A stretch of DNA of 30,000 nt from a virus: positions 1 through 30,000 of the IMG/VR virus record IMGVR_UViG_3300001827_000079; one strand, 5' to 3'. Shown here piece after piece: positions 1 through 30,000 of the stretch (the first letter of the stretch is position 1; the number at the start of each line of letters is the position of its first letter). The position numbers were made by a program, and so were the translations under genes. A model generated the notes under the pieces. The model did not search any database, was not told the origin of the DNA, and was given only the letters and a program-made list of their open reading frames with translations.

Positions 1-31
1 GCAATATGGATGAACCACGAAGGGAAACCAC

Positions 32-427
32 ATGATACAAGCTCTAATAGGACCAGTAACGGGTCTTCTTGATAAGTTTATTGAAGACAAAGATACAAAA
101 AACAAACTCGCCCACGAAATTGCCACTATGTCAGAACGACATATGCAAGAGCAAATCATCGGTCAGCTTGAAATCAATAAGGCTGAGGCTCAACACAGAA
201 GCATATTTGTCGCTGGTTGGCGCCCCTTTCTTGGCTGGGGACTGGCCTTTGCGATGATATGGCACTTTGTTTTAGTGCCTATGGTCACATTTGGGTTTGC
301 GTATGCTGGCATGACCGCGCCTGATTTGCCTGTTTTTGATATGGATTCCCTTTTAACTGTTTTGCTAGGTATGCTTGGCTTGGGTGGCCTTAGAACGGTA
401 GAAAAGATTAAAAAGGTTACAAAATAG
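32..427 (+). CDS. Three-TM holin of the gene-transfer-agent type
   Basis: Small membrane protein of 131 aa, probably the holin that permits release of lytic enzymes. The first 55 residues are charged and helical (many E, K, Q, H). Then a conserved W-R-P-F segment (about residues 63-66) leads into hydrophobic helices at about 69-95 and 105-120, and the protein ends in a basic tail with several lysines. This is the layout of the GTA holin family (PF11351, about 130 aa). The ATG has a good ribosome binding site, AAGGG, 8 bases upstream. An in-frame stop at 12-14 suggests another gene ends just left of the window. It opens a lysis cassette with the amidase at 1515. The family call rests on residue pattern only; membrane topology is inferred. 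Confidence 0.8.
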   Translation: MIQALIGPVTGLLDKFIEDKDTKNKLAHEIATMSERHMQEQIIGQLEINKAEAQHRSIFVAGWRPFLGWGLAFAMIWHFVLVPMVTFGFAYAGMTAPDLPVFDMDSLLTVLLGMLGLGGLRTVEKIKKVTK

Positions 428-434
428 CCATTAA

Positions 435-477
435 GGTGTTATTATTGTTATAAAGTTACATGTAACTAAATAACACC
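435..477. promoter_or_regulatory. Nested palindrome between holin and phosphoesterase genes
   Basis: Outer arms GGTGTTATT (435-443) and AATAACACC (469-477) are perfect complements. They enclose a perfect 14-base palindrome, AGTTACATGTAACT, at 454-467. As RNA this gives a 9-bp stem, an asymmetric bulge and a smaller hairpin. No U-tract follows on either strand, so it is not an ordinary terminator. It could be an operator or an mRNA-processing hairpin. Confidence 0.5.
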
Positions 478-490
478 ACTGGGAGATATC

Positions 491-1528
491 ATGGCTAATA
501 TGGGATTGCCGGATGAAGTTCTGGCTGAAATGGTTAAGGTTTATAAGTCGTTTAATAACAACGCGCAAAAAGCGGCCAAAGCATTAGGTTTAAATTACTC
601 TACCTTTCAGTCTAGGATAAGGGCGGCAAGAAATAAGGGGCTTTTTTCTGGTCATTCCACTGGGAACTTAGCAGAGCCAAAAGAAAAAGTTGTAGAGGCT
701 ACGGTCGTTGTACGTCCTACATACAGGGTGCAACAAAGAAAGTCCAAGCCAGATGAAACAAAAAGGGTTCTGGCTATTGGTGATTGTCATGACGGCCCGA
801 AACTGCCTGACAAGACACGCTTTTTTGCTATGGGAAGGTATGCAAAAGAAAACCAAGTTGACCAGATTATACAGATAGGTGACTTTGCCAGCGTAGATTC
901 TCTTAATAGATTTGACAGAAACGACACAATAAAGGGGCAAGAAAAGCCCACATTTAAGGAGGATATGAGAAGTTTTCAGCAGGCCATCCGGGCTTTCCAC
1001 AAGGGCTTAGATGGGTATGATGTGCCAAGGCATGTTACGCTAGGCAATCATGAGGACAGAATATGGTCATACACTAACAAAAATCCAGAGATTGTTGAAT
1101 TACTTGACCAAATTTTGTTTGCTACTCTGTCTGATTACAACTGGACATACTCTCCATATGGGGAGTTTTATTTTATAGGGGATGTGGGCTTTACTCACGC
1201 CCCCCTTAATGTAATGGGGAAGGCATACGGTGGGATGTATTCTGAGAACCAGATAGCCAGAGATGCCCTGCATGATGTGGTTTATGGACACACTCACAAA
1301 AGATTAGATAAGACTTTCCCTAAAATGGGTAATCAGTTTTTAAATGTAATCAATTTAGGCACAAGTCTACCGGAAGGCCACTTAGAAGAGTATGCTAAAC
1401 ATACATTGACTGGATGGTCATATGGGGTCTACGACATCGGCATAAAAGATGGTAGAATAGAAGAAAGAACTTGGATACCAATCAACAAACTTATTGAACG
1501 CTATGGTGAAGGATATGCGGGAGATTAA
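491..1528 (+). CDS. Calcineurin-like metallophosphoesterase with N-terminal helix-turn-helix
   Basis: A 345-aa protein. Residues about 8-50 resemble a small helix-turn-helix (the stretch with NNAQKAAKALGLNYSTFQSR). The rest is a metallophosphoesterase domain with all classic metal-ligand blocks: D98-x-H100, G-D131, G-N-H187-E-D and G-H267-T-H269. Such enzymes hydrolyse phosphomonoesters or phosphodiesters using two metal ions; the substrate here is unknown. Similar HTH-phosphoesterase proteins occur in marine and temperate phages near structural or lysis genes. The start has SD GGGAG 6 bases upstream. The end overlaps the amidase gene, suggesting translational coupling. A role in nucleic-acid processing is plausible because of the HTH, but that is inference. 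Confidence 0.85.
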   Translation: MANMGLPDEVLAEMVKVYKSFNNNAQKAAKALGLNYSTFQSRIRAARNKGLFSGHSTGNLAEPKEKVVEATVVVRPTYRVQQRKSKPDETKRVLAIGDCHDGPKLPDKTRFFAMGRYAKENQVDQIIQIGDFASVDSLNRFDRNDTIKGQEKPTFKEDMRSFQQAIRAFHKGLDGYDVPRHVTLGNHEDRIWSYTNKNPEIVELLDQILFATLSDYNWTYSPYGEFYFIGDVGFTHAPLNVMGKAYGGMYSENQIARDALHDVVYGHTHKRLDKTFPKMGNQFLNVINLGTSLPEGHLEEYAKHTLTGWSYGVYDIGIKDGRIEERTWIPINKLIERYGEGYAGD

Positions 1529-1925
1529 AAAGATAATCGTACACTGCGCTGACACACCCGAAGGTCGGGAGGTCAAAACAGAGGAGATAAAGCGCTGGCA
1601 CACTGAAGAGAGAGGCTGGAGCGATATTGGTTATCATTGGGTTGTTGAGCTTGATGGGTCGGTTCATCAGGGTCGTGATGAAGCTGTTAATGGCGCTCAC
1701 TGTCGGGGTCACAACAGCGACAGCATCGGCATCTGCTATGTTGGCGGCGCTGACTCTGAAGGAAATCCTAAAGACACACGAACCGAAGGGCAGAAGGATT
1801 CCCTTACGACCCTCATTAGAGAAATACTTGACAGACACCCGGAAGCGGAAGTTTTTGGACACAGAGATTTTTCAGAAAAAGCCTGCCCATCATTTGACGC
1901 AAAAACAGAATACGCAGGCCTATAA
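1515..1925 (+). CDS. N-acetylmuramoyl-L-alanine amidase, T7 lysozyme-like endolysin
   Basis: Zinc amidase (Amidase_2 family) that cuts the amide bond between N-acetylmuramic acid and L-alanine for host lysis. Visible features: IIVHC near the N-terminus (first Zn ligand H10), the S-D-I-G-Y-H-W substrate-site block, the A-H-C-R-G-H-N-S block, and F-G-H-R-D-F ending in K-A-C-P-S-F-D with the second His and Cys ligands, as in T7 lysozyme (H17, H122, C130). With this start the length is 136 aa; T7 lysozyme is 151 aa. The start is uncertain. ATG at 1515 has GGTGAAGG just before it and fits the family N-terminus; ATG 1503 and TTG 1494 are also open. The N-terminus overlaps the end of the phosphoesterase gene. 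There is no signal peptide, so it needs the holin for export. Confidence 0.88.
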   Translation: MREIKKIIVHCADTPEGREVKTEEIKRWHTEERGWSDIGYHWVVELDGSVHQGRDEAVNGAHCRGHNSDSIGICYVGGADSEGNPKDTRTEGQKDSLTTLIREILDRHPEAEVFGHRDFSEKACPSFDAKTEYAGL

Positions 1926-1935
1926 GGAGTAAATT

Positions 1936-2976
1936 ATGTTACCACTTTTGTTTGGACTAGGGGGTTCTGCACTAGCTGGCGCTGGTATGCTTGGCGGCAT
2001 GGGCGCTTTGACCGCTGGTGCTATCGGCTCTGGGTTAGGCTCTCTGGCGCAAGGTGATGATATTGGCACTGCTATAGGCACTGGCCTGATGTCTTACATG
2101 GGTGGTAAGGCTCTTGGTGGTTTAGGTGGCGCTGGCGGTGGCTCTGGTGCTGGCTCCATAACATCTAATCTTCCCCAAGGTGCGATTGACGCAGGGGGAT
2201 TTGCGGCAAGTCCAGCAAATCCAGCAAACCTTGGGTTAAAAGATTTTGGCGCGGCTGGTATGCCAGCTTCCGCGATGACTGGCACACAAGGCGCAATGAA
2301 CGCCCTTACCTCAAATTTAGGTCAGACTGCTGGTATAGCCATGCCGGGGCTGATGGCTATGGGACAGCCTCAAGGCGGTTTCAAATCTCAGCTAGATGAC
2401 GGGGATATACCAGAGGCCGCCGCTCCAAACAGGGTTCAAAAGATTATGCCTGCTGGCTATCGTGGCGGGATTGACCCAGAATTTAGGTTCTTTAATGAAG
2501 GCGGAATCGCATCGCTCCCCTATCAAGAAGGCGGTGATATGGACATGTCAGAAGCGCCCAACGATAAAGAACTTATTTCTGATGCTGTAGACGCCATTCA
2601 AGGCCGCTCAGAGACCCCTGAGATTGTTCTTGGTAGGTTTATGGCTCGCTACGGTGAAGAAGCCTTGCGCGACCTTGTAGAGCGCGTTCAGAGCGGTGAG
2701 TTTGGCATGAACGCCGAAGTAACTGAGGGCAAGGTGAATGGTGTCGGTGACGGCATGGACGATATGATTCCTGCAACCCTAGAAGGAGAGCAAGATGTGG
2801 TGCTATCCGATGGAGAGTTTATTGTTCCTGCGGATGTGGTTAGCGGGCTGGGCAACGGCTCGACTGACGCAGGCTCGAAGGCTCTTTATGAAATGATGGA
2901 CAGAGTTCGTGAATTACGCACAGGCAAAAGAGAACAGCCAGAGCAAGTTCCATTAGGAGATATGATGCCAGCATGA
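1936..2976 (+). CDS. Glycine/alanine-rich virion-associated protein
   Basis: A 346-aa protein of the type found just before the internal virion genes of marine T7-like phages. The first 75 residues are almost only G, A, L, S, M, with repeated GxGxG turns and hydrophobic stretches that look membrane-active. The middle holds the F-N-E-G-G-I-A-S-L motif near residue 190 and a G-G pair soon after. The C-terminal third is acidic and carries a block reading V-V-L-S-D-G-E-F-I-V-P-A-D-V-V-S, followed by a G-N-G-S-T-D-A-G element, seen in many marine phage structural proteins. The start has SD AAGGAG 7 bases upstream; the end overlaps the next gene by ATGA. Function is inferred from position: part of the tail or ejection apparatus. 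No enzyme motif is visible. Confidence 0.6.
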   Translation: MLPLLFGLGGSALAGAGMLGGMGALTAGAIGSGLGSLAQGDDIGTAIGTGLMSYMGGKALGGLGGAGGGSGAGSITSNLPQGAIDAGGFAASPANPANLGLKDFGAAGMPASAMTGTQGAMNALTSNLGQTAGIAMPGLMAMGQPQGGFKSQLDDGDIPEAAAPNRVQKIMPAGYRGGIDPEFRFFNEGGIASLPYQEGGDMDMSEAPNDKELISDAVDAIQGRSETPEIVLGRFMARYGEEALRDLVERVQSGEFGMNAEVTEGKVNGVGDGMDDMIPATLEGEQDVVLSDGEFIVPADVVSGLGNGSTDAGSKALYEMMDRVRELRTGKREQPEQVPLGDMMPA

Positions 2977-3407
2977 TTGTAACAGCCGTTCCGAGTGAAG
3001 CTCTGGACGTTGTTTGGGGAGACGTTGCGAGCATTCTGCATAAGTCAGTAGAAACATCAAATGGTAAGTTTCATATTGACGATATATATAGAGACGTTAG
3101 TAGGGGCGATTTAGGCCTTTGGCTTGTTCTTGATGAAACTTCTGAGAACCAAGCCAGTCCTGTAGCCGCTTTTACTACAAGAATTATTCCTTATCCAAAC
3201 CGCATGGCGCTGGCTATGGATTGGGTAGGCGGAAGCAAAATGGGAAAGTGGTTGCCAGTGGTAATCGAAACCCTAGAAGGGTACGCCAAAGAATGTGGAT
3301 GTTCACATTTAGAGGGGTACGGAAGAAAGGCTTGGATGCGTTGGTTAGGCAAGTATGGGTGGAAGCCCGAATATATAGCTTACAGAATGGAGTTAAGTAA
3401 TGGGTAA
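2973..3407 (+). CDS. T7 gp13-like small virion protein, acetyltransferase-like fold
   Basis: A 144-aa protein in the gp13 position of the T7 order (T7 gp13 is about 138 aa). It has alternating strands and helices, a central V-A-A-F-T-T-R strand, the M-A-L-A-M-D-W-V-G-G segment, and a C-terminal stretch H-L-E-G-Y-G-R-K-A-W-M-R-W-L followed by G-W-K-P-E-Y. The last part resembles the end of GNAT acetyltransferase folds seen in phage gp13-like proteins. The acetyl-CoA-binding loop is not clearly preserved, so catalysis is doubtful. It overlaps the genes on both sides (ATGA upstream, 8 bases downstream), so it is cotranslated with the virion proteins. It probably assists assembly of the ejected internal core. 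Confidence 0.55.
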   Translation: MIVTAVPSEALDVVWGDVASILHKSVETSNGKFHIDDIYRDVSRGDLGLWLVLDETSENQASPVAAFTTRIIPYPNRMALAMDWVGGSKMGKWLPVVIETLEGYAKECGCSHLEGYGRKAWMRWLGKYGWKPEYIAYRMELSNG

Positions 3408-4332
3408 AGGAAGCAAATCCGCACCCTCTGAACAAACCGTTGTTCAATCTAATTTGCCGAAGTATGTTCAACCATACTTTGAGCGTCTTTTACAACGTAC
3501 AGAATCAGAGTCAAAGGCCGCATATCAGCCGTATCAGGGGCAAAGATTAGCCACGCCCGGTTCTGATATCACTCAAGCCCAACAGAACATTAGAAATCTT
3601 GCTGGTCAAGGCATAGCCGGGCTACCACAAGCGCAGTCAGCAACACAGGCTGGTTTGCAAAGAGCATTGCAAGGGATGGGTTACCAAAATCAAATGTTTG
3701 GTTCCCAGCAAGCACAGCAGTATATGTCCCCTTACATGCAGAATGTGGTAAATGTTCAAAAACAGCAAGCTATTCAAGATTTCCAACAACAAAACGCCGC
3801 AAGGGCGGCACAAGCAGTTCAGGCAGGGGCATTTGGCGGCTCAAGGCAGGCGGTCGCACAAGGCATGGCTGGTCAAGAATTGTCGCGCCAGCTTGCAGAT
3901 ATACAGGCTACGGGGCAACAACAAGCGTATGAGTCGGCACAAGCGCAGTTTGAAAGAGATAGAGCCGCAAGAGAGTCCGGAGAGCGTCTAGCTCTTGGCG
4001 CGGCTGAGTCCGCTGGAGCGCAAGGCGCACAGTTGGCACAGTTAGGCCAAATGGCTAGAGAAGGTGATGTTCAGGCCGCACAGCTACTAGAGCAAATCGG
4101 CAAGGACATTCAGGCTCAACAGCAGGCTGGACTCGATATTAATTATGAAGATTTTGTACGTCAGCGGGATTACCCCCGTGAACAGTTGCAGTTCTATTCA
4201 TCCATACTTAGAGGTGTCCCAGTACAGCCATCTACGGAAACGACTAAATTTCAATCTTATAATCCTGTTCAGCAGTTACTGGGAACGGGCATATCCGCGT
4301 TAGGTTTATATAAAGGTATTCAAGGAATCTAA
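3400..4332 (+). CDS. Internal virion protein, T7 gp14 position
   Basis: A 310-aa protein, extremely rich in Q and A (about residues 85-250), predicted as long helices or coiled coil. It contains the block Y-M-S-P-Y-M-Q-N-V followed by A-G-A-F-G-G-S-R, which I recognise from marine podovirus proteins next to lytic transglycosylase genes. The N-terminus is basic and serine-rich; the C-terminus has a small hydrophobic segment (LLGTGISALGLYKGI). Position suggests the equivalent of T7 gp14, which forms an outer-membrane pore during ejection. Sequence similarity to T7 itself is not visible, so the assignment rests on order and composition. The SD GGAG lies within the end of the preceding gene. Confidence 0.65.
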   Translation: MGKGSKSAPSEQTVVQSNLPKYVQPYFERLLQRTESESKAAYQPYQGQRLATPGSDITQAQQNIRNLAGQGIAGLPQAQSATQAGLQRALQGMGYQNQMFGSQQAQQYMSPYMQNVVNVQKQQAIQDFQQQNAARAAQAVQAGAFGGSRQAVAQGMAGQELSRQLADIQATGQQQAYESAQAQFERDRAARESGERLALGAAESAGAQGAQLAQLGQMAREGDVQAAQLLEQIGKDIQAQQQAGLDINYEDFVRQRDYPREQLQFYSSILRGVPVQPSTETTKFQSYNPVQQLLGTGISALGLYKGIQGI

Positions 4333-4333
4333 T

Positions 4334-6076
4334 ATGAATATCATTGACATCCAAGACCAGCTAAAAAACTTCTCTGAAGAACAGCTTATAAATGAGATGC
4401 AGGCTCCTTCTGGGTCTGCACCGCAGTTTCTTGTTTTGAGCGAGATTCAAAGACGCAAGCGTGTAAGAGATGATTTTAATAAACGTCAGGCCGCTATGGA
4501 GCCTTCTGTAGCACAAGAGGCCATAGCCGCCGCTGGAGTCCCACAACAGGGGATTGCTGGGATGTCTGAGGCCATGGCGCCAAATAGTGCAATGGCACAA
4601 AATGCAGTTGGTTCTGCTATGCCACAGCCTATGAGAATGAACTCGGGCGGTATATTGGCATTGAACAATGGCGGTCTAGTAGATGGGCTGTTCTCAGGAA
4701 CAGATAGAGGCAAGCAAATTTCAGAAAGAGACTACGAAATTCGCACAGGCAAAGACGGCAAGAAGTATGTGTACAAAAAAGGCACCAACATTATGATTGG
4801 CAGTGCCGATAAGCTGTTTGACAACAAGTATGACGGCGGAGTTTTGAAGGCTCAAGCCGGAACTTACTTTGACCCAGATGGCGTAGCCACAGACGAGCTT
4901 CTTTACGCAATTATGATGCAAGAGAGCGGTGGCGACCCAACAGCCCGTGGCTCTTTGGACGAGGTTGGCGCATTTCAGATTCGCCCCGGAACAGCATTAA
5001 TGCCGGGATATGGCGCCAAGTCTATGTTCCCAGACATTTCTTCTCAAATAGGTCCGGGCAAAAAATATAAAAACGTACAAGAAGCCTATGAGGACAACAA
5101 AGAACTCATTGACAAAGGCCTGTCTGACGTAGAAGGCTCTCGCTTATTCGGGAGAGACTATCTTACACAGCTACGCAAACGCGCTGGCAGTGACGAGGGC
5201 GCTATTGCCGCTTACAACAGAGGTCTTGGCGGCATTAAAGATATAGACATTCCTAACCTTGATTATGTTAAGGGTGTTAAAAGTTACATGGGCTTTGCTG
5301 GCGACCCATCATTAGATGAGTCTGCTTCACCAGACCCATTTACTCCAGAAGAAGGCACAGAAACACTCACAGATATTCTTGGCGGTGGGAAGCCTGCTCC
5401 AAAGGCAAGCGCTGATGACCTTGGCGACCCAGAGGGTGACTGGCAAGAGTCTCTTCAAATACAGCAAGACAACATGGGGCCTGAAGAAAAGACGCCAACA
5501 GGCGCGTCTACAACAACGCAAGGCAACACCGCTGGGGCGCCTTCAAGCCAAACTGGAAAACCAAAGGACGGTGCAGATGCTTTAGCAGGGGCGTTGAACT
5601 TCCAATCAACTGGCGATAGTGCAGAGGGCGGCATCTCAGCAGAGATTGCAGAGCTAAAAACCAGATTGGCGAAGAACGCTGAGAGCGACAAGTGGCTTGC
5701 CCTTGCCCAAGCTGGCATGGCTCTTATGTCATCCAAAGAGCCTACACTTATGGGTGCTTTAGGTGAGGCTGGTATATCTGGTCTAACAGCCATGAGAGAG
5801 GCGCAAAAGCGTTACGATGAAGGGGTTATTGACCTTATCAACGCAAAGGCTAAAATAAAGCCAACAGGAATAACTGAATCAAAGTCAGCAGAATTGATGT
5901 CTAGCATATTTGAAATCTTAGGCAAAACTGAAAAAGACCCAATCACTGGGGAAGTGATTCCAGTTGTGCCAGCAGGACCAGAAAGGGAAGGATTGCTTCG
6001 TCTTATTGACGCCCTAAAACCAAGAGTGGGCGGCTACAGAGAAATGCAAACCTCGGCATCAAAAAAGGCTAGTTAA
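4334..6076 (+). CDS. Internal virion protein with lytic transglycosylase (SLT) domain
   Basis: A 580-aa protein in the T7 gp15 position. A soluble lytic transglycosylase domain lies at about residues 180-295: catalytic Glu197 in M-M-Q-E-S-G-G-D-P, the G-A-F-Q-I-R-P-G block, and A-I-A-A-Y-N-R-G-L-G-G. It would open peptidoglycan locally during DNA entry. The N-terminal part holds a G-G-I-L-A-L-N-N-G-G motif near residue 107, echoing one in the 1936 gene product. The C-terminal half is acidic and low in complexity, then helical (about 430-540, with A-L-A-Q-A-G-M-A-L-M). In T7 the transglycosylase sits at the N-terminus of gp16, so here it has moved to the preceding gene. SD AAGGA; two bases separate it from the gp14-like gene. 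Confidence 0.82.
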   Translation: MNIIDIQDQLKNFSEEQLINEMQAPSGSAPQFLVLSEIQRRKRVRDDFNKRQAAMEPSVAQEAIAAAGVPQQGIAGMSEAMAPNSAMAQNAVGSAMPQPMRMNSGGILALNNGGLVDGLFSGTDRGKQISERDYEIRTGKDGKKYVYKKGTNIMIGSADKLFDNKYDGGVLKAQAGTYFDPDGVATDELLYAIMMQESGGDPTARGSLDEVGAFQIRPGTALMPGYGAKSMFPDISSQIGPGKKYKNVQEAYEDNKELIDKGLSDVEGSRLFGRDYLTQLRKRAGSDEGAIAAYNRGLGGIKDIDIPNLDYVKGVKSYMGFAGDPSLDESASPDPFTPEEGTETLTDILGGGKPAPKASADDLGDPEGDWQESLQIQQDNMGPEEKTPTGASTTTQGNTAGAPSSQTGKPKDGADALAGALNFQSTGDSAEGGISAEIAELKTRLAKNAESDKWLALAQAGMALMSSKEPTLMGALGEAGISGLTAMREAQKRYDEGVIDLINAKAKIKPTGITESKSAELMSSIFEILGKTEKDPITGEVIPVVPAGPEREGLLRLIDALKPRVGGYREMQTSASKKAS

Positions 6077-6078
6077 AA

Positions 6079-9000
6079 ATGCCTATAGTCAATACTATTA
6101 GTCCGCTTACTGGCAGGAACTACACAGTAGAAATTGCTGGTAACGAGCCGACCCAAGAAGAGCGCCTAGAGATTGCCAACTGGCTTCTGCAAACAGAGGG
6201 CTACTCACAACCACAGCAAGAGCTAATCGAACCTGAAGAGGGGGGACTCGGGGATGTGGGCGACCTTTTTCAGGGAGCCGCTTCCGGGTTTGCAAAAGGC
6301 TTTGCTCAAATTCCGGGCGGCTTGGCGTCTTTGTATGCCGCAGGGATGTCATACATACCCGGTGACCAAGGCGAAGAAGAAGTCGAGCAGTTTGGTCAGT
6401 CAGTGACACAGGCCGCAGAAAGCGGCATTGATTACGTTTTGGGTACCCCAGCAGACACAATAGCTGGCAAGTCTGGTCAGGCTATTGGTTCTTTAGCATC
6501 ATTCTTTGTCCCATATCTAGGCGCGGCTAAAGCCGCATCTTTAGCTGGTGCTGGCGTAAAAGCCACCCGACTGGCTGGCGGCATTGCTTCCGGCACTATG
6601 GGTGTTGCTCTTGGCGCACAAGAGCAGGCTTCTAGGATACAAAGACAACTAGAGCAGGGCAAAGAAGTAGACTCAAAAGATTTTGCCATTCTTACTGGTG
6701 GCGCTATTGGTGCTACAGAAGCCTTGCCTTTGGGTAAAGTGTTTGGCGCTGTTGGAAACCTTCTAAAGAAGGTTCCAAAAGAAGCCAAAGATGAGGCAAT
6801 TAGGACTATTCGAGGAAGGCTGAAGTCTGCTGGTAAAGCCGCGCTTGCTGAAGGCGCACAGGAAGTAACGGCGGCTATTCTGCAAGACCTAACAGAAAAA
6901 AATCTATACAACCCCGACCTAAATATAGCGGCAAGCGCATACACAGATGATGCCATCTACGGAGGTGGCGCTGGTGGTGTGTTTAACTTTGTTCTTGAGT
7001 CAGTAGCTGGCAGAAGAATCAACAAGTTTATTAAGGGTCAGGCACAGCTTGTAGCAGACCAACAAGAAGAGGGCGCTGAAGCTAGGGACATGGCGAACAG
7101 AGGCAAGGCGTCTCTGGGTGGCACAAGGTTTGATGCTGACGGGAATGAGATACCGGAAGGCCAGCCGCAGATTGCTGGCCCAAGACTTATGCTTACTGGC
7201 CCAGACCAAGAAGTAGAAGAAGATAAGCAAATTGTACCCGAGGACAAAAAACGTGCCTCTGAGAACTTAAAAAAGTTAGCGCTCGACCCGGCGCAAGAAC
7301 GGCAAATTCAAATTGAGTCTGCAAGAGAGCTACAGACAGGTCTGAATGAAATTGATTTGAAAGACCTCCCGTTAGCAGAGGCTCAGATTATTCGTCAGAC
7401 ACGCCAGAGAAGAGGCAGTCAGGATGTAGACGCGCCAATCACGCTAGACGAGTTGCGTGAAGTTGTTGGCCTTGACGCCTATAATAGAGAAGGTGTTAAA
7501 CAAAAACCAAACACCTTTGAAAAAGGAAAGACAGCAGAAGAGGCGGCAGAACGCTCAGAGGCTCTTAACGCAAAGGGAGTTGTTCTTGAAAACTACGATG
7601 CCGCAGTTCTTGCCGCAGAGTCAGGTGAAGTTACCAACAAAGACGGTACTGTAAGCCGCGCAAAGCTACAAAGAAAATTAAAGGTTAACGCCCGCACATC
7701 TCAAGCAATAATTGACGAGATGCGTAAGCGCGGTGTTATAACGCCTATATCCCCAACCAAAGACCGCGTTGTAAATCCAAAAGAAGAGCCTACACCTCCA
7801 AGCGAAGAGGAAATTCGTATCCGCGAATACGAGTCTGCCATAAATGCCCTAAAGGTAAAGCATCTTGAAACTCAGTCTATCTTGGAGCGCATGAAGCAAA
7901 ATGTGCAGACGCCAGAAGACCAGATTCAGGTCGAGAGAGTTCAGGCAGAACTTGATACCACAACCGCACAGATACAATCTCAAGAAAACAGACTCGCTGA
8001 ATTTAAGGGGCTAACAAAGCCAGAGGTTTCCGCTGTTCAGGTTTCAGCAAACGAAGCCAGAAAGGCTCAAGACGAAGCATCTGACTCTACACCAACGGAA
8101 GATTATAGACGCAAGCTAAATCGCATAGCAAATGCACTGCGTAAAAATCTGTTTAAAATGGGTTTGTCTGATGTTGATTTGGTGACAACAAATGTCATTG
8201 AGCCTGAGTCAATTGACACAAATGTCACAGAGGGGCTTTTTGAAAACAACGCTGACGGCAGACGCATCATAACTCTTGCTATGGAGTTGTATGACCCTAA
8301 CATGACGGACGCAGAGCTTGAGCAAAGACTTGCTGGCGTCATGAACCATGAGGTAATTCATGCATTAAAGTCTCTTGGCCTTTTCAGTGAGGCAGAATGG
8401 CAAACCCTTGTTAAGGCCGCTCAGAACAGAAAATTCACCAAGCGCAGTGGCGGCAGAAACATTGAGCGCGAATACACATTCCTAGACCGCGCAGAGTATA
8501 TGTACCCAGACCTAGACCCAGAGGGACAGCAGGAAGAAGCTGTAGCCGAAATGTTTAGGGCATATGCGGACGGAAGGATAAAGGTTGGCGGCAAGCCAAA
8601 AGGTCTATTCAAACGTATTATTGGGTTTATTAAAGCAATATTCAACGCGCACTCTGAGGCAGGATTTAGAAATGCCGCAGAGATATTTGACGGCATTAAA
8701 TCCGGCAAGGTCGGCAGGCGCGAAAGAAACCTAGACAAGGCTCGCCAAGCTCCAGCAGAGTCTCGCTACTCTACTGCTGGTGTTCGTGCCGGGTTCTTGA
8801 TTCCAGAGCGCGGCAATGTAGAGCGTATACAGCAGTCATTCAAAGACGTAACTAAGCGCATACCTCAACTTACTGAGGCCGCTCAGAAATTGTCCGATGG
8901 TACAATTTTATATGATGAATATGACCGCTTGGTAAATGAGTTCAAGCCAATCATCCCATATGAGACAGTGCCAGCCCCAGAGACCAATGAAGATATGCTT

Positions 9001-12000
9001 AACGCACTTCAGGCTTCTGACCCAAGAAAAGTTGAGAAGCTGGGGCAGGCTGTAAATATTGAAAACGGCACACGAGTTAAATTAAGATTAGATATTCCAG
9101 CATACACCCGGCAGGGCGTTTGGATTCCAACTATTCACGGTCAAGACAACCGCACAATAGCTCATGAAAGCACTGCGATAGTTACAAACGCTGGGTTCTC
9201 TGCCAACCAAAGAATAGCCGAAAGAATAGCAGTTGGCGGTGCAAAGGGGCCATTTGCAACAATAGATGGTAGCTTTGTGCAAGCCTCACCCGAACAGGCA
9301 TTTGCCATAGCTCAACAAATGATGAACGACCCTGACGTTGTTCAGGTTGGGTTTGACCCAGAAAGACACTCGTACTTCTATGACCGTATGACAACACAGC
9401 CAGTTATTGGTGCTGAACAAGTTGTTCAAATCGGCCCGCTTGTGCTTGCTAAAAATCCTGTTTTTGGGAATAAATCAGAATTTAAATACTCAGTACGCAG
9501 ACTGCCAAACACACCAGAAAACCTTCTTGGCCCAATACCTGTAGTACATAATGTAAAGACTCGCTACTTACAGTCTGTAGGAATGCCCAATCGCAGACAG
9601 GCTGAGTATGTAAAGGTTAATGAGGGGCTTGCAAGACGAATAGCTTTGGCGTTTGAAGAGGCAGAAGATAGCCCGAACAACCCGGATGTGCGCGAAGCAT
9701 ATCAAGCCATGGCAGACGAGACTATGGCGCAGTGGCAGTTTATTAAAGACACTGGCATAAAAATTGAATTTATCAAGCCTGACATGGACAACCCATATCC
9801 AAATGGCTCTAGGGATGTTTTGATTGATATTCGTGACAACAATCATATGTGGGTGTTCCCAACAGACAGTGGCTTTGGAGAAGCTGAGTTTACAGCAGAA
9901 GAAGAGGCCGCCAATCCTTTGCTGTCAAAGGTTGGGGAATTTGTTGACGGCATAGATATGCGTGTTAATGATGTGTTCCGAATTGTGCATGATTACTTCG
10001 GTCATGGCCTAGAAGGAGCTACATTTACCGCTCGCGGTGAAGAAAATGCTTGGCAAGCTCACGTTAGAATGTATAGTGGGTTAGCGGCTAAGGCTATGAC
10101 CACAGAAACAAGAGGGCAAAACTCTTGGGTTAACTTTGGTCCATTTGGGGAGCAAAACAGGGCAAACCCAGCAGATACCACTTATGCAGACCAGAAGATG
10201 ACACTTCTTCCTGACTTTGTGGTTGAGGAAGGTGTTGCCGCAGACTTGGAGTCAGTTAATGAAAAAGACAGAATTGCTAAAGAAAGCAGACGAGCTATTG
10301 GCGCAGGAGCTACAGGGCCAGACAGCAGAAGAAGCTCAAGAGTTGGAACAGGACAAACTGATGTCGGAGGCGAGGTTCAAGAGGGCGAAAGATTTGACCC
10401 AGAAGCGCCTAAACCAGCAGTTGACGAAAACGGCCTAACAAAACTAACTCACTACTCTAAGATAGCTGGACTAGAAGAGATAGACCCAGAGAAGCAGGGA
10501 ACCAATTATCAGGTTCGTGGCAAAGAGTACGAGCGTAAAGTAGGCTACCCAGATATATATGTGCCTAGAAGCTACTTCGGGCTGAACGTAGGCAAAGATG
10601 GCGGCTACGATAAAGAGTGGTCTGTAGGCACAAATGCGTATGAAGTAGATGTCCCAATTGATGGAATATACGACTTAGAGAACGACCCCAAAGGTTACAA
10701 ATCAAAAGCCGCTGACATGGTTACTCCAAAGATAATGGAGTACGAACAGGGTGACCCAGAGCGGTTTGTTGTAACGCAAGCCGAAAAAATGATAAAGGAA
10801 GACGGTTACACTGGCTACTGGGGCAACTCCAGAATGGGGCTTGTCGCGGTTATGTTTAACCCTCTAAAAGTTCGCTCTTATAACAAGGCAGACTCTGAAG
10901 TAAAACAATCAAGACGCGCATTACCAGCAGGATACGCTGACATCAAGCCGCTTCTTATTGAGGACGAGCTTGAGCTTTCAGAATCTGGTATGCGCCATCA
11001 TGTTGAACAGCGCACAAGAAAGCTGGTTGATATATTTAACAGCCTGCCAAGCTCAGAAGAAATGGGCGCGGTTGCAGTTGCTGGTAAGGCAAAGCGCGGA
11101 TGGTACAAGAACTCCGCACAAACAATCCTTGATATATTCGGTTTGTTCGATGCTCGCAGATTTACAGCATTACTCGCCGCGACATCTCCTCAAACTTCAG
11201 TTGAGTCAAACGCTATCAACACCCTAAATATATGGGCAAACTGGAACAAGGCTGGCAGACCCAAAGATAGAGAGTCAATCTTAACAATTATGGGTGAGTC
11301 TGTTCAGGGTGATAAGGGAAGAGAGTCAATACTCCCTGCGTGGCTAAACAATTCCCTGAGAGCGCTAACGGCACCAGAGGGTTCTGAGATGGAACTCGTT
11401 TTGTCTGGGCCAAAAGTTAATTCGTTTATGTTAAATTTGGTTGGCGCTGTTGACGAGGTGACAAACGATACATGGATGGCTAACTATGCCCTTATAGACC
11501 AAGGCACTTTCAAAGGCGCCAAATCCAAAAGGTTTGCCGACCAGTTTGGGGAAGTTGGCATAAAGGGTCCGGGTTATATAGCTTTTTCTGCGAAGGTTAG
11601 AAGTGCGGCAAATGCGGCATCTGAACTTACTGGTGACAAATGGACGCCATCTGAGGTGCAGGAAACAGTATGGTCGCTTGCCAAAGCCCTCCTAGAAAAA
11701 AGAAAGTCTGCTGGCATGGATATGTCAGCACCTGAAATGCTACGCGCTGGACTCATCACAGACGTTGATGTGGCAGATGTACCAGACTTTGAAACACTGT
11801 TTTCAAATGGTCTTTACTCAAAAATATTAAAGGATGCAGGTTATGAAGGAGAACTTGAAGCTATCAGAAGCCGCCAAAGAGGCGGTGCAAGAGCAATTGA
11901 AAAGAGGCCAGTCTATGGCACTGAAGACATCTCGGTTAATACGGAGTCTTTCCAAGCGGAACTCGACCAGTTCGCAGAAAGACTAGAAACCCTTGCCCGC

Positions 12001-14895
12001 AAAAAATTAGACGATAGTACAAAACGCAGTAAAAGAGCTGTGGGCGCTGTTCCAATTAACTTTGGTCGTCCGAACCAGCCAACAATAAACGAGGCCGTGG
12101 AAGACGTAGAAAGAGCTTACGACAGAATTACCTACAATAACGTAGGCCGTGTTCTTGGTAATATTTTTGGCAATATACCTTTTATTTCAGACGAGACAGC
12201 CAACAGGTACACACAATACTCTGAAAGATTTCTTACAAAGTTCCAAGACTCTATGTTGCCAGTCGGTAAGCTGATGGATGAACTCCGTGCAGACGGCTAC
12301 AGCGTAGCTGACGCTATGGACGTTTACATGCGAGAAGAGCTTGCCCAAGGTTATATGGGTGCAAAGCTAGAAGCCAACCAGCAAAACCTGTACGAACCTC
12401 TTACAGAAAACATCCGTGACTTAGATATCTCTGATGCAGATATAGCGAGACTAGAGGCTTTGTCCGAGTTCTTTAGAGATGCTTCCGGAGCATACGACAA
12501 GAAGCTGGCAATCGCAGATGCGTATGTGTACGCCTTACACGCGGCAGAGCGTAACGCTTACGTTCTTAGAAAGTTTCAGCGTGGCATGGGTTCCGGCATG
12601 TCAAACGAAGAAGCCCAAGCAATTATCAATTGGGTCAATTCGCTAGATGTAAATTCTCGCGCCGGGCTACAGTCAATAAATCAGCTTGTTAAACAAATCA
12701 TCGAAAGCACTAACAACGAAAGAAGAGAAGGCGGTTTGATGGCTGATGAATATCAGTTTGATAATTACGTTCCTCTTCGCGGTCTTTTGGACCCGGACAG
12801 CGAATTTGCAGAAGAGAGCAATAATTTACCTCTTCCGGGCCGCAGAAGAAGAGCAAATTTGTATGGCGGCAGAGTTAGACAAGACCCACAAATACGTCAG
12901 GGCAGGGGCGAGCAGTACGCAACAGACATTATTGCCAATGTTATGACGCAAAACCAGCGCACAATTGTAGATGCCGAAAGAAACAAGGTTGGCAAATCTT
13001 TCTTAGACCTAATTGAGAGTCAAGAAGTAGACATGACTGGGATAGCTTCTGTTGTTGAGTCCATCACCCCAGAAAACGAAAACAACATACTAAAAGTTAA
13101 AATTAATGGCAGGGCAGAGCCAGTAAAAATATTTATAAACGATGACAGAATAGCCAGAGCAATGAAAGGCGCATATGGTGACGGCACTACCAGAAGCGCA
13201 AACTACGTTAAGTATCTGCGTCAGTTTAATAGGTTCTTATCTAACCTTAACACCACTTGGAACCCAGAATTTGTTATCACAAACTTTGCCCGTGACTTGG
13301 GTACTGTTGGCGTGAATGTCAATCAATACGAAGAATCAAAGATTGTTAGAGAGGTTGTGGCTAACGCTCTTCCAGCAATCAAAGGAATTGCATCTCGCAT
13401 AAACGCCCCACTTGCTGGCGATAGTACAGAATGGTCACAAATATTTGATGATTTTGTTAAGGCTGGAGGGAAGAACTCCACTAACCAAATCGACACTGTA
13501 AAAGACCAGATGGAGAACATCCAAAGAATATTGAAAACAGTGGGTGAAAGCGGGAGCAATGTTGCAAAAGCTAGGGCTGGGTTTAGAGAACTTGGCAGAT
13601 GGCTGGACACATGGAATACAGCAGTTGAAAATGGCGTCCGTGTTTCGACATACAAAGCATTGCTTGATAGAGGGTATTCAAAAGACAGAGCCGCTCAAGC
13701 CGCAAGAAACGTGACTGTTAACTTCGCCAAAGGTGGTGAAGAGAAGATGCTGATGAACTCTCTGTACCTGTTCTATAACGCATCTATACAAGGCTCATTC
13801 GCTTTGATGAATGCCGCAATCAAGTCCAGTAAGGTTCGTAAGATTTGGGCTGGCATGTTGCTTTACAGCATATTAGCAGACCAGATAAATGCCCTTCTGT
13901 CAGAGGATGAAGACGAAGATGGAAGAAAAGATTATGACGAGCTTACAGATTACACTCTGGAACACAATCTTATATTCCCGACACTTGGCCTGACAAAAGA
14001 AGGCTTTGTAAAAATACCTCTTGGATACGGCATCAACATGGCGTTCAACTCTGGTAGAGTAATGAGCAGATTCATGAGAGGTGAGTATTCCATTGGTGAT
14101 GCGTCCAACTCTTTCTTTGGAACAATCTTCGAGTCTATGAGTCCAATTGGCTCCATCAACGACTTCGGTGAGCTAGGTGATTACGGAAACCTTGCCGCTC
14201 CGACAGTCGTTGACCCGTTTGTCAGCTTGCTTGCAAACAGAGATTATGACGGCACACCAATTTACAAGCCGGGTTCACCATACGGCCTTCAAAAGCCAGA
14301 CAACCAAATGTACTGGGCAAATGTGGGCGCTACACCAAAGGCAATATCAAACATTCTTTCTATTTATGGAACTGAGGTTACTCCGGGCTTCATAGATATT
14401 TCCCCGAATGTGGTTGATTTTTGGATTAACTACCTAACTGGGGGCGCTGGCTCTTTTGTTGTTAATGTCCTAGACCTTCCAAATGATATAGTTAATAAGA
14501 TGAGGGGCGATTTTGAAGGCAACATAACAAGAGAAATACCTTTTGTTAAAAAGGTTTTTGCATCACCCTCCGTGCAAGCGGAAACTGGCGATTTCATGGA
14601 ATACAGAGACGATGTGCTGAGAGCGGTGCAAGAGTTGAAGTACGCTAGAATGGCTGGGGACATGCAAAGAATTGAAAGCGTAAAGGCTAAGTACGCCAAA
14701 GAACTCTCTATAGCCGGAAGAATTAAAGCCTTAAACAACTACAGAAACAAACTGGTACGGCAGAAAAACAAAATAAGACAATCGCCAAGAATACCAGAAG
14801 AACAAAAAAGGGCGCTGATAAGAAAAATCAACGAGCGTATAACAGAGGTTGTACGCAATGCGTCAGTTGTTATGAGAGATGCTGGGGTTATGTAG
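6079..14895 (+). CDS. Giant polyvalent ejection protein (T7 gp16 position), 2938 aa
   Basis: By far the largest gene, placed last in the virion operon like T7 gp16 (1318 aa), and probably injected with the DNA. Seen from the N-terminus: amphipathic Ala/Gly helices (about 55-250). A gluzincin-type metallopeptidase site, H757-E-x-x-H761, followed by E820-A-V-A-E824. A conserved block around H1304-D-Y-F-G-H1309, then E-E-N-A-W and T-T-E-T-R-G-Q-N-S-W, known from large phage polyvalent proteins. An ADP-ribosyltransferase-like region (about 1453-1610) opening with L-T-H-Y-S. A domain with S-P-Q-T-S (about 1704) and a helix-hairpin-helix-like segment (about 1776-1802). A C-terminal part (about 2050-2900) resembling the LPD38-type region, with N2395-P-E-F-x-x-T-N-F-A-R-D and hydrophobic helices near 2590. 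Domain names are pattern matches; activities are inferred. The 3' end overlaps the convergent gene by 8 bases. Confidence 0.8.
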   Translation: MPIVNTISPLTGRNYTVEIAGNEPTQEERLEIANWLLQTEGYSQPQQELIEPEEGGLGDVGDLFQGAASGFAKGFAQIPGGLASLYAAGMSYIPGDQGEEEVEQFGQSVTQAAESGIDYVLGTPADTIAGKSGQAIGSLASFFVPYLGAAKAASLAGAGVKATRLAGGIASGTMGVALGAQEQASRIQRQLEQGKEVDSKDFAILTGGAIGATEALPLGKVFGAVGNLLKKVPKEAKDEAIRTIRGRLKSAGKAALAEGAQEVTAAILQDLTEKNLYNPDLNIAASAYTDDAIYGGGAGGVFNFVLESVAGRRINKFIKGQAQLVADQQEEGAEARDMANRGKASLGGTRFDADGNEIPEGQPQIAGPRLMLTGPDQEVEEDKQIVPEDKKRASENLKKLALDPAQERQIQIESARELQTGLNEIDLKDLPLAEAQIIRQTRQRRGSQDVDAPITLDELREVVGLDAYNREGVKQKPNTFEKGKTAEEAAERSEALNAKGVVLENYDAAVLAAESGEVTNKDGTVSRAKLQRKLKVNARTSQAIIDEMRKRGVITPISPTKDRVVNPKEEPTPPSEEEIRIREYESAINALKVKHLETQSILERMKQNVQTPEDQIQVERVQAELDTTTAQIQSQENRLAEFKGLTKPEVSAVQVSANEARKAQDEASDSTPTEDYRRKLNRIANALRKNLFKMGLSDVDLVTTNVIEPESIDTNVTEGLFENNADGRRIITLAMELYDPNMTDAELEQRLAGVMNHEVIHALKSLGLFSEAEWQTLVKAAQNRKFTKRSGGRNIEREYTFLDRAEYMYPDLDPEGQQEEAVAEMFRAYADGRIKVGGKPKGLFKRIIGFIKAIFNAHSEAGFRNAAEIFDGIKSGKVGRRERNLDKARQAPAESRYSTAGVRAGFLIPERGNVERIQQSFKDVTKRIPQLTEAAQKLSDGTILYDEYDRLVNEFKPIIPYETVPAPETNEDMLNALQASDPRKVEKLGQAVNIENGTRVKLRLDIPAYTRQGVWIPTIHGQDNRTIAHESTAIVTNAGFSANQRIAERIAVGGAKGPFATIDGSFVQASPEQAFAIAQQMMNDPDVVQVGFDPERHSYFYDRMTTQPVIGAEQVVQIGPLVLAKNPVFGNKSEFKYSVRRLPNTPENLLGPIPVVHNVKTRYLQSVGMPNRRQAEYVKVNEGLARRIALAFEEAEDSPNNPDVREAYQAMADETMAQWQFIKDTGIKIEFIKPDMDNPYPNGSRDVLIDIRDNNHMWVFPTDSGFGEAEFTAEEEAANPLLSKVGEFVDGIDMRVNDVFRIVHDYFGHGLEGATFTARGEENAWQAHVRMYSGLAAKAMTTETRGQNSWVNFGPFGEQNRANPADTTYADQKMTLLPDFVVEEGVAADLESVNEKDRIAKESRRAIGAGATGPDSRRSSRVGTGQTDVGGEVQEGERFDPEAPKPAVDENGLTKLTHYSKIAGLEEIDPEKQGTNYQVRGKEYERKVGYPDIYVPRSYFGLNVGKDGGYDKEWSVGTNAYEVDVPIDGIYDLENDPKGYKSKAADMVTPKIMEYEQGDPERFVVTQAEKMIKEDGYTGYWGNSRMGLVAVMFNPLKVRSYNKADSEVKQSRRALPAGYADIKPLLIEDELELSESGMRHHVEQRTRKLVDIFNSLPSSEEMGAVAVAGKAKRGWYKNSAQTILDIFGLFDARRFTALLAATSPQTSVESNAINTLNIWANWNKAGRPKDRESILTIMGESVQGDKGRESILPAWLNNSLRALTAPEGSEMELVLSGPKVNSFMLNLVGAVDEVTNDTWMANYALIDQGTFKGAKSKRFADQFGEVGIKGPGYIAFSAKVRSAANAASELTGDKWTPSEVQETVWSLAKALLEKRKSAGMDMSAPEMLRAGLITDVDVADVPDFETLFSNGLYSKILKDAGYEGELEAIRSRQRGGARAIEKRPVYGTEDISVNTESFQAELDQFAERLETLARKKLDDSTKRSKRAVGAVPINFGRPNQPTINEAVEDVERAYDRITYNNVGRVLGNIFGNIPFISDETANRYTQYSERFLTKFQDSMLPVGKLMDELRADGYSVADAMDVYMREELAQGYMGAKLEANQQNLYEPLTENIRDLDISDADIARLEALSEFFRDASGAYDKKLAIADAYVYALHAAERNAYVLRKFQRGMGSGMSNEEAQAIINWVNSLDVNSRAGLQSINQLVKQIIESTNNERREGGLMADEYQFDNYVPLRGLLDPDSEFAEESNNLPLPGRRRRANLYGGRVRQDPQIRQGRGEQYATDIIANVMTQNQRTIVDAERNKVGKSFLDLIESQEVDMTGIASVVESITPENENNILKVKINGRAEPVKIFINDDRIARAMKGAYGDGTTRSANYVKYLRQFNRFLSNLNTTWNPEFVITNFARDLGTVGVNVNQYEESKIVREVVANALPAIKGIASRINAPLAGDSTEWSQIFDDFVKAGGKNSTNQIDTVKDQMENIQRILKTVGESGSNVAKARAGFRELGRWLDTWNTAVENGVRVSTYKALLDRGYSKDRAAQAARNVTVNFAKGGEEKMLMNSLYLFYNASIQGSFALMNAAIKSSKVRKIWAGMLLYSILADQINALLSEDEDEDGRKDYDELTDYTLEHNLIFPTLGLTKEGFVKIPLGYGINMAFNSGRVMSRFMRGEYSIGDASNSFFGTIFESMSPIGSINDFGELGDYGNLAAPTVVDPFVSLLANRDYDGTPIYKPGSPYGLQKPDNQMYWANVGATPKAISNILSIYGTEVTPGFIDISPNVVDFWINYLTGGAGSFVVNVLDLPNDIVNKMRGDFEGNITREIPFVKKVFASPSVQAETGDFMEYRDDVLRAVQELKYARMAGDMQRIESVKAKYAKELSIAGRIKALNNYRNKLVRQKNKIRQSPRIPEEQKRALIRKINERITEVVRNASVVMRDAGVM

Positions 14896-15238
14896 ACAAA
14901 TAAGACACTGGCAGAAGAACGCCTTTGCTAGTGTCACTGTCACCGCCAGAAGCTATTCGACCAGACTGGAACTCCGCACGACATTTATCTTTTAGCCTGT
15001 CCGTTCTTATTATCACGACAGTTTCGTTTTCAAGAATGAAGGCCCAGTGCTTGGCTTGCGTTGTGGCTATACCGGATGGCTTACCCCTGCTTTCATACTC
15101 AACAAAAACATTGCCAGTGCGGTGAGCCAAGAAATCCCTTTTTACCTCTATGGTCGAGCCAGATAGAATTTGGGCAAGCATTTTTTCCTCTACTTGCCCA
15201 ACTTCTAAGTCATATTTGAAGTCACTATTGAATTTCAT
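14888..15238 (-). CDS. PD-(D/E)XK-nuclease-fold-like small phage protein
   Basis: A 116-aa protein, last gene of the minus-strand recombination operon. The block E31-V-K-R-D35 followed by T-G-N-V-F-V-E47-Y-E49 and G-K-P-S-G-I is typical of a small phage family that I read as a PD-(D/E)XK-type nuclease fold. The usual Lys of E-x-K is replaced by Glu49, so catalysis may use another Lys or be absent. Residues 62-95 form the expected strands. No Shine-Dalgarno sequence precedes the ATG. Instead a TTTGTAC-N4-GTACAAT palindrome abuts the start codon, 17 bases after the previous stop. It may be expressed by reinitiation or from a leaderless transcript. Its stop overlaps that of the giant virion gene on the other strand. 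Confidence 0.5.
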   Translation of the reverse strand: MKFNSDFKYDLEVGQVEEKMLAQILSGSTIEVKRDFLAHRTGNVFVEYESRGKPSGIATTQAKHWAFILENETVVIIRTDRLKDKCRAEFQSGRIASGGDSDTSKGVLLPVSYLST

Positions 15239-15255
15239 TTGTACTACAGTACAAT
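15238..15255. promoter_or_regulatory. Palindromic operator candidate 1 (TTTGTAC-N4-GTACAAA family)
   Basis: Reads TTTGTAC TACA GTACAAT. Arms are perfect complements over six bases of seven. It lies directly against the start codon of the 14888-15238 gene (minus strand), where a ribosome binding site would normally be. One of eight related sites in the window. Confidence 0.6.
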
Positions 15256-15437
15256 TATTTTTCTAGTTTAGAATCAATCCAAGCCACAACCTCCGCCTTT
15301 TTCCACCTTTTTATTCTTGGCGAAAGAACAAGGGGTTTTGGAAATGTGTTGTCGCTCTCCATTATGTAATAGATTGATTTTGGTTTAATAGACAGCATAT
15401 CAGCTATTGTCTTTTGGTCGATAAAGTCATTTGACAT
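15255..15437 (-). CDS. AlpA/excisionase-type DNA-binding regulator
   Basis: A 60-aa winged-helix/MerR-like protein: Q-K-T-I-A-D-M-L-S-I-K-P-K-S-I-Y-Y forms the helix-turn-helix, followed by a short wing with F-P-K-P and I-K-R-W-K-K-A-E-V-V-A-W. This matches the AlpA family of prophage regulators and excisionases. I place the start at 15437 (MSNDF) because GGGAG lies 6 bases upstream and the ATG shares its A with the preceding stop (TAATG). An upstream ATG would lack a good SD. It is a candidate for the protein that binds the palindromes found in this genome, though these proteins also act as excisionases. No integrase gene is visible in the window. Confidence 0.75.
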   Translation of the reverse strand: MSNDFIDQKTIADMLSIKPKSIYYIMESDNTFPKPLVLSPRIKRWKKAEVVAWIDSKLEK

Positions 15438-15907
15438 TACGCTCTCCCTTGCTTCCATCTTGTAAACTCCTCAGATAAAGATTTGAATTTCTCCCTTGCT
15501 TGGGAGTTTGTTTTCATGTCAGCCCTGCTAGAGATTTCAAGATATTTGCGTAAGCAGTTTGCTACTTGCTTTTCACGAACATCGTCATCCATAGATGGGT
15601 AATTAGCTACATAGTGATGCTCATACATAAAGTGAGCAAAGTCTAAATTTCTGCAAAGCATCCCAGCACTGGCTACAAGACGCTCAGTTTCGCGTTGCTC
15701 TAAAGAAATCTCAGGCTGGTCATTGTCGTCTAACTTAACCATAGCCACCATGTAGCGCGAACCAACCCAGTCGGTGTGAAGACTGGGTGGAACTTCGTTA
15801 GGGTGTAGTGCCAAGCGTAATATTGTACCCTGCTTGCTCTGAGACATTGATGTCTTCACCGCCTCAAAATGAAAGGCGGCTTCTTTTGGGTCCACCTCAT
15901 CAAACAT
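15437..15907 (-). CDS. Conserved phage protein of unknown function
   Basis: A 156-aa soluble protein. The N-terminal half is strand-rich, with a stretch reading L-R-L-A-L-H-P-N-E-V-P and then V-G-S-R-Y-M-V-A-M-V, a pattern I associate with uncharacterised proteins in replication or recombination clusters of many phages. The C-terminal half is helical and charged (from E-R-L-V-A-S-A-G-M-L onward). No catalytic motif stands out. It begins with SD AAGGGA about 9 bases upstream and overlaps both neighbours (8 bases upstream, 1 base downstream). A recombination or replication accessory role is inferred from its operon only. Confidence 0.6.
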   Translation of the reverse strand: MFDEVDPKEAAFHFEAVKTSMSQSKQGTILRLALHPNEVPPSLHTDWVGSRYMVAMVKLDDNDQPEISLEQRETERLVASAGMLCRNLDFAHFMYEHHYVANYPSMDDDVREKQVANCLRKYLEISSRADMKTNSQAREKFKSLSEEFTRWKQGRA

Positions 15908-16148
15908 TTTTGTAATCCCTTCCTAAAAATTCAGACACTCTAGCATCGTAATGTGTGACACCAGAAAAATTACGAGTGTGTGTAGTTCTCTTTACGCCAT
16001 GAACCGTCATTTCATATGTTATAAGTTCTTGACGAAATATGTTTGGCTGGTTTTGGGGGAAATAACTATCATCCAACTTTCCCTTCAACGAACACAAACC
16101 GTTTGTCGGAAAGTAACATAGGTCTTCCCTTTCTTTTTCACTTATCAT
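15900..16148 (-). CDS. Small hypothetical protein
   Basis: An 82-aa protein with start ATG at 16148 (MISEKERED), chosen because AAGGAG is about 10 bases upstream. The ATG twelve bases further up lies only one base from that SD. No domain is recognised. It has a Cys-containing N-terminal region (L-C-Y-F-P-T-N-G-L-C) and a strand-rich middle (Q-E-L-I-T-Y-E-M-T-V-H-G-V-K-R-T). It overlaps the genes on both sides by 8-11 bases, which supports it as a real, translationally coupled member of the operon. Confidence 0.6.
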   Translation of the reverse strand: MISEKEREDLCYFPTNGLCSLKGKLDDSYFPQNQPNIFRQELITYEMTVHGVKRTTHTRNFSGVTHYDARVSEFLGRDYKNV

Positions 16149-16362
16149 TACGAACATTCTCCTTAACTGCAATAACGTGAAAGTCTCCAAGAAACATTCC
16201 TTTGTTTTGCATTGAATTTTGCTTATTTCTAAACATTTCTTCGCAACGCAAAGCCGCTTCTTCTTTTGAGTTTGCCCTTATTGTTTTAAACTCCTTGCTA
16301 TACTCAACAACAACAAAAACATTAAAAGAGGCGTTAAACTTCTTCTGTTTCTTCTTCTGCAA
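16138..16362 (-). CDS. Small hypothetical protein with TTG start
   Basis: A 74-aa basic protein with a lysine-rich N-terminus (K-K-K-Q-K-K-F), then a strand V-F-V-V-V-E-Y, then the helical element N-S-K-E-E-A-A-L-R-C-E-E. This resembles the small beta-alpha proteins of phages that add residues to unstable chains, but no family is assigned. No ATG is available early. TTG at 16362 has AGGGAG 8 bases upstream; TTG at 16368 is the alternative but lies too close. It overlaps the upstream gene by 29 bases in another frame. Confidence 0.5.
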   Translation of the reverse strand: MQKKKQKKFNASFNVFVVVEYSKEFKTIRANSKEEAALRCEEMFRNKQNSMQNKGMFLGDFHVIAVKENVRNDK

Positions 16363-16585
16363 GTTCAATTCTCCCTAAAGCAACATCCATCATAGCGCAC
16401 CACATATCCAACCTGTTATGCTGTTGTGGAAGTTCACCGACAACCTCCAACATATCATCAGTGGGATTTCTAAGCGCAAGCATTGCCTCTGCGGCAAGAA
16501 TTTCATATTCGACTGGCATACCAAGTTTTTCCATCTTTTGATGGGCGCTCTCTATAGCCAAAGAAACCTTATATATTGCTTTCAT
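16334..16585 (-). CDS. Small acidic hypothetical protein
   Basis: An 83-aa, mostly helical protein ending in a run of acidic residues (E-E-E-T-E-E-V). The pattern K-M-E-K-L-G-M-P-V-E-Y and M-W-C-A-M-M-D-V-A-L suggests a compact helical bundle. No family is recognised. The start is supported by GGGAG 8 bases upstream and lies within the end of the HNH gene (17-base overlap). Its place between nuclease and recombination genes suggests an accessory role, but nothing in the sequence shows one. Confidence 0.6.
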   Translation of the reverse strand: MKAIYKVSLAIESAHQKMEKLGMPVEYEILAAEAMLALRNPTDDMLEVVGELPQQHNRLDMWCAMMDVALGRIELAEEETEEV

Positions 16586-16859
16586 TAAATTTCTCCCAAT
16601 TTAACCTAGCCCATTTCACAGGGTCTATTCCCTGCAAATCCCACCATGTCCGTTCATCACCAAAATGGTGTAACTTCATATGGCAAGAGTGGCACAGAGG
16701 AACACACCAATTGTCTCCCACCTTCATTCCCATAGCATTAGGCTCTGCGAACATGATGTGGTGTGCCTCTGCGCCATACCCACAGACTAAGCACGGGCTA
16801 CCGCGCAAAGTCTTTAGGTATTTCTGAGAGCGAACTCTCTTAGAACGGTACTTCGTCAT
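16569..16859 (-). CDS. HNH endonuclease-like protein (DUF968-type)
   Basis: A 96-aa protein with the zinc and active-site layout of small phage HNH nucleases: C23-x-x-C26, A-H33-H34-I, then W-C-V-P-L-C56-x-x-C59-H60-x-x-x-H64 and a G-D-E-x-x-W-W tail. The paired Cys bind structural zinc; H33/H34 and H60/H64 form the beta-beta-alpha metal finger. Related proteins in lambdoid phages (DUF968 and relatives) sit in recombination or ninR-like regions. Here it follows the annealing protein and the SSB-tailed protein, so it probably nicks or trims DNA intermediates. The start overlaps the previous gene by 20 bases and its SD is weak. Confidence 0.8.
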   Translation of the reverse strand: MTKYRSKRVRSQKYLKTLRGSPCLVCGYGAEAHHIMFAEPNAMGMKVGDNWCVPLCHSCHMKLHHFGDERTWWDLQGIDPVKWARLNWEKFNESNI

Positions 16860-17139
16860 TTAAGGCAGTAGATACTGGCTGTGACGGCTGGGCATTAGAC
16901 TGAGGGCGTTCCTCAAACTTGTTCCCACGCAAAGATAAGTATGTCGCGCCATTTTTCTGGGATACCTTTTTCCAGCCAGCCAAACTAAGTTTAGGCTTTG
17001 TAATGCCGCGAGATATTTGGTCAACCAAGTCATTAACAACCTCATCAGATAATTCGAGGCTACCTGTATAGTCAGGCTGTGTTTCCTTAGACTTGCGATT
17101 ATTGGTGAACAGAACACCAGATGGTGGATAATCATTCAT
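16840..17139 (-). CDS. Probable ssDNA-binding-like accessory protein with SSB-type tail
   Basis: A 99-aa protein. The N-terminal part has the pattern S-G-V-L-F-T-N-N-R-K-S-K-E-T-Q-P-D-Y-T-G-S-L, seen in phage proteins beside annealing proteins. The middle has K-L-S-L-A-G-W-K-K-V and a final strand T-Y-L-S-L-R. A disordered Q/P/S linker leads to the C-terminal tip N-D-E-V-P-F, very like the acidic D-D-I-P-F tip by which SSB recruits partners. It is encoded directly after the SSAP gene (ATGA overlap). An OB-type ssDNA-binding role is inferred from tail and context; the fold itself is not proven by the residues I can see. Confidence 0.5.
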   Translation of the reverse strand: MNDYPPSGVLFTNNRKSKETQPDYTGSLELSDEVVNDLVDQISRGITKPKLSLAGWKKVSQKNGATYLSLRGNKFEERPQSNAQPSQPVSTALNDEVPF

Positions 17140-17780
17140 GCCGCTTCTCCTGAAGGCTCAAGTGTTTCCTTATGTGCTTTGAAGTTTTCAAACACATCAT
17201 CGTAAAGTTTTTTGTCGCCATTTTCGAGTATTTTAATGGCTGACTTGTTTATACCCCAGAACCCGCGCAACTCTTCTACTGTTTTGCATTCTGGGATAAA
17301 TTTATTGAAGACCTCGGCAACAAGTTCCAAGCCCTCAACTTCCTCTTTGTTACCCTTATTGTCTTCTACGGTAACTGTAGGCTCTACGCCTTGAGGCAAA
17401 TCTTCACCAGCGTAGATGTAGTGACCAAGGCCATGCATAGCACAGCACTTTGCAAGACATCTTTGCAGTGAGGTGTTGACAGAAAAGCTGTCTGGATTTT
17501 TAACAGCCTTGTTTCTGTAATCAAGAACAGGCAAAATTTCAGTCTGTTCTTCGCCAGATATTGTCACGGTAACAGAAACGAAAGCGTATCCTTCGCTGTC
17601 AACCATGTATGGACGCATCCCATTTGTACTATCGAACAAATTCTTTTGAAATGATGCTGAGGGGTAGTTTTCTTTTACAATGCCCCAAGCCCACGCCCAT
17701 GAAAGATATGTCAGGTCACCCTTCTTTTCAGTGTGTTCTGAAACATCAATCTTGGATAATTTCTCCCATACACTGCTCAT
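17136..17780 (-). CDS. Single-strand annealing protein, Sak3/DUF1071 type
   Basis: A 214-aa recombinase that binds ssDNA and anneals complementary strands, partner of the exonuclease encoded two genes upstream. The N-terminal half shows the DUF1071 (Sak3, Rad52-like superfamily) signature: D-L-T-Y-L-S-W-A-W-A-W-G (22-33), an E-N-Y-P element, the Y-A-F-V-S-V-T-V-T-I strand, V-L-D-Y-R-N-K-A-V, and V-N-T-S-L-Q-R-C-L-A-K-C-C-A-M-H-G-L-G (about 101-119). The last 80 residues are acidic and helical, probably a partner-binding tail. The start shares the TAATG junction with the gene before it. With the nuclease, HNH protein and RusA it forms a complete phage recombination set. Confidence 0.85.
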   Translation of the reverse strand: MSSVWEKLSKIDVSEHTEKKGDLTYLSWAWAWGIVKENYPSASFQKNLFDSTNGMRPYMVDSEGYAFVSVTVTISGEEQTEILPVLDYRNKAVKNPDSFSVNTSLQRCLAKCCAMHGLGHYIYAGEDLPQGVEPTVTVEDNKGNKEEVEGLELVAEVFNKFIPECKTVEELRGFWGINKSAIKILENGDKKLYDDVFENFKAHKETLEPSGEAA

Positions 17781-18187
17781 TAAGCAATCTCCTCTTGATA
17801 AACTGAGCCAAACTCTTTGTCTTCCATTTCTGTTGTCATCATCATGTGGAAAGGCACTTTACCTATCTTTAAGATGTCCAAGTATGCATCTTTGTTTCCG
17901 GCATACTTGTGCTTGAACCACTCAGACAGAACTGGGGTTATGCTTGTAAGCACTTCCTCGTTGTCAATTCTTCCTATGTCCTCATAGTAATCACGCCCCT
18001 CTGAGGTTCTGCTCTTACTCATGACCCAAATTTCGTAGATAACGTTCTCTGGTCTGCTGAGAAGTTCATCATCAAAGGCTTGCTTTAAAACGCCAGCCGC
18101 TTCTCTTGGGTCAGACACAGATGGGTCAATCATCTGCGCCATTTCAACACCCTTCTTGGAGAGGGTGATTGTTTGTTCTTTGCTCAT
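17780..18187 (-). CDS. Hypothetical protein between exonuclease and annealing protein
   Basis: A 135-aa soluble acidic protein without recognised domain. It begins with a strand and short helix (I-T-L-S-K-K-G-V-E-M-A), has a conserved-looking S-D-P-R-E-A-A-G-V-L-K-Q-A segment and a W-V-M-S-K-S-R-T stretch, and ends in methionine-rich helices. Start and stop overlap its neighbours (ATGA upstream, TAATG downstream), so it is produced together with the nuclease and SSAP. It may be a bridging or inhibitory partner of these, which is inference from position alone. Confidence 0.6.
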   Translation of the reverse strand: MSKEQTITLSKKGVEMAQMIDPSVSDPREAAGVLKQAFDDELLSRPENVIYEIWVMSKSRTSEGRDYYEDIGRIDNEEVLTSITPVLSEWFKHKYAGNKDAYLDILKIGKVPFHMMMTTEMEDKEFGSVYQEEIA

Positions 18188-19071
18188 TTACTAATCTCCT
18201 TCTTATACTGAGAGCAAAATTCAGCAACTCCACAATAGTTGCCGTTACACCGAACAAGTTCCCCTGTCCGATATTCTATTTCGACAGGCACTGACTGCTC
18301 TGCCATAAAATCTTTTGCGTCATCTTCGTTATCAAAAACACGCATAGCCCTTTTGAGACCCTTCTTCTTAACTGCCCACGCATCACTTCTCTTCCAACGC
18401 TCTTCGTCATTGCAGTTTGAAAACCTTTCCGCTTCTTCTGTTTCTAGGTCATATTTCAAATCTGCCTCTTGGTGCAGAGCGATGCGCTGATGGATATATT
18501 CTATTCTCTTCATTTCATCCCACATGGGGATGTCAACAATTACCACTGGCGATTGAGGATAGTCTGGCTTCATCTTTGCCTCGCGGTTACTCCAGTCTCG
18601 CAGTATGGCGCATATAGACAGCTTCCTTACTTTTTTGCCTTTGTTGCGCTGAACCAGATAAGCATAAACATTTAGTTGTCTTTCCCAGTCTATTTTACCG
18701 TGAATTACAGACCAAACACTTGTTACCTTGTAGTCTGTAATCTCTACAGCTTGACCATAGATTTTTTGATGGTCAACAGCGCCCGACAAAACCCACCCAT
18801 CAACAGTGGCGAACATTCTTTCCTCAAGAACCACATCATCTGATGGCTCTGAACTTTCAAGAACGTGATGTACGGCTGTGCCAAACAAAGCCCAAATGTT
18901 GTCCACAACATCCACAACACGATGCTCATGGAAGTGGTCACGCATTTTGCGTACCCTTGGGCTGTCTATCAGCGATGTAACTGAAATATCCGCTTCGCCC
19001 TTGCTATATTTGTCGTTTCTGGCAAAATCAACAAAAGACTGCGGTAAATTGTGATTGTTGGTAATTTTCAT
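18184..19071 (-). CDS. PD-(D/E)XK exonuclease, Cas4/RecB-like
   Basis: A 295-aa nuclease of the PDDEXK_1/RecB-like group that resects double-strand ends to feed the annealing protein. Motifs: H68/H69 in G-T-A-V-H-H-V-L-E, D100 in L-S-G-A-V-D-H, D113-Y-K115 in I-T-D-Y-K, and the Q131 motif W-E-R-Q-L-N-V-Y-A-Y-L. Three cysteines near the C-terminus (C275, C280, C286) recall the Cas4/AddB iron-sulfur cluster. However, the fourth, N-terminal Cys of Cas4 is missing with this start, so a cluster is uncertain. ATG at 19071 is chosen because GGGAGG lies 5 bases upstream. A longer TTG-started frame back to 19191 would cover an inverted repeat and has no good SD. First gene of the minus operon, divergent from rusA. 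Confidence 0.83.
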   Translation of the reverse strand: MKITNNHNLPQSFVDFARNDKYSKGEADISVTSLIDSPRVRKMRDHFHEHRVVDVVDNIWALFGTAVHHVLESSEPSDDVVLEERMFATVDGWVLSGAVDHQKIYGQAVEITDYKVTSVWSVIHGKIDWERQLNVYAYLVQRNKGKKVRKLSICAILRDWSNREAKMKPDYPQSPVVIVDIPMWDEMKRIEYIHQRIALHQEADLKYDLETEEAERFSNCNDEERWKRSDAWAVKKKGLKRAMRVFDNEDDAKDFMAEQSVPVEIEYRTGELVRCNGNYCGVAEFCSQYKKEISK

Positions 19072-19110
19072 CATGTCCTCCCAAAAAAGAATAGCTTGTG
19101 AATACCTCAA

Positions 19111-19134
19111 GTGTACGTTACTCGAGCCGTACAC
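19111..19134. promoter_or_regulatory. Inverted repeat in the divergent control region
   Basis: GTGTACG (19111-19117) and CGTACAC (19128-19134) form a perfect 7-base inverted repeat around a 10-base centre containing CTCGAG. It lies about 40 bases upstream of the nuclease start, in the leader between the divergent nuclease and rusA genes, and may be an operator or an mRNA hairpin. No convincing -35/-10 pair was found nearby on either strand. Confidence 0.4.
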
Positions 19135-19267
19135 CATCTCCTTCCTTTCACCCCAACGATTGGCTTTGCGACCGACACACTCGGCATCCAACCCTCTTCA
19201 CAGCTATTATTGTGTGCTTAACTAATACATAGTGAATGTTCAAATAAATGTCAATAGGAAAAATAAC

Positions 19268-19666
19268 ATGATTAAAGAGCATATATTCCAAATACTTGGA
19301 GAGCCAGCATCAAAGGCAAATAGCAGAAAAATAGTGCTTATAAGGGGTAGGCCAGCATCAATTAAATCTGACAAGGCAAGAAAATATGCATCATACTTCC
19401 TTGAGCAATGCCAACCGCTTGACGAACTTTTTGAAACCGATGTAAAAGTTGAAATGTTAATTTATTACGCTTCTAGGAGGCCCGACCTTGACGAAAGTTT
19501 AATTTTAGATTTGATGCAGGGGGTAATTTATAAAAATGACAGACAAGTTAAGCAGAAGAATATTTACTGGGGGCTTGATAGGGAGAGGCCAAGAACTGTT
19601 ATCAGAGTGTCGCCTCTGGAGAGCGGTGATATCCCAAGCTATCTCAGATGCCTATCTGAGTTATGA
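19268..19666 (+). CDS. rusA: RusA-family Holliday junction resolvase
   Basis: A 132-aa endonuclease that resolves four-way junctions by paired cuts. The catalytic acids match E. coli RusA (D70, D72, D91): D73-x-D75 in R-R-P-D-L-D and D91 in G-V-I-Y-K-N-D-R-Q-V. The basic N-terminal strand ends with K-A-N-S-R-K-I-V, the usual substrate-binding part. One difference is D-E-S where most relatives have D-N-L after the second Asp. ATG 19268 is preferred over GTG 19232 because AGGA lies about 9 bases upstream and the extra 12 residues are not family-like. The last 131 bases overlap the next gene in another frame. Confidence 0.9.
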   Translation: MIKEHIFQILGEPASKANSRKIVLIRGRPASIKSDKARKYASYFLEQCQPLDELFETDVKVEMLIYYASRRPDLDESLILDLMQGVIYKNDRQVKQKNIYWGLDRERPRTVIRVSPLESGDIPSYLRCLSEL

Positions 19667-19844
19667 AAGGGAAAAGTGTGAAGTTGAAGAATGGATAAAG
19701 ACCGAAGACTTTGAAACTGTATGCGACCTTGCCGACCTAGACACAGACAAGATGAGAAATAATTTTATTTATATATTAAATTCAAAACCTGCGATTGCCA
19801 TGTTCGAGGGCAGGAAGCTAAAAGACCTAATAGATAAATATTAA
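19536..19844 (+). CDS. Small conserved phage protein overlapping rusA
   Basis: A 102-aa protein. The block L-W-R-A-V-I-S-Q-A-I-S-D-A-Y (about residues 27-40), then V-E-E-W-I, D-F-E-T-V-C-D-L-A-D-L-D, is a recurring pattern in small phage and prophage proteins of unknown function. That supports this frame although its first 131 bases lie inside rusA in a different frame. The conserved W-R-A-V block itself lies in the overlap, so a later start would lose it. The SD is weak (G-rich run about 12 bases upstream). It ends before the AT-rich tract that precedes the primase-helicase gene. Confidence 0.6.
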   Translation: MTDKLSRRIFTGGLIGRGQELLSECRLWRAVISQAISDAYLSYEREKCEVEEWIKTEDFETVCDLADLDTDKMRNNFIYILNSKPAIAMFEGRKLKDLIDKY

Positions 19845-19911
19845 TACTATAATACAAATTATATATTAATATATATTATATATATAATAATAATATATAT
19901 ATCCTTTACTA
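19845..19911. other. AT-rich tract, possible unwinding element
   Basis: About 60 bases made almost only of A and T, dominated by alternating TA steps and TAATAATA runs, between the replication-associated genes rusA and primase-helicase. Such tracts melt easily and are often found at replication origins or promoters. No iterons or initiator boxes were recognised, so the origin role is only a suggestion. Confidence 0.4.
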
Positions 19912-19932
19912 CACGGCACTTCAAAATATCAG

Positions 19933-19961
19933 TTGACAGTGGAGGCGGCTGGACATATCGT
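19933..19961 (+). promoter_or_regulatory. Candidate sigma70 promoter for the primase-helicase gene
   Basis: A perfect -35 TTGACA (19933-19938) is followed after 17 bases by TATCGT (19956-19961), a four-of-six match to the -10 consensus. The primase-helicase start codon is 23 bases further on. The -10 lies in the centre of an imperfect inverted repeat, GGCTGGA (19947-19953) and TCCAGTC (19965-19971), which could be an operator. Confidence 0.55.
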
Positions 19962-19984
19962 TAATCCAGTCGTGGAGATTTGTA

Positions 19985-21754
19985 ATGCAAACTGATATCA
20001 TTATTCGCGGAGAGGCTCTCCGCAGGGGAGAAGGGCAACATAAAATCGTCTGCCCAACCTGTTCCCAACAGCGAAAAAAGAAGGGTGAAAGAACCCTATC
20101 AATCAAAGTAGATGGTGAAAGCATTTTATATAATTGCTGGCACTGTCAAGCATCTGGCGTTGTCAACTTAGAAGAAAGGCAAATGCCTCAAAAGAGGAGC
20201 AAAACTGTGACATTGGCTGTTCAGCATAATTGGGAAGACTTAAACAAAAGAACATTGGATTGGCTTGAGACACGCGGCATTTCGGAAGAGACCGCGCGCA
20301 GTGTAGGAATAAAATCTGGCAAGCATTTTATCTCAGCACTTCAAAAGCAATCAGACTGTGTTGTGTTTCCGTACACAAACAAGGGGCAAATGTATGCCGC
20401 CAAGATACGCTCTGTAGAAGACAAGGGATTTTCTTGTAACGGTGCGCCAGCATCATTTTTTAATTTAGAGAATGTTGTGGCTGGGGATGACCTGTTCATT
20501 TGCGAAGGCGAAATGGACGCACTTTCACTTGTGCAGTGCGGGTATGAAAGCGCGGTTTCCGTGCCAAATGGCGCGGTTATGAAGGTTGTTGACGGCAAGA
20601 TAGACCCACAAGAAGACAATAAGTTTAAGTTTTTATGGGATGCAAAAAGAGTTATCGATTCAGCAAACAGAGTGATTATCTGCACAGATGCTGACAGTGC
20701 TGGTCAGGCTATGGGCGAAGAGATTGCCAGACGTATTGGGAAGGACAAGTGTTGGCTTGTTGAATGGCCTGAAGGTAGCAAGGACGCGAATGATGTCCTC
20801 ACAAAAGAAGGCTCAAAGGGTCTTCACAAGGTCATAGCAGACGCAAGGCCGTACCCTGTAGCTGGGCTGTATGATGCCGCACATTTCTACGACCAGCTTG
20901 ACGAAATTTATGAAAAGGGCATGGGGCGTGGGGCGTCTACTGGCTACATGAATGTAGATGAATACTACACCATAGTTGAGGGGCAACTGACGGTGGTTAC
21001 TGGTCACCCCTCTTCTGGGAAGTCAGAGTTCATAGACCAGATAATGGTCAACCTTGCAGAGGAAAAGGGCTGGAAGTTTGCCATCTGTTCTTTTGAGAAC
21101 GAGCCGCGCCTACACATTGCCAAGCTAATCAGCAAGCATCACCGTAAGCCGTTTTTTACTGGCGTCACTCCGCGCTTAACAAAAGAGGAGCTGGACACCG
21201 GAAAGAAATTTATTCAAGACCACTTTAGTTTTCTGTATCAGAATGACGGGTCTATGGCTACAATCAACGACATTGTTGAAAGGCTCAAGATTGCGGTTAT
21301 GCGCCACGGCATAAGAGGCGCAATCATAGACCCATATAACTACATCCAAAAGAATGGCGATATGTCAGAGACAGACTGGATTAGCGAAATGCTTACTCAG
21401 TTGCGTGTGTTCGCTCAGTCTCACGGCATCCACTTATGGTTTGTAGCACACCCCACGAAAATGTTGAGGGGGCAGGACGGTAAAGTGCCAGCGCCAAAGG
21501 GCTACGATATTTCGGGTTCAGCGGCATGGTTTGCAAAAGCTGATGTGGGGCTTTCTGTTCATAGGCCAGACCCAGTTGGTTCGGCACTCAGCGAAGTTCA
21601 TATTTGGAAATGTAGGTTTAGCTGGGTTGGTAAGCAGGGCGTTGCTGACCTGTATTTCAATCAGGTCACCTCTAGGTATTCAGAGCAAGCAGAGGACAAC
21701 TTCCCACCAGTTCCATCTGTTATGGGGTTTGCGCCAGAGGATGTTCCTTTTTAA
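19985..21754 (+). CDS. Bifunctional DNA primase-helicase (T7 gp4/Twinkle-like)
   Basis: A 589-aa replication protein that lays primers and unwinds DNA at the fork. An N-terminal zinc ribbon has C23-x-x-C26 and C51-x-x-C54. A TOPRIM primase domain has E174-G-E-M-D178 and D235-A-D237-S-A-G. A C-terminal RecA-type helicase has Walker A G340-H-P-S-S-G-K346-S, Walker B A-I-I-D449-P-Y-N-Y, and a V-A-H-P-T-K sensor segment. Length is near that of T7 gp4 (566 aa). The last residues, P-E-D-V-P-F, form an acidic tail with a terminal Phe, like the T7 gp4 tail that contacts its DNA polymerase. No polymerase gene is in the window. ATG 19985 is preceded by GGAG 7 bases upstream. Confidence 0.93.
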   Translation: MQTDIIIRGEALRRGEGQHKIVCPTCSQQRKKKGERTLSIKVDGESILYNCWHCQASGVVNLEERQMPQKRSKTVTLAVQHNWEDLNKRTLDWLETRGISEETARSVGIKSGKHFISALQKQSDCVVFPYTNKGQMYAAKIRSVEDKGFSCNGAPASFFNLENVVAGDDLFICEGEMDALSLVQCGYESAVSVPNGAVMKVVDGKIDPQEDNKFKFLWDAKRVIDSANRVIICTDADSAGQAMGEEIARRIGKDKCWLVEWPEGSKDANDVLTKEGSKGLHKVIADARPYPVAGLYDAAHFYDQLDEIYEKGMGRGASTGYMNVDEYYTIVEGQLTVVTGHPSSGKSEFIDQIMVNLAEEKGWKFAICSFENEPRLHIAKLISKHHRKPFFTGVTPRLTKEELDTGKKFIQDHFSFLYQNDGSMATINDIVERLKIAVMRHGIRGAIIDPYNYIQKNGDMSETDWISEMLTQLRVFAQSHGIHLWFVAHPTKMLRGQDGKVPAPKGYDISGSAAWFAKADVGLSVHRPDPVGSALSEVHIWKCRFSWVGKQGVADLYFNQVTSRYSEQAEDNFPPVPSVMGFAPEDVPF

Positions 21755-21785
21755 CACTCCTGATGTGAACCATGATAGTTATAGA

Positions 21786-21803
21786 TTTGTACGATGGTAA
21801 GAA
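21786..21803. promoter_or_regulatory. Palindromic operator candidate 2
   Basis: TTTGTAC GATG GTAAGAA: the left arm is perfect to the TTTGTAC-N4-GTACAAA family, the right arm keeps only GTA plus two A. It lies just upstream of the ATG at 21808. Confidence 0.4.
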
Positions 21804-21807
21804 AAAA

Positions 21808-22119
21808 ATGAAAGAACAATCCGGGAACAAAAATACACAAAGAGGAAAACAGCTTTTGGAAGAGGCGGTTAATGTTATTGACGCAAGAGGTGAACACTAT
21901 GGGCCGCCAAAAGAAAATTTTCAAAGAATAGCTGATTTTTGGTCTGTATATCTAAAAGGCAAGCTGAAAGATGGCGAAGTTATTACACCGCTAGACCATG
22001 CCTTGATGATGGATTTAGTGAAAACTGCGCGGCTGATGGAAACACCCAAGCACTGGGATAGTTTTTTAGATAAATGCGGTTATTCGGCGGTTGCTGTAGA
22101 ATGTTTTGATGTTGACTAG
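21808..22119 (+). CDS. DUF6378-like phage protein
   Basis: A 103-aa protein with the conserved pattern R-G-E-H-Y-G-P-P-K-E-N-F, I-A-D-F-W, I-T-P-L-D-H-A-L-M-M-D-L-V-K-T-A-R and H-W-D-S-F-L-D-K-C-G-Y. I recognise this as the DUF6378 family, common in phage replication clusters and all-helical; a MazG-like nucleotide pyrophosphohydrolase relation is possible but unproven. A longer frame opens at ATG 21772. I prefer 21808 because the family match starts after it and the palindrome lies before it. Its SD is weak. It closes the plus-strand replication cluster, directly before a palindrome and two terminators. Confidence 0.7.
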   Translation: MKEQSGNKNTQRGKQLLEEAVNVIDARGEHYGPPKENFQRIADFWSVYLKGKLKDGEVITPLDHALMMDLVKTARLMETPKHWDSFLDKCGYSAVAVECFDVD

Positions 22120-22138
22120 ATTTGTATCCTAGTATAAA
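22112..22138 (+). promoter_or_regulatory. Palindromic operator candidate 3 with possible promoter
   Basis: TTTGTAT CCTA GTATAAA (22121-22138) is a self-complementary member of the palindrome family (five of seven arm bases match the consensus pairing). TTGACT at 22112 and TATAAA at 22133 could be -35 and -10 boxes, though the 15-base spacing is short. No gene follows on the plus strand before the terminator, so any transcript would be a short RNA. Confidence 0.4.
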
Positions 22139-22144
22139 TTCACA

Positions 22145-22211
22145 AATGCAACTGTCACAAAAGTTGTTTCCTCCCGACTGGGGGCTGGGGTTTTCTCAGC
22201 CCCCTCTTTTT
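22145..22211 (+). ncRNA. Possible short RNA ending at a terminator
   Basis: If the candidate promoter at 22112-22138 works, it yields an RNA of about 65 nt ending in the strong terminator at 22180-22210. Its unpaired middle contains TTTCCTCCC, complementary to the GGGAGG/GGGAGA ribosome binding sites used by many genes here. It could regulate by pairing, but the segment may equally be just the operon's untranslated end. Confidence 0.25.
22180..22210 (+). terminator. Rho-independent terminator of the plus-strand replication cluster
   Basis: Perfect 8-bp stem GGGGGCTG (22180-22187) and CAGCCCCC (22197-22204) with a 9-base loop, followed by TCTTTTTTG. It terminates transcription from rusA, primase-helicase and DUF6378. 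Confidence 0.9.
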
Positions 22212-22215
22212 TGTC

Positions 22216-22244
22216 AAAAAAAAGGCGAGCCGAAGCCCGCCTTT
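22216..22244 (-). terminator. Rho-independent terminator of the minus-strand accessory operon
   Basis: On the minus strand, AAAGGCGGGC then a TTCG tetraloop then GCTCGCCTTT and a run of T. The stem is 10 bp with one mismatch; the C(UUCG)G loop is typical of strong terminators. An A/T-rich stretch on the other side may let it act on plus-strand readthrough too. Together with the 22180 terminator it separates two convergent operons. Confidence 0.9.
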
Positions 22245-22264
22245 AATTTATTTTTTTTGAGGAT

Positions 22265-22352
22265 GCGTCCACCGCAAGAGAGGAAACACGATAAGGACGA
22301 TGGACGCTTTTTCCAGCACTCCTCAAGCACTGTCAACAACACCCTATCGTGT
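22265..22352 (-). ncRNA. Possible pseudoknotted 3' untranslated RNA
   Basis: Between the last accessory gene and its terminator, two long-range helices interlock. GCGTCCA (22265-22271) pairs with TGGACGC (22301-22307). ACACGATA (22286-22293), inside that loop, pairs with TATCGTGT (22345-22352), which lies outside it. The crossing geometry is that of a pseudoknot. About 95 bases without a coding frame lie here. A regulatory or stabilising RNA is possible; no known family was recognised. Confidence 0.35.
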
Positions 22353-22357
22353 AACCG

Positions 22358-22561
22358 TTATCGCTTAGTGTTCCAATGCATCGCAGTTATACTGCCGTTG
22401 GGGTACATATCAACGAAGTCACCATTAGTGTCGTTGCCCAGCGTGTATTTTTCGGTGTAGTGGTCATAGGTCATGTATGTAACTTGTTGAGGAACAAGCC
22501 CGACCTTTTGACATTCATCTATGTAAGCCTGTTTGGCCTTTGCTAAATTAAGTTCAGTCAT
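22358..22561 (-). CDS. Small hypothetical protein
   Basis: A 67-aa soluble protein, last gene of the accessory operon. A helical N-terminus (L-A-K-A-K-Q-A-Y-I-D-E-C-Q-K-V-G) is followed by aromatic strands (Y-M-T-Y-D-H-Y-T-E-K-Y) and a D-T-N-G-D-F segment. No family recognised. The ATG lies inside the end of the preceding 54-aa membrane gene (8-base overlap), so translation is likely coupled. Confidence 0.55.
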   Translation of the reverse strand: MTELNLAKAKQAYIDECQKVGLVPQQVTYMTYDHYTEKYTLGNDTNGDFVDMYPNGSITAMHWNTKR

Positions 22562-22718
22562 ATTTCTGCACCATTTTAACAGTAGACCAAATAACCCCAG
22601 CTATCCCAGAGTATATAATCACCATGCCCATTAGTATGTTGTTGTCGGGGTTTTCGACATACGACATTCCAGAAACAGAACACAAGAAGCCAACCCAAAA
22701 AGTCATGCAATAAAACAT
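22554..22718 (-). CDS. 54-aa two-helix membrane protein
   Basis: Too short for usual gene calling, but well supported. ATG 22718 has GGGAG 6 bases upstream, starts 2 bases after the previous stop and ends overlapping the next gene's start. The protein has two hydrophobic segments, about residues 4-19 (F-W-V-G-F-L-C-S-V-S-G) and 29-46 (L-M-G-M-V-I-I-Y-S-G-I-A-G-V-I-W), joined by an E-N-P-D-N-N turn, with a positively charged end. It could act at the host membrane, for example in superinfection exclusion or as a second holin-like protein. No family recognised. Confidence 0.65.
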   Translation of the reverse strand: MFYCMTFWVGFLCSVSGMSYVENPDNNILMGMVIIYSGIAGVIWSTVKMVQKYD

Positions 22719-22720
22719 AT

Positions 22721-22957
22721 TTAACTCCCGTAAACATTCAGAAACATTACATCAACGTGATAAGTAAACTCATCATATGATAAGAACTTATACGGTGATG
22801 CGTCAATGGTATGTATTGGTAAGCGCATCTTATATTCATTGCCCTTCACATATACATCATGCATCGCCTTCCTTACACCGTCATCATATTCTATTATTTC
22901 TGGGCGATACACATAACGCTTGTATTCATATTTTGGCGCGGTATTCCAACTAATCAT
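22721..22957 (-). CDS. Small hypothetical protein
   Basis: A 78-aa protein rich in Tyr and in charged residues (K-Y-E-Y-K-R-Y-V-Y-R-P-E), predicted as beta strands with a central helix R-K-A-M-H-D-V-Y. No recognised family. The first base of its ATG overlaps the end of the preceding gene by 4 bases; it is followed after 2 bases by the membrane gene. It has the usual operon arrangement of small accessory phage genes. Confidence 0.55.
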   Translation of the reverse strand: MISWNTAPKYEYKRYVYRPEIIEYDDGVRKAMHDVYVKGNEYKMRLPIHTIDASPYKFLSYDEFTYHVDVMFLNVYGS

Positions 22958-23136
22958 CTTTTACCCCCTTCATTAGGTAAGCCACTTTTATACTTTCTGA
23001 TTTTGAAGAAAATTTCAGTAAGCACGGCAGGATTGTAATCACCTGTTTCTTCACTGTCATGAAAGTGATTTAACGCCCTGACCAAAAGCCGAAACTCAGC
23101 GTCAGAGAAAAGAGAAGCCTTTTTCTTTTTAGCCAT
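22954..23136 (-). CDS. Small hypothetical protein
   Basis: A 60-aa basic protein starting M-A-K-K-K-K-A-S-L-F-S, with a helix A-E-F-R-L-L-V-R-A-L-N-H-F and a second one containing E-I-F-F-K-I-R-K-Y-K. The lysine-rich tail suggests nucleic-acid contact but no family is recognised. Overlaps the neighbours by 8 bases upstream and 4 bases downstream. Confidence 0.5.
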   Translation of the reverse strand: MAKKKKASLFSDAEFRLLVRALNHFHDSEETGDYNPAVLTEIFFKIRKYKSGLPNEGGKR

Positions 23137-23326
23137 TTTTACCTCTACCCATGTTAAGAAGGTTTATGACAGACTGAATTTTATTTCTGGTGTAGGTGAA
23201 CCTATCAGCCCCATAACATTCAGCGACCTTTACATCATTGCGAGTGATGCGGATAATTTCTTCTGTTGCGTTGGGGTGATTTTCCAAATCTGACCAGAGC
23301 GCATCTTCATACTTTTTTTGTACCAT
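23129..23326 (-). CDS. Small hypothetical protein with start codon inside a palindrome
   Basis: A 65-aa helical protein (Y-E-D-A-L-W-S-D-L-E-N-H, E-E-I-I-R-I-T-R-N-D-V-K-V-A). The pattern of a short helix, I-T-R-N-D-V and a helix suggests a small DNA-binding fold, unproven. GGGAGA lies 9 bases upstream of the ATG, so the start is firm. The ATG is in the four-base centre of operator candidate 4, so a bound protein or a folded RNA hairpin would block its initiation region. It might regulate itself, which is inference. Confidence 0.55.
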   Translation of the reverse strand: MVQKKYEDALWSDLENHPNATEEIIRITRNDVKVAECYGADRFTYTRNKIQSVINLLNMGRGKNG

Positions 23327-23334
23327 AGTACAAA
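23317..23334. promoter_or_regulatory. Palindromic operator candidate 4 (perfect)
   Basis: TTTGTAC CATA GTACAAA with perfect 7-base arms, the best copy of the family. On the minus strand its centre contains the ATG of the 23129-23326 gene and its left arm lies between the SD and start codon. Confidence 0.75.
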
Positions 23335-23364
23335 TCTCCCTTTATAAAAGTTACAGATTGAATA

Positions 23365-23387
23365 GCTGGACGCATTAAACGTCCAGC
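23365..23387 (-). other. Hairpin with a stop codon in its loop
   Basis: GCTGGACG (minus strand, 23387-23380) and CGTCCAGC (23372-23365) form a perfect 8-bp stem. The 7-base loop contains the TAA of the 23375-24193 gene. No U-run follows, so it is not a normal terminator; it may protect the 3' end or hinder terminating ribosomes. Confidence 0.6.
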
Positions 23388-24193
23388 ATCTTGGTTAGGT
23401 GTCTTACAGTGCGAGACTTCATAAGACTAACTGCCTTTGGCAGGTTAACACCGAAGGCGTGAGGTACTAGCGTTTCCCTTTGGTCATCTACCAGTGGACT
23501 GCCGCTGTTAATCTCATTTGAATTATGGGTGACAACCCATCCATCAACCAAATAACAACAGCCCTTTTCAGAGCCAATAGCAGTTACTTTCCAAGCAGTC
23601 ATACCCTCTTCATTAACGTGCTGAACATCACGCTTTTGAGCGCGTACAATGAACAGTGTGCCTTTGGGGGCATTTACAAGGGCTAAACCCTTTTCGTAAA
23701 CAGACTGCGACCAGTGGACAGGAACGCAAATAATACCCCTTCTGCGCCACTTATCTTCTTTATGCTCAACCTCAAGTGTTGGGGTGCTTGGATTGTCGCG
23801 TATGAAAGTTTCAGTGTTGGTTCTGGGGAAGGCTTTGCCCAGCCATTCAGATGAACCCCTGCTTGAAGCCTTCTTTACTTTTTGTACTGGGTTAAAATTT
23901 TTCACTTCTTGTCTAACCCTGCGTATTCGCTGTATTGCCTCACTCATTTCGGCAATATAGTGAACAACAGTATCATCCCAGCAGGAATAAATGCAGTTCT
24001 TGTCGAAGTTTTCCTTTGCCTTAAAACGCTCTTCAAGGGTGGTTCTTTTCCCAGCATTAAAAGAATATTTGCCGCTCACAATTATGTCGGCAAAAACCTC
24101 TTTTGGCGCAAACTCTTTGTAATCATCAATGAATTTGACCAACTGCCTGCGAAGGAAGTTAAGTTGCTTGTGAACATCTTTTGAATATTTCAT
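23375..24193 (-). CDS. Hypothetical protein, 272 aa
   Basis: A soluble, basic protein with a helical first half (L-N-F-L-R-R-Q-L-V-K-F-I-D-D-Y, then A-E-M-S-E-A-I-Q-R-I-R-R-V-R-Q-E-V), a Ser/Lys-rich linker, and a beta-rich second half from about residue 150 (R-R-G-I-I-C-V-P-V-H-W and T-L-F-I-V-R-A-Q-K-R-D-V). Six or so cysteines do not form an evident zinc motif. No family recognised. The SD is AGGAG about 12 bases upstream. It follows the VWA/metallopeptidase gene by 37 bases, and both genes end within hairpins. A link to the AAA+/VWA module is suggested only by position. Confidence 0.6.
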   Translation of the reverse strand: MKYSKDVHKQLNFLRRQLVKFIDDYKEFAPKEVFADIIVSGKYSFNAGKRTTLEERFKAKENFDKNCIYSCWDDTVVHYIAEMSEAIQRIRRVRQEVKNFNPVQKVKKASSRGSSEWLGKAFPRTNTETFIRDNPSTPTLEVEHKEDKWRRRGIICVPVHWSQSVYEKGLALVNAPKGTLFIVRAQKRDVQHVNEEGMTAWKVTAIGSEKGCCYLVDGWVVTHNSNEINSGSPLVDDQRETLVPHAFGVNLPKAVSLMKSRTVRHLTKMLDV

Positions 24194-24220
24194 TTTTTTA
24201 GTCTCCTGTTATTGAAGGTA

Positions 24221-24243
24221 GGTAGCGGCACTATGCCGCCACC
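24221..24243 (-). other. Hairpin with a stop codon as its loop
   Basis: On the minus strand GGT-G-GCGGCA, loop TAG, TGCCGC-T-ACC: a 6-bp stem, one mismatch, then 3 more pairs. The three-base loop is exactly the TAG stop codon of the VWA gene. No U-tract follows. Compare the hairpin at 23365. Confidence 0.6.
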
Positions 24244-25382
24244 TCGATGCGTGTTGTTTCCCCAAAAGGCGCATCATTGCAATTGGGGTCTGTTGATACC
24301 CACAGGACTGGGTATTCAGGCGTGTTGTCTGGAAAATCGAATATGCCCATATCGGTAAAGTAAACCATGTTGTCTACAGGCAATTCATTTTCGCGGATAT
24401 AGTTGAAGACTGGCTCAACTCTTGTGCCGCCCCTGCCCTTGCACTCAATCTTGTCTATTACATCGCCTTGTTCGTAGCGTGTGACAGACTGCACCTCAGC
24501 ATCACAAGTGATAACTGTAACAGAGCGAGGCTTGTGGTCTTCAGATACAGCGTTTAGTTCACCCAGAAACTGTGATAGTTCTGTGCTGTTGACTGAGCCA
24601 GATGTATCTACAGCAACGACAATATCGCCTACCCCGATTTTATCTATGCTGGGCATATATACGCCCTGCTGATACCAAACCTTTTTATTAGGCTTGCGGA
24701 AGGTGTAATCGTCCGGCTGGTCTCCACCGATAAACCGATGGAATACATCGCGCCAATCAACTTTTGAACGCCTCATTTTATTTACCAGTTCAGCAATCTT
24801 AGCTGGCAGTTTGCCAACCGACTTAGCACCGTTGGCGGCTAAGAAAATTCGCTGGTCTAGCTTGGCATTAAACTGGTCAAGTTCAGAGCCTTGCAGTTCG
24901 TTGCCGCTATCGTCTTTTGGCGTACCGACATTGCCACCCCATTGCTGGGGCTTGGGGCGCTTGTCAGCGTCCATCTTGGACAGTTCGCGGTAAACCTGAA
25001 GCCAAGTCTTTCCGCTATGCTCAGGGGCGTATAAACCGCCTTCCGGCATATCACCGACATTGGCCTCTATCAGCATTGCATTGATGACATAATCCATGGA
25101 TATGTTCATCAGTTCTGCGTCTGCTGGCTTGCCGTCTATTTCCTTTATCGGGGTGCAATGCTTGAGGAAGATATGGCATATCTCATGCGCGATAACGAAA
25201 GGCGTTTCCTTATCGGTGCATTTGTCCACAAATTCCGCGCCCCATTTAATGCACTGGCCGTCTGTACACATTGTAGGAACATCATCCTTATAGAACGGTG
25301 TACCAAGCACAAGACTACCCCAGAAGGGGTGGTCTAAAACCAGTCTTGTTTTCGCTCTGGCGATTTTTGTTTCTGCGTCCAT
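24231..25382 (-). CDS. Metallopeptidase-VWA protein (DUF2201-type)
   Basis: A 383-aa protein with two domains. Residues about 1-150 hold a zinc-peptidase-like domain with H66-E-I-C-H70 in V-I-A-H-E-I-C-H-I-F-L-K-H. Residues about 250-383 form a von Willebrand A-like domain with the MIDAS core D259-T-S-G-S263 and later V-Y-F-T-D-M-G. This is the architecture of the DUF2201 family (putative metallopeptidase plus VWA-like), which usually pairs with a MoxR-type AAA+ ATPase, as here. The ATPase may remodel a target captured or cut by this partner; the target is unknown. I start at ATG 25382 (MDAETK), with GGAG 9 bases upstream; the longer frame to 25442 runs through a palindrome and a hairpin. Confidence 0.85.
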   Translation of the reverse strand: MDAETKIARAKTRLVLDHPFWGSLVLGTPFYKDDVPTMCTDGQCIKWGAEFVDKCTDKETPFVIAHEICHIFLKHCTPIKEIDGKPADAELMNISMDYVINAMLIEANVGDMPEGGLYAPEHSGKTWLQVYRELSKMDADKRPKPQQWGGNVGTPKDDSGNELQGSELDQFNAKLDQRIFLAANGAKSVGKLPAKIAELVNKMRRSKVDWRDVFHRFIGGDQPDDYTFRKPNKKVWYQQGVYMPSIDKIGVGDIVVAVDTSGSVNSTELSQFLGELNAVSEDHKPRSVTVITCDAEVQSVTRYEQGDVIDKIECKGRGGTRVEPVFNYIRENELPVDNMVYFTDMGIFDFPDNTPEYPVLWVSTDPNCNDAPFGETTRIEVAA

Positions 25383-25397
25383 CTTATCAGTCTCCAA

Positions 25398-25415
25398 TTT
25401 GTACGATGGTATAAA
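25398..25415. promoter_or_regulatory. Palindromic operator candidate 5
   Basis: TTTGTAC GATG GTATAAA: arms match in six of seven positions. It lies 15 bases upstream of the VWA gene's start and just before its SD on the minus strand, downstream of a hairpin, so the VWA gene may have its own regulated promoter. Confidence 0.6.
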
Positions 25416-25424
25416 ATTTAGGAA

Positions 25425-25443
25425 GGTGTGCATTATGCACACC
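25425..25443 (-). terminator. Hairpin between AAA+ and VWA genes, weak terminator or attenuator
   Basis: A 19-base palindrome, GGTGTGCAT, one base, ATGCACACC, lies 16 bases after the AAA+ stop codon. On the minus strand it is followed by TTCCTAAATTTT, a poor but T-rich tract. It may partly terminate transcription and lower the amount of VWA relative to ATPase. Confidence 0.5.
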
Positions 25444-25459
25444 CCCTATATGGTTTTGC

Positions 25460-26473
25460 TTACAGCATCAGTTCCTTGCCATGTGTAAGCAGAAACTGCC
25501 GGAAGGCGTCAGTCTGCTTGAGGGCATTGTTTCTGTTATAAGCATCTTTTACAGCAAAGACTGCCATTTCCTTATGCGGTAGGCGTGTCAGGTACTTGAT
25601 GCAATTCCCGATATTTTTATCGTTCATCTTGTACGCGATAGCCGCACAAACCGCATAGCTAACGGCTGGGTCTTCCACAATTTGCGCTGTATCGGGGCTG
25701 GCTATTACAGCGTCAATATCCGGCACTGTATCGTAAACTGCCTTGTACCCGAAAAACTCAGCGCAAGCACCACGTCCAACCTGACCGGAAACAGCTTCCT
25801 GTTGGGAAACTTCGTCCAAATCCCAGCCCATCATGCTGTCTACACGTTCCCATGAGCGAGGCGAAGGACATGAATTTGCATCGCGGTCAAACTTATGAAG
25901 CAGTTCAGGGCGGAAGCGCAGGAAGCCAGTGATAAGAGGTGATGCGCCTACGCTGTTCATGTAAGCTATTGTGTCCTCTAATTCTGCCTCAACTTCCAGA
26001 AACAACAGCCTGTCTTTAAGGTGACTTGGCATATTGTTTGTTCCAGCCCTGTCACTGGTGCGGTTGCCAGCGCAGACGATTGACCAACCGTCCGGCAGAC
26101 GGTGTTGACCTATGCGCCTTTCATTTACCAGTTGCGCGGCAATGTTCTGATTAGCGACAGGTGCTTGCGGCAGTTCATCCAGAAACAGAATGCCTTCACC
26201 GTCCACTGGCATCCAGTCGGGGCGAAGCCGTTTCATGTTATCACCGTCAGCGACAAGCCAGCCAGCCAACTCGCCAGCATCATACTGGGCAAGCGACAGG
26301 ATATTGAGTTCAACCTCACGCTGTTCTGCGATGGTTTGAACAATGGTAGTTTTGCCAAGCCCTGCCCCACCGACAAGGTAAGGGATAGGACGCTGGGCGT
26401 CACGCCCATTGGCAAACTTGATTTGGCTGTCGATTGAAGCCTCGACAATAGCTTTAGCTTGATTGATACGCAT
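25460..26473 (-). CDS. MoxR-type AAA+ ATPase
   Basis: A 337-aa AAA_5/MoxR-like ATPase. Walker A is G35-G-A-G-L-G-K41-T42, Walker B I-L-F-L-D99-E100, sensor 1 N137 in C-A-G-N-R-T, and the arginine finger is probably R155 in H-L-K-D-R-L. A C-terminal helical lid follows from about residue 200, with S-P-R-S-W-E-R. ATPases of this group form rings that work with VWA proteins to insert metals or remodel partners; the VWA gene follows directly. The SD GGGAGA is 7-8 bases upstream of ATG. In phages the pair may act on a host factor or counter defence, but no sequence evidence shows which. Confidence 0.88.
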   Translation of the reverse strand: MRINQAKAIVEASIDSQIKFANGRDAQRPIPYLVGGAGLGKTTIVQTIAEQREVELNILSLAQYDAGELAGWLVADGDNMKRLRPDWMPVDGEGILFLDELPQAPVANQNIAAQLVNERRIGQHRLPDGWSIVCAGNRTSDRAGTNNMPSHLKDRLLFLEVEAELEDTIAYMNSVGASPLITGFLRFRPELLHKFDRDANSCPSPRSWERVDSMMGWDLDEVSQQEAVSGQVGRGACAEFFGYKAVYDTVPDIDAVIASPDTAQIVEDPAVSYAVCAAIAYKMNDKNIGNCIKYLTRLPHKEMAVFAVKDAYNRNNALKQTDAFRQFLLTHGKELML

Positions 26474-26487
26474 TTTTTAATCTCCCT

Positions 26488-26733
26488 TTATGCGTTAACG
26501 TGAGCCGAACAGATAAAGTCTTTACCTGAGCGGATATTAAAAGGCAGTTCGATATTAAACCGTCTATATTGTTTTAGCCTCATGTCATAGACAACACATA
26601 AATGACTAGGCACGTTGGGGTCACTCTTAATAACGCCCCAGACAGGGCGTTCAGTGCCATCCAGCTTTGTAAAAAAGCCAGTGAAAAATCTGCCGTAAAA
26701 CCCCGACAGTAGGTCTTTTCTGTTTTTCTGCAT
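26488..26733 (-). CDS. WYL_2-like SH3-barrel small protein
   Basis: An 81-aa protein, five-stranded by appearance: G-F-F-T-K-L-D-G-T-E-R, H-L-C-V-V-Y-D-M and Q-Y-R-R-F-N-I. The pair F-T-K-x-D-G-T-x-R and V-x-D-x-x-x-x-x-x-R-x-F matches the WYL_2 (DUF2693) family of Sm-like barrels known from T4-type phages. A nucleic-acid or ligand-binding role is typical, but none is proven. I use ATG 26733 because GGGAGA is 8 bases upstream; a longer ATG at 26748 would place the SD inside the gene. It lies directly downstream of hammerhead ribozyme A, so its mRNA may begin with a ribozyme-made 5' end. Confidence 0.6.
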   Translation of the reverse strand: MQKNRKDLLSGFYGRFFTGFFTKLDGTERPVWGVIKSDPNVPSHLCVVYDMRLKQYRRFNIELPFNIRSGKDFICSAHVNA

Positions 26734-26761
26734 GATTAAATCTCCCATGCTGTTGTTGAAA

Positions 26762-26829
26762 GTAGCAGGACGCTACGACTGCCCCGAAGGGCAGTTTCGC
26801 CAGTGTCCTAAGCTGGCTCATCAGGTAGC
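26762..26829 (-). ncRNA. Type I hammerhead ribozyme A
   Basis: On the minus strand all hammerhead core elements occur in order. Stem I 5' strand GCTAC (26829-26825), CTGATGA (26824-26818), stem II GCCAG/CTGGC (26817-26813 and 26803-26799), GAA (26798-26796), stem III ACTGCCC-TTCG-GGGCAGT (26795-26778), cleavage-site C 26777 in GTC, stem I 3' strand GTAGC (26776-26772). Loop II contains AGGAC, complementary to GTCCT at 26771-26767, a likely tertiary contact. Cleavage is predicted after 26777. The ribozyme starts in the stop codon of the 222-aa gene and lies upstream of the WYL_2-like gene. The core has no deviation from the CUGANGA/GAA/NUH consensus. Confidence 0.85.
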
Positions 26830-27497
26830 TATGCGACTGCATCCATCTGACTGGTCATCTCATTGATGGCCTCATTTTCTGCTTGCTGTTTGTCTGCGGC
26901 TTCTTGTGCGGCCTTTTCCATTTCAGCCCGAACCCTCAACTGGTCAGCCAGCAAGTTATTAAACTCTTCAAGTTCTTCATAGCTTAGACCACCAAGCCAT
27001 GCGTCACCCTCGACACGTTCACCCTTATCGTTCTTTTTGGTTGAACGTCTTCCAGCTACCTTTTCGACAAGTAATTGAACCTTGCTCTTTTGGATATCGC
27101 CAGACACTGCCTTGATTAACTTGGCTTCACTGTCGATACCTTGAGCCTCTAAGGTATCGGCAACCAGTTCTGGGGTAGTATTGGCAGAATGTAGGTCAAA
27201 CACGTTCCGCGCACCGACTGCATTTTTTAGCATCTTTTGTGCCATACTTTCGGTAAGCCCCCCGATGTCCATCAAGTCACCTTTAACAGATGCAGAAACA
27301 GATGAGGGAAGGTTTGATTTTTCGGTTAATTGAACACCGCAGATGCCGGATATCAGCATAGAGTAGCTGTTCATCTTGAGCATCTTGGCTTCTGCTTGCG
27401 CTTCTTTTGCATCACCCTTCAGGGAATTGATGCGCTTTTCGTTAGAAGCAATAGCGTTAAGGTTATCGTCTGAAATTGAATAGTGTGCTTTAGGCAT
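26829..27497 (-). CDS. Hypothetical coiled-coil protein between two hammerhead ribozymes
   Basis: A 222-aa helical protein. An N-terminal coiled coil (about 10-45, N-E-K-R-I-N-S-L-K-G-D-A-K-E-A-Q) leads to a compact middle with L-M-D-I-G-G-L-T-E-S-M-A-Q-K-M-L, a K/R-rich patch (V-A-G-R-R-S-T-K-K-N), and a Glu/Ala/Gln-rich C-terminal helix. No family recognised. The ATG has CGGAGA about 11 bases upstream. A hammerhead ribozyme ends about 30 bases before the start and another begins at the stop codon, so self-cleavage would free this coding region as an RNA of about 765 nt (27541 to 26777). Expression may therefore be set separately from the rest of the operon. Confidence 0.65.
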   Translation of the reverse strand: MPKAHYSISDDNLNAIASNEKRINSLKGDAKEAQAEAKMLKMNSYSMLISGICGVQLTEKSNLPSSVSASVKGDLMDIGGLTESMAQKMLKNAVGARNVFDLHSANTTPELVADTLEAQGIDSEAKLIKAVSGDIQKSKVQLLVEKVAGRRSTKKNDKGERVEGDAWLGGLSYEELEEFNNLLADQLRVRAEMEKAAQEAADKQQAENEAINEMTSQMDAVA

Positions 27498-27526
27498 TTT
27501 TTTAGTCTCCGATTTTATGTTGTTAA

Positions 27527-27596
27527 GTAGCAGGACGCTACGACACCGCAGGGCGCGGTGTTTCGCCAGTGTCCTAAGCTGGCATCGTCAGGTAGC
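27527..27596 (-). ncRNA. Type I hammerhead ribozyme B
   Basis: Second copy, minus strand. GCTAC (27596-27592), CTGACGA (27591-27585), one extra T, stem II GCCAG/CTGGC (27583-27579 and 27569-27565), GAA (27564-27562), stem III ACACCGC-GCCCT-GCGGTGT (27561-27543), cleavage-site C 27542 in GTC, GTAGC (27541-27537). Stem III differs in sequence from copy A but stays fully paired, and loop II AGGAC again matches GTCCT (27536-27532). The extra base between CTGACGA and stem II may weaken activity. It follows directly after the stop codon of the 97-aa gene. Confidence 0.78.
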
Positions 27597-27890
27597 TTAC
27601 GCGCAGTCGTTGTCAGACAACACAAATTCAACCGCGCCAGTCACTTGGTAGTCAAAGTGAGCAAATCCATCCATAAGCATGGTCATGGTTTGTTCAACCA
27701 ATTCACTGGCGTTGTCATAGATGTAGAAGTCGGCTTCCAGCAACGCCCGAATTGCTTTCGATAATGGGTTGCAAACTGTGTCGGACATATTGGGTTTAGT
27801 CCAGTTCGGGGCGTTTTCAGCGTCAGCATCATTGCAAGCCCAAAAGATAGAAAGTAATTCAGCGATTTTAGCGTGACGATATGCAGTCAT
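27597..27890 (-). CDS. Small hypothetical protein, first gene of the accessory operon
   Basis: A 97-aa helical, acidic protein (A-E-L-L-S-I-F-W-A-C-N-D-A-D, A-L-L-E-A-D-F-Y-I-Y-D-N-A, V-E-Q-T-M-T-M-L-M-D-G). Similar small helical proteins are frequent in phage accessory operons, but no family is recognised. The SD is AGGAG 7 bases upstream of the ATG. The same AGG is the 3' strand of stem III in the candidate ribozyme C, so RNA folding may mask or expose the translation start. Confidence 0.55.
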   Translation of the reverse strand: MTAYRHAKIAELLSIFWACNDADAENAPNWTKPNMSDTVCNPLSKAIRALLEADFYIYDNASELVEQTMTMLMDGFAHFDYQVTGAVEFVLSDNDCA

Positions 27891-27897
27891 GTCAGTC

Positions 27898-27957
27898 TCC
27901 TGTTTCGTTGTTGTTGGTCACTCATTCAGGCTGGGCTACCAATGCCCAGCGACAGGA
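27898..27957 (-). ncRNA. Candidate type III hammerhead ribozyme C
   Basis: On the minus strand: stem III 5' strand TCCTGT (27957-27952), cleavage-site C 27951 in GTC, stem I hairpin GCTGGGC-loop-GCCCAGC (27950-27930), CTGAATGA (27929-27922), a very short stem II (GT and AC at 27921-27920 and 27908-27907), GAA (27906-27904), stem III 3' strand ACAGGA (27903-27898). Loop I TTGGT and loop II ACCAA are complementary, as in natural loop-loop-stabilised hammerheads. The core has one base more than CUGANGA and stem II is minimal, so activity is uncertain. It overlaps the SD of the 97-aa gene. Confidence 0.6.
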
Positions 27958-27986
27958 TATAAGCAGTGTACAATCTAAGCCGTTGC

Positions 27987-27992
27987 ATTATA
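27987..27992 (-). promoter_or_regulatory. Candidate -10 box of the accessory operon promoter
   Basis: A perfect TATAAT on the minus strand, about 30 bases upstream of ribozyme C. No good -35 box was found at the usual distance, so the promoter may need an activator. A half-site TTGTAC of the palindrome family lies just downstream. Confidence 0.45.
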
Positions 27993-28216
27993 GCCAAAAC
28001 GTGTCTGGCCTCAGTCTCCACCCCCATCTTGCGCGTAGCCCCTGACTGAGCATCAAAGCGGTATATAGGTGGTGTTCCAGCGTGTCGGGGGTGCTAACCC
28101 CTGCCCCTGTGGGCGTCAGATAATCAGTAGCGGTGGCCTCCTAAAATTTGAAAAAAACAAAATCTTTCCCCTTATTAACATATCCCTATTCGCCATGTAA
28201 AGCATAAAATGCACTA

Positions 28217-28234
28217 TTTGTTCTATAGTACAAA
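28217..28234. promoter_or_regulatory. Palindromic operator candidate 6
   Basis: TTTGTTC TATA GTACAAA, one arm mismatch from the consensus, inside the large intergenic region upstream of the small terminase gene. Confidence 0.6.
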
Positions 28235-28536
28235 TACTGCCTTATTTGCCTTCATATAGCAGACGATTTAAGGGCTAAAATTATTGTTATTTGCCTTAAA
28301 AAAATAAAAATTAATTATTTGCTCTTTTTTGTTGACAAATCCTAAAATGCTCTCTGGTGCGTTTCTCGACATAGTCGTGTATGATTGTGAGCAAAAAAGC
28401 CGGAAAGCTCTCAGTGGGCTTTAAATCGCCATTAAACGGCATGAACAAACCAAGAACATTGCCTAGTTAACCGATATGTGGTTAAGTGAGAACGAAACAG
28501 GAACAGGTGGTCTTGTCAGTGCCTGTTGTGGTATTA

Positions 28537-28554
28537 TTTAGACCATAGGACAAA
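28537..28554. promoter_or_regulatory. Palindromic operator candidate 7 (degenerate)
   Basis: TTTAGAC CATA GGACAAA keeps the centre and outer arms of the family but has three changes. It lies 54 bases upstream of the small terminase start. Confidence 0.35.
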
Positions 28555-28608
28555 TCAAAAAGCCCGGCCAAGCGATAGCGCATTGCGGCACTTCATAGGT
28601 AAAGAGAC

Positions 28609-29088
28609 ATGAGCAAAGATAAAGACAAGCACCCACATTTATCCATAGTGACAGATACAGGGGATAAACTAACAGCTAAACAGGAACACTTCTGTCAACT
28701 AGTCGCACAAGGCGAAACACTAACAGACGCCTATAAGAAGGCATATGATGTAAAGGAAGGCACAAAACCAAGCACTGTATGGGTTAACGCCTCAAACCTA
28801 GCAACAAAGAATACTAAGGTCTCAAGTAGGATTAAGGCGATTACTGAGGAAATCACCGCACGAAAGCGGACAGACGAAGACAAGCTAAAAATCTGGGTGA
28901 CTGACAGACTAAAAGAAGAGGCCATGCAAGCTGACAGCGATAGTGCGAGGGTTGCGGCACTTACTCAGCTAGGGCGTTCTGTCGGTATGTTCACTGACAA
29001 GGTTGAGCAGGATGATAAATCTGACAGGACTGCTTCTGATATCGAGGCTGATTTGCAGAGGCGTCTGGCGGTGCTGATGGGCGAGTGA
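28609..29088 (+). CDS. terS: Terminase small subunit
   Basis: A 159-aa protein of the Terminase_2 family, which recognises the packaging site on the phage concatemer and guides the large subunit. The N-terminal helix-turn-helix reads L-T-A-K-Q-E-H-F-C-Q-L-V-A-Q-G-E-T-L-T-D followed by A-Y-K-K-A-Y, then the typical A-S-N-L-A-T-K-N-T-K-V-S-S-R-I element (about 60-75). The rest is a long charged helix suited to oligomerisation, ending with R-R-L-A-V-L. The SD is GGTAAAGAGA upstream of ATG. The large subunit is not in the window; a DUF1289-like gene and minus-strand genes follow instead, which is unusual for a terminase pair. Confidence 0.88.
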   Translation: MSKDKDKHPHLSIVTDTGDKLTAKQEHFCQLVAQGETLTDAYKKAYDVKEGTKPSTVWVNASNLATKNTKVSSRIKAITEEITARKRTDEDKLKIWVTDRLKEEAMQADSDSARVAALTQLGRSVGMFTDKVEQDDKSDRTASDIEADLQRRLAVLMGE

Positions 29089-29121
29089 CACACCCCATGA
29101 TGTTTTTGGGGGATAGGGAAA

Positions 29122-29143
29122 CCCCACCCACCCCCACCCACCC
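29122..29143 (-). other. G-quadruplex motif
   Basis: On the minus strand five runs of three to five G are separated by single T. Four runs with one-base loops give one of the most stable parallel G-quadruplex patterns known. It lies 34 bases after the small terminase stop codon, in an otherwise AT-leaning genome. Plus-strand RNA would be C-rich and not fold this way. Confidence 0.75.
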
Positions 29144-29175
29144 GAACTGAGGGGGCGCCAGTCCACGCGCTATAC

Positions 29176-29421
29176 ATGATGTTTCACACAACCAATTTCA
29201 AACCAAAATCTATGGAACCATGTAGTGGTGAATGCCGCTTTGCTGGCGATATAAGCGTCACTGACAGCATTTGTCTTGTTTGCAGTATGACACCAGAGGA
29301 AAAGACTGAATGGGCTTCTCTGGACGGCTTAGAGCGCGATGTATTGTCTAAGATAGTCGAGACTCGCCGTAAGGAACTGTGGGATATGTGGGAATATATG
29401 ACCGAGCCTACATTGCAGTAG
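29176..29421 (+). CDS. DUF1289-like small cysteine protein
   Basis: An 81-aa protein with P-C18-S-G-E-C22 and S-I-C33-L-V-C36 followed by a helix with E-W-A-S-L and L-E-R-D-V-L-S-K-I-V-E-T-R-R. This cysteine spacing and the following W/L/R helix resemble the DUF1289 family of small bacterial proteins, probably binding zinc or an iron-sulfur cluster. Function is unknown. Start is uncertain: two adjacent ATG codons at 29176 and 29179 and another before the first Cys, none with a clear SD. It lies between a G-quadruplex motif and convergent minus-strand genes. Confidence 0.6.
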   Translation: MMFHTTNFKPKSMEPCSGECRFAGDISVTDSICLVCSMTPEEKTEWASLDGLERDVLSKIVETRRKELWDMWEYMTEPTLQ

Positions 29422-29424
29422 GGT

Positions 29425-29529
29425 CTATTTTTCCCTTTTAAACTTTCTGCCGATAAAGAACACGGTCACATTGACTGCCGTGTTGATTGTTAGCATGGCT
29501 AGTAGCCACCATTCCCACCATTCAGGCAC
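29425..29529 (-). CDS. 34-aa single-pass membrane protein (GTG start)
   Basis: A very short gene below normal calling limits. GTG at 29529 is preceded by G-rich SD-like sequence. The protein begins with P-E-W-W-E-W-W, then a hydrophobic helix of about 19 residues (L-L-A-M-L-T-I-N-T-A-V-N-V-T-V-F-F-I), and ends in the basic tail R-K-F-K-R-E-K. This is a typical small N-out/C-in membrane peptide. It lies downstream of operator candidate 8 and ends 3 bases from the convergent DUF1289-like gene. It may be a spanin-like, holin-like or exclusion peptide; none can be decided. Confidence 0.5.
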   Translation of the reverse strand: MPEWWEWWLLAMLTINTAVNVTVFFIGRKFKREK

Positions 29530-29545
29530 CCCCGCCCCCCTTTAA

Positions 29546-29576
29546 TTTGTACCATAGTAACTATTTTTATAGTTAC
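29546..29576. promoter_or_regulatory. Palindromic operator candidate 8 overlapping a hairpin
   Basis: TTTGTAC CATA GTAACTA (29546-29563) has a perfect left arm and a diverged right arm. The right arm is instead part of a perfect hairpin, GTAACTAT-TTTT-ATAGTTAC (29557-29576). Both lie upstream of the 34-aa membrane gene on the minus strand. Confidence 0.5.
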
Positions 29577-29592
29577 ACCATTGTTTTTAAAC

Positions 29593-29617
29593 AAAAAGGG
29601 GTAGGAATCCTAACCCC
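29593..29617 (-). terminator. Rho-independent terminator after the 29640 gene
   Basis: On the minus strand a stem made of GGGGTTAGGA and TCCTACCCC (one bulged base) is followed by TTTTTG. It lies 22 bases after the stop codon of the 29640-29831 gene, so the 34-aa membrane gene beyond needs its own promoter. Confidence 0.75.
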
Positions 29618-29639
29618 CGGGGTATAATATATATACCAT

Positions 29640-29831
29640 TTAGAACGGGATGCCGTGCTTTTTTGTTTTGTCAAGCTCTTTTAGATGCTTTAACCCGTGA
29701 ATAGCACATAAGGTTTTGCCGTAGCTAACGATAAGCGCTACATTTTGGCACTTATCGCAATGCCCCTGCTTCGGCGATGCACTCTTCAAGGTCTTTTTGC
29801 TCGGTATATTCTCCGTGATACCGTCTCGCAT
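29640..29831 (-). CDS. Small zinc-ribbon-like protein
   Basis: A 63-aa basic protein with G-H-C-D-K-C-x9-L-C-A-I-H-G-L: two cysteines, then Cys and His, spaced like a small zinc finger. The N-terminus is lysine-rich and the C-terminus ends K-H-G-I-P-F. Start ATG 29831 is chosen because GGGAG lies 7 bases upstream; the upstream TTG is closer to that SD. Its first 80 bases overlap the preceding gene in another frame. Metal binding and nucleic-acid contact are inferred. Confidence 0.6.
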   Translation of the reverse strand: MRDGITENIPSKKTLKSASPKQGHCDKCQNVALIVSYGKTLCAIHGLKHLKELDKTKKHGIPF

Positions 29832-29964
29832 TTTCAATCTCCCGTTTCAAAATTGCAAGAAACCCCTCTGCCGCCAACAAATTCATGACCTCAGAATCTG
29901 CCGTGAAGACAATTCTGGCACCGCCATCGTCCATTTCGATAATTTCGTCTATCTCAATTTCCAT
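29752..29964 (-). CDS. Small acidic hypothetical protein
   Basis: A 70-aa acidic protein. The N-terminal strands (I-E-I-D-E-I-I-E-M-D-D-G-G-A-R-I-V-F) resemble a two-stranded hairpin, followed by the amphipathic helix V-M-N-L-L-A-A-E-G-F-L-A-I-L-K-R-E-I-E-N-A. No family recognised. The start is firm: GGGAG lies 6 bases upstream. It is the first visible gene of a short minus operon whose promoter probably lies in or beyond the AT-rich last bases of the window. Confidence 0.55.
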   Translation of the reverse strand: MEIEIDEIIEMDDGGARIVFTADSEVMNLLAAEGFLAILKREIENARRYHGEYTEQKDLEECIAEAGALR

Positions 29965-29978
29965 AGAGTTCTCCCATA

Positions 29979-30000
29979 GTATATATTATATATTATATAT
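29979..30000. other. AT-only tract at window end
   Basis: The last 22 bases are made only of A and T in TATATTA steps, similar in look to the tract at 19859-19905. Likely promoter or unwinding DNA for the genes at 29964; it may continue beyond the window. Confidence 0.35.

Follow-up and report, generated by a model that had tools for sequence, protein, structure and literature searches.

The minus strand of the window, the whole stretch of 30,000 nucleotides of viral DNA analysed here, carries at least three hammerhead ribozymes (copies A, B and C) within one phage operon. Sequence and covariation support copy A as a type I hammerhead on the coding strand of this operon. With a probability of roughly 60 % we take copy A to be a real hammerhead that would cut the operon transcript in cis and, together with copy B and weakly with copy C, would divide it into separate messages, the 3' product being headed by a hairpin. 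Ribozymes and genes are given in the order of transcription:

27898-27957, minus strand: copy C, a type III hammerhead with a would-be cut between 27951 and 27950, identified through homologues with an intact core
27597-27890, minus strand: 97-aa gene, between copies C and B
27537-27596, minus strand: copy B, a type I hammerhead with one extra base after A9, predicted cut between 27542 and 27541, 95.7 bits with a held-out covariance model
27527-27541, minus strand: product hairpin of copy B, GTAGC-GTCCT-GCTAC
26829-27497, minus strand: 222-aa gene of no known family, between copies B and A, the constant partner of the hammerhead
26772-26829, minus strand: copy A, a type I hammerhead from stem I to stem I, 83.5 bits with the held-out covariance model
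26762-26776, minus strand: post-cut segment of copy A, GTAGC-GTCCT-GCTAC, the 5'-terminal hairpin of the 3' product as predicted from covariation and energies
26488-26733, minus strand: WYL_2-like 81-aa gene, the first after copy A, a movable cassette
25460-26473, minus strand: AAA (MoxR-like) ATPase gene
24231-25382, minus strand: DUF2201 metallopeptidase/VWA-like gene

The elements of copy A, all on the minus strand, are:

26829-26825: stem I, 5' strand, GCTAC
26824-26818: core, CTGATGA
26817-26813: stem II, 5' strand, GCCAG
26812-26804: loop II, CTTAGGACA
26803-26799: stem II, 3' strand, CTGGC
26798-26796: core, GAA
26795-26789: stem III, 5' strand, ACTGCCC
26788-26785: loop of stem III, TTCG
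26784-26778: stem III, 3' strand, GGGCAGT
26777: C17
26776-26772: stem I, 3' strand, GTAGC
26771-26767: GTCCT, complement of AGGAC in loop II (26805-26809)

Copy A combines CTGATGA, GAA, the A15.1-U16.1 pair (A-T) and C17 with an open stem I, as expected of type I; stems I, II and III have 5, 5 and 7 pairs. The first-pass annotation had described a complete type I hammerhead at 26762-26829 of the transcribed strand, and every element is indeed present in the correct order and place, including the AGGAC/GTCCT complement of loop II, by which GTCCT pairs with the loop as a pseudoknot before the cut. Its cleavage site, after 26777, coincides with the cut that sequence and covariation support here, between 26777 and 26776. 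The position ahead of the WYL_2-like gene was also correctly given, copy A being located between this gene and the 222-aa gene.

In a scan of the whole window with a stem-and-core scanner, three comparable fits occurred in 10,483 dinucleotide shuffles versus two in the real sequence. The held-out covariance model, trained on 12 sequences from other contigs and none from the window, recovered copy A with an E-value of 1e-20 and scored the rest of the 30 kb with at most 10 bits. In an alignment of 18 distinct sequences, pseudoknot included, 99.2 % of the cells were paired and 12 of the 22 pairs had changed on both sides. Stems I to III were paired in 100 % of the cells, with changes on both sides in each stem; the pseudoknot AGGAC/GUCCU covaried to GAGAC/GUCUC and GAGGC/GCCU. 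The core positions were invariant in the aligned copies, except for N7. A covariance search against Rfam, which had been suggested as a check together with the initial description, went the other way: copy A had no match at the gathering cut-off, a detection threshold and not a structural definition, and the sole sub-threshold match was to RF00008 (30.7 versus 48.5 bits). That alignment is a wrong type III reading in which an upstream GCAGT is paired with ACTGC. Other intact members of the clade are left unreported by Rfam as well, thus the models have a low sensitivity to the clade of the window and the motif is not absent. The best nested structures by RNAfold were competing folds, more stable than the nested hammerhead form by about 4 kcal/mol in copy A and about 3 kcal/mol in copy B, in a comparison that ignores the pseudoknot.

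Directly behind GTAGC-GTCCT follows a second GCTAC, a repeat of the 5' strand of stem I. Across the 18 aligned rows, GTAGC paired with this downstream copy without exception (100 %), and three of the five pairs had changed on both sides, so the two strands of stem I and the downstream copy change together; slid controls reached 3-63 %. A perfect five-pair product hairpin was present in 42 of 48 unique type I copies, a count in which related sequences enter more than once, versus 3.3 expected with shuffled downstream bases. Since the covariation spans five different stem I sequences, and copies within the single contig of locus L151 differ in stem I, descent alone is hard to credit as an explanation of the pattern. 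The 15-nt hairpin is weak, five pairs with about -4.8 kcal/mol. A hairpin on the cut message is the only use of the third strand that the sequences make evident. No run of T follows, and a reading of the hairpin as terminator was rejected. Hairpins around or just after the stop codon were also observed at gene ends of the window without ribozyme (24225-24245, 23365-23387 and 25422-25446, minus strand); one stop-codon hairpin reads GGTGGCGGCA-TAG-TGCCGCTACC.

According to the proposed mechanism, GUAGC would be bound within stem I and GUCCU would be paired to loop II before the cut, stems I to III and the pseudoknot forming the active ribozyme. Copy A would then cut between the 222-aa gene and the genes behind it, and copies A and B, weakly also C, would break the long message up into several, each with standard ends. 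The upstream fragment should, by the known hammerhead reaction, end in the GC-rich hairpin of stem III with a 2',3'-cyclic phosphate and the downstream fragment should begin with a 5'-hydroxyl group. After the cut, stem I could only form between two molecules, while the 15-nt hairpin forms within one; GUAGC would pair with the downstream GCUAC, and the 3' product should therefore start with the hairpin. The new message would begin with this small hairpin about 40 nt ahead of the start codon. The hairpin would both block re-ligation and shield the 5' end from decay, and by analogy with RiboJ it may stabilise the cut messages. Cleavage in cells and any benefit for the phage we infer.

Hammerheads can ligate as well as cut, and the hairpin competes directly with a re-formation of stem I. 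This would suit an explanation in which the ribozymes only separate genes for differential expression, and the repeat sequesters the product strand for complete cleavage without a role in stability. Hammerheads of types II and III at the same sites, however, lack the strand, yet they leave a hairpin at the new 5' end by topology, as their stem I is closed. A type I ribozyme with the extra strand would thus arrive at an equivalent outcome; this speaks for the hairpin itself and makes the purely separating role unlikely.

The downstream GCTAC might alternatively serve as an off-switch that takes the 3' strand of stem I before the cut, with ribosomes, a protein or the speed of transcription deciding the outcome. 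In nested energy, only 1.3 kcal/mol separates the form with stem I from that with the downstream hairpin, and stem I is overlapped or directly adjoined by the stop codon of the gene upstream; both are in line with such a switch. But the pseudoknot, worth about -5 to -8 kcal/mol as a duplex, holds GUCCU and would tip the balance between stem I and hairpin to the ribozyme, and transcription completes the ribozyme before it reaches the downstream copy. We regard the switch as improbable.

Sixty-four viral loci were fetched by similarity of the ATPase protein and not by the ribozyme, therefore the hammerhead rate in the clade is not a selection effect. In the midpoint-rooted ATPase tree the window belongs to a well-supported group of 29 rows, its relatives being metagenomic contigs; the other group has 34 rows. 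All 27 readable rows of the window's clade had a hammerhead before the 222-aa gene: 15 of type I, 11 of type III and one damaged type I (locus L015, 66.5 bits). In the damaged copy (4146-4221), stem III and the base of stem II contain mismatches, and the core letters are intact. No credible hammerhead was found in the 34 rows of the other clade; a call of type I in L050 was a weak 4-bp fit without support by the covariance model and was rejected. With the midpoint root, a loss in the other clade and a gain in the window's clade are indistinguishable. At the same site L037 has type I and L038 and L039 have type III. The three sit together in the tree on starred branches, about 0.03-0.05 changes per site apart, so this switch of topology at a single site is recent. 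The sequences identify the 222-aa gene, and not the WYL_2-like gene, as the conserved partner of the hammerhead. The 222-aa protein is helical in the predicted structure (pLDDT 77), a fold search returned no significant match, and the gene was not detected among named phages. The WYL_2-like gene (PF10902, E-value 4e-5, under the cut-off of Pfam) is absent from the corresponding place in L003, where the ATPase is identical, and lies elsewhere in L017. Its start is more likely at 26733 than at 26748, because the Shine-Dalgarno sequence GGGAG precedes 26733. Among the ribozymes it was seen at 26488-26733 in the window, 3909-4139 in L017, 4753-4968 in L007 and 7444-7686 in L108.

A second hammerhead between the 222-aa gene and the ATPase gene, the place of copy A, was present in the window, L003, L009, L012, L013, L017, L108, L190 and L199, while in L006, L007, L015, L040 and L112 its place is taken by a short hairpin around the stop codon. 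As copy A is optional in the relatives, it may matter less than copy B. The operon hammerheads were all on the coding strand, mostly with 7-8 nt from the first base of the upstream stop codon to the core and with 37-47 nt from the cut to the next start codon. Contig IMGVR_UViG_3300006916_000359 had hammerheads of all three types, at least six in total, five of them type I. This 24.7-kb contig is represented by both L131 and L151; in it, the stop codon TGA of one upstream gene is part of the catalytic core CUGA, and one upstream reading frame continues through the ribozyme into loop II. A leader class of type III (L003, L005, L017, L040, L059, L060, L066, L112, L176, and L187 before the 222-aa gene) has ACAGG as 3' strand of stem III and AG or a similar sequence behind it, which places the Shine-Dalgarno sequence in or against stem III. 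It would be freed only once the 5' strand departs after the cut. In the other type III copies at the 222-aa site the Shine-Dalgarno sequence lies 15-18 nt past the core, outside the ribozyme. Tentatively, and with less confidence than in the cutting of the operon itself, we suggest that the hammerheads of the clade are interchangeable punctuation, selected for a 5'-hydroxyl message that begins with a hairpin, and that the leader type III hides the Shine-Dalgarno sequence until the cut.

Five matches were obtained in bacterial genomes, of which only L205 (Akkermansiaceae MAG) and L208 (Caulobacter sp. D5) passed the stem test. L207 and L209 failed it, and L206 is cut at the contig end. L205 (position 6210 of DBBL01000025.1, MAG UBA985) has the same hammerhead and the 222-aa gene, and probably represents a phage contig that was binned with the MAG. 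When 289 genomes from the class to which Caulobacter D5 belongs were scanned, a hammerhead turned up in Caulobacter D5 only.

Copy B lies ahead of the 222-aa gene, 765 nt upstream of copy A in the transcript. Both copies have stem I, stem II, loop II and the post-cut region in common; stem III is exchanged on both sides (CACCGC/GCGGTG in B versus CTGCCC/GGGCAG in A) and still fully paired. The extra base of copy B between A9 and stem II occurs in most relatives (36 of 48 unique copies), and the hammerhead of the CChMVd viroid has an extra residue at the same place. Copy C precedes the 97-aa gene, the first of the operon. It was recognised via homologues with intact core in L003, L005, L017, L040 and others; at this site the core is intact (CTGACGA) in L003, whose 222-aa and ATPase genes are nearly identical to those of the window. 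In the window the core reads CTGAATGA, eight bases and thus one too many. Perreault et al. (PMC3088659) report a low hammerhead activity for an insertion after A6, therefore copy C is probably slow or dead in the window. The Shine-Dalgarno sequence AGGAG (27897-27901) overlaps stem III of copy C.

Tandem hammerheads release RNAs of unit length in retrozymes, viroids and other circular RNAs. Copies B and A could excise the 222-aa message, with its ends ligated to a circular mRNA of 765 nt, and in the window the new 5' end from copy B fits the ribozyme body of copy A perfectly in stem I and pseudoknot. Both contacts were, however, cross-compatible in only 2 of 15 neighbouring pairs, and stem I or pseudoknot had diverged in most of them; neighbouring ribozymes fit themselves and seldom one another. 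On these counts circular RNA was rejected as the conserved function. Moreover, the units are protein-coding genes of a DNA phage, unlike those of retrozymes and viroids, and Perreault et al. (PMC3088659) sought circular or spliced products of phage clusters and found none. For the phage of the window itself, circle formation is very unlikely. An element acting at the DNA level, either a mobile insertion that duplicated 5 bp of its target or a site at which gene cassettes recombine, would account for the direct repeat GCTAC on both sides of copy A and for genes such as the WYL_2-like gene shifting between sites next to ribozymes, but is scarcely credible: the repeats covary with the internal strand, which is not expected of a target duplication and refutes its simple form, and the catalytic core, although unpaired, does not vary among the aligned copies, in contrast to the stems, which change by compensatory pairs.

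The proposed cutting of the operon into messages agrees with studies on other systems. Clustered phage hammerheads are already known: PMC3088659 describes types I to III clustered around phage genes with pseudoknots in all types, cleavage of tandem phage hammerheads in vitro and in E. coli, and a proposed processing into mRNAs of gene length. Several hammerheads flanking genes in one phage transcription unit are also found here with copies A, B and C. As in those clusters, types I to III flank single genes or small blocks, with pseudoknots from loop II to the side of stem I; in contrast, the flanked genes are not constant in the clusters described there, whereas one gene keeps its hammerhead here. 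The sections of PMC3088659 consulted here contain no mention of a third covarying strand that forms a product hairpin. Bcep176 and PaP3, phages of that study, were rescanned with stricter rules for core-variant hammerheads, and none were found. The open-licence literature searched contained no account of a partner gene that stays fixed while the ribozyme topology is exchanged, or of the third strand. Among cultured phages, the Roseobacter phage CRP-7 (L210, MK613349) has an ATPase of 42 % identity and a hammerhead in the corresponding genome region (570-633, RF02276, 50.1 bits, over the cut-off of Rfam), in this case of type II. The annotated start of gp02 of CRP-7 (619) is the ATG within the core CTGATGA and is probably misannotated. 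RiboJ raises the transcript level about twofold, and its authors propose the hairpin as the reason (PMC6206723). Both RiboJ and the operon of the window have a self-cleaving hammerhead followed by a hairpin that comes to head the message at its 5' end, upstream of the ribosome binding site; this likeness is at the level of structure only. RiboJ differs in being engineered from a satellite RNA with a separate hairpin of 23 nt, while in the window hairpin and stem I share a strand. The hammerhead with its hairpin may thus be a natural counterpart of the engineered insulator.

A review of 2017 stated the role of hammerheads in prokaryotes and their phages as an open question (PMC6155905). The hammerhead ahead of the 222-aa gene has persisted across deeply diverged relatives, even where the topology of the ribozyme changed. 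The general idea of transcript processing in phages is thereby narrowed to defined mutants whose effect can be measured, and the type I copies with the third strand would constitute a family of natural RiboJ-like parts.
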